Position numbers and translations under genes: made by a program
Shown here: piece after piece, positions 1 to 64,000 of the stretch
Layout: each line of letters starts with the position of its first letter
Position numbering within the stretch: the stretch's first letter is position 1
DNA from: Gyrodactylus bullatarudis
Lineage: Eukaryota; Platyhelminthes; Monogenea; Gyrodactylidea; Gyrodactylidae
Length of the DNA: 64,000 nucleotides
Assembly (NCBI GenBank): GCA_012064415.1
Contig: SSNU01000107.1
Coordinates: forward strand, 148,254-212,253
Reading direction: 5' to 3'
Notes under the pieces: generated by a model
What the model was told of the DNA's origin: nothing
The model's database searches: none
Seen by the model: only the letters and a program-made list of their open reading frames with translations

Positions 1-514
1 ATTATAATTTTATGCAATAGTTATATGTATATTATACATTGTACAATTAAACTTTTTAGCATTAAATCCATTAAAATTTAGCAACCAAGATTTTGCAAGG
101 GCCTATAGATGCCTCTTGTTCGTTTTTAATGGATCTTTTAAGAATTTTTTAATACATTGAATCAGCGATTATTGATTAATTTTTCATGCAGTTCATTTCG
201 TGATCAGTCCTTACGTGTAATAAGTTTATTTTTATGAAGGAAATCTTAATATATCAAAGAAATTGAAAAATACTTTCTCGAGTTACTGGATTTAGTTTTA
301 TTCACACTAATAAAACAGTTTTTTTTGTTCTCTCAACTACATATGAAAATAAAGAAATTATGTGATTAAAAGAAGGATTATATTGTTTAATTGATTAGTT
401 TTATCAAGTTATTAACTTGAGATATGTTACTGAATCTCTTAACTCTTCTGGAGAGTCTGGTTTGAAGCAGTATAATGAATTATTTATCAATTGAACCAAA
501 TTAGTTTAATATAT
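1..514. other. AT-rich intergenic sequence, nothing recognised
   Basis: No open reading frame of note, RNA gene or clear repeat boundary could be recognised here. The last 100 bases resemble the degenerate GTTAC/AACTTG repeat material found further right. Confidence 0.4.
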
Positions 515-1124
515 GTTACAGTGAATCTGGAAACTAATGTTATTCCTAAGACTCCAGAGCTAGCTAGGGAATCTGGAAACTCGGTTTCTAGAATCCCTAC
601 TCAAGTTATTCATTGTTACAGGGAATCTAGAAATTCAAGGAAGTCATAAGAATCCCTTGAGAATTTAGAAACTTGAAAATTAGATTGATTCGAAAAAATT
701 TTCAATTATAATTACAGAAGGTCATGAGAAAAAAAACGAATGAATGAACAAAAATAAAAGTGGGTACTTTTGTTATGATTTCAATTCCTCATGTTGAAAA
801 TTCATACCAGAGGAACATGATGGTTTCTCTAAAATCGGGACGCCAAATAGGAATAAATGGTCTTCCTGAGTCAACTGATACCAGTCAAAAAAATTCCATT
901 CAACTAGAGAATGTGCCCAATGAATAGTCTGCAATCTTCGATTAATGCCAAGGGTATATTCGATGTGATTGAAAAATAAAATGATTTTTTAATAAGTGCA
1001 AATGATTTCTTGATTCCCTGTAACAATGAATAACTTGAGTAGGGATTCTAGAAACCGAGTTTCCAGATTCCCTAGCTAACTAGAGAGTCTTAAGAATAAC
1101 ATTAGTTTTAAGATTCACTGTTAC
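515..1124. repeat. Fold-back element with ~113-bp inverted arms
   Basis: The left arm (515-627) and right arm (1012-1124) are reverse complements with only a few mismatches. Both contain the block GGGAATCTGGAAACTCGG and its complement. The 385-bp centre is non-coding. Similar GTTAC-rich sequence recurs at 15520-15625 and 41680-41840, so this is a dispersed family. No transposase is visible, so the class is unknown. Confidence 0.8.
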
Positions 1125-1173
1125 CGTTAATTTTGTAACTCTTAATAGTCTTGATACAATCAGGTAATCTTAA

Positions 1174-1802
1174 CCCTTTCGATACCAGAGGTTGTATATG
1201 ACCTCTATGTTCAAACTGACTTTTTCCAATGATTTTGAAACATTTTTTTATGATTATTTTTTAATAGTATATCTTAGTTTGCTATCATACTATATTTTTG
1301 CCAGCCAGGCATAAGAATGCCATAGATATTTGAACTTTTACCGAAGGAAGTAGAATTCCTTAATTCATGATTCTTTTTGATCGAAATTATTAAAATTATC
1401 AATGTTCAGAGATAATAAGATTAATTTCTGTAGAAGCTAAATAGTTAATCCAACTATGCATGAAATCAATGAGCAGTTCCATCAATTGTATCGTGAAAAT
1501 GGAGCAATTTATCAACCCCATTTTTACCTTAGATCTTCAATATCTGGGTTATTTTGTAATAAGATCGAATGAAATTTAAAAGATATCCTTTTTGACATTA
1601 AATGAGTCTTTGAAACAATTAACTTTCAAATAAATCTCTTCATTGGCAAAGTTTCACTCTAAATTACTCACCAGTAGATGGGAATTTCAATATAAATCAT
1701 AAAATTTTGTCCTAGTAAATGTTTTTTATCCTCACATTTTAGGTTATTCTGTGAGAGAGTTAAGCCTGAAACTTTATTCGTTCAGCTATGGTATCGAAAG
1801 GG
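1174..1802. mobile_element. TTAA-flanked non-autonomous element (piggyBac-like)
   Basis: The sequence starts CCCTTTCGATACCA and ends with the reverse complement TGGTATCGAAAGGG, and both ends abut TTAA (1170-1173 and 1803-1806). A TTAA target duplication and inverted repeats beginning CCC are the hallmarks of the piggyBac superfamily. The 629-bp interior has no transposase. The element lies in GTTAC-type repeat DNA, so it is a nested insertion. Confidence 0.7.
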
Positions 1803-1806
1803 TTAA

Positions 1807-2148
1807 GATTTACTGAATAACTTGATAAACTTGTTACCAGGTATCAAGATTAACAAGGTATTCAGGTATAAAATAAAAATACCTAATCTTGATACTCGGT
1901 AATAAGATCGGCTGACAGAATTAAATTTTTCGAAAATAATATCATAATACGGGTTCATATAAAGCCTTCCCTTTGTTTATCTCACAATTCGAAAATTCAA
2001 AAGGCTTTGTTGAGGCTTATAAAAAAACCAATCGTGTTGGGTACGGAATTGAGACATCTTATACAGTGCACTGCGAAACTCATGGATTCCAGAGAATAAG
2101 ACGTATCAAGAGTTGAAATTGAGCCAATAGTATACATTTTTCGTAAGG
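1807..2148. repeat. Degenerate GTTACC/AACTTG repeat DNA
   Basis: Short inverted and direct copies of AACTTGTTACCAGGTATC-like sequence occur around 1818-1905. The rest shows nothing recognisable. Confidence 0.35.
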
Positions 2149-2694
2149 ATTTTAACTGAATAGATTGTTAAATTTGTTAACAGGTTTCAGTAATAACAAG
2201 TTATTGATCCTAGTATAAATTTTTTCGCATCATCAGTTAATTATACAATCTGGCGTCCAAATGTTCTTTTAAATGTCGCTCGGCGTGTTCAAGATCAGCA
2301 TGCCAAGAATTTGTCTGCAAGGCATTCTTGTAGATTTTCTGACCGCTTGCTCAATGCCATCAACTGTTTTGAAGTATATTTTTTCTTGAATCTGTAGAAC
2401 TTTTTCTCAGCACCTAATTAATCTTGAGATAACTTGACATCTTTAAAAAAAGACGTGCAAATCGTTTCTGATTAAGGTGCTTTAATAGGAAACCTGATTC
2501 ATTTTGATCCCAAATTTCATAAAAACGATTTTTTTTATCTCTTGAGTTACATCTATTTTTTATTGTGAGGAGTATTTGAAGAACTTCTTTTCTTATAATA
2601 AAACCATGTAACTGATAATGCGAAGAAATTTATATTATGATCACTAACTTGTTATTTCTGAAACCTAGTAACAAGTTTATCGAACTATTTAAAT
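2149..2694. repeat. Inverted-repeat element, ~57-bp termini
   Basis: The left end (2149-2207) and right end (2638-2694) are imperfect reverse complements, sharing GTTTCAG-TAATAACAAGTTA-like sequence. The interior is non-coding. It is probably a MITE of the same broad family as the neighbouring repeats. Confidence 0.6.
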
Positions 2695-2763
2695 GTTTAA
2701 AAACAGTGTGTAACGGCTAATCTATTGATCATTTGACCGTTCTTATTCAAGATGAATAATAAA

Positions 2764-3286
2764 GCTAGTTGACATGAATATGAGAATTCACTTTTTTTAC
2801 AAAAAACTCGATATTTTTCATCGGAAAGTCAGGAAAAAATTTATTTCTCGAATTCCATAATGAAATAAGCTGTGGAAATTAAAAAAATTTTTCTGAAAAA
2901 ATTCAATCTGATTAAAATTAGGCCATTTTTGAATTTCGAAAACGAACAAAATTTCCACTTTTGAGCTCAAAATTTTTATCAATTTCAAAGATTTGAAACA
3001 GTTAAATGCAGATATTCGCGATTAGACAAAGAATTCGAATTGGGCCGTGGAAGAAGAAAGGAGTCTAGTGTTTTCAAGTAAAAGTTAAACTTTTAGACTT
3101 TGGATCATTCCTCGAAATTCAAAAATGGCCTAATTTTAATCAGATTGAATTTTTTCAGAAAAATTTTTTTAATTTCCACAGCTTATTTCATTATGGAATT
3201 CGAGAAATAAATTTTTTCCTGACTTTCCGATGAAAAATATCGAGTTTTTTGTATAAAAAGTGAATTCTCATCTTCAAGTCAATTAG
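2764..3286. repeat. Large palindromic (fold-back) element, family P1
   Basis: The arms at 2764-2941 and 3113-3286 are nearly perfect inverted copies about 175 bp long, separated by about 170 bp. Shared blocks include GAGAATTCACTTTTT and AGGCCATTTTTGAATTTCG. Half-copies of the same family are seen near 20490-20650, 39430-39560 and 55990-56160. No coding sequence is present. Transcripts would form a long hairpin. Confidence 0.85.
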
Positions 3287-3689
3287 GTTAAAAGAGTAAT
3301 AGAGAGAGCAAAAGTTCTACAATTTAATCAGAAAATCTGTGATTTATTTTAAATACTAAAATAACTTTTGGGAGAAATTTTATTGGAAATGAATTTCTCT
3401 GTTCCCAAACAATTGAAAAAAAATTCTCAAACAATCATAAGAATAACACGAAGAATTAAATGAATCGATAAATGTTATCATAAACAACTTTATTATTAAG
3501 AGCTGGCTAGACTAGCAGCGCTAGTGGCAAGAGAGAACGCTTTTAATTTTCTTCGATTTTTTCCAAACTAACGATTTATGAAACATTATAATGCAACCTT
3601 TATTAGACTTGGACGAAATTTTTCTAAATTACTTAAATCACCGATCGATAAAAATAATTTTTACGGTAATATTTTTGAACTTCATCAAG

Positions 3690-3790
3690 AATTTTATTTT
3701 TATTGGCTTCTTAATTCATAAGGAAGGTTAGTGATAAACTTTATATTTCGCCTAGTCTCTTCAGACTCGAGCCCTGTAAGGATACTACAG
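3690..3790 (-). mobile_element. Penelope-like element 3'-end remnant (minus strand)
   Basis: On the minus strand this stretch matches the 3' end of the Penelope element at 45 kb and the plus-strand remnant at 4.2 kb. The hammerhead-like block is followed by TTTATCACTAACCTTCCT and ATGAATTAAGAAGCCAATAAA-type sequence. It faces the plus-strand remnant as an inverted pair about 450 bp apart. No reverse-transcriptase sequence remains. Confidence 0.55.
3722..3775 (-). ncRNA. Hammerhead-ribozyme-like motif of a Penelope remnant
   Basis: Read on the minus strand, the core is CTGAAGA (complement of 3758-3764), then GACTAGGC, then GAAA (3746-3749), then a weak AU-rich stem III ending UAUC before the expected cleavage point. 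Stem I pairs AGU (3765-3767) with ACU (3730-3732), and an outer AGG/CCU pairing lies beyond an internal loop. Conserved core residues are present. Stem II is very short and has an A-G mismatch, so activity is uncertain. Confidence 0.5.
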
Positions 3791-4117
3791 GTTTACTCAA
3801 AATTTCATGCTGAATTTAATGGTACTAAATTTAAGTCTGACTGACTGCTGCTTTATCTCTTTTTGTTACAGCCTCTTCCTGATATAATATAGAAAAAATT
3901 CGAAGTGGAAATTAATCAGAATAAAATATTGAGACCATCTACTAAATTTCATCAACCTATCGTAAAATTTGAGATTATGGTAGCAAAATATATTTGGAAC
4001 CTTTGGAAATTTGTAGGAGGAATGTTGCTCGATTCTGATTGCCCGACAAATACTCAATTTCTATTGGTCTATTGTTCATGAGATTTGGGGTAGAAATGGT
4101 ATATAACTAACGTCTAC

Positions 4118-4333
4118 TTGCACATTACACAAACACAACTCTCGTCACTTTTACCTGTATTATTAATGGAAGGGCTCAAATTAATGCATTGTTATATAAA
4201 TGTTACAGGGGTAAAGTCTGAAGAGACTCGGCGAAATATAACGTTTATCACTAAAATATACGTCTGTTTTTTAACCTTCCTCATGAGTTCAGAAACCAAT
4301 AAAAATGATAAAATTAATCTTCAAAATTTTTAA
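4118..4333 (+). mobile_element. Penelope-like element 3'-end remnant (plus strand)
   Basis: The 71-codon frame ends with residues closely matching the C-terminus of the Penelope endonuclease frame at 45.2 kb: both contain [10 protein letters not shown] and MSSE. The shared stretch is the translation of the hammerhead-like block and its flank, so the similarity is at DNA level. The frame is not a functional gene. The remnant is joined directly to palindromic MITE sequence on its right. Confidence 0.6.
4203..4266 (+). ncRNA. Hammerhead-ribozyme-like motif of a Penelope remnant
   Basis: The core CTGAAGA begins at 4218, followed by GACTCGGC (4225-4232), GAAA (4233-4236) and a short hairpin ending UAUC at 4249. 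Stem I pairs AGU (4215-4217) with ACU (4250-4252), and ACAG/CUGU can close the outer part. Minimal hammerheads of this type are known in Penelope-like retroelements. Stem II is marginal (G-C, A-G mismatch, C-G), so this is a candidate, not a proven ribozyme. Confidence 0.55.
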
Positions 4334-4605
4334 CATCATCACACCGAATTTCGCTCCAGAAAATCTTTTCATAATTATAATATTTTAATTTCATGGTTTT
4401 AGCTTAAATTATTTCTTCCGACAAAGTTGCAAAATTGACTTAAATTCTATAATGAAATTGTTTCAAAATTTTCATAATACAGAAGCATAAAAAGATTTTC
4501 TGGAGGGAAATTTGGTGTGGTGATGTTAAACATTTTCAAGATTAATTTCCTTTTATCGATAAGCGATTTTAGTAATTTTGGAAAATTTGCTAGATTGAAT
4601 AGAGA
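4300..4605. repeat. Palindromic MITE, family P3
   Basis: AAATTAATCTTCAA and CGAATTTCGCTCCAGAAAATC on the left recur inverted on the right (GATTTTCTGGAGGGAAATTTGG, then TCAAGATTAATTTCC). A second, larger copy lies at 37590-38045 and a half-copy at 23095-23250. There is no coding capacity. Confidence 0.7.
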
Positions 4606-4609
4606 TCAA

Positions 4610-6095
4610 GAAGTTCAAACTCCAATTGATGAACGATAACGCATCGGTTAAAAAAAATGACTCTTGTCATTTATACAGATTAGTTCTTCAATGAGTTGTT
4701 CAAAATTATCTAATACAGTTAGTGAACCAAGACGAGGACTAAAAGAACTAGGGCCTCTAAAAAGTACTATTATTTGGTATATTTTTACTCTAGACAAAGA
4801 ACTGGCTCAGTTTTAATAATCTGAAGAAAAAATCTGCTTATCTTATCCTATTTAAAAGATGGCTGGTACTATTTCTGTACTAAATTGTTGCCCAGGTACT
4901 TGGCAACATTACATTGTACTATTTTTCAAATTTAATCTCAGAATATAGTATTCCTCAACTAGCTACCGATCACAATTTTAGATGAATTAATAGCTATACT
5001 CCTGATATCGAGCTTTCATCATGTAAGAAAATAGAATCTAGATCGTAGCTTTTTGTTGGATAATATTCCTTCATGAATTTCAAATTTCAACTAAAAGGAT
5101 ATGCAATGTAGGTATTTTGTAAAATATGCATAAGAACTGTTTAAGGGTCATTTTCTATCATGGACATAAATTTGAACAAAAATCAGAAATTTTGTTGACA
5201 CAAGATTAACTAAAAATTCTGCAACAATTTACGGTAGAGGGCTATTCTTTTAATCAAAATCCCTTAAATTTTCTTGAAAGTACTTTTTATAAACTTATTT
5301 TCCTGTTTATGAGATGCTATTTTTTAATTTTTTGGTACTATTTTTGAGGCCCTAAAAAGAACTTGTAATTGATCAACAATGACCATATTTGAGAAAGAAA
5401 TGTTTTTTTCAAATAAGGAGTGAAAATTCATTTCAAATTGGTTCAATAATTAAAACAAATATCGAGAAATCATAGTCTCGAATTCTTGATGAAAATTCTT
5501 CTCATCCTCATTTATTAGCCAGCTTTATAATCTTGGTAAATAGAGGCAAATAGCTTTTATATCATCTCATATATGTGATCATTATACGTTAATGATAATA
5601 TTTCATATTTGATTGCATTCCCACTTTAGTTTGCTTGATGAATAAATTAATTAGATATCTTAACCTTTATTTGTCTAAAAGATCGAAGGGAATTATCTAG
5701 AGCAGAAGAGTATATGTGATCCGCAATTTATTATAGAAAAATATAATATTCTTTTCATGGGAAACTTGAAAATATTTTCCTTACAAAGAGACTTTTGCAA
5801 TCAGAGGTTCCTGAATAATGTCGATAGGAAGAAGCCTCACTATTAGCTAACTATCAACCTTATTTAGAACCACCGAGGGATGCTAGTCTTTAATTTCGAA
5901 GAAGAAGAAGAATACGACATGTATTCGAAATATTGTGTGAGTCCTAACTATTTTTATCAGGGTAATCTAAATGTTTTTTATTATAATCTTAATTTTAATG
6001 TTCTTTCAAGTGATGAATTATATTATCAGAGTTATTGAGTGAAATTGGAAATTCAAAAAGGGTCTAATTTTAGTCAGATTGAATTTTTCAGGATT
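4610..6095. other. Non-coding AT-rich interval
   Basis: No gene, tRNA or bounded repeat was recognised. All reading frames are short and show no codon structure. Confidence 0.35.
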
Positions 6096-6099
6096 TTTT

Positions 6100-6545
6100 T
6101 AATGATTTAAGCACATTTCTCAAAGATTCATCAGTAGTGTCTCTTTGATAATGATAAATGAAAATAATAACACTAGTAGTAAAATTTAAAAAATTTACGA
6201 ACTTTTATCGAGGTATAATAATTCTTGTGTAAATTTTCATGCTAATTCCGAATCTGAGCTCAGAATTTTCCTATCTTACAAGGTTTGGTTATAAATTGGG
6301 AAAATGTGCAAAATTTGCAAAAACAGGCATCACATAAGTAGAATTTTAAAATTAAATTTACAAATTTTCAAAAAATTAGTAAAATTTGAAGAAAATTAGA
6401 ATAAATGTAATCTGAAAAAACACCAAAAATCTCCAATAAATAGCAACAGTGGAGAGAAAATTGAAAAAGCTTACATAAGCCAAGGTAGTTCAAGGTTATA
6501 GAAATAATTTTTTTGAACACATAAGAAATGTGCATTTGGTATATC
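6100..6545 (+). repeat. Dispersed repeat family R, copy A
   Basis: The left end carries GCACATTTCTCAAAGATTC and the right end carries the inverted form AAGAAATGTGCATTTGG. The interior includes AATAAATAGCAACAGTGG and a block ending AAGGTTATAGAAATA. Copies B (27185-27445) and C (54600-55140, opposite orientation) share both ends and interior. No protein is encoded, so the family is probably a non-autonomous DNA element. Confidence 0.65.
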
Positions 6546-6639
6546 CTTTTTCTACTTTATCAAATTATGATTTTATGTGGATTTGAAAATTTACTTGAAT
6601 AATTTATGGGCATATTTTATCGTGAAATTCATGAAATAT

Positions 6640-7000
6640 TATCGCAACATCAGATAAACTGTGTTGAAAATGATCAAGAAATTGAAATCCAGCTCCCAAA
6701 CGGTAATGAGACCAATTCACATTCGGCATAATTTATTCTCTAGTCTAATTCTGAGCCTGAAAAACTTTTTTATCACCCTTCAACTTTCAAATAAAAAAAA
6801 TGTTCAACTCAATGTTTAAAAAAAGGGAATTTGACGTCAAATCGATACTTAAATTAGGCAATTATGATCTGTATTCCTACAAATTTTTAACATGTATTCG
6901 AATTCTTGATGAAAAATGCTGAGATTTTTGTAAAAATCACTTTGAGATCAATTAGCTTGTTCGCTCTCTAAGATGATGTGACTTTTGAAGAAAAGTCTAA
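6640..7000. repeat. Partial copy of fold-back family P2
   Basis: It matches one arm and the centre of the P2 elements at 10.6 and 22.4 kb. Shared blocks include TGATCAAGAAATTGAAATCCA and TTGATGAAAAATGCTGAGAT, the latter followed by TTTTGTAAAAATCA. The opposite arm is missing. Confidence 0.5.
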
Positions 7001-7261
7001 ATAGTTTCAAGTGGCTGAATTGAGCTATTTCAATTTAATTTTGAATGCTTAAGAATGCCTTGTGAATAATTATCAAAAAAATAAATAGTTTTATTATTCA
7101 ATATATGGATAATATAAATGCTTGTACATCAAAATTATTTACAATTTTCGATACACTACTAGGGAAATTTGATTGGATGAAAATTTCTATAAGAAATCAA
7201 AACATTTTCATAGATGAGGAAAAAGTATTTAATTTTATTTGCAATTCACTCAACTTCAACC

Positions 7262-7622
7262 ATGTTTTCGTAAGTCTTTCATGTATTTTATAAGAAATAT
7301 TTTTCATGAATTAGTTAGTTAAAGCTTTCTTACATAAGTTTTCATAAATATTCCCATCAATAAAATCAAACAGAACTTTCAAATTATAAATATTTCTAGA
7401 ATCAAATTGACATTTTTCTTCGTTTTGCTTATCGCCCTGTTTGCAGTGATTTCTGTAAAGGCTGATTGTCTCAGTTATTGCGAAAAATTCGGTTAGTTTA
7501 GAATTCTTTAATCAAATCATTCAAACAAGTTATCTTGATATATATTTTTAGATGATCCAGAGGCATGCTTCTCTGATTGCAGGGCTATTGCCAAGAGAGG
7601 AAGATTCTTTAAGATGGGTTGA
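7262..7622 (+). CDS. Small secreted four-cysteine peptide
   Basis: Three exons are inferred: 7262-7269, 7400-7491 and 7552-7622. The introns (130 and 60 nt) begin GTAAGT and GTTAGT, end TAG, and keep phase. The product is 56 residues. Residues 1-24 form a signal peptide (MFSIK, then an uninterrupted hydrophobic core, then VKA before the predicted cut). The mature part starts DCLSYC and holds two CxxxC pairs separated by eight residues (CxxxC-x8-CxxxC). It ends in a basic tail containing AKRGRFFKMG. Paired CxxxC motifs are typical of disulfide-linked helical hairpins, a fold used by some antimicrobial, protease-inhibitor and venom peptides. No family can be assigned from this alone. An AATAAA lies at 7717-7722. 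The first exon supplies only eight bases, so the start is inferred from the perfect join. Confidence 0.6.
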
Positions 7623-7639
7623 ACATCTTTTGGAAAATC

Positions 7640-8885
7640 AATTGCATTTCCAATCAAGTGAAAACAATTTTAAAATCTCTCTCTCTCTTTGGAATTAAAT
7701 AACCTTCAAAAGAAAAAATAAATTTTAATGATTTCAAGTTTTATATAAAGATGTTCTTCTATTACGAATTTCATGGCTTAATTTGTCTTCATCAGATAAT
7801 TAAAAGAATGGTTATACACTAGATGAGGCCATAATAATTGTGAGTTGAAAAAAAAATTTTCTTTACCATTTAATGTTTTATTTAAAGTTTGCTCAATTCA
7901 AGAATAAAGTGAATTTATTAATTTGCACTATTCACTGAATAGTATTCAGTCTGAGAGAGGGTTCATTCACGAACATTCCCCTCAAAAACACGGCTTCATA
8001 CATGGCTTCATTTACTATTTTGTGTACCAAAAATTCGGGTCCAGGAAAAATTTTAATTGCGATCAATTTCAACTGAGAAAAATCTACAATCTTTTCTGAA
8101 ATCTCATTTGATTAAGTCTTTGGAAACAAGCCAAAAAATTTACTGGCTTGTATCAATCAGTTTCCGGTTGAAATTTCACAAAAAAGATGTCTTGTGTTTC
8201 AAGTATTTTGTCGATTATAGTAATTCTTTCCCAGTTTTATCAAAGAAATAATTTTCATTGTTTTGAAACTAAAATTACAAATAATAATAATTTTTTAGCA
8301 TTGATCAAGATGCATGTGAAAATCCCAAGAATCTTATTTTGTGCATACAGATGAGAACATTAATGTTATTTTCGTCTAATGGAAATAGAACAAGTTTTGA
8401 TGTCATGATACATTTTGCGAAAATTTTTTTCTTCATACAGATGAAAATTTTTCCTTGTTCATGTGTCATTCATAAATATTTATTTGCGTTTCCTCATCTA
8501 ATTATAATTAACGAATAAAATTTATTTCTGGTGATTCATATTAGATCTCGAGATCGACAAGAATATCCAAAAATAACACTGCCCAAGTCTAGTAAAACTT
8601 GGTTCATCTTTAGTCAACTTCTTCTTGATCGATCATGTCACTGAGGATAAATGTTGACATTTGACAGAGGTGAGTTTCTCAAAAACTTTTATGGCCTAAT
8701 TTCCTTTTCTACTCGTGAACCAAAGTCAAAAGTCTAGATCACTTAATTTGAAATTCGTAAAATGATCACATTTTGGGGAAATTTTTTTTACTTATTGTGA
8801 AAAATCTACCAGCTTTATTTAGTCGGGAATAATACTTGATTGTTTATCTCCGATTTTTCTGTTGCATTGGCCATGAACTCAATGA
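7640..8885. other. Intergenic, nothing firm
   Basis: A reading frame at 8057-8251 lacks an ATG start and any recognisable motif. A perfect 17-bp dyad lies at 7934-7950. Nothing else was recognised. Confidence 0.3.
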
Positions 8886-8889
8886 GAAA

Positions 8890-9057
8890 ATGTTCATTGT
8901 AGATACATCTTTAAGTCAGTTCGATTCATTCAAATCGCAGTTAGAGTATGTTATTTCTTTTCAAGCAGAACTAAGACAAAAGATTTTGAATAGAAATATT
9001 CTTTTATTTGAGATAAAAAAAGATTTATCGTTTTTGAAAGAAATACAAAAAATGTAA
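8890..9057 (+). CDS. Small helical protein or terminal exon, possibly KxDL-like
   Basis: The frame from ATG at 8890 gives 55 residues (starting MFIVDTSLSQF) predicted to be helical throughout, with heptad-like leucines. Near the C-terminus is EIKKDLSFLKEIQKM, which resembles the K-x-D-L signature of KXD1 (a BORC/BLOC-1-type subunit): acidic residue, KKDL, then a further helix. The alignment with KXD1 needs about a four-residue gap. The frame is open upstream to 8836 without an ATG, so it may be the last exon of a larger gene. It converges on ARP2, whose stop lies 182 bp away. Assignment is weak. Confidence 0.3.
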   Translation: MFIVDTSLSQFDSFKSQLEYVISFQAELRQKILNRNILLFEIKKDLSFLKEIQKM

Positions 9058-9082
9058 GATGATAATTGCTGTTGAGCATTCC

Positions 9083-9088
9083 TTTATT
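9083..9088 (-). terminator. Polyadenylation signal of ARP2
   Basis: AATAAA on the minus strand, about 150 bases beyond the ARP2 stop codon. This is a canonical signal at a plausible distance. Confidence 0.5.
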
Positions 9089-9239
9089 CCATTAGATTGT
9101 CGGTTTTCGATGATTTTATTTCAGTTTTATAAAATAATAAAAAAAGTTCTTGTTCCTTGAAATGAGTATTAAATGTTGATAACATCATTCTTGATTCATC
9201 AATGATAAATTCTCATCATTATTAAAACATGGTAATCTA

Positions 9240-12200
9240 TTACTGGAGACGTTCAAGACATCTGAGGCCAAGTTCTTCATAGTCCTTCTTGGTGATCCAG
9301 AATTCGCAGCCTTTATCTTTCATAATTTTGGCTAATATTGCTCCCCCGCTGAAAACCATGTGTTTACGTTGAGGGGAATCTTCAATACGAATTTTGAAGT
9401 TCTTAAATAAAATAAGAATTTTAATTATCGAAATACAAGAAAATGAGACCTCTATAAATTCATACATTCATGGATCATATGAAGCTCAAAATGAAAATTG
9501 GACGATATAATGGAAAAAAATTTGGAATATATTTTTTAATGAAGCATTAGAGATAAGAAAATTACTCAAATGTATGTATTGTCAAATTTTTTCATTTTCC
9601 ATCGCTACAGAATACTGTATTAATTGATTCAATTTCAAGAGTTAGAGACATGATTGATACTAAGGGAAAGTAACTTTGAAAACAACTACAACGTAATTAA
9701 TCGATCATAAGTCTGTAACTAAGATTAAAGATCATTCGATAAATACCATAACTAGTTACTGTTGAGTAGCCTCAATATTTACATAATCAAATAGACTTCT
9801 GATTAAAACCTCATTTATGTTTATTTTTCTATAAAATACAATCAATTTTAGATTTTATCAAACTATGACTTGTTCCTCTCATTCTACTGAGACAGACCCT
9901 TCAAAGAAAAAAACATTTATTTCTAAAAGATTCAATGACTATCTTGGTGTTTTGGTATGCACGAGGGTAGAGTAAAAAATTTAGTATTTTTTCTGAATGA
10001 TAAAATGAATTTTGAGCAATATTTTTGAAGTACCGTTATTTCATCAATGTTAAAATTACATGAAATTTTTCAAACTAACACGAAAATTCCAATGAATTTT
10101 TGCTACGTTGTCAGTGATTTAAAAACACTAAAATCCCGAATAGCTTGATTATTCAAAGTTTTTTTACAAAAAAAATAGTAATCTTATTATGAAAAGAAGC
10201 ATCATGGCGAAATATAATGTTTTATGATCCTTGTGGGAGATTATAGGAAAAATGAGCATTTCCATAACGTGGGATGAATTTTATTCCTCAAAAATATGCA
10301 AAACATCATCTGATTATTATTTTCTATAAGAACAGTAGCTATTCTTGTGAGTTGTTCGGAGAAAAGAAAATGTTCACCCTACCCTAGTGTACACTTTATT
10401 TTAAGGGAATTTTATCAAAAAAAAATTAGCAACCAAGCAGGTGAATAAATAATTCTAGAGCTCCAACAGATTTAGTATTTTTTATGATTGCGAAACTCTC
10501 CTGGCTAGAGATGCAATCAAAATCAGGTAATATTGCAGCACTTATACTTACAATGTTTATCTAAAGTTGGGAATCTATGATTTTTACGAAAATCTCGAAT
10601 TTTTCATCAAAAATTCGAATATGTGAAAGATATTTTAGAATCCTACTCATGTTGCTCACTTTTATGATTTAAAGAAAAAAATTATTTTCATGAAAAATAT
10701 GGTCATTTTTCAAATATCTATTTGGCGCCAAAAATTTTCGAACTTTGAACTGAAAATTTTTATTGATTTGAAAGTGGGAGTGTGACCTAAAGATGTTTTT
10801 TATGATCAAAATAATAGAAAGAAATCAAATATGCTGAATCTGTTCTTATGCATAGCCTCATTATCTTTTGGGAGCTGAATTTCGATCTTTAGATCAAATT
10901 CACTACTTGAAGATCAATGAAATTTCGATAAAACCAAATCCCTCGAAAATAGTGGATCTTTCGAAAGTTTATCAGAAATATTCGGCTTCCTCGTCTAGTT
11001 CTGATCTTTTGGCCACGTTCCCACTTTCAAATCAATAAAAATTTACAGTTCAAAGATCAAAAAAATAGGATTTTGGCGCCAAATCGAGATTTGAAAAATG
11101 ACCATATTTTTCATGGAAATAATTTTTTTCTTTAAATCATAAAAGTGAGCAACATGAGTAGGATTACAAAAAATCGAGATTTTCGTAAAAATCATAGATT
11201 TCCAACCTCATATCAATTAGCTTTACAATTATTTCGTTCTAGGTGCTTACTAAGGTGCTTAGGTAATTTATCACACAGGTCCGTCTTATTTGTTAATGAA
11301 TTAGCCAGCTTACAAATAGATCTTAAAGTAACTAGTACGTAAGAAATAATCCAAATATGCATCTTTTTGGTAGACACATAGGTTAATTTATTACCAAATA
11401 AGATGAATTTCTGGCCCAAATGTAAGTCAGTATTAATCATTTGAAATTGACTTACTTCAAGTTTTGTTGAATCCCCTTTAAGGACTCTACTGAGGATAAG
11501 TTGTTTGATTTCACGTTCTAATCTACTTGGAAGACCTGGATACATTGTACTACCGCCAGATAAGACAATATGCTTGTAAAAATCTGATCTTGTATCAACA
11601 TCAGCAGCCTGAATTGTATTAAATAACATTTCGGCTATCCCTACACCTTCATGGTCAATTAAATGTGGTTGGAATAATGCCTCTGGAGCTCCAAATCGTT
11701 CCCCACTCAATTTAATTACGCGGCCATCTGGTAACTAAAAAAAGGCTTTGAGAAAAAGTGATTAGGCATAAAATGTCAAGCTTAAAACTTACAGTGTATT
11801 TTTTCACTAATACAGTTGTATCGAGAGCAAGACTTTGTTCTTGCTCAAGATCATAGGCAACATAGCAAAGGCTTTCTTTCATTTGTCGGATAGTATCAAA
11901 GTCGGCAGTTTGATTGAACGCATAACCACGTAGTAATAAAAGCTGTGTATAAAAATATTTATTCCTGTTATTTAAAATGAGTCTACTTTTAAGTAATTTT
12001 GATTTTTTAAAAGATTATTTGGTCAATTATTTGTAAAATCTCAAGGCTTAATTTTATCACACTACGTTTAATAGTTTGTTTTCATGGATTTAATGAAAAT
12101 GATGATTATTTCATCGTCATACCGAATAATATTTGGGCTAAATTTTGAATGTAATATCCCAAGAATCTATAAATTGTAGAAACTAAAAAACGATCGCTAG

Positions 12201-12862
12201 TGAAAATTTAAGAAATTACAAGGATATATTATTAGTTTATAAAGAAGACTTACTTTGATAAGGTAGCGAGTAATATCTCTTCCGGCAATATCCAATCTTT
12301 TAGTTAAATGTTGAAGAGAATAACCTTTATACACTGGACAAATATGAGTTACTCCATCACCTGAATCAACAACAACGCCAGTAATTAATCCTCTAGCGTA
12401 AAGTGTTAGAACAGCCTGAATTGCGATATGAAGACCTTGGAATCCGTATTTCTCAAACATTACTTCAACCATTTTTTCTCTATTCTTTTTGGGATTAAGT
12501 GGAGGCTCAGTTAGTAGAATTTTTGATTGAGTAGGATCAATATTCATTTTTGAAGGTCCAAAGGTATAGTCATAAAGGTAAAGCATATCATTCCAATTGC
12601 GAACAATACCATTTTCCATAGGATATGTAATTTCAAGCATTTGTCTAACTTCATTTGCCTCATCACCGACCATTATGTCTTTAATCTCGACATTATCTAC
12701 TTTACTAGATGCCCTAATGATAGGTCTTCCTAACAAGGAAGGAAATATATGATCGGGAAAGTTAGATCCAGCATAGCCACATTTTACGAACTAAGTATTA
12801 AATAGAATACTTACACCTGTACCATTATCACAAACGATGATTTTATTCCCTTGATTGTCCAT
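9240..12862 (-). CDS. ARP2: Actin-related protein 2 (ARP2/3 complex subunit)
   Basis: ARP2 and ARP3 mimic an actin dimer that nucleates branched filaments. Five minus-strand exons keep phase: 12815-12862, 12254-12790, 11793-11942, 11456-11734 and 9240-9401. The product is 391 residues, against 394 in human ARP2. Residues 1-16 ([16 protein letters not shown]) give the N-terminal phosphate loop; FVKCGYAG follows. The second loop is [25 protein letters not shown] and [17 protein letters not shown] are strongly conserved, and the end [20 protein letters not shown] is diagnostic of ARP2 rather than actin. Intron 1 is only 24 nt (12791-12814, GTAAGT...TTAG) and contains an in-frame TAG, so it must be removed. 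Intron 4 (2.05 kb) holds a fold-back element. The gene is divergent from the hAT-derived gene at 13.3 kb. Confidence 0.95.
10566..11207. repeat. Large fold-back element, family P2, in ARP2 intron 4
   Basis: The arms at about 10566-10797 and 11011-11207 are reverse complements with few changes: ATCTATGATTTTTACG left, CGTAAAAATCATAGAT right, and TTGGCGCCAAA-type blocks in both. A second full copy lies at 22420-22960 and partial copies at 6640-7000 and 33190-33340. No coding sequence. In the ARP2 pre-mRNA it would form a long hairpin. Confidence 0.8.
11210..11450. repeat. Degenerate repeat shared with 42410-42690
   Basis: Blocks such as TTATTTGTTAATGAATTAGC, TCTACC/GGTAGACA and TAGGTGCTTA recur around 42410-42690, partly inverted. 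It lies in ARP2 intron 4, directly after exon 4. Confidence 0.4.
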
Positions 12863-13321
12863 AATAAAAAATTTAATAATTTGAGGATTTCAAACTGGTT
12901 CTTTCAGTTGAAAAATACAAAGCTTTAAGATGGATTGTTTTAAATTTACTTAAAAATTTTTTTTCCAATTCAGTTCAAGAGATGTCCTTCTTGAAACTGA
13001 TTTTTCCTTCAATACATAGTACGTATTACAGAGTTTACAATAATTTATCCGATTTTAATGAAATAATTTCATATTTAGGATTAATAAATTAGGGAATGTA
13101 TTTTTTATTAATCATCATTCATGATTTACTAGATGCATGGACCTAATTCACCGTGAATTATTCACGTCACTTGAGTGTGTACTACACACAAGACAAAAAA
13201 TTGCGAACTGCACAATTTTTATTTAAAAACCATTTAATTTTATATTTCTGCCATTCATATTAATATATTAAGTCACTGGTGACTTACTACTAGTGAGTAA
13301 ATCATTTAATGTAAATGTTGA
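12863..13321. promoter_or_regulatory. Divergent intergenic region of ARP2 and the hAT-derived gene
   Basis: These 459 bases separate the ARP2 start (minus) from the hAT-derived start (plus) and must hold at least part of both promoters. Several short dyads are visible: GTGTGTACTACACAC at 13176-13190, TCACTGGTGA near 13276 and TTACTACTAGTGAGTAA near 13285. No TATA box can be picked out in such AT-rich DNA. Confidence 0.4.
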
Positions 13322-16300
13322 ATGAATTTTATAAATAGCAACGAAAAATCATTGAAAGGTAAACTTAAAATGGAAAGCTTTGATTGCAACACCCAAAACA
13401 TCTGGAGAATTTTTAATCGAGAGGAAAAACTTGATGGTTTTCGAACGTGTATCGAATGCAAAACGCAGCATATATTCATGAACAACGATGTAACACATCT
13501 TTTACACCATTACATTATTTGTCACCAATCCCGAAAGCGACCATATGAAGATTCATGCCAAGGAGTTTCTTCATCAAGCTTGATGGATGTGACAATCTGT
13601 AAATTTGTTGCAATTCAAAAACTTCCAATTCATTATTTAAGTCTACATGCTCCATGCCGAGATGAGTATGTTCGATTGATGCCAAACCTACCTTCATCTG
13701 GAAAGTCGATTCGTCTCCTAATAATTGATAAATTTCAAAGCATCAAGACATGTTTGAAAGTAAACTTGAAGAGTCTAATCATAAAAAATCATCGATTCTC
13801 GATAATAACTCAAGAATTTACAAATATTTCAAATCGAAAGTATATTTCTGTAAAAGTTTTTGGATCTCATGAATCTGGAGAACCTCTTGAATATTCTCTC
13901 GGCCTGGTTCGAGTTAAGGGAAGTTTATCTTCAGAAAAGTATGCTGAATCAATTCTCAAACTGCTGAGCGAATATGATATCGACGTTAAAAGACACATTG
14001 TCGGTTTAACAGCAGATAACTCAAAGAAAATGAGAAAAGTTGCGCAACTATTGGATCCAGTATTGTATCAAATTTGTCCTGCTAATGCTGTTCGAATGGC
14101 AATGATTGAATTGCTTTTCGAAAGACACTGTGATAACCATGCTTCTGAAATTCCAGATGATAGTTCAGATGATGAAGATATCGCTGACGATTCAAGTGAC
14201 CTGCTAGACTCTATTCACGGAGAAAGTAATAAATTTGAATCATATCTTCGATCGGAAGAGATCAATGATATTTTGGTCAAAGTTTTAAAAATAGCTCAAC
14301 AACTGAAAGAGTTGCAAGGCGTTTCAACTGGTATTCTTAGACTAGTTGATTTGTCCAAGAAAATAGCTATAGAAAGTAAAGATTGGCTCAAGATTTATGA
14401 AGTTCTCAATGAGTATAACTCATCTAGAGGAAAAATAAAATTGGCCTTTTGTCAGAACTGTAAAGTTTATAGTATGTCAGAAATGGACGATCAGAAAATA
14501 TGTAAGTTGCAGAGTCTTTTTCGTATTCGACTTTTATATTGTATATATAATATCCATAACTACTTTAAAGTAACTATAGAATTTTTGAATATATATACAC
14601 TGATAATTGTTTTAAATGAATTATATTAGAGAGGTTCCATTGGAGTAATCCATTGAATTATAGTCATGAACCACTCAAAAATCATTGTTATTAATAACAT
14701 GTTACGGCTAAGTTCTGTAATAGAGTAAATATATTTTCTGTATTTTAATCAATATGTCCATGGTGATAGATTTTCCATGTAGCATTGTAGAAGTTAATAG
14801 AAAATATGCATTTATTGGATATCTTAAAAAGAACTATGACTTATTGATATTATTAATCTATTTAGAACTATCACCAAACCACCGGTGATAGCTCAGCTGG
14901 CAGAGCGGAGGACTGTAGTGGTAAACGCAGATATCCTTAGGTCGGTGGTTCAAATCCGCCTCACCGGATAATTTTTTTAAAATTCAAATCTTCAAATTAG
15001 GATTTGTTATTTCAATTAAAATTTCTTTCCTTTCCAAATTTTCTTCTATATTCTCATTCTTTTCCAGCTGGACTTGTTAAAGTCTTGGAAGTTGTAAAGA
15101 GAAATCTTGAAAAAATGTGTAGCCTGAAATCAAGTTGTATCTCTATCAGAATCTTAGTTGACGAGTTATTAAAACTCCGATTCAAAGACCATGAAATATT
15201 AGGGGAAGAATTGAACAAGAATATCATAAAGAAACTCGAGGAATGCTATAACAAGACGAGTGTAAGTTATATCAAGAGATTACATTTCGAATGCTTTAAC
15301 TCAATTGTGTTCATTTTAGTTCCATATCTCTTAGTATGCGTTCTCAATATTTTTGCTAATCTATGAGTTTAATATAAAAACAATATCTTGAAAAAGTATG
15401 AAAATTCTAAGGCCATCATATCCTAAGGGATGAAGTTTTTCCGTTTTCATCTTTTATACTTGAATTTTATTAAATATTTTATGATATCAGAAAATAGATT
15501 AAACAAATAAGATTAGTTTGCGTAAATATGTTATCGTTAATCTTATTACTCTTAATAGTCTCAAGACTCTCTGGAAATGAAGTTGACATTGTTTCTAGCA
15601 ACAGGTTTATCTGAAAGTCAGTACTAACTGTTGTATACATAGAATTCATATTTATTTGGTATGAGCAAATATATTCTTAATATAACTCTAGTCTTGATAA
15701 GTCTTTGAATTTAATTATAGCGCCTTGTACTTTGTTCATAACGTCTCGACTCGAAGCGTCCTGGCCTTTGTTTAACTATATTTGTAAAAGAGGTAAATTA
15801 ATCATGAATATTTATAAGATATAATCAAGGCAGGATATAACATCCCTCCCTTTTTAAGCTGTTTTCCAATAATATTATTTGTAATATATTTTATAGTTAA
15901 ATTAAATAAATATATATATTTTTAATATTCAAACTCGTTTCGATATTTTTTGTTTGGAACTGGATGTCTTGAAGATTTCCTAGTGTTTGTATACTTTCTG
16001 TTTCTATTTCTATTTTCGGAGCTTGACCTCCTACCTCTTGATCTATCTTTTTTCTCTTTATATTCGGGTTTTCTTTCCCTACTTCTTTCTTTACTTTCGG
16101 AGTAACTTCTCCTACCTCTTTTCCGTCTTTCCTCTTCTTTTTCGGAGTTACTACTCCTACCACTTCTTCTAACTTGTGAGTTTTCAGAGTCTTTGCTCTT
16201 ACTTCTTTCTCTTTCTTTTCTTAGTTTTATGTGATTTTCATGTCTTTTATCCTCTTTATCATCATTTTCATTTTTAATTATGTATATCACTCCATTAGTC

Positions 16301-19300
16301 TTTATTATTTCACCTTTTTCCCATTTTTCTCGGTTTTTACCGATGCCTAAGTACCATACTTTTTGGCCTTTTTTATATTTAGACGGCTTCTCTTTTGGTT
16401 CTTTTGGATGTACTAATAAGTCTAGGTTTGGTATTAAACATTTTTTCTGCATTTTATAAAATTGAAACATTTCATCTTTTAAGTTATGCTTATTTTTCCA
16501 TTTTGAGTAATCTAAGATATTTTCTTTTATTTTTAACAAATCTTCATCTTTCGTTGACTCTTCTTTAATCTTTTCCCAAGTTAAGGGCGACTTTTTAAAT
16601 TTATTTATCATATTTTCTGTTAACTCAAGGTCAATTTTATTTATGATTGCGATTATGTTTTCTTGAGCTAATGATTTATTATCTTCAATTAGACGTGATA
16701 AAGCGTCTGCCATTCCGAACTCTTTAGTACCTATGTGTTCAATGTTGAAATCATAATTGGCAATTAGTAAACCCCATCTTTGAAGTCTTAGAGAAGTATA
16801 AATTGGTATTCCATTTTTCGGTTTAAAGATATGTAATAAGGGTTTGTGATCTGTCTGAAGTATAAATTTCTTTCCTATTATAAATTTGTGGAATCTTTGG
16901 ATAGCTAATATTAGTGCTAAACCCTCTTTCTCAATTTGGCTATATTTTCTTTGACTAACGTCAAAGGTAGCATGCATATGTTGTATTGGTCTTATGATGC
17001 CATTCTTATCTTTTTGTAGTAGTACGCCACCCATGGCGTAGTCACTAGCGTCGGCTGCTACTATGGTAGTTTTATCTAAGTCAAAATGAGCTACCATTGT
17101 TTCTTTACAAATCAGATTTTTTATATTTTCTACTACCTTAGTGTGTTTGTCTGACCAAGTAAATTCCGCGTTTTTATGAATAAGTTGTTGCAGGATTGGT
17201 GTATATTTATATAATTCTTTCATGTATGGACTATAAAAAGTAACCATGCCTAGGAATGTCATTAAGTCTTCGAGGTTTTTTGGTAATTTCATGTTTTTGA
17301 AAGTCTCGACTTTTTTAGGGTCGGGTCTTCTGCCATGTTCATCAATGATATGTCCTAGGAATTTTATTTCTTTTTAGAAAAATTTTGATTTGTCTAGGTT
17401 AGCCTTTAGTCGAAATTCATTTAACCTTTTGAAAAGTTCTATTAGGGTTTTACCTAACTCTGTTTCGTTTTTGGCGAATCCCAGGATGTCATCCATATAA
17501 GTTCTTACATTAGTCAAATTTACTGTGACTTTATCTCTGACTTCTTGGCATATAGCCGGAGCAGATTTTACCCCAAAACATAATCTTTTATATCTATATA
17601 ATCCTAGATGAGTGTTGACTGTGAGTATTTCTCTAGATTTTCTTTCTACTGGGATTTGTAGAAATGCTTCAGTTAAGTCAACTACGAAGAAGATTTTACC
17701 CCCTGCTAATGACGCAAGAACGTCTTCTATATTTCTCTGAGGATATTTGTATGCTAGTATTTGGTCATTGGCACTACCTGATAAGTCGATGCATGTCCTA
17801 ATTTTGTTGTTAGCTTTTTGTACATATACTAATGGTGCAGCCCAGTCTGAGTATTCTACTCTTTCTATGTAGTTCGCCTTTTCCAATCTCTTTATCTCAT
17901 TAGTTATAAGTTCTTCTCGATGATAAGGAACATCTCTAGCAGCTCTAAACACTGGTATAGCATTTTCTTTTAGTCTGATTTTAGCTTCAATTCTACATAA
18001 CCCTATAGAAGTTTCGTTTAGTTCTTTAATTTTGTCTAGATAAATTTTATTTTGAGTTTCTATGTTACATATTGTTATGTTTTTGCAGTTAGGACAAGTT
18101 TTGACCTACTCTCATAATTTTGAGTGTGTCGATTATGTTACGTCCTAGGATATTTTGTGGAATTTCAGATGACACATACATGTTAGTGTTTAGTGTTTGA
18201 TTTTGATATTTTATTTTGGCTTTAAATTTTCCTTCTATCTTAAGTTTTTGTGTGTTGGCTACAGATGCTATGATATCATTCTCTTCTAACTCTTGATATG
18301 TTTTATCTTTATAAGTTTTTAAAGTTATTAATGATATTTTTGCACCCGTGTCATATAGGCTAGTTATTTTTACATTGTTAACAATGATATCTATTTCAGT
18401 GTTCACTTCGTCATCATTAATGTCGTTAAAATTTATGAAACATATATTACAGTTTAAGTTGTCTCTGCATTTGAACTCCGGATGTCCTACCTTCTTGCAT
18501 TTTTGACACTGGTGGTATCGGTAACGACATATACCCATGTGTGTCTTGCCACAGCCTGAACATGGTTGGTTGGTTGGGTTGAAGACTGGTCTGTCCCTGG
18601 CTGGAGGGGCTGGTCGTCTTGGTTGGAATTCTCGCCGGACTTGTTGGACTGTGGTCTCTGGTTTTGGCGCCTCTTCTTTTTTCGGTTCATCGCAGGTCTG
18701 AAACATCTTGGCTTCAGCCATGGCGTTCATCACGATGGTGTGAGGATAAAGATCTTCTACCCCTTCTTGGTTCTCTTGAGCCCTTCTTCTTTTTTCGGAC
18801 TCTTCATTCACTTTCTTTAAAACGATCTCCTTCATTTTTGCATGTCTCTTGTCTTAAAGTGAAGAAATAAACGCGAGTAACATGCTTTCGCCTGTGGACA
18901 TGTTTGTCCATTCAGCTTTCTCAAACTGATCCATGAGTTTTGCGCACCACTCATCGTACTCAGTGCCCTCAGGGATAGCTTGTGTAAACAGTTCAATTCT
19001 CTTCAAATGTAACGGGACTTTGTCCGAGTAGATTGCGATCAGTTTCTCGAGGACCTTCTCAATGGTTACCTCGTCGTCATTGATATCTAATGGCTTCATG
19101 GCGTATCGAAGGTTATTGAAGGCTTTGTCATCCAACTTTTGCCATAGATATCCTTTCTTTTCATAGCTCGACAGATTAGCAGTTTCAGTTGTGAATTGTG
19201 GACCTATTCTTGCCCAAAATTTTGCGAAATCTCCATTGGGGTCATGTTTGAAGACCTCGTTGGACCGGGTGAGTGCTAGTCTAAGTTGGTGGTTGTTAGT

Positions 19301-21547
19301 GGCCTGTCTTTGTGCGGACACGGCGTTGACTTGGATGTCGGTTGTATTTTGTTGGTATCCCACTTCTGACACCACTGTTGTATACGTGGGGGAAGAAGGA
19401 AGAGAAGTTTGCGTATTGATAGAATTCATATTAATTTGGTATGAGCAAATATATTCTTAATATAACTCTTGTCTTGATAAGTCTTTGAATTTAATTATAG
19501 CGCCTTGTACTTTGTTCATAACGTCTCGACTCGAAGCGTCCTGGCCTTTGTTTAACTATATTTGTAAAAGAGGTAAATTAATCATGAATATTTATAAGAT
19601 ATAATCAAGGCAGGATATAACACTAACTAACTAGTTACATTTTATCATAGGGTACTCTTATTTTCTCTAGATGATGGTTGTGAATGAACAGTATATTTTT
19701 TTTACTGAAAATGTTTACAGATTATCTTTTGAGGTTGGATTTAAACAAAAACCAACCATAATAGACATTTCTCAGCTAAATCACTCTATCATTGATACAT
19801 TCAGACCAAAATTTCTCAATTATTTTTCAAAATAATTTCAAAAGGAACATCAAGTAAGAAATGGTGTTTAGATTCTGTCAAAACTCAGTCTGTAGATTCA
19901 AATCATGATACATAGAAATATGTAATAATGTTTCATACATGTTCAAATATTCATGTTTTAATCGAAAAAAATTCATTTCTGAAAATTAAAATGAAAAACT
20001 TTTGTGTCAAAATTAAAATTGTGGAATACGATAAGATTCCTAATACTTACTTTTATATCGAAATAAACAGTTTATATTATAAAATGCCTAGTTTTTTTAG
20101 AATAAAATTAAGGCTTGGTAATATGTATCAGCTACCAACTTTTGGTTGAAGAAATTTTCCTATTTACCTACTGAGTAGTACTCAGTCTTATCTGAGAAAT
20201 CTTGTGATTACTATTGCTGAATATCTTTATTGATCAAACAAAAAATAACGACTTAGAAAAAAAGTCATTGCGTGAGATTTCACAGTATTTTATTTCAAGA
20301 TTTGAAAATGACAATGAATTGTTTTGTTGACAGGGAAAAATTAATATAAAATGAAAGTTTTTATCAGAGTATAATTTTTTACATCGAATAAATTATTTAT
20401 TTGTATCCTCTTTAATAATTTCAGATATATATTACCGTTTAAAAATTCGATTATTTCAGCTATTCAATAGTATCGATTGGAAAATATTATGAAGCTAGTT
20501 GACTTGAAAATGAGAAATTACTATTTTTACAAAAAGCTCAATATTTTTCGCCATAAAGTCACGAGAGAAATAATTTTAGAATTTCGAAGAAGCATTTTAA
20601 TTCCACTTTGTCAACTTTCCGACCCGAAATTTTCATCGATTTTGATAGCTAATCGCCGGTGATAGCTCAACTGGCAAAGCAAAGGACGAAAAAAAATTTC
20701 AAATTCACAAATAACTCATCAAAATCCAGGATTCACATACATCCCGTATCTAGCATCTTTTAAATTAGCATCTAATTTTAACTTTAGATCTAAATTCATC
20801 AATAAATGCAAAATAATTGGAGGGAAAAAGTTAATAAAACTTAATGACCTGAATAATAAAAATATTTTCAAATTCCCAAAATGTTCATATCTCAAATTTA
20901 AATTTATGATCTACTACAAAAGACTGTTTTCTCTTGAAATTCATTTGCTGAAAGGTGTTTTTCAATTTTCAATTATCATTAGGATCTCATAAGTTAATTC
21001 TTGATTTTTTTTCAAGTTCATTCAAATGTTGGAATGGCTGAAAAATCCACAATTTTACCAAGGAGATACAACTAATCTGATATCATCAATCGTTTTTCAC
21101 ACAGTTCGTTTATTTCCCACAGCTATCAATTCAGTTTGTTATGATAAAGATAAAGATCCGGAACTACAGAATAGTTCTTGTGTTAATTTAAATAGCAGTA
21201 ACAGTTGTCAAATAATTGATGATAATTTTTCTGAACTACCCAAACCTTCAGAAATTGTTGTCACAGAAAAGACAATTTTCGATGAAATTAAAGAGGCAAA
21301 GCTGACAAACATTCGTGGTCCGATATTGAATTTATTATTGAATGCTTTCCTAACACTACGCCCACTTGGCTGTGAGAAAACTCAGGTTTACGATTTAGCC
21401 CATCATTCTGTCATTTATTTCAAATGTCAAATGACTGACATTCTAATAGGAGCCTTATATTTTCTCAATTCAAATATTAAACTATATGTGAATATCAAGA
21501 ATTGTCAAATTGAAGGAACAGAGCAATCAAAATCTAAAAATTGTTAA
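13322..21547 (+). CDS. hAT-transposase-derived protein, three exons
   Basis: Exons 13322-14501, 15068-15261 and 21017-21547 join in phase (GTAAGT donors at both introns) to a 634-residue frame without stops. Residues about 26-70 look like a BED zinc finger: WRIF, CIEC, then HLLHHYIICH. The middle has RNase-H-like transposase features, including a VGLTADNS block, but the DDE triad cannot be confirmed. The C-terminal exon ends TLRPLGCEKTQVYDLAHH and ILIGALYFLNSNIKLY, which aligns with the hAT dimerisation domain; the usual SERxFS is degenerate. An internal ATG at 13370 has better context. No terminal inverted repeats or 8-bp duplication were found around it, and the introns host a tRNA gene and an LTR element. 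This suggests an old, possibly domesticated transposase. The function is unknown. Confidence 0.6.
14882..14968 (+). tRNA. tRNA-Tyr (GTA) with 14-nt intron
   Basis: The 7-bp acceptor pairs CCGGTGA with TCACCGG, followed by discriminator A. The A box (TAGCTCAGCTGG) and B box (GGTTCAAATCC) are intact. The anticodon GTA is at 14915-14917, and the intron lies after the base 3' to it (14919-14932, TGGTAAACGCAGAT), the canonical position for eukaryotic tRNA-Tyr. The spliced loop reads CTGTAGA. A T7 run at 14972-14978 would terminate polymerase III. The gene sits on the sense strand inside intron 1 of the hAT-derived gene. A 5'-half copy is at 20656. Confidence 0.97.
14972..14978 (+). terminator. RNA polymerase III terminator of tRNA-Tyr
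   Basis: A run of seven T starting four bases after the tRNA 3' end. Confidence 0.7.
15624..15628. repeat. Target-site duplication (left) of LTR element
   Basis: CTAAC abuts the LTR here and again at 19623-19627 on the other side, the 5-bp duplication made on insertion. Confidence 0.85.
15629..15842 (-). repeat. 3' LTR (214 bp)
   Basis: Nearly identical to the 5' LTR except for a clean 33-bp absence near its 3' end. In this copy the ATG that begins Gag in the 5' LTR is followed only by AATTCTATGTATACAACA. Confidence 0.9.
15922..17373 (-). pseudogene. LTR element RT thumb, RNase H, integrase remnant and RS-rich tail
   Basis: In frame with the RT part after its TAA. It begins KEIKFLGHIIDEHG (RT thumb), then FLGMVTFYSPYM. 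RNase H follows, with IVAADASDYAMGGVL, EGLALILAIQRFHKF and TDHKPLLHIF. A KMQKKCLIPN boundary normally leads into the integrase zinc-binding domain. Here it jumps directly to an integrase C-terminal-like region (KYKKGQKVWYLGIGKNREKW), so the zinc-binding and DDE core are deleted. The last 95 or so residues are arginine/serine-rich (RS and SR dipeptides), unusual for such elements. The product could not integrate DNA by itself. Confidence 0.8.
17374..18087 (-). CDS. LTR element reverse transcriptase (palm)
   Basis: This frame is shifted relative to the protease and starts around NCKNITICNIE. Recognisable motifs are the VPYHREEL leader, WAAPLVYVQK, FFVVDLTEAFLQIPV (first catalytic Asp), LCFGVKSAP and YMDDIL (the YxDD box). 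It ends at TAA in KSKFF*KEIKFLGH. The frame continues unbroken after this stop as the connection and RNase H region, so the TAA looks like a disabling mutation. The Ty3/gypsy-like domain order supports the class. Confidence 0.8.
   Translation of the reverse strand, partial: CKNITICNIETQNKIYLDKIKELNETSIGLCRIEAKIRLKENAIPVFRAARDVPYHREELITNEIKRLEKANYIERVEYSDWAAPLVYVQKANNKIRTCIDLSGSANDQILAYKYPQRNIEDVLASLAGGKIFFVVDLTEAFLQIPVERKSREILTVNTHLGLYRYKRLCFGVKSAPAICQEVRDKVTVNLTNVRTYMDDILGFAKNETELGKTLIELFKRLNEFRLKANLDKSKFF
18089..18853 (-). CDS. LTR element nucleocapsid zinc knuckles and aspartic protease
   Basis: In frame with Gag after its TAA; the first ATG is at 18835. A proline/arginine-rich linker leads to two zinc knuckles, CSGCGKTHMGIC and CQKCKKVGHPEFKC. 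A retroviral-type aspartic protease follows, with active site LYDTGAK and the C-terminal ILGRNIID. The frame stops at 18089. Reverse transcriptase continues in another frame, overlapping at the end. Confidence 0.8.
   Translation of the reverse strand, partial: DKRHAKMKEIVLKKVNEESEKRRRAQENQEGVEDLYPHTIVMNAMAEAKMFQTCDEPKKEEAPKPETTVQQVRREFQPRRPAPPARDRPVFNPTNQPCSGCGKTHMGICRYRYHQCQKCKKVGHPEFKCRDNLNCNICFINFNDINDDEVNTEIDIIVNNVKITSLYDTGAKISLITLKTYKDKTYQELEENDIIASVANTQKLKIEGKFKAKIKYQNQTLNTNMYVSSEIPQNILGRNIIDTLKIMRVGQNLS
18854..19429 (-). CDS. gag: LTR element Gag, N-terminal part
   Basis: A 191-residue frame begins at an ATG within the 5' LTR and reads through the primer-binding site (residues about 19-25). 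The middle has a Gag capsid-like helical pattern (FAKFWARIGPQF, YDEWCAKLMDQFEKAEW). It ends at a TAA; the same frame then stays open through the nucleocapsid and protease part starting 18 bases later. So the stop is either a single nonsense change or a readthrough point. No host role. Confidence 0.7.
   Translation of the reverse strand: MNSINTQTSLPSSPTYTTVVSEVGYQQNTTDIQVNAVSAQRQATNNHQLRLALTRSNEVFKHDPNGDFAKFWARIGPQFTTETANLSSYEKKGYLWQKLDDKAFNNLRYAMKPLDINDDEVTIEKVLEKLIAIYSDKVPLHLKRIELFTQAIPEGTEYDEWCAKLMDQFEKAEWTNMSTGESMLLAFISSL
19376..19622 (-). repeat. 5' LTR (247 bp)
   Basis: It begins at the CTAAC duplication (19623-19627) and ends TATACAACA one base before the primer-binding site. It carries 33 bp absent from the 3' LTR. 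The Gag start codon (19429) lies inside it. Confidence 0.85.
19628..20490. other. Intron 2 of the hAT-derived gene, non-coding part
   Basis: Nothing is recognised except a perfect 17-bp dyad (20170-20186). The reading frame at 19928-20149 has no motif. Confidence 0.3.
20490..20652. repeat. Half-copy of fold-back family P1
   Basis: It begins AGCTAGTTGACTTGAAAATG and continues TTTTTACAAAAAGCTCAATA, matching one arm of the 2.8-3.3 kb element. It is cut off at the tRNA-Tyr fragment. Confidence 0.55.
20656..20687 (+). pseudogene. 5' half of tRNA-Tyr followed by an A-rich run
   Basis: CCGGTGATAGCTCAACTGGC and the bases up to AAAGGAC match tRNA-Tyr (14882) through the D-arm to the start of the anticodon stem, with a few changes. 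The match stops there and continues as GAAAAAAAA. A truncated tRNA with a 3' A-run looks like a retrotransposed tRNA half. The copy could also be a DNA-level fragment. Confidence 0.6.
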
Positions 21548-22415
21548 TTTATTTTCTTTAACCCAAAAACGAGAACTAAGTCGATTCAGAACTAATGAAA
21601 TTAAGAATATTTCATAAATATTCTCAATAACATCAAAAAATGTACAAACTATGTAGTTGTACGTTGAATAACCAGCAATAAATTGTACATAAGATTTGTG
21701 TAAAAAATCTTTTAGAATAAAACATCCTAAATTCAAATTCCATCAGACTTTTAAAACCCTCCCTTTCTTGTTGCATTTACATATATTGCCTTTTCTAGAA
21801 GCAATCCTAAGGAAAGTAAAGGTAAGAGATACTCGAGCCAAACTTTGTTCTCATAAAATTCAAGTGTACTCCTCATGAGAAATTTATCTAAAAAATTTTA
21901 AACAGTCTCTACTGAGTTTGCAATGTAAAAATCCTTACTTTTTCGCTTATTGTTATTTCGAGCGGTAGTGATATACTAAATAAAAAAATTCCCAGATACT
22001 AGCACTACTTGTAAAAATTATGAGATGATAAACCAAATAACAAGTTGGTCTACACTTAAAATTGTTGACATTAATTCGGAAGACTATAGGGAAATTTCCT
22101 AATTGAATGATGAAAGAAAAATTCCCCATTAGATTGAAATATATATATGTATTGTTGATTATTCAAGGATTTCCGATCATGTGAAATTACTTTTAAACAA
22201 CTAACTTTCCATTAAAGCACCTTAAAGTATTGTACTGATTCGATAGTAATAGTTTTTAAATTACATTCAGATCATAAATTCATATAAACATTGTTTAATA
22301 AACAATTCATATTTTGCTTAGAGAATAGTTGTCCCCTCTCATTTCTGTCCAAGTCATGTTGGTCTTTTCAATATCGATGTACAGTTGGTTGATATGAGGT
22401 TGAGAATCTAGGATT
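21548..22415. other. Intergenic, nothing recognised
   Basis: Downstream of the hAT-derived gene, AATAAA at 21677-21682 and near 21716 are possible polyadenylation signals. No other feature is seen. Confidence 0.35.
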
Positions 22416-22419
22416 ATTA

Positions 22420-22960
22420 CAGAATTCTCGATATTTTCATCGAGAATTAGAATTTTTTTAAGATTTTTTGCAACCCTGCTCATGTTGCCCACTTTCACCA
22501 GTTGAAGAAAAAAATCCTAAGAAAAACTATTTTTATGAAAAATATGGCCAAAATCCCAATTTTTCGAAATTAGAACCGAAAATTTTTATTGATTTGAAAG
22601 TTGGAGGCTGATCAAAAGAGGTTTTTCAGGATCAAGATTAGACAAGAAAGATGACTAACACCGTCAAATTACCGACAGTTACCCCATTTTCGAGAGATTT
22701 GAATTATCGAAATTTCATTGATTTTCAAGTAGTGAAAATGATCAAAAAATTGAAATTCAACTCCCAAACGATAATAAGGCTATGCATTAGATAAGATTCA
22801 ATTGAATTGATTTTCTTGTCTAATCTTGACCCTGAAAAACCTCTTTTGATCAACCTCAGACTTTCAAATCAGATATTCCAAAATATCTTTAAAAAATTTG
22901 TATTCTTGATGAAAATATCGAGATTTCTGTAAAATTCATAGATTCCCAAATTTATGAAAA
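22420..22960. repeat. Fold-back element, family P2, second copy
   Basis: GAAAATTTTTATTGATTTGA and AAAGAGGTTTTTCAGGATCA in the left half are mirrored by CCTGAAAAACCTCTTTTGAT in the right half. It matches the element in ARP2 intron 4 but the arms are more decayed. Confidence 0.65.
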
Positions 22961-23094
22961 CTCACTCAAGGCATTCGTTTTCATGTCGTTGATGTTAAAA
23001 ATTCCTTATTCTATTTGTAATTCAGATAAATTACTGCAAAACAAGAGGGGGCAAATGTTCTATTGATAAGCCAAAAAATGTTCGTGAAAGAACG

Positions 23095-23250
23095 ATGTTT
23101 AATAATTTCTATAAAAAGAAATTTTCCAAAAATAATATAAAATCGCCCATCGATATGATAAAATTAATCTTCAATTTTCTTTTTTCGCTCCAATCTGGAT
23201 CAGAATTTACTCAAATCAATAAAATTTATTTTAATTTTTTTATCTAGACA
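23095..23250. repeat. Half-copy of palindromic MITE family P3
   Basis: It shares CGCCCATCGATATGA and AAATTAATCTTCAA with the copies at 4.3 and 37.6 kb. Confidence 0.45.
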
Positions 23251-23471
23251 ATTTGGGCGAGAAATAATAAACTTCTGATAATAAACTTCTAATTTATTAA
23301 ATGTTGCCAAGGGGAGGAATTGTGATAAAAAGACCTCCTGTATAAAATCAAATGAATGATGTAACTTTTTAATGTTGAATAAACAGTGTTTATTGAGGAT
23401 TTGAAGAAAACTCGAACATCAATAAACTTGTGACTGAATTGGAATCATAAACTTTTTTCAGACTGAGAAAA

Positions 23472-23798
23472 ATGAAACTTACAATGACAACAGAATTTTT
23501 TTCATTTGTCGAAAATTTACGTGCCAATATTGATTCCTCTGATGAAAATTTCGAATCATTGAGGACTCTAGTTAAAACAATTATTAAGTAATTGTAGACG
23601 ACTACTTTTTATAAGGTTTTGAGGTTTTGTTCCAGGTTGGAGAAATTTACTTTTTCTTTTGGTTCATATAATAAGAGATGGATTATTTTGAGTCTTAAAG
23701 AATCAGTTTCGAAAATTGTTAATGATACTATTGATGAGGTTTTTCTGTGTTTATTTATTCTATTTATTATTGCACATTTAATATTTAAAGCTAGTTAA
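23472..23798 (+). CDS. Small two-exon gene, C-terminal membrane segment
   Basis: Exon 1 (23472-23587) and exon 2 (23636-23798) join across a 48-nt intron (GTAATT...CCAG) in matching phase to give 92 residues. The N-terminal two-thirds is hydrophilic and probably helical (FVENLRANIDSSDENF, LKESVSKIVNDTIDE). Residues about 73-90 are hydrophobic (VFLCLFILFIIAHLIF) and followed by only three residues, the layout of a tail-anchored protein. No family was recognised. The predicted hydrophobic end could instead be intron read-through, since a weak GT lies just before it (GATGAG|GTTTTT). Confidence 0.35.
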
Positions 23799-24284
23799 AT
23801 GTCGAAATGATCAATTTTTAAATTAACTCAGCTCAAATGACAATAGCTACTCCAGGGATCTGTTTCAATAAGTTTGATCAAAAAAAGGATTATTTAGTCT
23901 TTTAGTTTAGATTGAAACTATGGAATGTCCAATAAATAAACTGAATTTAATACAGCTTGAGAAGAAAAGGAAGAACATTAGAGTTTTGTATCAGGAAATT
24001 TTCACGTATCGAACTGTCGTTTCTCTTTAAGAGATATCTGAGAATCTACCACAAACTCATGATTCTTTGGCTGAATTTAGTAAAGAATAGCTACCCAACA
24101 TAGTTTTTAAATCTTTTTTCCAAGTTCCTAACTGGTTATAAACTAATCAGATCAGGTTGTTTTGCTGAACATGAATTCCTATCCCTTCCTTGAAGAAAAC
24201 AAAAGCGTAAAATTACTCATACAATCTTCAACTTTCTTGAACTATTTGAACTCTTTCGCATTTCTCTTCTACGCTGCTATTTAT

Positions 24285-24873
24285 TAATCTTTATAGTCCC
24301 ACTAGGTTATTTATTTCTCATATCATTTTAGCAACTCAATATTTCTGGTCAGCAACAAAAAACTCAGTATTGTTTATTTAAGCCTCAGAAAATACTTCAC
24401 CATTACCTCCGATTCGATATAGAGTCTCCTAGAATACGCGAAAATCTCAGCTCTATCATTCGTCAAACTAGTACCATACTAATTCAAAGTTTTTTATTCC
24501 CAACAATTTAATTTTTTGAAAACCTACTTCCAAAGGTTATAGATAAAAAATTAAATCTCCTGCAAACTCCTGAACTCTATCTACCAAAAATTTTCAAGAT
24601 AAGCAATTTTGGATGACCTAATTTTTAATTGATAACTCCTAAAAAATAAAAATACAGGTTGAACCAAATTTTTAAAAAGTTTCTAAAATAAGAAAAAGTC
24701 TGCCCCTTCTGACCAATCAGGAGTCACAAAGGGTCTGACCAATGAAATTCGAGTAACCAAACTAAGCGGCGAAGAATCGGTAAAATAGCTTCAAAGAAGC
24801 ATTTAATACTCTGATTTGTATTTAAATTCAATAATTGCGTTAAAACTATAATCCTTTAAGGGTAAAAGAGTTT
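24285..24873. repeat. Decayed TTAA-type element, same family as 57342-57794
   Basis: TATCATTTTAGCAACTCA, AAGCCTCAGAAAATACTTC and CTCTATCATTCGTCAAACT occur in the same order as in the better-preserved copy at 57.3 kb. The left end reads TTAATCTTTATAGTCCCA and the right end CCTTTAAGGGTAA. The flanking TTAA on the right is lost. Confidence 0.6.
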
Positions 24874-25666
24874 TGGTGTTTTTTCTGCTCACGTAAAATT
24901 CTTGATTATTTGCAAATTTAATTTCAAATTTTTAAAAGTTATACTACTCCTGATCGGAGAAAAATATTTAACATATGGATGATCTCAAGTAACTAAAGCT
25001 ATTCTCGATGAATTTGAGAATTCATGATTTTTACATAAATCTCATTTTTTCATCAAGGAATCAAAATTTTGTATAATGATAATAAGTGAGACCTTTTCAG
25101 TTTAATTGGATTTTTACATCTTTGAACGGTTACTTTTTCGGTCCAACTCAGATAGGGAATACCAGAGCCAAATGTCTAGAAGAGGCTTTATAAATGGTTT
25201 ATGTCATTACAAATAATCACACTAATGTTGTACGTTTTTCTATTAGAACCTGTTAATATTTTGTTTACAAAAGGCATCAATTTACATAAAGGTGTCAGAT
25301 TTCCTTCAACTATCAATCAACTTGATCTTATCATTGAGAATTCTGATTTGGAAAATTTCCGATCCTAACCAATTACTGGATAATGAAGAATTGACAATCT
25401 TCTTGATCAGCGGCCTATACATAAATTAAAAGTAGATTTAAAAGTAATCAGATTTAGAAAATACCTTACAGAAATTTTTTTTAAGGGCTTATAACTAGTA
25501 CTTATTAAGTACCCTCTATTTGAAGGTCAAAATCCTAAAATTAAAAAATGAATATAAATCCTCTCAAACGTTTCGTGGAATTTTAGAAATTGAAAAAATA
25601 AATTAAGGGATTTTACAGGTTATTTATGTAAATAAGGTTATTTTTATATAAATGATTCTGTTTAAC

Positions 25667-26556
25667 CCTCGCACGGTATTTGGGGTCAAAAAGACCCCAA
25701 GGTGATTTCAATCCTCTATAAATATTTTATTATTTTTTTTGTATGAAATTTTTTTGTAATCCTAGAGCAATAATTATTCAATGAAAAGTTATAGTTATTT
25801 TTCAGTTGTCGGTCTATTAATACACAAAATAACTAACTCAGAAAAAATTATAACTGAGTCAGAATTTGGGGTCTTTTTGACCCCATCCTCTTTTTTCATC
25901 TTATTTTGTTTGTATTTTTATTTTGTTCGTGATGGCAGTTATCATCTATTTTTTGCATCATTAGCTACTACAATAAAGATCTACATATGAGCTGGTCTTA
26001 CGTGCTATGAACAGAGAATTATTAGATGAATCCGAAGAGCAAATTTCTGATAAAGAATAAGACGAGGACTCTCTAATTTTTCGAGTTTAACTTTTATCAG
26101 AATGTGGATCGATATTTTTCTCGAAAAAACCTCTATGCTCAATACCTATGGCTTGCACCAGATTCACAGCAAATCCAGGACTAACAAAATTTTCCCGATC
26201 GTGTATTGATCCTGAAGATTTTTTTTCAATTTATTCATTGATGCCAATATTGAATCAGCATATAGAAAATTATTCGAACAAATGTATATATACAAGTATA
26301 TGCAAGACTAAAAAAGAGAGCTGGATTTGGGCTTTGATCCAGAGCAAGCGATAGAAAACAACAAAGTCACTGTGGAAAATGCAACATTTATATATGCGAA
26401 TAACATTTTTGCCTAAGTAGTCCTAAATGTCTATAAAATTATATAAATCTTGTTGAAAAGAATCTTTTTCTCCGCTAAAACTAGTGTTGAGAGAAAGTGG
26501 GGTCAAAAAGACCCCAAATTTGATCTACGTGATTTTTTTCAAATTCCGTGCGAGGG
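25667..26556. mobile_element. piggyBac-like element (non-autonomous)
   Basis: Termini CCCTCGCACGG and CCGTGCGAGGG are flanked on both sides by TTAA (25663-25666 and 26557-26560). Near each end, and once internally, lies a GGGGTC(A/T)5GACCCC dyad (25680-25700, 25865-25885, 26498-26519). A degraded transposase trace at 26148-26354 reads DPEDFFSIYSLMPILNQHIE, resembling the conserved DYFxLFF...IVxxTN region near the start of the piggyBac transposase domain. At 890 bp it cannot encode a full transposase. Confidence 0.85.
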
Positions 26557-26560
26557 TTAA

Positions 26561-27180
26561 ATTTAACCACAATTGATTAGTCAGTAAGAAATATATTTTC
26601 TCGAATTATTCAAGAATATAATTTGACTTAGTCAAATTTTTTGAATGATTGATGCGAGCATGAAAAATCCCTTTTTGTATTTGACATATTTTTTCATTCT
26701 TAATGTGTCCAGAAATCTCTGATGATGACTGATTATTAGAATTTGTATTTTAAAAAGAGTTTAAAATCTTTAGATCTGAAGAAAGATCATCGTTGTTTAA
26801 AATTTACTTCACCCAACTGTTTTATTGAAAAAGATTTATAATGCTTTTACCACAAAGCTCAGCCATTGGATTTGAAATTCAAAGCTTGAATTAATAATAC
26901 ATATTTAGTCGATCTCAACGCAATTGAGTCATCAAAAGTTGCTTTTAGGACTGTGATTACTAATTAGATTACTGATTACTAATCAGTGATTAGTGATCTA
27001 TAATGAATTAGAAATTATTTAGTTAGTTACATTGATAAGGTATTTTCGAAGAATATGACTTTGTTGTAGATGTCGTTTAAAATAAGTCATTAGATTCAAA
27101 CAAGAAATATTTTCTTCCGAATAAAGCTATAATTGTGTATGCCCGAAATAAAGGACTAATAAAATCCATTTAAATTCATA
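26561..27180. other. Intergenic, nothing recognised
   Basis: No gene, RNA or bounded repeat was found. Short ATTAG/CTAAT dyads near 26955-26995 are the only structure. Confidence 0.3.
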
Positions 27181-27184
27181 ATTT

Positions 27185-27445
27185 AAAAAATTGAAGAAGT
27201 TATATTAAAACCAAATGTACATTTCTCAAAGCATCATCAGTGACAACACTTAAAAATTTAAAAGAATATAAAATACTACAAATTGTGAGAGAAAAAGTAG
27301 AAGTTAAAGAAAATAATGTATGTCACGAGAAAAAATTAAATGCAAGCTGAAAAACCACCAATAAATAGCAAAAGTGGATAGAAAAATGAAAAAGCTCAAA
27401 TAGTCCAAGGAAGTTGAAGATTATAGAAATAGTTCATAACGCTCG
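27185..27445 (+). repeat. Dispersed repeat family R, copy B
   Basis: It carries the family left end (AAATGTACATTTCTCAAAGC, then ATCATCAGTG) and the interior block CAATAAATAGCAAAAGTGG, followed by AAGATTATAGAAATAG. The right terminus is lost. Confidence 0.6.
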
Positions 27446-30400
27446 ATTTTCCTTAGGGGCTTTTAGAGGTACTAATGAAAATAAAAACCCGTGGTACTGG
27501 ACCATTTGTTAGACGAATAGAAAGAACTAAATTCAGCTTTGGTTAAATTTAATAATCCATCTTAAGCAGAAAATTGTTCTAGCAGAATTCATTCAAAAGT
27601 TAAGAAAGATTTCTTTCTCTTCTAAATTCGAATATCAGAGTTTCAAATCAAGATGCAAAATTTCTCCATGTACTTTTCCATTCAAGTTTGTGTATTTTAC
27701 CTGAATGTTACTTTGAATGGAAGAGATAAACTATTCAACAGATAATAATGACATTTATGAATATTTATTAAATACCAATGATGGAATAGATTATTAAATA
27801 ATTTCCATTAGAATATATGTACATAAGAAAAGAATTTATTTAGATGCAAAAATTTTGAGCCATTCATTCAATATTCTTGAAAAATGTTCGACAGTTTATC
27901 AATCAAACCTAAGAATCAATTCTTAAACAAGTGCCCGATATGGCGTGGTGGTATGGAAACATATTTTGTGGTTCTTTTTAAGGGCGCAGGTGGTAGTGTT
28001 TTAAACTAAACTTACAAGTCTTGAAATCATGGTGGTCAAACCCTTAAAACTATGAAACTAGCTAAAAATTTTAATCTACAATTTTACAATCCCTTAGCTG
28101 GTTCAGATAGAAAGTGAAAAATCCTATTTTTTAATCAGCATTACTATTTAGGCTCAAATTACGTGGGTTGTCCTAATTATAAATGAAATATATATGTAAT
28201 TTCAAAAATACATTGAATAACATCAAGAGTTATCATTAAAATTTTATTTCTAATTTTTTGTACATTTGAATCTTTTGGTGATAGCGTAATTCTTTCTAAA
28301 TCTGTAATTTTTCATGTATCATATATTTTTTTCTGATATTACATACAATTTTACATGAATAAAAATGATCGAGTAGCGAATTTCACTGTATTTAAGTTAC
28401 AAAACTGATGAACAATAGTTTCTTCTTCACTGATCAAAAAATCTTGGGTGCATTATCATATGCAGAAGAGCAATGTGTTTGATATACTAACCAATTTCTT
28501 AAAATGAATTAATCAAAATTACTCAATGTATACATAAGTGTTTCTTGATTTTAAATTAATCTAAAAGGTTTTATTCGATTCTGAGTGGTAGAAAGATGGC
28601 ACAAACTGAATAATTTCATTTACATGTATCTATGGGCACAAGATTGAGAGAATTTTGATTAATCAAAAAACATAAATGGAAAAGAAACTTGAGATCTCTG
28701 ATAATAAAAGGGGGAGTTGGTTTGGGCTTCCAATCTGAACATTGGGATTGGAGTTAACTTTTATCCAGATTATAGTTATGAATATATGTATAGGTGTCTG
28801 TAAAGTGGAGTTGAGGAAAAATATTTATTTTGTATAAAAAATCAGAGAAAAATATTAATCCATGTTTCTATTAGGTTGAAGTTGAGTTCAATACATCAAA
28901 TCATACGAAAATAGAGATAATTAATATCTGTTATAAAAGTTGTGATAAGAGTTATTCAATAATATTAATATTACAGTTAAAATAAATGAATTTAACAATT
29001 AATTAATCATAGATGTTAATTATTATTAATGAAAATACAAATTATATTAAAGAAATTGATTTTTTTTCAAAGAATTCCACATCAAAATAGACAAGAAAAT
29101 ATTTATTAATTAGATCAAAATGGGAAGATTTTATTGATTTTATTTGGGATAGGGGAGCGGGGTTACAATTTTTTTGGAATGAACTTTGAATTGAAGCTGA
29201 TTTGTATGCTTAGGGGAGTGGGGGAGAGAATACTCTTCATTTTAGCTTTAAGGAATTATGGATCGGCAGTGTGACTTTTATCTATCTAGTGAAAGTTTTT
29301 TGTAACTTGATTAGGTCAATCAATTTTCTCAGATTCTGGCAATAATTTTGTATAATAATCCAGTTGGTTCAATGCTGGAGTAATTATAATGGGCTGAAAA
29401 AAGGATAAATTACTTTAGAGTCATTATTAACGAATTACACTCATACTTATTAACATTAGCGGCTTATCTGAATGCGGAAAAATTGTGAATAGAGCTATTC
29501 GAAAACTTGATTAAAATATTCCATATCAGCCTGATGGATATAAAAAATCATTATACAAGAACAGAACTCTAGCATTTTGATTAAAAAATTCTGTATTTTT
29601 AAAATCATTTGATAAGTTTCTGATTCATGGTGGAATTCTGTTTTATTATGAGATTCTGAGTAGATTTTTGAAAATTTAAATTTTTAGCTTGGATCACAAC
29701 GTAATTTTACTCAGTGAGAGGACTCAGATCAGCTATATATTGAGGGGTTTTAACTTTCTTCAGATTGAAAAATTGTAGAAAAGAATTTTTTTATCGATTT
29801 TTAAAACGTTCTTTTTTCCTCAAATTAAGATAGAAATACATTAATTTTAACTAGATCATCTTTATGATATAAAAGATTTGTTTAATATTGTGGTTAAAAT
29901 ATGAAAATAATTCCTTTTCATTTCTTCTTTTAATGTACTAATTGCATATTTTTGAAAAGCCGGTGCCTTTGAGGACCACATGTCTTCCTACTAATGGTCA
30001 AGTAGTCAGTAATTTGACGTCCGGTAATTCAAGGAGTCCTGGTATAAAAGCTGATAGTAGAATAAAAAAATTGCGAAAATACCTCATTTTTATGAATTTT
30101 GATATTCAAACAGTATGCTGGAATCCAGAAAAAAATTCAGAGAGCTTTTCAAGATCAGGAGACAAAAACGAATAAGCAATTCCATTGTTTCGTTTTATTA
30201 TTCTATTGCAAAGATGACCAATGTAATATGGCTAAAACTTATTTTTAATCAAGAGGTTTTTGGCAACACATGGATGACACACTTTTTATCGCGTAAAAGC
30301 ATCGGGAAATTACACGAATGTTCAATGAATATTTGAATGGATAATTGACGAGAAACCTATGTATATCAATAAAGAACAGTGTTTATTACTTTAATTAATT

Positions 30401-31772
30401 TTATTGTTGCTTTGTTTGTACAGGAAGATTAAAAAATTTCCTATTGTTGATCAATGTTAATTTATTCTTGTTACGGCGTTAAAAGAATATATTACAACAA
30501 TAAAATAGAAAAACTTATTTTTCGATCAATTTTTTGCCAAATTTTATTTAGTATTATTTTTTTAATTGTGAATACTAAATGGAATCTTTTATATATTTCA
30601 AAATGGCGTCAAATTTCCTATTTTATCTCGATATTAAACCATTATTCAGTGACCATTAACTTTGAAACAGTAAAAATGATCTAAAGGAATCGAAATGTGA
30701 CTTTAATATAATAATCTGTTGTTTCTTAAAGTCTCTAAGTCTTTGCTTTATTCCTATATTCATTAACCAGATGATTTTCGAATTTCTTGCAGACACTAGT
30801 TGTCAAGCTTCATAATTGCATAGTTTTTACAGCTCCAGAGCTTTTACTTTATTTTATCATTTTAACACTTCATATTGTACAGATCACTTAATTACTTATT
30901 GTATTTCTATTTGTACATGAAGATTTTCGTTATATTTTGTATTTATATTTCAATTCAATGCAAGATTTTTGTCTAACAAAAAAATCTCGTTAAGGTGTGT
31001 ATTCGATTAACTTTTCAAATAGGATTTTTTTATTAATTATTCGAAACCTCAAAAGCGTTCCGAACCATTATCAATATTATATTGCTTTAGAATCCTCAAT
31101 ACATTCTAGAAACTATTCGAAATTGAATTATAATTGAGATAGAAAAATTTAAATTATTAACTTATTCATGACTGGATTTGTGGTCGAAAATCAGAAAAAA
31201 AACATTGAAAATTTGGCGAAATTATTCTAAAGCAAATTAAATATTTAAACATTCAAATTAAAAATATCATTATTACAGAATATTTAGTCCTGTAGGCAAG
31301 AATTAAACTTAACTAATGAATTCTTAAATGAATGAGAAATATTCAGTTAGCAAATATTTCTGAAAGTAATGGGATTTAATTCCTTGCTAGAGGAATCAAA
31401 AATCATAATTATTTTTTTGATCTTTAATATCTTGAAATGAAATTTAGATGATAAAAGAAAACTTCTCAATTTGAGACATTGATACATGCACGTTATTTAT
31501 TAAAAAGAACTAAAACTAACCTATGGAAATGAAAAAAGAACATATGTGATCGATTGATTGATTTTTTTTCTTTTTCAATATATACGAATAAATTAAGGAT
31601 GATCAATTTTCAATCGATTAGGAAAGTTTTGAGCTTAGAAGACTTGTTTCTTAAATATATGAAGAAAAATAACAATACACTAGTCGATTCAATATATATT
31701 GATCAAAAATAAAGATGGATTTTATGGGATTAGAAAATAAAGTTTTCAATTGCCTTTGAAATAAAAATAAAT
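27446..31772. other. Long interval without a recognised gene
   Basis: It lies between repeat copy B and the last PDE9 exon found. Open frames at 29942-30175 and 30115-30336 lack an ATG or recognisable motif; they may be a decayed transposon or unidentified exons. The missing terminal exon of PDE9 would be expected here or further left, but I could not find it. Confidence 0.3.
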
Positions 31773-31780
31773 CAACTTAC

Positions 31781-34700
31781 TTCAAGTTCAGGAATGAGAT
31801 CACAAAGACTTTTGAAAAGTGGCAAAATAACAAATTGTATAAAACTACACTGACTAGCCGGTTTGCTAACCTGAGAACGGTCCATGAATGGGGCGTATGG
31901 TAGATTGGATTTTTTCTCAAAATCACTCTAAAAAAATTAATCATTATTTTCTGTGAGAATTGGAAAGAAATTATTTTCTAGAATTGCAATACTAGTAACT
32001 TTAAATAGCTGTTTACGAACAGAGAATTAATTCACGAAATAGGCTTATCTTTAGATGGATCTTTCGGTATGATATAGATGCACATTCTCAATGAAATTTA
32101 CATGCCTAAAAGAATTAAATTAAAATCTTGATCTCTCTTAAAAAGTGAAATAGATCAAGATTGCGTTAAAATTTCTAGTCTATTAATACATAACCAAAAG
32201 ATTATAGTTAAATCAAACGTTTAAATTATAGTCGATGATGAAAAGGGGGAAAATTACTGAAAAAGAACCATAGTAGCTAAATCGCAGAGTCAATGAAAAT
32301 CAGATTAGTCTTCAATAGAGTGGTTCTCTTTAGAATATCGTAAAAATTCGAATTCTCTTTCATACTAAATGGAATACGTCCATAGTGTTACTCATGAATA
32401 GGCCAAATGGAATATTCTTTAGATATAAAATCAAAGTTTAAAAAATTGAGGCTCATTTCAGTCTTCCAACAGTAATCAACAGAAAATAATTGATTGGTTC
32501 AATATGATAAGATACAATCTTTAGGTATTGAACTAGGCAACCCATACGTCTACCCTCAATATTCGATTTATTTTCTAATAATTGCATTATTTCATCTTTA
32601 GTAAATAACTTGACTGATTTTACCCTCTTTTCCGTCTCGAAATATGTAAAAATAAACCAGCAAATTAGAAACTAAGATAAAATAATCTTTCAACCGAAAA
32701 TTCACAGTTGTACTTTTAATATTTTTCTTTGATCTAAACTGTTGAAACAATAAAAAATACAAACAGAGTGGATTTATTGATTAGTGCCATATATGTGTAT
32801 TTTCTGCAACTATTTACCGAAATGAGTTGCATTAGTCTTACTTGAACAAAGAATTCTTCTAAGAGACGATCAATCCATTCTGCTGCAACATTAATGGGCC
32901 TCGACTCATTTGATATATCCGACACTTTAATGAGTATTGACATGACCAGGTATCGTGTTAGCTTATCAATAACCCATTTAGGTTTGCCAGTTTCTTCGTC
33001 GATACATAACATTTCTTCTTTATGGTTGAGAACTTTTTCAGTGAAAGCTGTTAGAATTTCATTATGTGAGGACATATCAGTTGCTAGAATACACCTGAAA
33101 TTGATAAAATAATACTCAACTATCCAAATGTACTTTTAAATCATCAAAAAATTCAAAGAAATTCATTTTTTCCAAGACATGCTATGGAATTCTAGCTACA
33201 TGTTGAAGATGATCCCAATCTATCAAATAAAGTTGGGGATATCTGATTCTTATAAAAATCTCAATTTTTCCATCAAGAATTTGTATTCGTAAAAGATTTC
33301 TAGAAATCCAGATCATGTTGTCTACTGTAACCGTTTGAAGAAGATTAAGCAAAATCTAAAAATAGCCTTGTTTTTAACTAGTTGAGAATCTTAAATGTTC
33401 TTTTCCATATTCATCAATACTATGGGAAGAAATATATTATGACGAAAACAAAATCATAAATCTTTAGCATTTGAAAGAAAACATATCTCATCATTTAGAA
33501 TTATTAGGGGTAATGGGCGAATTTTCTTGTAAAGATTATGAATAAAAAATTCCATGTTTTTTGTTTCATTGAAAAATAATAATACAAGAGATGGAGAGAA
33601 GAAAATCAATTCCAACAGTGAACAAGAAAAGTCAGAACATGAAAAAAATCTACATTCCAAAAAAATCGAATTATTTCTAAAAGAAGAAAAACATCTTCAT
33701 TGTATAATTGTTTCGAAATTGAATTGAAAATAAATGAAGTAGAAATACTAAGCATACTTGATAATCGCTTCGCGGAAATTAATATCTGTCTGTGAATCAA
33801 AATTGAACGGATTAAGACCTTCACAATAGAGTATGCTAAAGGCTGTTGAGGCGTGATGATTCTCAAGGGGACTTCGATCATTGTATCTAAGTGCCAGTTG
33901 AGTTCTTGCATTTATCTAAACAAGAGATGTATAATCAAATAGCTGAAATTTGAAAGTTGATCAGAAAATTATTTATCAAGTTAATCTTTCAAAAACTGTT
34001 TGATTTTAAATTATCAGCTGACTTAATTTACCTACATGATGAAGGTTATTCAAACAATAATTATCATATAGTTTTCTTGAAACATGGCCGAGTAAATTTG
34101 AGGATTTAGTTTTTAATACAACATTTGATGTTTGAAAAATTATTTCTTAATAATTCAAAATAAATTCTGAAATAAAAATTACTCGGATAAATAATAAAAT
34201 CGTATCTAAACCGTTAATATTATTAATTAAGCATAAAAACTTTATTTCGCACAGAAATTTCAAACTTGAATGAATTTTCTCAATATTGAAGGTTTTATAA
34301 GAATTTTATCTTGGTCTACTACACAATAATTGTATTCGATAAAGTATTCACACTGTCTTTAATTTCTTTTCCGGTAGTTTTATAGAATAAAAGAATTATT
34401 TCTGACGTTCTATTTTGTCGATGAATGAATCATAATTCAAAGAGATATTTTTTCCTTGTAAACAAAACAAATTTATTCTCCAAAATAAATAAAATTTGAA
34501 CATCTCAAAACTTCTTCTCAACAGTTTCCTCCAACTATGAGAGGAGAAAAATAGCTGATTCTAATTACTCTGAATAGATGACAGTTTTACATTCACCCGA
34601 ACATTATAGCGAAGAATAAATATGTTGAAATAAAAGAATTAATTCTATTTATTAACATTTGCCATATGAATAGGAATTTATGACGTCGTCAATAGGAGAG

Positions 34701-37700
34701 GTCCTCATGTCTGCATGATAAGAAATTGTATTTGCTTTTGACAAGGGAATATATCATATTTTTATCATATGTTAAATGTTCGATGATAAAAATTATTTTT
34801 TCCATTAGTTGACTAGAATTTTTATGATTTTTCAAAAAGAAATCGGAAAATTTTTACTGTAGTTCGTCTCAAATTACTATAATATCAAATCACTGGTGTC
34901 AAAAAAATCTCCTTGGCATCATTTCTAATCAAACTTAAAACTACACTTATTTTCTCCGAAAAAACTCACTATTATTCTTTAAGTACTCAGAAGAGATTTT
35001 GAATATTTTTGAAGAGATAAAATCATACCATATGGTTATGGTATCGCTAATTTTTCCCTCTAATCTCTTACGTGCATCAATGAAAAATGCTGATTTTAAA
35101 TTTTAATAATTTTGAGCCAAGTATAGTTTTTCAGGGAGCTGTTCGGCATAGATTGATTATAACGTTGTTCGCTTGATACCTACACTTTTCTCTCCCCTTT
35201 ATTTTTCTACAGATAGACCGATAAAAGTCAGAAGACAACATAGTCAGGCAGTCAACCTGATTTTAAAATCAAAATTTTATAATTGGGAATCATTTTTCAA
35301 CACATATTCTGTAGAGTGACTCTATGAATTGTATTATTAATCTTTTGTTTTATATTGTAACCCATGAGCCAGTTATTATGGTCCGCCTAACTTAATTAAG
35401 TCCAAGCCCGATACATCTGCCCAATACCCATATCTTAGGCAATAACAATTGCAGCTACAGAGAAAAGTGAGACGAGGGGATACCATGATACCTTAACCCT
35501 TCTTTTCCCATTTTTCCTCCAGTGGAACACTTTCTTGAGGGATATTTTGAACTGAAAGATACTTCACCCCTCATTAGAAAGTAAATTTATTAAGCTACAA
35601 AAATATGTGCAATTAATTAAGATAGCTTTTCACTGATGCTAACCAAAGTTACTTGAAGAAGGGTTTATTTTTTTAATGTAGTCGAATATTTAACAGTATT
35701 TAGAACGTTTTCTTAAAAACCTATTTGCTGAGGCCTCAGGAAAAAATAAAATAACACGAAAAAATAGCAGTAGATTTCAAATATGCAGTCGACTGATGGA
35801 TATCCCTTATGGTTTAGAAGCCAGAAAAAATGCCAATTTTAACATCTATTATCTTTCAAATGATAAGTCAGGTCTCAAAAGGAATTCAGATTTGGAATCA
35901 GTGTAGTTAGTTTGGTGAGGTCAGACTTCAACTCATTTTTCTTCAACTTGTCCATCTAAACAAAATCTTAAAATTATAGGTAAACAAGAAAAAAATTCTA
36001 TTCAACTACCTTGCTCTATGCTTGATCTCGAATTTACTTAATTTAATAGCTTATCTAGAAATATTTATTTTTAGGAACTGTGCACTTCTTGTCAGAAATC
36101 ACCCTTTCCTCTCTGCCCCTTTTTATTAAAATAATAATATAACCTTTGTACTTATAAGTTAGCATACTTCAATTATTGGAAATTGAAAAATAAATTAGAT
36201 AAAAAGCTATACAGTTGTACAGTTCAGAATTTTTTTCTCATTCCAACCATCTAATATAACATATCATCTCAAACTATTCAACCAGAGATATTGGCATTTA
36301 AAATCTAATAAATTTATAACTTTGAGCGAAAAAACCTTTCTCAAAAATCCTTTGTCTTAGCTTGTCGAAGCCACAAAACAAACTATGAGTCATAAAACAT
36401 TTATATATTTAAAATTTTTGCTTTATCACAAAATTCAGTATTTGGTCTGGACTCCAAATTTTGCTGGTATCTCAAAATATGTATCAATGATCGAAATTTA
36501 CGAATATATCATAAAATGAATAACTAGATGGATGAAAGTGTGAATGTACTTCTTTAAAACTATGTTGTAATTGTCATGTGAATTTTGGCTTTACACTGGA
36601 AATGGGAGAATGATGATTTTACCACAAAAAAAGATGAAAAAGTGTATCTATTGGCTTGTACTCTTGAAATATAATCGTTTTTTCCTTTTAACACGGAAGT
36701 AACAAATAACCCTTGGGTTCATTGTGAAATTTATTCTAGCCTACTAAATTTTAAAGCCTAACAAGTTTTAAGATAAGTTAATCTTGAATAAGTTTTGATA
36801 CATTTGAAATGACGAAGATATTGAACCCTGTAAATAAAATTCATCATAATTTTTGTTTGATAGCCTTTTGTATGATAAAATATGCGATTTTTGAACTGTT
36901 GTTTGTTTATATTTCGAAAAATTTAATTTCTAACATTTGTAAGTAACCAAGATGAATTTCTCTTATTCTTGATAAGAAATGAATTTTCACTAGATTAAGC
37001 CTTGAGTCACTATGTCTAAGCTTTTCCTTAACATTAATTCAGCTTTTTCGTGAAATATTTTCTTTTTTATTAGTCTCCAGCTATTTACACGAGCCTTCTA
37101 TAATTTGATTATCTGTGTTTTCTTTAAGAGTTGAATATTTGAAAAATTAAATCAAAGATAAATGAGCTGTAGAGATTTTATGAATTTCAACGAACTGATG
37201 TACTTTAATAAAGAATTTTCTGTATAATCGACATAAAAATAGAGAAAATCAAGAAATCTGAAGAAAAATCTTGTGATTTCTGAAGGAAAAGAGACAGAAA
37301 TTGAATTAGACAAATCAACGTCAATTTACAAATTTTTATGGTTAATTAAAATGCAAAGTTATTGGAGGAAAGGGAATTATTGATAAAGGAAATAATATGA
37401 ATGAGATCAAGGAAAAATATTAGTCTTGATGAGAAAATAGTATTTCACGATATTTGATATTTCTCAGCTATTTTTAAAATACCATAGAGCATACAACTAA
37501 TGTATAATATACATTTTATATTATAATTTTTCCCAATTACTCTATAATTTTCCCAAAATACAAAAAAGATTTTAGTTGGCAAACTTCATTCATAATAATG
37601 TACCATTTGGACGAAATCTGGCAAAATTACTTAAATCACCCATCGATATGAAAAATCTAATCTTCAAGTATTTAAATATAATCCCACCAAATTTCGCTTC

Positions 37701-40700
37701 AAAATACCTTTCCATACTCCTGGAATAAGATAAACAAAATTGTGAAAATTTTCAAATTTAAAACGTTTTTTATTGTTTTATATTTATAATTTTAACTTGA
37801 ATTCACATTATTTCTTTACATAAAGTTGTAAAAGTGACTTAAATCCTATTAAAATAGTTTTTTCAATAGCTCAAAACGAAATCGCTCTTATTTTTCATGA
37901 ATATTACAATTTTGATAGGTCAAAAAACGTTTTAAATTTAAAAATTTTCACAATTTTGTTTATCTCAATCCAGAAGCATGGAAAGGTATTTTGAAGCGAA
38001 ATTTGGTGGGATAATATTTAAATACTTGAAGATTAGATAATGAAACTAGATAATCCAAATCAGTTTCTTCTTATCAGAAGTATCAAAGTAGTAGTATAAT
38101 AAAATATGTTCAATGTAGAAGAGAAAATATTTTTTCCTCTTCTTGAATTTCAGAGAAAAAGATTAAGATAATAAAACTTGAGATAATAAAAACTTCCACA
38201 GTTTTCTAAGATGAAATTAGAATTTTTATGAAACGATAAAGGAAAATCTATAGAAATAAACCTATAAAACAAAAAAATATCTAGAGTTTGCTCTTTGAAA
38301 GAGTTCACTAAGCTCGGAATACGGGACTGTATTGTTTTTGACTGGCTACTTTTTGTTGGCATGATCATGATTTTGAAATTAATTCAATAAAAATAGAGAG
38401 AAAAACTTGAAAACTAACTGAAAATACATCGTATAAATTTTTTGATTTATCACCAAATATTCATCGTTTGAAGTTTGGGGATATTAATTATGTTGTTTTT
38501 TCTACCCCTAGACAAAGAGAATTATGAATTTGATTATGGATGAATAGCGTTCTATTATGCTGAAATTTTAGAAAGGTTGAAAGAGTAAATCAAATGGTAA
38601 CTAAGCAACAAGATATAAATTTATTGGATCAAGCTCATTCTATAGCATTTTAGATACTTTCTAAAGAAATTTTTTTATTAAAATAACTGCATCATTATGG
38701 ATACAAAAATAATTATTATAATTACATTTTACATAAAATAATACGTAGAAAGATATTCCAAGTGGAAAAAAATTTTCAACTCTCAAAATTTTGTACTTTT
38801 ATTTAAAAAAAGGAAAACGTTTCCCTTCTCCTTTTAATTCAGCATAGAATCAATAACAGTTCAAATTAATAAATTTTTTAAGCCTTTCCAGGGTCTAAAC
38901 TTTTATCTTCCATCAGATGTGTAGGGATAATATTTTTCGAAGGACAAAAACATGAAATTATCTTTTTCATAAAATAACATAAAGTAGTTGAACTATATGA
39001 AAATCAGAATTGACTATTTCAACAATAGACTTGATATTTTTTTCTAGATGGTTAGAAAAAAATTATCTTTATATTCCCGATGAGTTGTTAAAAAAATAAT
39101 TCAATGTGGCCAATTTTTCAATTTCAAAAAGCATCAATTTTTCCTTTTCAACTTTCGACCTATTTTGAATTTTTGTTGATTTCGAAGATTCGAAAAAATT
39201 AAATGCTGATATTTGGGATCAAAATTGATGAAAGGATTTGGTCTAAAATTCAAAGAGACTTGAAATTTTGTGTCGTTCACCTTGGTGGAAATTCAAAATG
39301 GTTTGATTCCCCAAAATAATGACGAATTTTTCTGCAAACTTCAGTGATCGTCTAATTTTGATCCAAATTACCAGAATTCTATTGCTTCAAATCCTGCAAA
39401 ATTTTGAGGTCGAGAGTTAAAAAGTGGAAATTTTGTAGTTTTTCGAATATCAAAAAATGGCCTAATTTTTTTTCTAATTTTGTTTTTAACTATCCGGACA
39501 AAAATATTGAGTTTTTTATAAAAATATTCAATCCTCATTTTTGTATCAATTAGCTTCAGTAAAGATCCTACACACTGTGTAGTATACAGTCATTTTCATT
39601 TTGATTATTTCAATAATTTTTTATTGTGATCGGAAACAACTTCAATAGTTTTCCAGTAAGCATTTCATTCTAGTTTTGAACCAGATTATTGATATTTATT
39701 GAATTTGTATCAATTTAGATTAGAAAAAATAAATTTTGAAAAGGTTTATTCATTGAACAGTGTTGGATTCAGCTTTTTGACAAAAGGATAAAGTAAAATT
39801 AAATCAAATGAAAAATTATTTTTGCATCCTTATGATTTTAAGCCATGAAAATCTATAAATTGTATTTGCTGAGCTTTTCATATCACTGAAGAAGGCTTAT
39901 GATAAAACTATTGTCGATTGTTTAGGCGAAAATTACATTTTATCCGCTTCAAAATTAGAGACAATAAAAGCACTTATGTCTATCGTAACTCCCAAAATTA
40001 CACAGAAAAAGTTAATATTCTTAGAGTGTGACTATTTTATACAAAACATTGATATATTTCTGAAATCGAAAATGATATAAAAATATAAACATACAATTGT
40101 ACAATTATTTTGCAGAGTTACAATATATAAAGCTTATAATCTAGCAGTTACAAGTATCTAAACTATGGAAACACATAGAATAGCCTTAAAAAGAATGCTG
40201 AAATGAAATCAATTAATCATTCCTATTTCTTTATTAGAAGATTCTTAAAAAATATGTGAAATATTCCAATTCCTTGGTTGAAAGGTTTTGAATTGATCAT
40301 TAAAATATTGTCTCGGCTAGATTCAAGTACAATTCAAGACGTGATAATTCCTAGAGTTAATATAAAAGTAAGATAAAACAAAGATTTATTATATTATGAT
40401 CTCATAATCTGATTTTAATTAGTAGCGTTTTTTCAGTTTCTATACTTCTTATGGAATTTTTTTTCATGAATAATTTACTGCGAGATCCTATCACCTTAAG
40501 AATAGATTTGCCGTCTCATTGATTTCTATGAATAAATGTTACTTCTATTCAACTTCTTGGTGCCTACAAACTTTAGTATGAAAGATTTTTATCTTTTAAA
40601 TTCAAAAATATGTATATATATGTATCGGAGAAATGCTTATAGGACGTTTAAGGACAATTGGAGAAAAAGTTATCTTACTTTTACTCAGAGATAAGTTTAT

Positions 40701-43700
40701 TTTGTTTAGTTTCAAAAATGTAATGGTTCACAAAGGACAATTCATTACGTAGGGGCACTTATTTATTTATTTTTTTAAATTTCATTTAGAATTAGAAATT
40801 TTTAGTAATTCTTGGGATGGAAACCAAAGTAGGTAACAGGATGAAAATAATCAATCTTTGTAAAATCCCTTCTATAGAATTTACTCTACAAATTAACGGT
40901 GTTCAATATTTTTATTGGTTAGATTATCATTTTTAATGTTAAGTAAATATAGATAAATATTATGTCAATAAAATAATACAGTAGGTTTCTTGTTGAAAAA
41001 ATAATGAGAAGTACTTTGTATTTCCGTAGCAACATCCATGCGTTATGAATGTCTCGTTATTTTTGCATTATATATTTTAGAAGGCAATAATATCATAGAA
41101 AGGATAGTTTTAGAATAAAAATCCCAAGAGGAATGGAACATATCGGAGTTAAAACATTCAGCTAGATAAATATGTGTTTTATGATCATTTTGGCTTCGAG
41201 ATACTTTAGAAAATACTACAGATTTTTTCTCATGTCTCATTGAGTTTGAACTCAGCCAATTAATAAGAGAACTTTTTTCCAATGACACGCTCGCATTCAT
41301 ATTATTTATTTTTAATCAATGTTATTTTTGTCAATTCATCCCTAATTTTCTTAAGTCTTTTGCAGAAAAATCAGAGAAGCCAACTGAAGTTGACAATAAA
41401 ACTAACTCTCAAGATGTAATTAGCAAATAGCAATGTAACAACTCAGCAACTACAGCTGTCAAGAGAAGAGTTAGTAAACGTAGGAGTCTAACAGGCCAAC
41501 CATTAATGAACAGATACAGATATTTGTAGAGGACACAAAAACCTTCATGTTGAGCAGTGTAATACCATGCCTTCCACCTTCTCCTCATGTTATTCAAAAT
41601 ACAGATTGAACCAATCAGAGAATTCTTTAATGAAAATTTACGCAAAAATGATTCAAGACTCAATTAACTGTATTTAATAATTTTAATCATGTAACTGAAT
41701 TTCAAAAAAAGTTACTTTAGATATTCTTATTAATAGTAACAAGAATCCCGGGATTCTTAAGACTATCAGATAATCTTTAAACCGAGTAAGAAATTTAACT
41801 GAATTTCAGAGACTATCAAGAGTAACAAGATTAACGGTAACACATAAACTATACATCTCTTTTGAGATTTCATAATAAATCTAAAGAATCTCAAAAAAAG
41901 AACAAATTGTGCAGGATATTGTAGAAAACATTTTTTAACATGAAAGATTATTAAACTAATAATTTAATCGGTTTATCCTCTCTACTAATCCTCTCAATGA
42001 TTAAAATTATTGCAATAAAAACAATAAAGTGGAAAAATTCAATTATCAACATGTCAAAAAACTTTATCGTGATAAACTTGAGCATGGTACACTAAAGGTT
42101 TTATTTTCAATTCAATTTATTGAAATTGGAAAAATGAAAAAGAATAGAGTAAGTAGGAAAATATACGTAATACAAAGGTGAATCAGACATAATAGGATAA
42201 AAAACTACTATGAAATGATCTCAATGAAGTATTGAATGAAGAGAACTAAAATACAAAAGAAGCAAACATTCAATTCATTCATGTTCAATTTTTCATAATG
42301 AATGAGAAGAAAGTCAGTAGTAAATTGGCGGATATATCAAAATGACAGTTATCTCATTCGGAGAGTTACAATTCTTCATAAAAGACTTTGTACAAACCCT
42401 AATGTGCTAAAGTATTTTATCCATCAGGTTCTTCTTATTTGATAATGAATTAGCAAGGGGTCCTAGGCTCAAATCTCAGTTTGTATCATACTGACATGCG
42501 AGTATATGTCTACCAAAGTTGGATTATTTCTAAATGCTCCGAGAGTTTCGTACTAGCCATGTTAGGATCCATTTTTAAACTGTAACACTCGGCAAAATAA
42601 GATGAAGAATTGTAATTCATTATGAATCTGAGGAATATTAACCTAAGCACCTAAGCAAATTGTAAATAAACCAAGAACAATTTTAATGAGATTATCATTT
42701 ATCTTACTTTGTATTTAGATTTAAAAATAATAGCAAAAAGAGAAATTTCTCTTTTTTTCAGACCTCATAAATTATGATCAAAAATATTATTTTGACAACC
42801 GAAACGTATTATATATTTAGTTTACTTGAAATGCCTTCTCGGTTCAGATCATAAATATATATTATTTTGAAATAAAATGTACACGGTCTCCGTATATATT
42901 ATCTCCGTTTTCCCAGAATTCTTTTCCTAAACTTGTTTAAGTTAAAAGAAATAGTTTTTGTTGCTCATAAAATGAAAATGTCATTTTTAAGGACATCTAT
43001 TGAAACGTGTCATCTAAAAACATGAGTTAGATATTTGAATATTAATTTATGAGTAATTTTGGATTACCAAAGAACTTATCTGAAAATTATCGATCCATAG
43101 GAAAATATGATGATAATTTCTCAGATCATTCAAATTGTAAGAAAGAAGATTAAATGATCTTCTAAAGAAAAGTAACGATTACTTATTCCTAGCAATCCTA
43201 AACTTAGATTGTAATTGTAATTTTTTGAGTAAATTCTATCAGTTGAAAAAAGGGATTTTCGTCTTTTCATTTCCAAAGATTAATAGGAACAGAGCTCATA
43301 TGATCAACATACAGTGTAATTAAGGAATTTATAAATGAAAAATAATTAGAATTATTGATTTCTTGTGATAGAAATTCATCAAAGTAATAAGATATTCACA
43401 GTTCTTTGCCTTTTTAATTGTTCATGTGAATAATTTATCTTCTGTAAAAATATAAAACGGGTTTTTTAAGAAACTTCTTCAACTTATCCACTATAAAATT
43501 ATACTTTCAATTGGAAAATTTATTGGATGATATGTCTATGTTTTAAATGAAAATAACAAATCAAAAATCCTATTCTTTAAATATCCTACTCTTCCCACAC
43601 AATAAAATTTATGTTCTTCTATTTCTTAAGAAACTTTATCATATTCACAAAAATTTATCCCAAAGTAAAACCATTCATAAGAAATTAGCTGATTATTTCT

Positions 43701-46700
43701 ATCTACTGATTGGAAGAGTAGAAATATTAGCTGCTTAAATTTTTGAAAGTCGAAATTTTATATCTAGTAAAGTTATACTTTTGAGGATAGAATGAATATA
43801 CATAAATATTTATAAAAATTATAGACTATTATAATAATAATCCAGCTTATAAATTGATTTGTAGCTATTGATAGGTTTCATTTAATCAAATACTTCAAAT
43901 GCAAGAAAAAATCGTGATATGTATAATATACATTTTGTATATTTGTTTAAACAGAATAATAAGAATAAAATGACTCACTTGATAAGAATTGTTGAATCCG
44001 GGGTGGTCTAAATCATGGCATATTGCCGCTGTTATGAGGACACATTGATCGAATTTGTCAAGTAATTTCTCCAAGTTTCCTCTCCTTATCAATACATAAC
44101 TCTGAAAGAAAGAGTTTTTATAGAATATTCTATTCGTAAAAAAAGTTTACCATCAAAAATATTTTTGACTATTGCAATGATAAATGAGTTCAGGGAATTG
44201 TTTGCCATGTTGCTAAGTCAACCATAAATGATTTTCTAACATAGTTAATCTTGATTGTTCAGCGAAGGAAACTCAACAAGATTTCTTCATTTGATTTTAA
44301 AGTTGATCAAGCGTTTTTCGGCTCATGGAACAAGATTCTATTTTAAACGAATGAATAATAATATTAACTCTGGTAGTCTAAATTCAGTTCATTCAAAAAT
44401 TGAAACAGATTTATTCAATTTACCCTCTATTCATTTTTAACAAAAAAATGTTCTAAAACTGGAACTAATTAGTGTGAGTGAAATTGGCAGTTTGAAATCC
44501 ATTCAAAATATTCCACACTAAAATTCCGGTTAAGACTGTCAAAAGATTTTTAATTGATTCCTATGATTAAAGTCAGATATACGAATGAATGTCAGAGATG
44601 AACAGAATCAACATGTTGAGAATTGGGATGCGAGCGAACATGGTGATTTATCGATTTTTCATGTATGGCTGATGATGAAAAGGAAAAAATACAAATGTGA
44701 AATAATTTTGCTTGTTTCTTTATAAGAGCAGATGAATCTAGATACATCTATTGAGCAAAGATTAATTATGAATGATGTGCTTTTAACAATGTTATTCCCC
44801 TGATACATTTTTTAGGCCAATGAGTGCCAAACTAGTATATTGAATTATGAGAAATTGTGGTATATGATTATTCTAGCGGCTTTTTTGATTAGATAAAATT
44901 GATATTTCAATTTGATCTTTTGTTTAGGATGAGGATTGTCAATTTCTCTGCATTCTCATCAAATGATATTTTTAAAAACCGTAATCAAATTTTTTATCTT
45001 TCAATTTTCAGCATAGATTTCCCGCTGATGAAATGAGGTTTTCTACATTGGGAAATGTATTTTCTCAAATTCCCCCAAATTGATGCAAGTACTTTTCTAG
45101 TTTCTCTTCAAGATATAATTGCAGCTAGAACCTTCATTTAGACTATAAAGAATTTTGGGAAGAAGAAACTGCTTTTGTGTTGGTCGATCACTCTTAGTCA
45201 ATAAGAATTGAGTATTTTCTGTCATTTACATCATTAGAAAGAGAATTATTATTGTTAGATTCTGAACTCATATGGAAGATTAGAGAACAACAAGGGTATA
45301 TTCGAGTGATAAACGTTATATTTCGCCGGGTCTCTTGACTGGTAATGTGATTATCAACTATTGTTGACTTCTCATTGTTTTCACATTTTGTCAATTCTGT
45401 AATAGTTACTGGGGCTGTACACTGGATAGGAGATAGAAGATCATCAGCTTTAGCTAACGTCTCATTAATTTCAGTTTCTTTTTCCGTCTCATTTTGTGTC
45501 GAGCAATGGGTGGGAGTTCCAACATCTAGATTCAGAATTCTTCCGATTTTCGCAATCTGCTTGCTTTTGATGTGGACATCACGACCTTTGAATCCTAATT
45601 TATTTGCAAACTCCTTGAGGACACATAGATTTGGTTTGAGCTTGGTGATGAAATGGCTTTCAGCGCAGCTCAAATTTGCTTGTCTGGTCTTGCTTGATTC
45701 CGTTGGATTGACTTGGTATAGGATTTTGAAGTTCGACGTATCCGCGAATTGACCTGTTGCCTCTAGATAGTGATGAATTGCACTGTTATGTTTTGGTCTG
45801 AGGTGTTCTCTTACTCTCTCTCCAAGTGATCGAATTGTTTGTCCAACATATGAAAATCCACATGAGCATTTGAAGTGGTAAATAACCCCTTTCTTTTTCA
45901 GCGTTGGGATTTGATCTTTATTGCGACCGTTGATTAGTTTCGACGTCCTCTGGATGAGCTTGAGCTTCTTCCCTGGAAATGTTCGCTTAGTTATTTTCGA
46001 CAGTTTGTTGTTCAAAATAGCCTTGCTTGCATCTCCTTTGAAAGGTAGAACCAGGTACAAAGGTTGGTCATTATCATCTTTCTCCTTCGACTTGTCTTTT
46101 GGGTGGGAGTGTTTTTCGATGAAGTTTTCCGGGTATCCGTCGCGCTTTAGAAGGTCTTACAGCTTCTTCCTCTCCTCGTGTATGAATTCAGCTGAGACTA
46201 ATCGATCAATGCTTAGAAAGGCATTGCTCACCACACTCTTTTTTGTTTCTATAGGCGAAAAACTATGAAAAGGCAAAACCTGGGTAGGGGTTGCTGTCTT
46301 TCGATGAATCCTCGTGATTGCTCGTGAAATTTCAAGATCAAGAAAACTCAGCTTCCCTTCAATCTCTATTTCGTTGGTTTACATTGGGATGGATCTTATT
46401 GAACTTTTGGCTCATTTCTCCGACATCAGCGTCTCTTTCAACCACTAGGAATGTGTCATCAAGGTATCTGAGGTATAATCGGGAGCTGGTGATCTTCTGC
46501 TGCATTGGTTCCTGTTCAAGGGATGCCAGAAACATATCAGCGAGGACTGGAGCTGACATGTCTAGAATTGGTCTGTACGTCAAGTCGGTCGACTCCTTGT
46601 AGACTTTTGGGAGCAAGTACAAACGACTAATTTCCGCATCATTTTTCCGCATTGAGTTGGCTTCATCTACGTTGATCAAACCTCTTTCTTCTAAGGACGT

Positions 46701-49700
46701 TATCTTGTTGTGTATTGCCTTCATGAAACCTTTCAATCTTTTCCTAGTTTCAACGGCATCGACGAGAAGAAATCTTTTCCTATCTGCTAGGAGGAGTTTT
46801 CCTTTTGACAGGTAGTCCGTCTTGTCCACTAATGCAATGCTTGTTCCTTTGTCAAGATGGCATAGTAGAACATTGGGATTTTTCCTCAGTTTAGATAGAG
46901 CGTCGTAGTGGTACATTTTCAGCTTTGGTGCGTGAGGATTTCTCTGCTTGAATTGTGTTCATGCGTCTTTCACAACTGAATTGAAACGCTCTCTGTCTTG
47001 ACTGGAGGAGGCTGTTAGTTTCTCTGTCCTGCTGATGAAGCTTTCGAAGCCAATATCCGTTTCAACATCAAGTTTAGTTAGATTTGGCATAAAAAACTTC
47101 GGTCCAAGACTCAGAACTTGTAAGGTGGCCTTGTCTAAAATTAAATTAGTGAAATTAAAAACATTAGACTCAGGATTCTTCGGAAATAGAGAATCAATAT
47201 AGGAATCGATGACCGATTTCTCCATTTCTATTCTCTTCTTGTCTCCTTGGAATGTTGATATTTGATTGAGCTTGACAAAAAGTCTCTCATGAAGATTTTG
47301 TGGTAGTATTTCGATATCCTTGATCAATTTGGATTTCCGCAGCTCATTTTCTTCTATATTTTTCCGTAATTCGTCGATCCAATCCGTTGTGACCTTTATC
47401 GCATTTTCATTCGTTTGCTTAATTTTGATTGATTTGATCTTATCCCAAAGTACACGGCTGAACTTTTGGTTGTCTATACAGGTGTTATGAAATCTGATCA
47501 TATTAATATCACAACATAGGTTGGACATAACTTTAAGCAATTTGTTGTGGGGCATTGACGAGTTCGAAGTGAATCCATTAGTACGAAAATATTGTCGAAC
47601 CTCATCAAGAATTTTTATCTCTTATCTGAATTTATTTTTTTATTGAGACTATTTGAACTGTTATAGGACTGGAGACAATTTTTTGGTTGATTAGAATTGT
47701 AAAATAGTAAAACACAATTGGGTGTTACAACTATAATGATCTGATTATCCTAACAGAAATATGTATTGGTTATATATGTACATTTTACTACAAAATTTAT
47801 GTTCTTGTAAAAATTTATGCTCCAAATAACTGAGAATACAAATATACTAACTAGGCTTAATTCAATTCTTTGAAGAGATCGACGTCTCAAATCTTGTATG
47901 AAAATTAGGAAAAGTTAAGTAGTTGTTTTTTAGCCAAACCCTAGGAATATAAATTTTATTTATTTTTCATTCAAGAATAGTGAAAAATTAAATTATATGA
48001 GAATTAAGAATTTAAACTAACCATTTGAGTAACCATAAACGCATGTTTAAAATTGTGAAAAGGGACTTGGTTGTAATGCTTGTAGATGGCTTGCATCCAG
48101 GCATCTAAATCATCTACTTTGATTGGTAGATGGGGCTCAACAAGGTTCAATTCTGTGTACATCTCTCTTACTAATCTCATTAACATGGAATCTGAATGGG
48201 ACCAATTATTGAATTCAGTTGTACGTAATACTTTTCTTAATTCATCATCGACGGAATCTGTAGTGCTGTAAGATAAAAATATAGTGCTGTAAAGATTTTA
48301 TAAACTCCTCTTTGATGAATTTTAGCATAAAATTTGTAAATTTTAAATGTTCCAGATAGAATTTGACGAGCAATATAGATTAAAATTCACATTAAATTTC
48401 CGTAAATTTAAGTTCAACTTTTAGGTGCCACGCATTAAATTTTTTAATTAATTTTAAATGCTACGTTACCAAGGTGATAAATTCATACTCTCTTGTAGTA
48501 CATATTCATCAAATGAATATATTATGAATAGGACAAGAGTTACCGTTTAGCAAATTTGAAATTAAATTTTTAAATTTGCATAAGAAAAAAATGCTCAGAG
48601 TTTGGTGTACTAATATACTGTTAATAAATCATTCAACTAGTTTTAAACTAATTTCGTCAATCAATTCGTGTTAAGAAATATTTTCATGAGAGGTACTTGA
48701 AATAAAATGAGTACTAAAGTTTTGAAGAAGAACCTACTTGATTTCATCTTTTTATGATAGAAAAGAACCCAATTAATAAATTTTAATGAGTGCGAAAAAT
48801 ATTTTTCAAATGAATATTAGTTAAGAGAATGACCTAGAAATTTTAATGAACCGAGAATTTTTCTTTTTGTTGACTAGGAATTCTGGTTGAATTATACAGG
48901 AGGATTAATTTCTCGGGCAAAGAGTCAGCTGTAATTTTTAAATTTTATTTGCTTACCTGATCTATGAAAGCTAATTTTATCGTGTCCTTTATTTCAATAT
49001 ATACTCGTAGTATCTCGACCAGAAAAGTACTTTGACATATATTTATTTATACATTGATAATGTTGAAAAACTTTGATCGATAGATAAAACAAACGAAGGA
49101 CAAACCAAGATGTGTACTTTAACCCTAATAATTAAATAACTATCGTTGTTTTTAATAATTTTTGCTTTTTAAAAGTTAAGGTGGATTCCTATGAATTGAA
49201 AAATATTCATTTTAATTAAACCTGCTTGATCCCTGTTAATCTTCAGACCCAGACGATACATTTTTAAAAATATGCCCTATTTTCAAAAAAAATCTGTTCC
49301 CAGCTGTTGACTAATTGGTTCCAGCAATGATTTTAATTTAACTTGTCATATTTATTTATAAATACACTCAATATAAATGTATTTTTATAATCATGTCTAA
49401 ATACACCATAAAGAATAATATTTTTATCGTTCTTTATCAAAAAAGCGTTTTCCAACAGATGTAACATTAACTAATCAAGTTAAGATTTTAAAAAAATTAC
49501 AAATTTTTAAACTTGAGTTGTGTAAAAATAAAATTAGATGACGAAAAGAATAGATTTTCCTTCAAGAATCGTAAGATGATTTGCATAATATCTAATTTAT
49601 TTCGGATAATCTTTGGTGAAAAAATATTTACATTCATTTCTTCGGAAGAGAAATTTCCCATCCATGATAGTGAAACTTTTTTGGGTGAAAAATATGAAAG

Positions 49701-52700
49701 ATTTGGTTTAAATTTCACATCTTAAAATCCACTTAAACAAACATGGTAACTTTGTAGGTATGCATGAAACCTACTAAAGTAAAGTGTGTTTAAAAATTAT
49801 TTGTAAAATACTGATTACAATATCCTTGAAATCTAAATTGATGTAGAATTGTCTTTTCATACCTAGATGTTGGAAAAATATGGTTTATTACCTGAATCTC
49901 TTGGAAGTTTGGGTATTTATTCAAATTGAAATGTCATTATAATTTTTCAATAAAATTCGTAAAATCTTTGACTTGAATATAATTGGGAAATGTTTACTAG
50001 GGAGAGATTTTTCAAATTTTATATGTTCAATTTCATTTTCCCTGGGTGAAAATGTGGTTCAGAATAAATTTTGGTTCAAAATTATCTGAATTTTTATCCA
50101 AAATTATTTTCTACTAAAGTGGCAATGAAAGTGTCAAAGTTCCATTTTTTGTATATGTATTATACATAATGTATATGTTAAATTCTTGATTTTTCTACGG
50201 TCTAGAAATAAATTGATTAATTCCCTTGATATGTCAATAAAAAGCTATGAAATACAAAATCATAACCGGATATGGTTATATGAACAAATTTTCGATCCCT
50301 AATTTTATTTTCTTTAATTCGACTAGTATTTGTCTAGCCGGAAATGAACGTTAATATCTATTTGCCTTATTGCAAATCCCCTTCATACTAGTTTGCTGGA
50401 ATTCTTCAAGTTTTTTTATCCTATTTGAATGAATTTCATTCTTATTATCCATCTTTAACCCCTTCGAACCCGTTAAAATGCAGTGATCGCCTAAAACTGT
50501 TGATCGAAGGGGTTAATAAAAAATGGAAAAATAGAATAATTATTCTATTTTATAAGCTTCAACATTAATCTCTGCATACTTTTTCGTAATTGAATAAATC
50601 CGGATCAATTTAATTTCTCAATTAAAGTCAATAATAATAATTGATCAAGGGTAAATATTGCAGGTTGATCAATAGAAAAGTAAAATAATAAAGTTCATTA
50701 AAGAACTATAGAAAAATAACTTAAAGTCTACAAGAAGGCTATTTGTGGCTGAAAATTTTTCAAAGAAAATACAAATATTGACTCAATTTTACATTCAAGT
50801 TGAAATATTCTTGATAAATACTTGTAAAATACACTTACAAAAGACAAATAAACTTAGGATTTTGTAAAGATTCTATAGTCATAGCACTGAACTAAGTAGT
50901 TCTTTTGTGCGAAATTACAAACCTGGGTTCGAGTCCTGGCTATGGTGTACTGACGAGTCCTAATAAGGACGAAACGCGTCTACATCTGCCAACGTGAGTT
51001 GAATATTATTTGACTCTCTTATGGAATTGACACTTGCTTATCCGAATTTCTAACATCTAGGTGTGAGAAGACAATCTCCATCAAGTTAGAGTTCATATGG
51101 ATATAGTAATTACCAGTGACCACACTTTGCTAGTAGGTTAATTGTCTAAAAAAACTGTAATTTCTACATGTGCTTATTTACAAAATTAGATTTTCTTCCG
51201 ACTTAATGTTAAAAATACAATCAAGTTAGAAGGCAAATTATATTTAAAATAATCTTCTAAAGAAATTTCCTGGTTTAATGACATAACTAAAAATCTATGC
51301 ATTATAATTATGAAAGGAAAACCGAATATCTGAATGACTATCAGATCATTGGAAACAAAATAGGCACGCGATTCAAACTTTAAATCATTGAAATATAAGA
51401 AAATAACAATAATTTAAGAAATAAATAGAAAAATTTTAATGAAAATGTCTATTGTTCAAAAAATATTTTTCTTATCGACTTTGGAAATTCAAAGAAATAG
51501 AGCACGTTCGAAACCAGTCCATTACAAGTGAATGGGACTTGAAAATAAATAAATGAAAAACCTTTGAGGTACTCAAAATATCTCATTGTGAATACAACTA
51601 ATGGAAAATTTCTGTCAAATCAGTTCACAATAAAACTTGAAATCCTATGATCAAGCATAAAATAGGAAAAAGGAAATATCTTGCATTGCATATATACATA
51701 CACAGTGTGTATTACACACATATATGAACCGAAGCCTACATTTATCGGAAAAGATAAATTTGAATCGATAAATGAATTCTACTGGATGATAAATCAATGT
51801 CTATTCTTCCATTCTTTGTATATGAAGGGAAATTTTCATCAATCAAGTAAATAACTTTCAAAGTTCGTATAAATCAACAGAATTTCTGAAAACTTTGACA
51901 AAAAGTAAGTCGAATATTATCCAAGGCTTATTTCGAGTTTATAGAACAACAAATCTGCTCGTGTAGGAATTTGCTTTGAATTCTATTATTTACAAAGTTT
52001 AAAAATGAATTTATAATTGGAATTTTTTGAAATAAAGCCACTGAATAAGAGATGATCTTGCCTTTTCTAATACTATATCTTTTTTGAATGTCAATCTTAT
52101 TTTCAAGTATATGTCCATTGGTTAATGGACTTTTTTGGTAAATTAATTTTAATATTTAATCACTTGCCTTAACAATTTTCAAGAGATCGCTAGACATTAT
52201 GCATTGATAACAAGTAAAAATACATTTCGAATTATCTCTTCAATCAGCAATTTAAAACATTCACTTTGATTATAATTATCGAAATTGGATAAATTCGACT
52301 ACCACGTAGATAACAGTATTTGACTATACTCATACATTTTTAAAAATAATTTATAAGATAATTAATTATTTTCCACAATTCTATCAAATCTAGAGATACA
52401 TTTCTAATGTATTGATTTAGAATCGTTTCAATTTCAAATTTTAAAAAATGGAGAAATAATAAATTTGTAATGACCAGGGCAACTTAAGTCATATTTTGGC
52501 ATATTTAGATTTTATGTTAATATACAACAAACACTGAATCTACTCATATCAATCACGAAAAAAATTCCAAAATTTAACGGAATTCTTAAGTCATATACAT
52601 ATGCTTTACCTCGTTAAGTCATATTTTTTCTCATAAGTCATAAACTATGACTTAGAGTACAGCACAATTTTTAAAACTATCAACATTACGATTCTCGAAC

Positions 52701-55700
52701 AGATTTCAGTATTAAGCAAATACAGAGGATTCTAATTATGTTAAAGTCTATTTTCAGAACTATCTGAGAACAAAGGTAGAAATCCTCAAAAAGTCGAGGG
52801 GGTAAATACTTGAAAATGGGGTGAAATAATATTATTTTTATGGTAGGTACTGTACCCACTAAGCCATCCTTACTATCCAATGTAAATTAATTATATATGT
52901 AAAACATGCAAAATATCTACCTTCTCTTCCAGAAATGTTGGAGTATTTCTAAGTACATTTTCAAACTTCCAGAAAACAGAAGATAGATTTAATTACAATC
53001 TGGTCACGACATTTCTGGCCTGTGATATTCCTCTTCATAAACTTCGTGAACCAAGTCTCAAGAAGCTCTTCGTAGATATGAATAATCCCTTACCATCAGA
53101 GACAACCGCAAGAAGAATTGCAATGGATATTCAAAAAGAAGAGAAGCAAAAAATTACTGAATATATTAGGAAAAAGAGTATATTCATCATGATTGATGAG
53201 TCCTTTATACAGGAGAAATATTGTAAACTTTATCATACTTTTAAGCATATTCTAAGGCATATTTTTTCAAAAATAAGGTATATTGTATGGGCATATTTTG
53301 AAATTTTCAAGTCATATTTTGGGTTGCCCTGGTAATGACTCACAACTCAAAAGATGATGAATGAAAGACTAAATCTCGTAAATTCCTATTTTACAAACTA
53401 GCTTTACTTAAAAAGAAAATTCATAAATACTTGGATTGAGTTTTCTGAACTACAGTCAGAATATAGATTGAGGAAATAAGCACGGAATACGAGAAAAAGA
53501 ACTCCAAAATGAAAAAGTGTTGATTGACCTCTGGTTTTATCTGAGAAACAGAGGAAAGATAATGTTAAGTCTTTTGAAGGACTGGCACTTTAAACTCCTC
53601 TCTCGTTGCATTGTTTCAAGGATCAAGACGATAGATGTGTATGCTTAAGAATTATTTTTTTCTGTTTTTTTTTAATCTTGTAATGAACATAACCAGAATC
53701 TTTTACAAATGGGAATTATAGCTGGGCATGTTATCATTAAAATTTCATGTTTGTGCTAATTTAGTTTTAATGGTATAAATGAAAAAAGATTTTAGTCCAG
53801 AAAAAAATCCTCATTTCATATTCGAAGTTGTGTCGGGAGAAAATGTATAAAGGACAGCTTTGATATTTCCAATAAATAAAGATGAAAACGAAGAATAAAT
53901 AATGAGGAAAATCCTATTTGGAATTCAAAGCATATGAGGAAAAATATCTAATGAATGATTCATATTTTATCCGCTGTGTTTAATCAGAGAAGAATTTTGC
54001 TGAAGAAGATAAATTGACCTATTTCATTGATGCGAACAGAGAAAAATAAATTTGATTTATCATCTAGGTGAATTCAATTTCATTTTCCCAAAAGTTCGTC
54101 TTTTTCATTTCAAGTTTTCTCGCCATTTCTATCAAACTTGATTTCTGATTTAACAATTTTCAACAATTTTGTTTATATTGATAGAAAAACTCTGAAATTG
54201 AACTATTTTGTAAGATTACTAAGTCTTTGATTTTGAAATATAATTTTTTCAGACGTTTCATGTTCATTTTTATTTGAAACTTTGTTTTTTTCAATAAGAC
54301 GAAGTTTGAAATCGTTTATTTAAGATGAAAAAGAAGATAATTTTTACAAGCATTAGATATATATTTCTGAGAATTTTAAGCAACTGTTCAATTAGAAAAA
54401 AGGAAAATCGATTTATAAATTCGAACATCTTACATCCTCACAAGATTATGAATCAAAATTTAAAACTATTCGTCAAGGTATAACTTTGACAATAAATATT
54501 GTATACTTTTTAAAGGTCAATAGATATATATTTTAAGGATAAATATCTAGTCCAAGTGATTCACGAAAATGTTCAAAAACGTCCGAAAATCCATTTAAAT
54601 ACATAATATAGAATTATATAAGAAGATATATTTAAAACCGATGCACATTTCTTAAAGGATCATCAGTGGTCTCTCTTTAAAAATGATAAAAGTTAAAGGT
54701 TGAGATTACCTCAATAAAGATATTGCTGTGACCAGACATCTTAAAAACGAAAATCATGCTGCTTCGATTTCTAATTTTTCCATTTTATACAAGAACCCAG
54801 GAGATGACAGCACAGATGTGTGGGTGCAGGAGTAATTCTTCATCAACATGTATAAACCAAATGTGTGTGTTCAAAAGAATTATTCATTTAATCTTCAACT
54901 ATCATGGCCTATGTGAGCTTTTTCTCTTCATTTGTGCTATTTATTGAAGAGTTTTTGGTGTTTTTACTTCTCATAATATTCTTATTTCCATTCATGATTA
55001 TTATATTCTGTCACTTTAACTATTTCTTTGAAAATTGTAAATTATTATTTTTCATTCAACCTTTATCATTTCTAAAGAGTGACCACTGATGATCTTTTAA
55101 GGAATGTGCATTTGGTTTCAAATATATTTTATTATAATTCTATACTCCAATGATAATAAATGCAAACCTAAAAATATATCTTTCTTTCGGAAAAATGAAC
55201 AAAATTAAAATAACTAGTTTTGAGCAACGTGTATTTTGATTTTGAGAAATACAAAATTATATGAGCCACGTGGTGTAGGGTAATCAACTCAATATTTCAC
55301 AATCAGAGAAACTTTTAAAGACACAAATTCAAGCCTATCTTACAATCCTGAACATACTTTTGCATATAAATGAATATCATGAAATGAAAACGGTTCTCTA
55401 ATATGTACTCAAATATTTTTTGTTTAGAGTAGTACAATTAGAATATATATTCGTGACTAGTTTTAATTCCTTCATATTTATAGTGCAAACTTCTATAGTG
55501 AATATTATTTGACAAATCTAGTCTTCGTAGAATTAACTACACAAGCGAAATATGTTGACGCCTGGTTTGAGGTTAATTCATTCGTTAAGTAAAAAACTAA
55601 ATAAACTAATTATTCGAGGAATAAGGTCAGGATTATGATATTGATTCATTATTAATTAGTCTACCTTAAGTTTAAGTTTATTCCATTTTGCTTCAGGGAT

Positions 55701-58700
55701 TTTAGAAAAAAATCAATGCTTAAATTTTCGTGATACTGATGAAAATTACCAGATGAAACCCATTCGCATCAATTGGAATTTAAAATGCCAAGAAATCATT
55801 ATTATAAGCCAATCAAAAATAATTATAATTAGTGTTCTTTAAAAGGATTAATCTCAAGGAAGGAGAAAACCCCAAGATTGAAAATTATGAATTTCCTTCA
55901 GTGGTCAAATTGGAATCAATGGTATGATGTTGATCCCAAATATCAGCATTTAATTGCTTCAAAACTTCGAAATCGGTATAAAATTTGAGCTGAAAATTTG
56001 AAAAGTGGAAATTCAGTGCATTTTCAAAAAATGGCCAAGTTTTGTCAGATTGAATTTTTCAGAAATATTTCTTATTTTAAAACTTATCGGCTCATTTCAT
56101 TACGGAATTTTCTTCCTGACTCTCTGGAAAAACTATTGAAGTTTTTGCGAAATTAATAAATTCTAAACTATATGTAAATTTAGATATGTTTATGCCCAGG
56201 AATTTAAAATAATTATTTCACGGAAAATTGAGTATTAAATTTATCAATTATAAGAATTTATTCAGAATTACTCAATTTTAATTCAGAGAGAGCATTCAAG
56301 AAAAACCCTTACATATTTGGATATATCAGTCATCACTCTGATTAGAAAAAGAAAATTATTCTATAGTTCATTTGAGTAGTATAAATCCATAAGATCAAAT
56401 AAATTATTTCAATAGTGTAATTGAGCTTTATAGGCAAAAAGTAATAACGAGGAGAATTAGGATAATTTGGGGAATATATATCAAAAAATGAAAAAACTTG
56501 AAATAAAATTTAATTTTAATTATTATCTTAATTTAAAATTGATCTTATTCATTCAAAATTTCTCATAAAATTTTTAATTAAAAGGTTAAATTTACGAATT
56601 TGATCAGGGAAATTAAGTCGTAAATTTTTCTCATCTCATGAATCATATGTTCAAGACGATGTATAATATTTATTGATTTATTTCGATTATATATAAGACC
56701 AGGAATTTTCGAATGAATTTCAATTTGACACTGGATTATCATTTTTTCGAATTTTTTTTAAAAATGATCAAGATATAGACTCATTATCAATCAACTTTAA
56801 TTTTCATCCCAAATTCTTATTATCTGCATTTCAAAAAGTGAGATTTTTGTGGAAATCAAAGCCCCCAACTGTATATATTTATAATCAAAGTTTAAGATAA
56901 TACTCACCATAACTTTTGATGATCTGCCAAGGTAAGACGTATTTCAGCATCTGTTAGACGGGTAGATGATAGATATGGATTTGGTGGACTCGCTGTTATC
57001 CCTGGTATGGCACATTGTTTTCCATTAGGACTATTGAATACTCCTAGCCATTGGAGATAATTGGCAGACTGTTAAAAAATTATAAATAATTGGGAGTAAA
57101 TCAAAAGTTTAAGTAAGCTTTTTTCCCAGCTTAAATTAATGAATTGAGCTTATTTTTGGGATTCTTTATAATGGAGAGATTGAACCTATTTTTATGTAAA
57201 TTTATTAACAAAATATTGTAAATTCTGCCATGATAGACAATGAGATTTGAATTATTTGACATTTCCAATATTCTCTGGGATTTTCGAATATCATAATCAA
57301 GATATACATGAGGATTATAATGTGATTGAACAAAAGATTAACCCTTAAAGTCCCACGGTGATATTTCTATCACATATCATTTTAGCAACTCATTATTATA
57401 TATATAAGCCTCAGAAAATACTTCGTTTATCCATTCGATAGGAGATTTATTAATCTCCTGGAATAAGCGAAGATCGTGACTCTATCATTCGTCAAACTCG
57501 TGCTATACTAATTCAAAGAGAGTTGATTTTTTTCACAAAATTAATTTTTGTTTAAAACGTTTTTTCCAGGGTCATAGGTAAAAGGTAAGATAACTTTTAT
57601 CGACTAATCATGTCTGTAGAATACAAATATCCAATCACCTGAACTCCATCTGCTAAAGCTACAAAGATAGCCTATTTTTGATCGATAACTTCTGAACCAA
57701 AAATGATTGCATCAAAAAACTGTTGACTCGTAATCAGCGTATTCACAAAAGATTAAATGCGAATCATGAAAACAATTCTCTGGGAATTTAAGGGTTAAAA
57801 CCGTATTCAAAGCGTCATTTTCTGTGATTTTTTTCTTATAAAAAATTATACAATATTAAAAAATTTATCAATAAAAAAGGGTTTAGATGTATTGGTACTA
57901 TGAGTTTAACTCAGTTTTAACATAATAACAGTTAATCAGAAAAAATTGAGTTTTCATTCTTTTGAGAAAAAGAAAAACTTGTTAGTCAGAAGTAAAAAGA
58001 AGATCAATAATTTATACACAAGTCTTATTTAATCGGGATACTACTAGCTTTTACAGCTGTAGTTCTGATTAGTCATCGATAAGGAAAATTAATGAATACA
58101 CTCCTATTTTATATTTTTCTTGGATCAATAAATATATATATATATTTCCATTTCTTTATTATCTGGCCCAACTGTGTGCATAAAATATATATAAGCACTA
58201 AATAATTGTATAATTTTTATAGCTTGATTATTAAAAGATGCAATATTTGACAATTTTTTCATTCAATCAATTAAAAATTTAAAATGCTCTTGTAAGTAAT
58301 CATTACATAATATGAAATATATATTTGACTCTGTGATTAATTAATTGAACCAAGTAACAAGTGGAAATAAAATTTTGAAAAAAATTACGAGAAGAAGTTC
58401 AAATTTGAAGTATACTTGAGAGAATAATATAAATTTAATAAGAATTCAATTTCGAATTTATCTTTGATTTTACTGTACTTTTGAACTTTTAATTTTTGTC
58501 AATAAGCTTCATTTCAAGAGATGATAACCACAAAAATATTGATTCTTAAAATTGGTTCAGCTTGATTCACTTTTATAGGATTTAAAAAAAACCTTAATTA
58601 TTATTCAATGAGGAATGTTGAAAGTCTCAAACTTCAAGCTAGCCAAAACAACAGGACTCACTTCAGCTTTCCATCGAATGGAATCAATACGTTCATCAAG

Positions 58701-59428
58701 TATTTCGAGAATTGAATTGATGTCATGTGTTGTTAAATTCCTTTCTGAAAGATGATTTAAATTTTTAATTCCATTTGTCCCTTGAAATCCAAAGAGATCA
58801 TTTAATCTAAAAAGTAGTAGTTGAAAGAAATAATTAAAAAATTTGACTATAAAAGACACAAACTTTGATTCGCATAACTGGAGTTTGTAAAGTTGATTTT
58901 TCATGTTATTCTTTACTGGAATAGAATTTTGATCCCCATTATTCTTGACTTCTTGGATAATATCATTAACGTTAGCATTTAATTTATCGGAAGATTTTTG
59001 TTCAGCACCTGTATACTGTTTTTCACCAGAGATTCTTTGGACTTTATCATAGACACAATGACTTTTGATATTACTCAAAAAGTTTCTGATTATCGGAATA
59101 CCTATAATACACGAGCAATTAATTAATCCATAGAATATGCAAAAATTGGTTAAGAGAATTACCTCGAGGTTTGTTGTCGAGTAAACTCATGGAATTGGAA
59201 TCTTCTTCTTCAGAAACAGTGAAACTGGCTTTCTTGTGCTTAGATTTTCTGTTAATTTTTATACAACATAAGCCTTGATTTTTAACACGTTTGCTTTCAT
59301 TGATATTTTCTTTCGATGTTTGTTTATGGACTTCTGTAAAGTATATAGAAGCTATTAAACGCTTTCAAAATAAAATCTTTATGGATATAAAATTCAATCT
59401 CAACCGACTTACTATTCATAAGGTCCAT
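31781..59428 (-). CDS. PDE9A: PDE9-type 3',5'-cyclic nucleotide phosphodiesterase (3' exon not found)
   Basis: PDE9 enzymes hydrolyse cGMP with high affinity. Ten minus-strand exons keep phase: 59413-59428, 59163-59333, 58864-59101, 58662-58806, 56908-57068, 48022-48265, 43979-44101, 33758-33915, 32842-33094 and 31781-31927, giving 547 codons. Metal-binding motifs are all present: HNFKH (309-313), HDLDHPG (349-355) and DISNE (Asp473). PDE9-specific stretches include [26 protein letters not shown] and PYAPFMDR. An in-frame TGA lies shortly upstream of the start ATG. The N-terminal 240 residues are poorly conserved, with a short helical segment before the catalytic domain, as in vertebrate PDE9A. 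The last donor (31780) is GTAAGT, so a final exon (about 40 residues in PDE9A) should follow. Introns reach about 10 kb, whereas the first three are 57-79 nt. Confidence 0.93.
31928..32841. other. PDE9 intron 9
   Basis: This 914-nt intron has no recognised repeat or gene. Confidence 0.5.
33190..33340. repeat. Partial copy of fold-back family P2 in PDE9 intron 8
   Basis: It contains ATAAAAATCTCAATTTTTCC, ATCAAGAATTTGTATTCG and a GTTGTCTACT...GTTTGAAGAA block, all in the order seen in the 22.4-kb copy. Confidence 0.45.
33916..37589. other. PDE9 intron 7, left part
   Basis: Non-coding; nothing recognised. A slightly GC-richer patch at 35360-35520 (around TCCGCCTAACTTAATTAAGT) is neither a tRNA nor a known repeat. 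Confidence 0.35.
37590..38045. repeat. Palindromic MITE, family P3, largest copy
   Basis: Left blocks CTTCAAGTATTTAAATATAA, CACCAAATTTCGCTTCAAAA and TACCTTTCCAT recur inverted in the right half (ATGGAAAGGTATTTTGAAGC, then GCGAAATTTGGTGGG). The left arm has an extra ~70 bp (GTACCATTTGGACGAAATCT, then CATCGATATG) that is also found near 3575-3660. It lies in PDE9 intron 7. Confidence 0.75.
39040..39560. repeat. Decayed fold-back family P1 copy in PDE9 intron 7
   Basis: Right half TCAAAAAATGGCCTAATTTT and ATATTGAGTTTTTTATAAAA match the P1 arm. A weaker inverted match is seen on the left near 39060-39130 (GGCCAATTTTTCAATTTC). Confidence 0.5.
41680..41840. repeat. GTTAC-type degenerate repeat
   Basis: GAGACTATCAAGAGTAACAA and GATTAACGGTAAC match the complement of repeat DNA at 1120-1160 and 15520-15570. 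The preceding 41400-41670 shows a lysine/arginine-rich plus-strand frame broken by stops, not assignable. Confidence 0.45.
42410..42690. repeat. Degenerate repeat shared with 11210-11450
   Basis: TTGATAATGAATTAGCAAGG, TATATGTCTACCAAAG and TAACCTAAGCACCTAAGC correspond to blocks in ARP2 intron 4. Confidence 0.4.
42691..43978. other. PDE9 intron 7, right end
   Basis: AT-rich and non-coding; nothing recognised. Confidence 0.3.
45194..46060 (-). CDS. Penelope GIY-YIG endonuclease frame
   Basis: A 288-residue frame containing [20 protein letters not shown] (GIY and YVG halves of the motif), RVREHLR with the catalytic Arg, and the later AESHFI with a catalytic-type Glu. A CSC zinc-finger-like motif precedes the endonuclease core, as in animal Penelope elements. 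The C-terminus ([13 protein letters not shown]) is translated from the hammerhead-like block, so the frame overlaps the ribozyme. The domain looks intact but the element is not. Confidence 0.75.
   Translation of the reverse strand: MYLVLPFKGDASKAILNNKLSKITKRTFPGKKLKLIQRTSKLINGRNKDQIPTLKKKGVIYHFKCSCGFSYVGQTIRSLGERVREHLRPKHNSAIHHYLEATGQFADTSNFKILYQVNPTESSKTRQANLSCAESHFITKLKPNLCVLKEFANKLGFKGRDVHIKSKQIAKIGRILNLDVGTPTHCSTQNETEKETEINETLAKADDLLSPIQCTAPVTITELTKCENNEKSTIVDNHITSQETRRNITFITRIYPCCSLIFHMSSESNNNNSLSNDVNDRKYSILID
45304..45342 (-). ncRNA. Degenerate hammerhead-like motif at Penelope 3' end
   Basis: On the minus strand AGT, CAAGAGACCCGGC, GAAA and ATATAACGTTTATCACT align with the motifs at 3.75 and 4.2 kb, but two bases of the essential CUGA core are deleted (CTGAAGA became CAAGA). 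It should therefore be catalytically dead. Confidence 0.5.
46359..46916 (-). pseudogene. Penelope reverse transcriptase, core deleted
   Basis: Begins with [20 protein letters not shown] (the typical LxxDKGxxxVxxD motif). [13 protein letters not shown] and TYRPILD (motif RPI) follow, then abruptly [13 protein letters not shown], which belongs to a later RT motif (SPxLAxxFMxxLE). The segment between them, normally holding the first catalytic aspartate (DVxSLFT), is absent. [10 protein letters not shown] gives the YxDD box. The frame ends after [10 protein letters not shown], where a frameshift moves the conserved [17 protein letters not shown] into another frame. Confidence 0.8.
46959..47555 (-). 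pseudogene. Penelope-like element N-terminal region
   Basis: A 198-residue frame, mostly charged helices ([20 protein letters not shown]), ending [18 protein letters not shown]. In intact elements this leads into the reverse transcriptase. Here the frame is lost at 46959, 43 bases before the RT frame opens at 46916. There are no motifs beyond the position. Confidence 0.6.
47641..48021. other. PDE9 intron 6, between Penelope element and exon 6
   Basis: Nothing recognised. Confidence 0.3.
48266..50458. other. PDE9 intron 5, left part
   Basis: Non-coding AT-rich sequence. A short dyad, GTATATGTATTATACATA, lies near 50151. The reading frames at 49497-49725 overlap on both strands and have no motif. 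Confidence 0.3.
50459..50512. repeat. 54-bp TTAA-flanked micro-element
   Basis: CCCCTTCGA and TCGAAGGGG terminate the segment, with TTAA immediately outside both (50455-50458 and 50513-50516). It has the layout of a piggyBac-type MITE reduced to little more than its ends. Confidence 0.5.
50878..50947 (+). promoter_or_regulatory. tRNA-like cloverleaf with polymerase III A and B boxes
   Basis: Acceptor: 50878-50884 pairs with 50940-50946 (five Watson-Crick pairs, two G-T). D-arm: GAAC (50889-50892) with GTTC (50899-50902). Anticodon arm: TTTGT (50904-50908) with ACAAA (50917-50921), loop of eight. T-arm: CTGGG with CCTGG around TTCGAGT. The A box TGAACTAAGTAG (50888-50899) is approximate. The B box GGTTCGAGTCC (50926-50936) is perfect. 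Spacing between the boxes fits polymerase III use. Not a functional tRNA: the loop is eight bases and the 8/9 linker is long. Confidence 0.7.
50938..50990 (+). ncRNA. Type I hammerhead ribozyme
   Basis: Core: CUGACGA (50950-50956), stem II GUCC/GGAC (50957-50960 with 50967-50970) closed by UAAUAA, then GAAA (50971-50974). Stem III is the self-complementary ACGCGU (50974-50979), followed by C50980 as the cleavage-site base (GUC). Stem I: GUGUA (50945-50949) pairs with UACAU (50981-50985), then an internal loop UAUG/CU, then GGC/GCC. Every conserved core position is present. Stem III is so short (three pairs, no loop) that cleavage may need a dimer, as reported for newt and schistosome hammerheads. 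Confidence 0.88.
51125..52466. other. PDE9 intron 5, middle
   Basis: No genes. A dyad GTGTGTATTACACAC lies near 51705. Otherwise nothing recognised. Confidence 0.3.
52475..53331. mobile_element. hAT element (non-autonomous) with 8-bp target duplication
   Basis: Terminal inverted repeats CAGGGCAAC/GTTGCCCTG are flanked by the 8-bp duplication GTAATGAC (52467-52474 and 53332-53339), the hAT signature. AAGTCATATTTT-type motifs recur near both ends, like subterminal transposase-binding repeats. The interior (about 52974-53220) encodes a transposase fragment with [29 protein letters not shown] and IFIMIDES, matching the N-terminal part of hAT transposases before the catalytic domain. The 857-bp length shows it is deleted internally. 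Confidence 0.9.
52974..53335 (+). pseudogene. hAT transposase N-terminal fragment
   Basis: The frame [20 protein letters not shown] continues through [26 protein letters not shown] and [13 protein letters not shown], the conserved order before the first catalytic Asp region of hAT transposases. It then runs into the right inverted repeat. No BED finger or dimerisation domain is present. ATG at 53078 is internal to the homologous region. Confidence 0.7.
53340..54599. other. PDE9 intron 5, non-coding
   Basis: Nothing recognised. Confidence 0.3.
54600..55140 (-). repeat. Dispersed repeat family R, copy C (longest)
   Basis: The ends are inverted: ATGCACATTTCTTAAAGGATC with its ATCAGTGG flank on the left, and CCACTGATGATCTTTTAAGG on the right. 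The interior holds the family block (complement of TAGTTGAAGATTA and CAATAAATAGCAC). Open frames inside are chance. It lies in PDE9 intron 5. Confidence 0.7.
55141..56907. other. PDE9 intron 5, right end
   Basis: A half-copy of fold-back family P1 lies at about 55990-56160 (GAAAAGTGGAAATTCAG, AAAAAATGGCCAAG, TCAGATTGAATTTTTCAG). The rest is not recognised. Confidence 0.45.
57342..57794. mobile_element. TTAA-flanked non-autonomous element in PDE9 intron 4
   Basis: Termini CCCTTAAAGTCCCA and TGGGAATTTAAGGG are inverted repeats with TTAA on both sides (57338-57341, 57795-57798). The 453-bp interior is non-coding. An older relative is at 24285-24873, so the family moved more than once. Confidence 0.75.
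57799..58661. other. PDE9 intron 4, remainder
   Basis: AT-rich with a TA-repeat tract near 58130-58145. No other feature. Confidence 0.35.
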
Positions 59429-59639
59429 AATTCCTTTATTGAGCAGAATAATTCTTCACAACGAGCATTTGATATTTCTTAAATTTTCTCAATTGGAACA
59501 ATCAAACAAATAAATTAAATTAAATTAAGCTTGACTGTTTGTATAACTATATTTTACAAATTTGACAGATTTTAAATATAAAGCTTTTTCGCCTTCTGAT
59601 ACTTTCGTAAAGGCTATTATTGCGCACTTTCATTCCCAA
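59429..59639. promoter_or_regulatory. Bidirectional promoter region of PDE9 and ZCCHC8-like genes
   Basis: Only 211 bases separate the two divergent start codons, so the region must hold both 5' untranslated regions and promoters unless further non-coding exons exist. No motif could be singled out. Confidence 0.45.
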
Positions 59640-60892
59640 ATGGCAAACAATGAGGACTTTCTTATTGATACAGGATCTGTTTCAAAGTAACATGCTTATT
59701 ATTTTACAAAAGAGATATTCAACAAGATGAGATTGTTTATGAACTAACTCAATTCAAGGAAAGCTCCGAAAAATCTCCGAACGCAGCTAAAAAATTTCAA
59801 AATGCTCGCATACCCAATCGTCGTTATCATGAAATGAACAAGTTCTCTCACATAAAGCCAGGAAAATTATCGTAAATATTTTTTTTACCTCTTTTTCATT
59901 AGTAAAGAATTGTTGGAAGCTATATCATGCTCTAAACAAGAAATACCACTCTTCATATACAAAATGAGATCGGCTGGTTATCCTCCCGGATGGTTAGAAG
60001 AAGCTAAAACAACTAGTGATATAACTTTTAAAGAAGATGTCCCAAAAATTGATAGTAGGTATCCTTAAATTATTCTCAAGAATTTTACGAAAGAAATTCT
60101 CTTATCGAATGGCCTGGTTTTAATGCTAAATGGAAAAATTCTGTCGATCGGTTTGAGCAGCTCTGCTGCAGACCAATTTCTCAACATGATTATCTCGATA
60201 ATTTTTACTCTCACATTGAAAAAAGAGAACTACGTCGAGCTAAGCGAGACCTGGATGAACATAGAAAAAATATTCTCAAAGAAATTGAAAAAGTTGAATC
60301 ATCTTTGAATCCATCTAATGACAACAACCCAGTTGTAATAGATGTTGATCAAGAAGATGCCATTAAAAGTGTTAAAATAACTGATGAGGCTTCTAGTTTT
60401 CAGAACAAAGAGGTAGATAAAAATCAAGATGACAAAGAGGTAAGTTGTTTCTTTTTAACCAAATTTTTTTCTGGAATATTCTTGAGAAAATGTATAAATT
60501 TGAATAAAAAAACTTTGATATTTATAAATAATAATTTTTACATCAAGTTACCCAAAGAAGGAGAGACTACCGAAATCGTAATTGATTCTGATTCCAAACA
60601 AAAGCAAGTCCTGGATGAAAATCCAAAGTGCTTGGAAATTATTGGCATAGTCAGTGATACTGCAGGAATCCTACCAGATGAAACAAAACTTGTTGATATA
60701 TTTAGACAAAAAATTGAATCTTCCCTTCCAGATAAAATAGCATCTGATAATAGCATTATTAAAGTGCCAAAATTAGATAATTTTTCATGCAACATACTTC
60801 CCATGCAAACATATGAAGCTCAAGAGGGCTCTAAACAAATGTACCAGAATATGATTGATTTGCTTCGCAAACGTAAAAGATCTTTGAAATAA
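59640..60892 (+). CDS. ZCCHC8: ZCCHC8-like PSP-domain protein (NEXT complex type)
   Basis: ZCCHC8 scaffolds the nuclear exosome targeting (NEXT) complex with MTR4 and RBM7. Exons 59640-59686, 59713-59871, 59903-60054, 60081-60439 and 60548-60892 keep phase and encode 353 residues. The PSP domain (about 58-103) reads FSHIKPGKLS, ELLEAI, IPLFIYKMRSAGYPPGWLEE, nearly collinear with human ZCCHC8. WPGFN (about 129-133) matches its NYPGFN segment. The C-terminus (MQTYEAQEGSKQMYQNMIDL, then LRKRKRSLK) resembles the MTR4-stimulating tail of ZCCHC8. Introns 1-3 are 26, 31 and 26 nt. The long N-terminus and the CCHC zinc knuckle of vertebrate ZCCHC8 are missing, and the divergent PDE9 start leaves no room for them. 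Intron 4 is open in frame and could be retained. Confidence 0.8.
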
Positions 60893-60930
60893 TTTTTTTT
60901 ATTTGAAGATGTCAGAATTTAGATCTTCTT

Positions 60931-60936
60931 AATAAA
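60931..60936 (+). terminator. Polyadenylation signal of the ZCCHC8-like gene
   Basis: AATAAA 39 bases after the stop codon, in the short gap before MCM10. Confidence 0.55.
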
Positions 60937-61017
60937 TACATTTTGTAAAAAATCTTAATATTTTATTCATTTATTTCTAAAACTTTGATACTGAATTTTA
61001 TTACCCCCATTTTTAAG

Positions 61018-63656
61018 GCTGACCAAATTGTCAGTAAGTTCAAGAATAAATCCAAGAGGCGCGAGGAAAGTCAACAACTTGATAATGAGAAAATTCTCAA
61101 CATACTCAATCGTGATGAGGGATCTTGTGACGAAAATGAATCGGATGACAGCAACTGGGGAGATATTGAAACCATAACTGCTGAAGAATTACTCAATGAG
61201 AATGCTTCAAAACCCCCAAAGAAAGATATTGGAATTGATTCTCTCTACTCAAATTTTAGGAATAATGAAGAATTCAATGAAGTTTGTTCCAGTTTATCCA
61301 AGGAAAATGGCGATATTGATAAGAATGGTAAACCATTGTATTGAATTTATTAATTTTTTTACCCGATTTGTCGAAACTGATGGGAATTAAATTCTAAATT
61401 TAACGAAATTATTCAGTCATCCCAATAACCAGATTAAGATTGGTTTCTAAGCTTAACTTCTAAATAAAATTGTTTTAAACATCATCATTGCTTGTGGGTA
61501 TGTTTCTAAATATAAATTACAGTTGTAACTCCGTAATAACTGTGTAAAAGTGATCCCTACCCTGCTGCCCCCTGAAGAATAATATTTATCATAATTGTAT
61601 ACTAATGAGTAGGTATACGTATCAAATATTTTAATGTTTTCTAAAATAATTCAATTTCAACAATATATTAGTACCCTATGAATAGTTTTCAAGAGAAAAT
61701 CGAATAAAATTAAATATTTTTTTCCATCATATTAAGAAGATTTTTATTCTTACTTAAAGAATTTTGAAACTAATCTTCTCATAAAATTTTTGAAAAGAAA
61801 TCTTCATCTCAATGTCCTTTTATGGTGTTTGGAGAATCGGGTAATTTCTTAAACTATAAGGTTTATAATTTCTCTTCAAATTTAGATTAATTAGTGGAAA
61901 AACCATTGAAATAATGATTTTCAGCACCAGAATAGCATAATTGAAGAATGTCGATGGCTGAGAATTCTCATAACCTTGCAACTTTTTAACGCATAGACTA
62001 AATGAGAATTTTTTTAGATTTTGAATTTAACAGAAACAATGAATGTTCTATACCAAACAAATCTGATGGGTATGGAGATAAGGTATTGGAAAACCTTAAA
62101 CAAAATGCATCTCTAAAAAGAAATAGTTATGCCGATCGAATCGTTGAAAAAGATATCAAACTTCGGGAATCTCTCTCTACTATCGTGAAATCGGACGAAA
62201 AGAAATCCTTAGTTGTACCTGCATCAGAGAATAAATCCACAAAAATTTCTAAAACCAGTCCCTATTTCATTTTGAGTCCAACGAAAATTCGTATCATGTA
62301 AGTATCCATTTTAATTTAAGAGTTTAATAAAAAACAGATTATTGGTTAAGCTGTGATATACAAGCTACCTGACATGTGTTTAGCCAATTTCAATCAAATA
62401 TTTACCGTGAAAAATCTTTTAATCTTTAATTATTCTTTTTTGTCAGAAATCCTCTTATTCCTAGCAATATTTGGGAAGAAAGAATTCAAAATCGCATTGT
62501 TCTGTGTCCTTTCAAGTTTATTAGAAAATTAAAAGAAATGTCTCTAATGAATGTACCTGATTCAAAATTAACATCAGATTGGGTATGTCTAAATTTATTA
62601 ATTAGACTGAATTCTTTATCAATACATTTTCCTTTGTTAAGTTTAAACTAGGGAGAGATTTAATTTTTATCTGGATAAATAATAATTTTTTTTACTTAGA
62701 TATTAGTTGGTGTGATTGGATTCCGGTCTCCAATTCGTGAATCAAAACAAGGCAATAAATATTCTATTTGGAAGCTTACTGATATGGAGAAGGTTGGTCC
62801 TGGCTTCTCTGATGGCGAAGTGAATATTTTTCTTTTTAATAATGTTCATGAAGCCTATTGGAAAATAGAAAATGGTTCTGTCGTGGCGATATTAAATCCT
62901 AAGCTCATGGCTGAAAGTAATGATAGTGTAAGTTTATGTTTTTCCCATTTAACTAATACTAAAATCAAGTTTTGGTAAAACGAATTTCTTTCATCTTTTT
63001 CTTACTATAGATGCGTAAAAGCAAGTTATCTTTCAAGCAGTCCTATTCTGTTCGACCAAATTCTGTCCAACATATTCTTCACCTTGGCAAGTCCCCAGAT
63101 TATTCTTTTTGTGCTTTCAAATCTTCAGAGATACCAGAATGCAACAAAATTGTGAACAAGTCGGTAAAATACACTTTGATTGAATATATAATTTTTAAGA
63201 TTAAATATTTTAGATCTATTTGTTCGTATTGTACAGCTCATGTTAAAAAGGCATACTTTGGTGCAACGACATCACGTGCTACTTTTACAGTCAATGAGTA
63301 AGTTCGATTTTTAAACATTTTACAGAAAATCAATCTTCTCAAATAAAAAATCTCATGATGAGTCTTGGAAGGATATTCTCAAATCTAGAAAGGACCAAGT
63401 TCTGTAAGTTGTCAAATTCGATAATTATCCTGAAATTAGATGTCAGTCTCTTGGAATAAAACTTAAAGAAGAAACCACAGGAAAATCCACTCAATCTTTC
63501 CTTCCACAAGCCCTTAAAGGTAATTCAATTGGTGCGATAAATTTAAAAAGAACTCTTACATCGGAAAATGAAAATTCTAAAAATTGCAAAAAACTACGAA
63601 CAGATTCTTCAGAAGCCAATAAAATCTCGACATTTTCCAATTTTTTTGCTTCCAAA
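61018..63656 (+). CDS. MCM10: MCM10 replication initiation factor (partial at both ends)
   Basis: MCM10 binds DNA and the CMG helicase and helps start replication. Exons 61018-61327, 62018-62297, 62447-62582, 62700-62927, 63011-63159, 63214-63297, 63326-63403 and 63440-63656 keep phase. The conserved core begins SPTKIRIINPLIPSN. The OB-fold follows: DW-ILVGVIGFRSPI, NKYSIWKLTDME, VNIFLFNNVHEAYWK, GSVVAILNPK. The CCCH zinc finger reads C-x8-C-S-Y-C-x2-H across a splice (ECNKIVNK + SICSYCTAHV). SLGIKLKEET echoes the RQKLGI segment after the finger. The N-terminus is acidic and helical (coiled-coil region in MCM10), but no initiating ATG is visible, so a first exon is missing or the start is made by trans-splicing. 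The last donor or stop (GTGAGCTAA) is at 63657. The C-terminal zinc region would lie beyond the window. The last two introns are 28 and 36 nt. Confidence 0.88.
61328..62017 (+). other. MCM10 intron 1 (690 nt)
   Basis: GTAAAC donor and TTTTTTTAG acceptor. The interior shows no gene or recognised repeat. Confidence 0.5.
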
Positions 63657-63741
63657 GTGAGCTAAATTCCTAGGAATTTCTTTTAACATGTGATAAAAGA
63701 CTCAATTCTTACTTTTCGATTATCAACAAAATTTTACTTAA

Positions 63742-63822
63742 CCCTCGTCCGAAATATTTATTTTTCTTATGGGGGTTTCAATACAAATGGGGTGAAAATT
63801 CCCTCGAGATTTCGTTCTAGGG
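63742..63822. repeat. 81-bp TTAA-flanked micro-element
   Basis: CCCTCGTCCGAAAT and ATTTCGTTCTAGGG are imperfect inverted repeats, with TTAA directly outside both (63738-63741 and 63823-63826). Its CCCTCG start resembles the piggyBac-like element at 25.7 kb. It lies in the presumed next MCM10 intron or 3' region. Confidence 0.5.
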
Positions 63823-64000
63823 TTAAAGCACCCCATTTTTATTCATTATAATGACTAGTCGACAAATTGAGAGCAAACTTTTTTTACCAGGCTGATTTTC
63901 ACATATTTTGTTCAGAATTTTGCGCTGATTTCAATGGTGCTATTTATTAAAAAAAATATTTAGTTTTGTGGCCCCCATGGCAACAGAAAGTTTTTACAAC

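What the first reader, a model, noticed from the sequence alone, without database searches (positions are those of the whole stretch)
50878..50990. A tRNA-like cloverleaf runs straight into a complete hammerhead ribozyme
Seen: all hammerhead core bases (CUGACGA, GAAA, GUC cleavage triplet), a 4-bp stem II and a stem I with internal loop, directly preceded by a foldable tRNA-like unit with a perfect B box. Known: schistosome Sm-alpha SINEs carry hammerheads and polymerase III signals. Inference: this is a SINE whose transcript self-cleaves after 50980, in an animal where it may not have been described. It is the clearest candidate for a new RNA system here.
Basis: partly seen in the sequence, partly recalled or inferred. 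Interest (0 to 1): 0.93.

Follow-up and report, generated by a model that had tools for sequence, protein, structure and literature searches.

The report
Self-cutting RNA repeat copied by Penelope
A short non-coding repeat in a parasitic flatworm carries a self-cutting hammerhead RNA and, in its fuller copies, a tRNA-type promoter, and the scars it leaves when it inserts match those of Penelope retroelements, which points to the machinery that may spread such repeats in animals.

Summary
The hammerhead is real: Rfam type I, 50944-50986, 26.6 bits, E 3e-4, below the curated cut-off of 34; its core recurs 326 times in the genome (up to 3 mismatches; reversed control 0). The cloverleaf is not: this copy starts at 50921, so only the B box belongs to the element. 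Other copies can carry A and B boxes before the hammerhead (both exact in 10 of 46), but the tRNA model matches none of 18 loci. The host is a gyrodactylid flatworm (COX1 89% to Gyrodactylus). The unit is about 370 nt. Of 67 insertion clusters 34 are head-to-head composites; 20 of 33 tested have one 11-14-bp target duplication. In 23 of 26 typed composites the arms start at two sites a median 35 nt apart (p 4e-5). Penelope-like elements of the same genome do so in 6 of 6 typed composites; a 2024 study calls this 'tail' unique to them. I read it as a retrozyme-like element with a Pol III promoter, copied by Penelope machinery from RNA continuous round the unit (circle or multimer). Self-cleavage, circles and transcription are not shown. 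New variant of a known kind.

The parts
50921..51185 (+). the repeat copy: unit positions u311 to u370 then u1 to u206, 5'-truncated in the tRNA-related head, 3' end at the A-rich site; no clear target duplication (best direct repeat 7 nt)
50926..50936 (+). B box GGTTCGAGTCC (Pol III internal promoter half)
   Evidence: sequence; GGTTCGAATCC exact in 34 of 46 copies
50944..50986 (+). hammerhead ribozyme, type I; expected cut after 50980
   Evidence: 26.6 bits, E 3e-4; gathering score 34
50974..50979 (+). stem III as palindrome ACGCGT (one closing pair and CGCG); could pair with a second copy
   Evidence: sequence; alignment shows no loop; dimer action inferred from PMC7229834
51145..51155 (+). 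short priming site: A run after TCT (about u165-173 of the reference unit)
   Evidence: sequence; 3' ends of other copies
51177..51185 (+). long priming site TTTACAAAA (about u198-206) = 3' end of this copy
   Evidence: sequence
   Evidence: not shared by the 45 other copies lined up; no tRNA match
45194..47621 (-). decayed Penelope-like element (reverse transcriptase and GIY-YIG-like motifs by eye; Pfam RVT_1 only at E 0.026 here); relatives in the genome show the same insertion geometry
   Evidence: RVT_1 at 2e-7 on relative L073
49814..49876 (-). old decayed fragment of the same repeat (u67-130, about 85%)

Best explanation
It is one copy of a non-autonomous, retrozyme-like retroelement of a gyrodactylid flatworm. 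Fuller copies are transcribed by RNA polymerase III from an internal A box and B box (inferred). The RNA carries a type I hammerhead whose palindromic stem III favours dimers, so multi-unit RNA should be cut to ~370-nt monomers that the host closes into circles (inferred; I favour circles over uncut multimers as template). A Penelope-like reverse transcriptase cuts both target strands about 13 bp apart. Each cut end primes on the RNA, one near the A7 run (about u205) and the other about 35 nt upstream near the A5 run (about u170). The two cDNAs run round the unit, sometimes for more than its full length, and are joined head to head (scars shown; enzyme inferred). The window copy is a single-arm, 5'-truncated product.
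For: Hammerhead. A and B boxes in the family. Period 361-370 and arms longer than one unit: (14 of 106 arms over 370 nt, 20 of 106 over 310). Head-to-head composites: 34 of 67 clusters. Neighbouring core sites are all minus-then-plus: 8 of 8 within 1 kb among the 100 listed of 326 sites, and 10 of 10 within 3 kb among the 100 listed of 314 Penelope core sites (from the lists). One target duplication round the composite: >= 9 nt in 21 of 33, swapped-flank control 10 of 2504. Different priming sites in 23 of 26 typed composites, 13 expected, p 4e-5; median offset 35 nt. Penelope-like copies of the same genome: different sites in 6 of 6 typed composites (12 loci, 7 composites), direct repeats of 8-13 nt at the ends of these six. 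PMC11167929 (parts 1 and 2 of 4 read): a Penelope protein starts at two adjacent internal sites and extends both strands; [quoted passage not shown] Both arms from one RNA source: agreement at 70 of 78 diagnostic sites, 39 expected. Template usually not the ribozyme-cut linear RNA: 0 of 106 arm 5' ends in u1-15.
Against: No RNA data: circles, cleavage and Pol III transcription are not shown. The sequence round the priming sites is not significantly similar to that of the Penelope copy compared (343 of 1000 shuffles score as high), so the partner element is not identified and recognition is unexplained. Other retrotransposon families of this genome were not scored for the offset. Long tandem arrays, usual for animal retrozymes, were not found among the 40 best candidates. 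The one dimer found has two cores, but both end in GTA instead of GTC, one has a broken stem II, and Rfam reports only the other. The hammerhead core is no better conserved among copies than other stretches (153 of 245 windows as low or lower). Only 10 of 46 copies have both boxes exact. Single-arm copies rarely have a target duplication (5 of 29). Eight of 34 composites could not be typed, and 3 of 26 typed ones use the same site twice. No tRNA match in 18 loci. Arm 5' ends also cluster at u256-300 (35 of 106), which a linear Pol III transcript would explain as well.
Confidence: 0.68

Rival explanations
1. Same element and same Penelope copying, but the template is a linear multimeric Pol III read-through transcript of a rare tandem locus; no RNA circle is involved. 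(This shares the copying step with the best explanation and differs only in the template, so the odds overlap.)
For: A dimer with two ribozyme cores 366 nt apart exists (L078). The reference unit holds no TTTT terminator, so a tandem could be read through. Arm 5' ends cluster at u256-300, near the expected Pol III start (35 of 106).
Against: 20 of 106 arms are longer than 310 nt and so run back past the A box region, although only one two-core locus turned up among the 40 best candidates. Not excluded.
Confidence: 0.4
2. An ordinary tRNA-derived SINE moved by a LINE, with inversions from classical twin priming.
For: A and B boxes; target duplications of 11-14 bp; inverted arms.
Against: In classical twin priming (recalled) the inverted part lies upstream in the same RNA; here both arms cover the same stretch and both start in the same region. 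The paired ~35-nt offset is reported as a Penelope trait. 3' ends have two main sites rather than one tail.
Confidence: 0.12
3. Head-to-head copies come from self-priming: the cDNA folds back and copies itself (self-priming is discussed for Penelope in PMC3846280, passages read).
For: Arms of one insertion are near-identical (median 1.9% against 4.9% between insertions).
Against: A fold-back copy cannot contain sequence beyond the start of the first arm, yet 23 of 26 typed composites have one arm ~35 nt longer at its outer end. If the longer arm came first, the copy would have to stop at the same ~35 nt each time. Target duplications wrap the composite in 21 of 33.
Confidence: 0.12
4. One reading: a tRNA cloverleaf joined to a hammerhead, whose SINE transcript self-cleaves as a monomer after 50980 to release a 5' product.
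For: Hammerhead at the place; B box present.
Against: Cloverleaf half is unshared flank; no tRNA model match; A box absent from this copy; no arm 5' end in u1-15; palindromic one-pair stem III.
Confidence: 0.08

Closest known systems
Animal (non-LTR) retrozymes (Cervera and de la Pena 2020, PMC7229834; abstract, passages and sections 13, 15, 17 read)
   Same: type I hammerhead, ~170-400-nt unit (370 here), non-coding, target duplications longer than 4 bp, co-existence with Penelope-like elements
   Different: dispersed copies, half of the clusters head-to-head, instead of tandem arrays; A and B boxes in fuller copies, whereas a 2020 review says retrozymes do not seem to harbour promoters (PMC7761336, passage); circular RNA not shown here
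Sm-alpha / Sj-alpha SINE-like elements of schistosomes (PMC2770079, passages; PMC8490949, passages; Ferbeyre 1998 not held)
   Same: same phylum; hammerhead in a SINE-like repeat related to a tRNA
   Different: no Sm-alpha sequence was at hand, so homology is untested; the paper ties the S. mansoni element to tRNA-Gln-TTG, while the head here scores best but not decisively with recalled Glu, Val and Gly tRNAs and lowest of the six recalled ones with Gln
Penelope-like elements (PMC11167929, parts 1-2 of 4; PMC3846280, passages)
   Same: head-to-head inverted copy, short target duplication, tail of ~35 nt at one end only; a hammerhead-like core by eye in the own genome's copies
   Different: no open reading frame; no significant sequence similarity at the priming region to the Penelope copy compared
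Axolotl hammerhead repeats (HHR_Amex1, PMC7229834 section 15)
   Same: stem III of one pair with a palindromic tetraloop; ~330-nt unit
   Different: tandem repeats and about 60,000 motifs of this type there; 326 core matches here

Membership tests
Hammerhead ribozyme type I (RF00163) | core bases and stems scored by the covariance model | tested here: met
   26.6 bits, E 3e-4 in the window; below the gathering score of 34
Hammerhead ribozyme type I (RF00163) | self-cleavage | not testable with these tools
   needs in vitro transcription
Animal retrozyme | unit of 170-400 nt with a type I hammerhead, no coding | tested here: met
   unit 370 nt; a hammerhead match at E <= 5 in 18 of 18 scanned loci, 17 as Hammerhead_1 and one, at an inverted junction, as Hammerhead_3, none reaching its gathering score; 16 of the 18 loci had been chosen for an exact core
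Animal retrozyme | tandem copies in the genome | tested here: inconclusive
   partial tandems up to about 1.5 units and one dimer with two cores; no array among the 40 best candidates
Animal retrozyme | circular RNA in the cell | not testable with these tools
   no RNA data; template continuity round the unit is indirect
tRNA-derived SINE | A box and B box at normal spacing | tested here: met
   TGGCCTAGTGG exact in 15 and GGTTCGAATCC exact in 34 of 46 copies, both in 10; u272-282 and u316-326 of the reference unit; the window copy has only the B box
tRNA-derived SINE | tRNA cloverleaf recognisable by model | tested here: not met
   no RF00005 match at E <= 5 in 18 loci, nor at E <= 10 in the window stretch
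tRNA-derived SINE | one common 3' tail | tested here: not met
   two main 3' sites, u151-180 (38 of 106) and u196-210 (38 of 106)
Penelope-type insertion | head-to-head inverted copy within one target duplication | tested here: met
   34 of 67 clusters composite; duplication >= 9 nt in 21 of 33
Penelope-type insertion | 30-40-nt tail at one end only | tested here: met
   23 of 26 typed composites, median offset 35 nt, range 25-53; own Penelope copies 6 of 6 typed
Penelope-type insertion | recognised by a named Penelope protein | not testable with these tools
   no significant sequence similarity at the priming region
Sm-alpha | sequence homology to Sm-alpha | not tested
   no Sm-alpha sequence held

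The most novel reading that the evidence does not exclude
Genomic scars record that a single circular hammerhead RNA is copied twice at once by a Penelope enzyme: both cut ends of the target prime on the same circle, at two sites ~35 nt apart, and the two cDNAs are fused head to head. This would identify Penelope-like elements as the mover of animal retrozymes and add a Pol III-driven class of them.
Probability: 0.4. Interest if true: 0.78.

Novelty: new variant of a known kind. Interest (0 to 1): 0.62.

Why it matters
It has been proposed, without direct evidence in what I read, that Penelope-like elements move animal retrozymes (PMC7229834 discussion; a 2024 review names LINEs or Penelope-like elements, passages). 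Here a dispersed family of non-coding hammerhead repeats carries, in the sampled composites, an insertion signature that a biochemical study calls unique to Penelope, beside Penelope copies with the same signature. That makes the question testable by counting scars in any genome with retrozymes. The A and B boxes would also suggest how some of these RNAs are transcribed. In the held library no paper joins 'Gyrodactylus' with 'hammerhead ribozyme' (0); 'retrozyme' and 'pLTR' occur together in 2 papers, of which I read passages of one (no mention of tails on retrozymes there) and only the listing of the other. The listings, which show only the top of each ranking, held no title or abstract opening on Penelope tails of retrozymes. 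Subscription papers and preprints are not held.

Tried and rejected
Cloverleaf in the window copy: rejected. Selection on the hammerhead core seen as low variation: not found, 153 of 245 windows of the same length vary as little or less. Sequence likeness of the priming regions of the repeat and one Penelope copy (L066): not significant, 343 of 1000 shuffles. A tRNA of origin: recalled Glu, Val and Gly tRNAs score 45, 45 and 43, so no assignment. Hammerhead in the Penelope copies by Rfam: none at E <= 10 in 12 loci, although a core-like stretch (CTGAAGA, GAAA, ATC) recurs 314 times with up to 3 mismatches, control 0; I call it a hammerhead by eye only. GIY-YIG domain of the window's Penelope by Pfam: not found for the three window frames at E <= 10 or for L069 at E <= 1; NCBIfam and PDB sequences gave none for L069 either; the motif is by eye. 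Pfam GIY-YIG is found elsewhere in the genome, 19 places. A second Penelope-type family (L079, L080) shows no match to the repeat beyond 10-base words. Protein search with the window's Penelope end: no hit at E <= 0.001.

Limits of the sample: 40 loci were chosen by similarity to the window copy and 16 from the list of exact cores, so copies without the hammerhead are under-sampled. The 67 clusters include small or old fragments. Three clusters close to a locus end (in L018, L049 and L053) were left out of the duplication test (64 of 67 used). In one search only arms of L009-L048 of at least about 60 nt and 90% identity were used (69 arms). In one search segments under 40 nt were dropped (106 left). 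One search dropped Penelope hits under 85% identity, among them a diverged inverted fragment upstream in L066 (77%), which I count as separate; no swapped-flank control was run for the Penelope direct repeats. L001-L008 duplicate other loci and were not counted.

Full report
What the sequence holds. Infernal gives Hammerhead_1 at 50944-50986, 26.6 bits, E 3e-4 for 601 bases against all families; the family's gathering score is 34, so the scan of the whole window at gathering lists only a tRNA at 14882-14968. The same 31-base core, with up to 3 mismatches, occurs 326 times in the 77.3-Mb host assembly and the reversed pattern 0 times. So it is a repeat, not a chance motif.

The cloverleaf. Matches of other copies to the query 50860-51120 start at 50917 or later. 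I lined up 46 copies at 50921, the window's own among them; none of the other 45 shares more than 4 bases directly upstream with the window copy. In many of them that place holds a head such as 'tggcctagtggttagaagcgttgcctcacaacgttgaag' or a shortened form of it, i.e. an A box followed by the B box GGTTCGAATCC. The A box is exact in 15 of 46 copies and within 2 mismatches in 27; the B box is exact in 34 of 46; both are exact in 10. So the family has a Pol III type 2 promoter directly before the ribozyme, many insertions are cut short within it, and the window copy has lost the A box. Rfam's tRNA model does not match the head in any of 18 scanned loci at E <= 5, so I call it tRNA-related by its boxes, not a cloverleaf.

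The host. A COX1 gene on another contig, read with the flatworm mitochondrial code, is 89% identical to a Gyrodactylus albolacustris cluster, 85% to Macrogyrodactylus, 83% to Paragyrodactylus and 71% to Benedenia. The window is therefore from a gyrodactylid monogenean; the species is not fixed.

The unit. Copies that run on past one length repeat with a period of 361-370. I used one genomic copy as a 370-base reference, numbering from the first base after the ribozyme cut (u1). The A box is u272-282, the B box u316-326, the ribozyme core u338-370, and two A runs lie at u168-172 and u203-209. Mapping 56 loci gave 67 clusters of segments. Of 106 arms of 40 nt or more, 14 exceed 370 nt and 20 exceed 310 nt; the longest is 556. 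The longest arms cross both the cut site and the stretch between the A7 run and the A box, so the template was continuous all round. A doubled-unit search over the 40 best candidates found no array. The longest match is a dimer with two ribozyme cores 366 bases apart and, by eye, a 9-base direct repeat at its ends; both cores end in GTA, one has a broken stem II, and Rfam reports only the other (26.2 bits).

The insertions. Thirty-four of 67 clusters are composites with a minus arm on the left and a plus arm on the right. Among the 100 listed of 326 core sites all 8 neighbours within 1 kb are minus then plus; among the 100 listed of 314 Penelope core sites all 10 within 3 kb are. A direct repeat of 9 bases or more flanks 21 of 33 composites, 20 of them with 11-14 bases, against 10 of 2504 when flanks are swapped between loci; single-arm copies have it in 5 of 29. 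So a composite with such a repeat is one event. The two arms meet with a gap or overlap of at most 3 bases in 26 of 34 junctions, and they resemble each other more than copies in general (median difference 1.9%, n 27, against 4.9%, n 4521; 70 of 78 diagnostic sites agree, 39 expected). Both arms thus came from one RNA source, with gene conversion as a caveat.

The tail. Arm 3' ends fall mainly into two places, u151-180 (38 of 106) and u196-210 (38 of 106), with 10 between and 20 elsewhere. Of 34 composites 26 have both outer ends in the windows u150-182 or u190-216; in 23 of these the two arms use different windows, where 13 are expected if arms were independent (p 4e-5); the median offset is 35 nt, range 25-53. 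Three use the same site twice and eight could not be typed. Single-arm copies use either site (14 long, 12 short, 5 other of 31). Penelope-like copies of this genome, relatives of the window's own decayed element, show the same: of 12 loci, 7 are composites, 6 of these could be typed, and in all 6 one arm ends at 1865-1872 and the other at 1902-1916 of the L066 numbering. Direct repeats of 8-13 bases flank these six, and one of 11 flanks a single-arm copy (no control run). [quoted passage not shown] The A. vaga paper (PMC3846280, passages) describes the inverted copy, a 31-bp tail at one end and target duplications of 8-10 bp, and also elements without a duplication.

How it most likely works. 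Shown from scars: continuous template, two priming sites, two arms, one event, same geometry as the genome's Penelope copies. Inferred: that a Penelope enzyme does it, that the RNA is Pol III-made, that the ribozyme cuts and the product is closed into a circle. The ribozyme's stem III is the palindrome ACGCGT; the axolotl form with one pair and a palindromic tetraloop is weak alone and more efficient as a dimer (PMC7229834). That would spare single insertions and cut only multi-unit RNA. None of 106 arms has its 5' end within u1-15, so ribozyme-cut linear RNA is not the usual template; uncut or re-closed RNA is. The Anolis study also found unprocessed RNA to be the dominant substrate in vitro.

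What speaks against. No RNA was seen. The partner element is unknown: the priming regions compared share no significant sequence. Other retrotransposon families of this genome were not scored for the offset. Arrays typical of retrozymes are missing from what I could search. The ribozyme core varies among copies as much as other parts. The clustering of arm 5' ends at u256-300 (35 of 106) fits a linear Pol III transcript as well as a pause at the head.

Place among known things. It works like an animal retrozyme moved by Penelope; as a retrozyme its key test, circular RNA, could not be made, and the tandem criterion is only partly met. Sm-alpha of schistosomes is the nearest described element by anatomy and phylum; homology could not be tested. 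I rate it a new variant of a known kind.

Noticed in passing
L063:698-777: At a head-to-head junction the two arms create a hammerhead-like fold of type III on both strands (31.6 and 29.6 bits, below gathering).
   Followed up: no
window 49814-49876 (-): Decayed fragment of the same repeat (about 85%), so the family is older than the many copies that match the window copy at 93-99%.
   Followed up: partly
window 45194-47621 (-): Decayed Penelope-like element with relatives across the genome; by eye it lies beside a phosphodiesterase-like exon near 48060-48300, perhaps in an intron.
   Followed up: partly
window 15922-19456 (-): Gypsy-like retrotransposon frames; RNase H and RVT_1 domains in two of them.
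   Followed up: no
window 14882-14968 (+): tRNA gene with an intron-like insert found by Rfam (56.2 bits) and not by ARAGORN; by eye tRNA-Tyr.
   Followed up: no
window 11213-12790 (-): Exons of an actin-related protein 2 gene; the longer one is up to 79% identical to animal ARP2.
   Followed up: partly
L079:435-480 and L080: A second Penelope-type family with a 3' stretch that looks like another hammerhead (CTGATGA, GAAA); Rfam does not report it at E <= 5.
   Followed up: partly
L026 and L045: By eye, flanking DNA of over 100 bases is repeated on both sides of some insertions, longer than the usual 11-14-base duplication.
   Followed up: no
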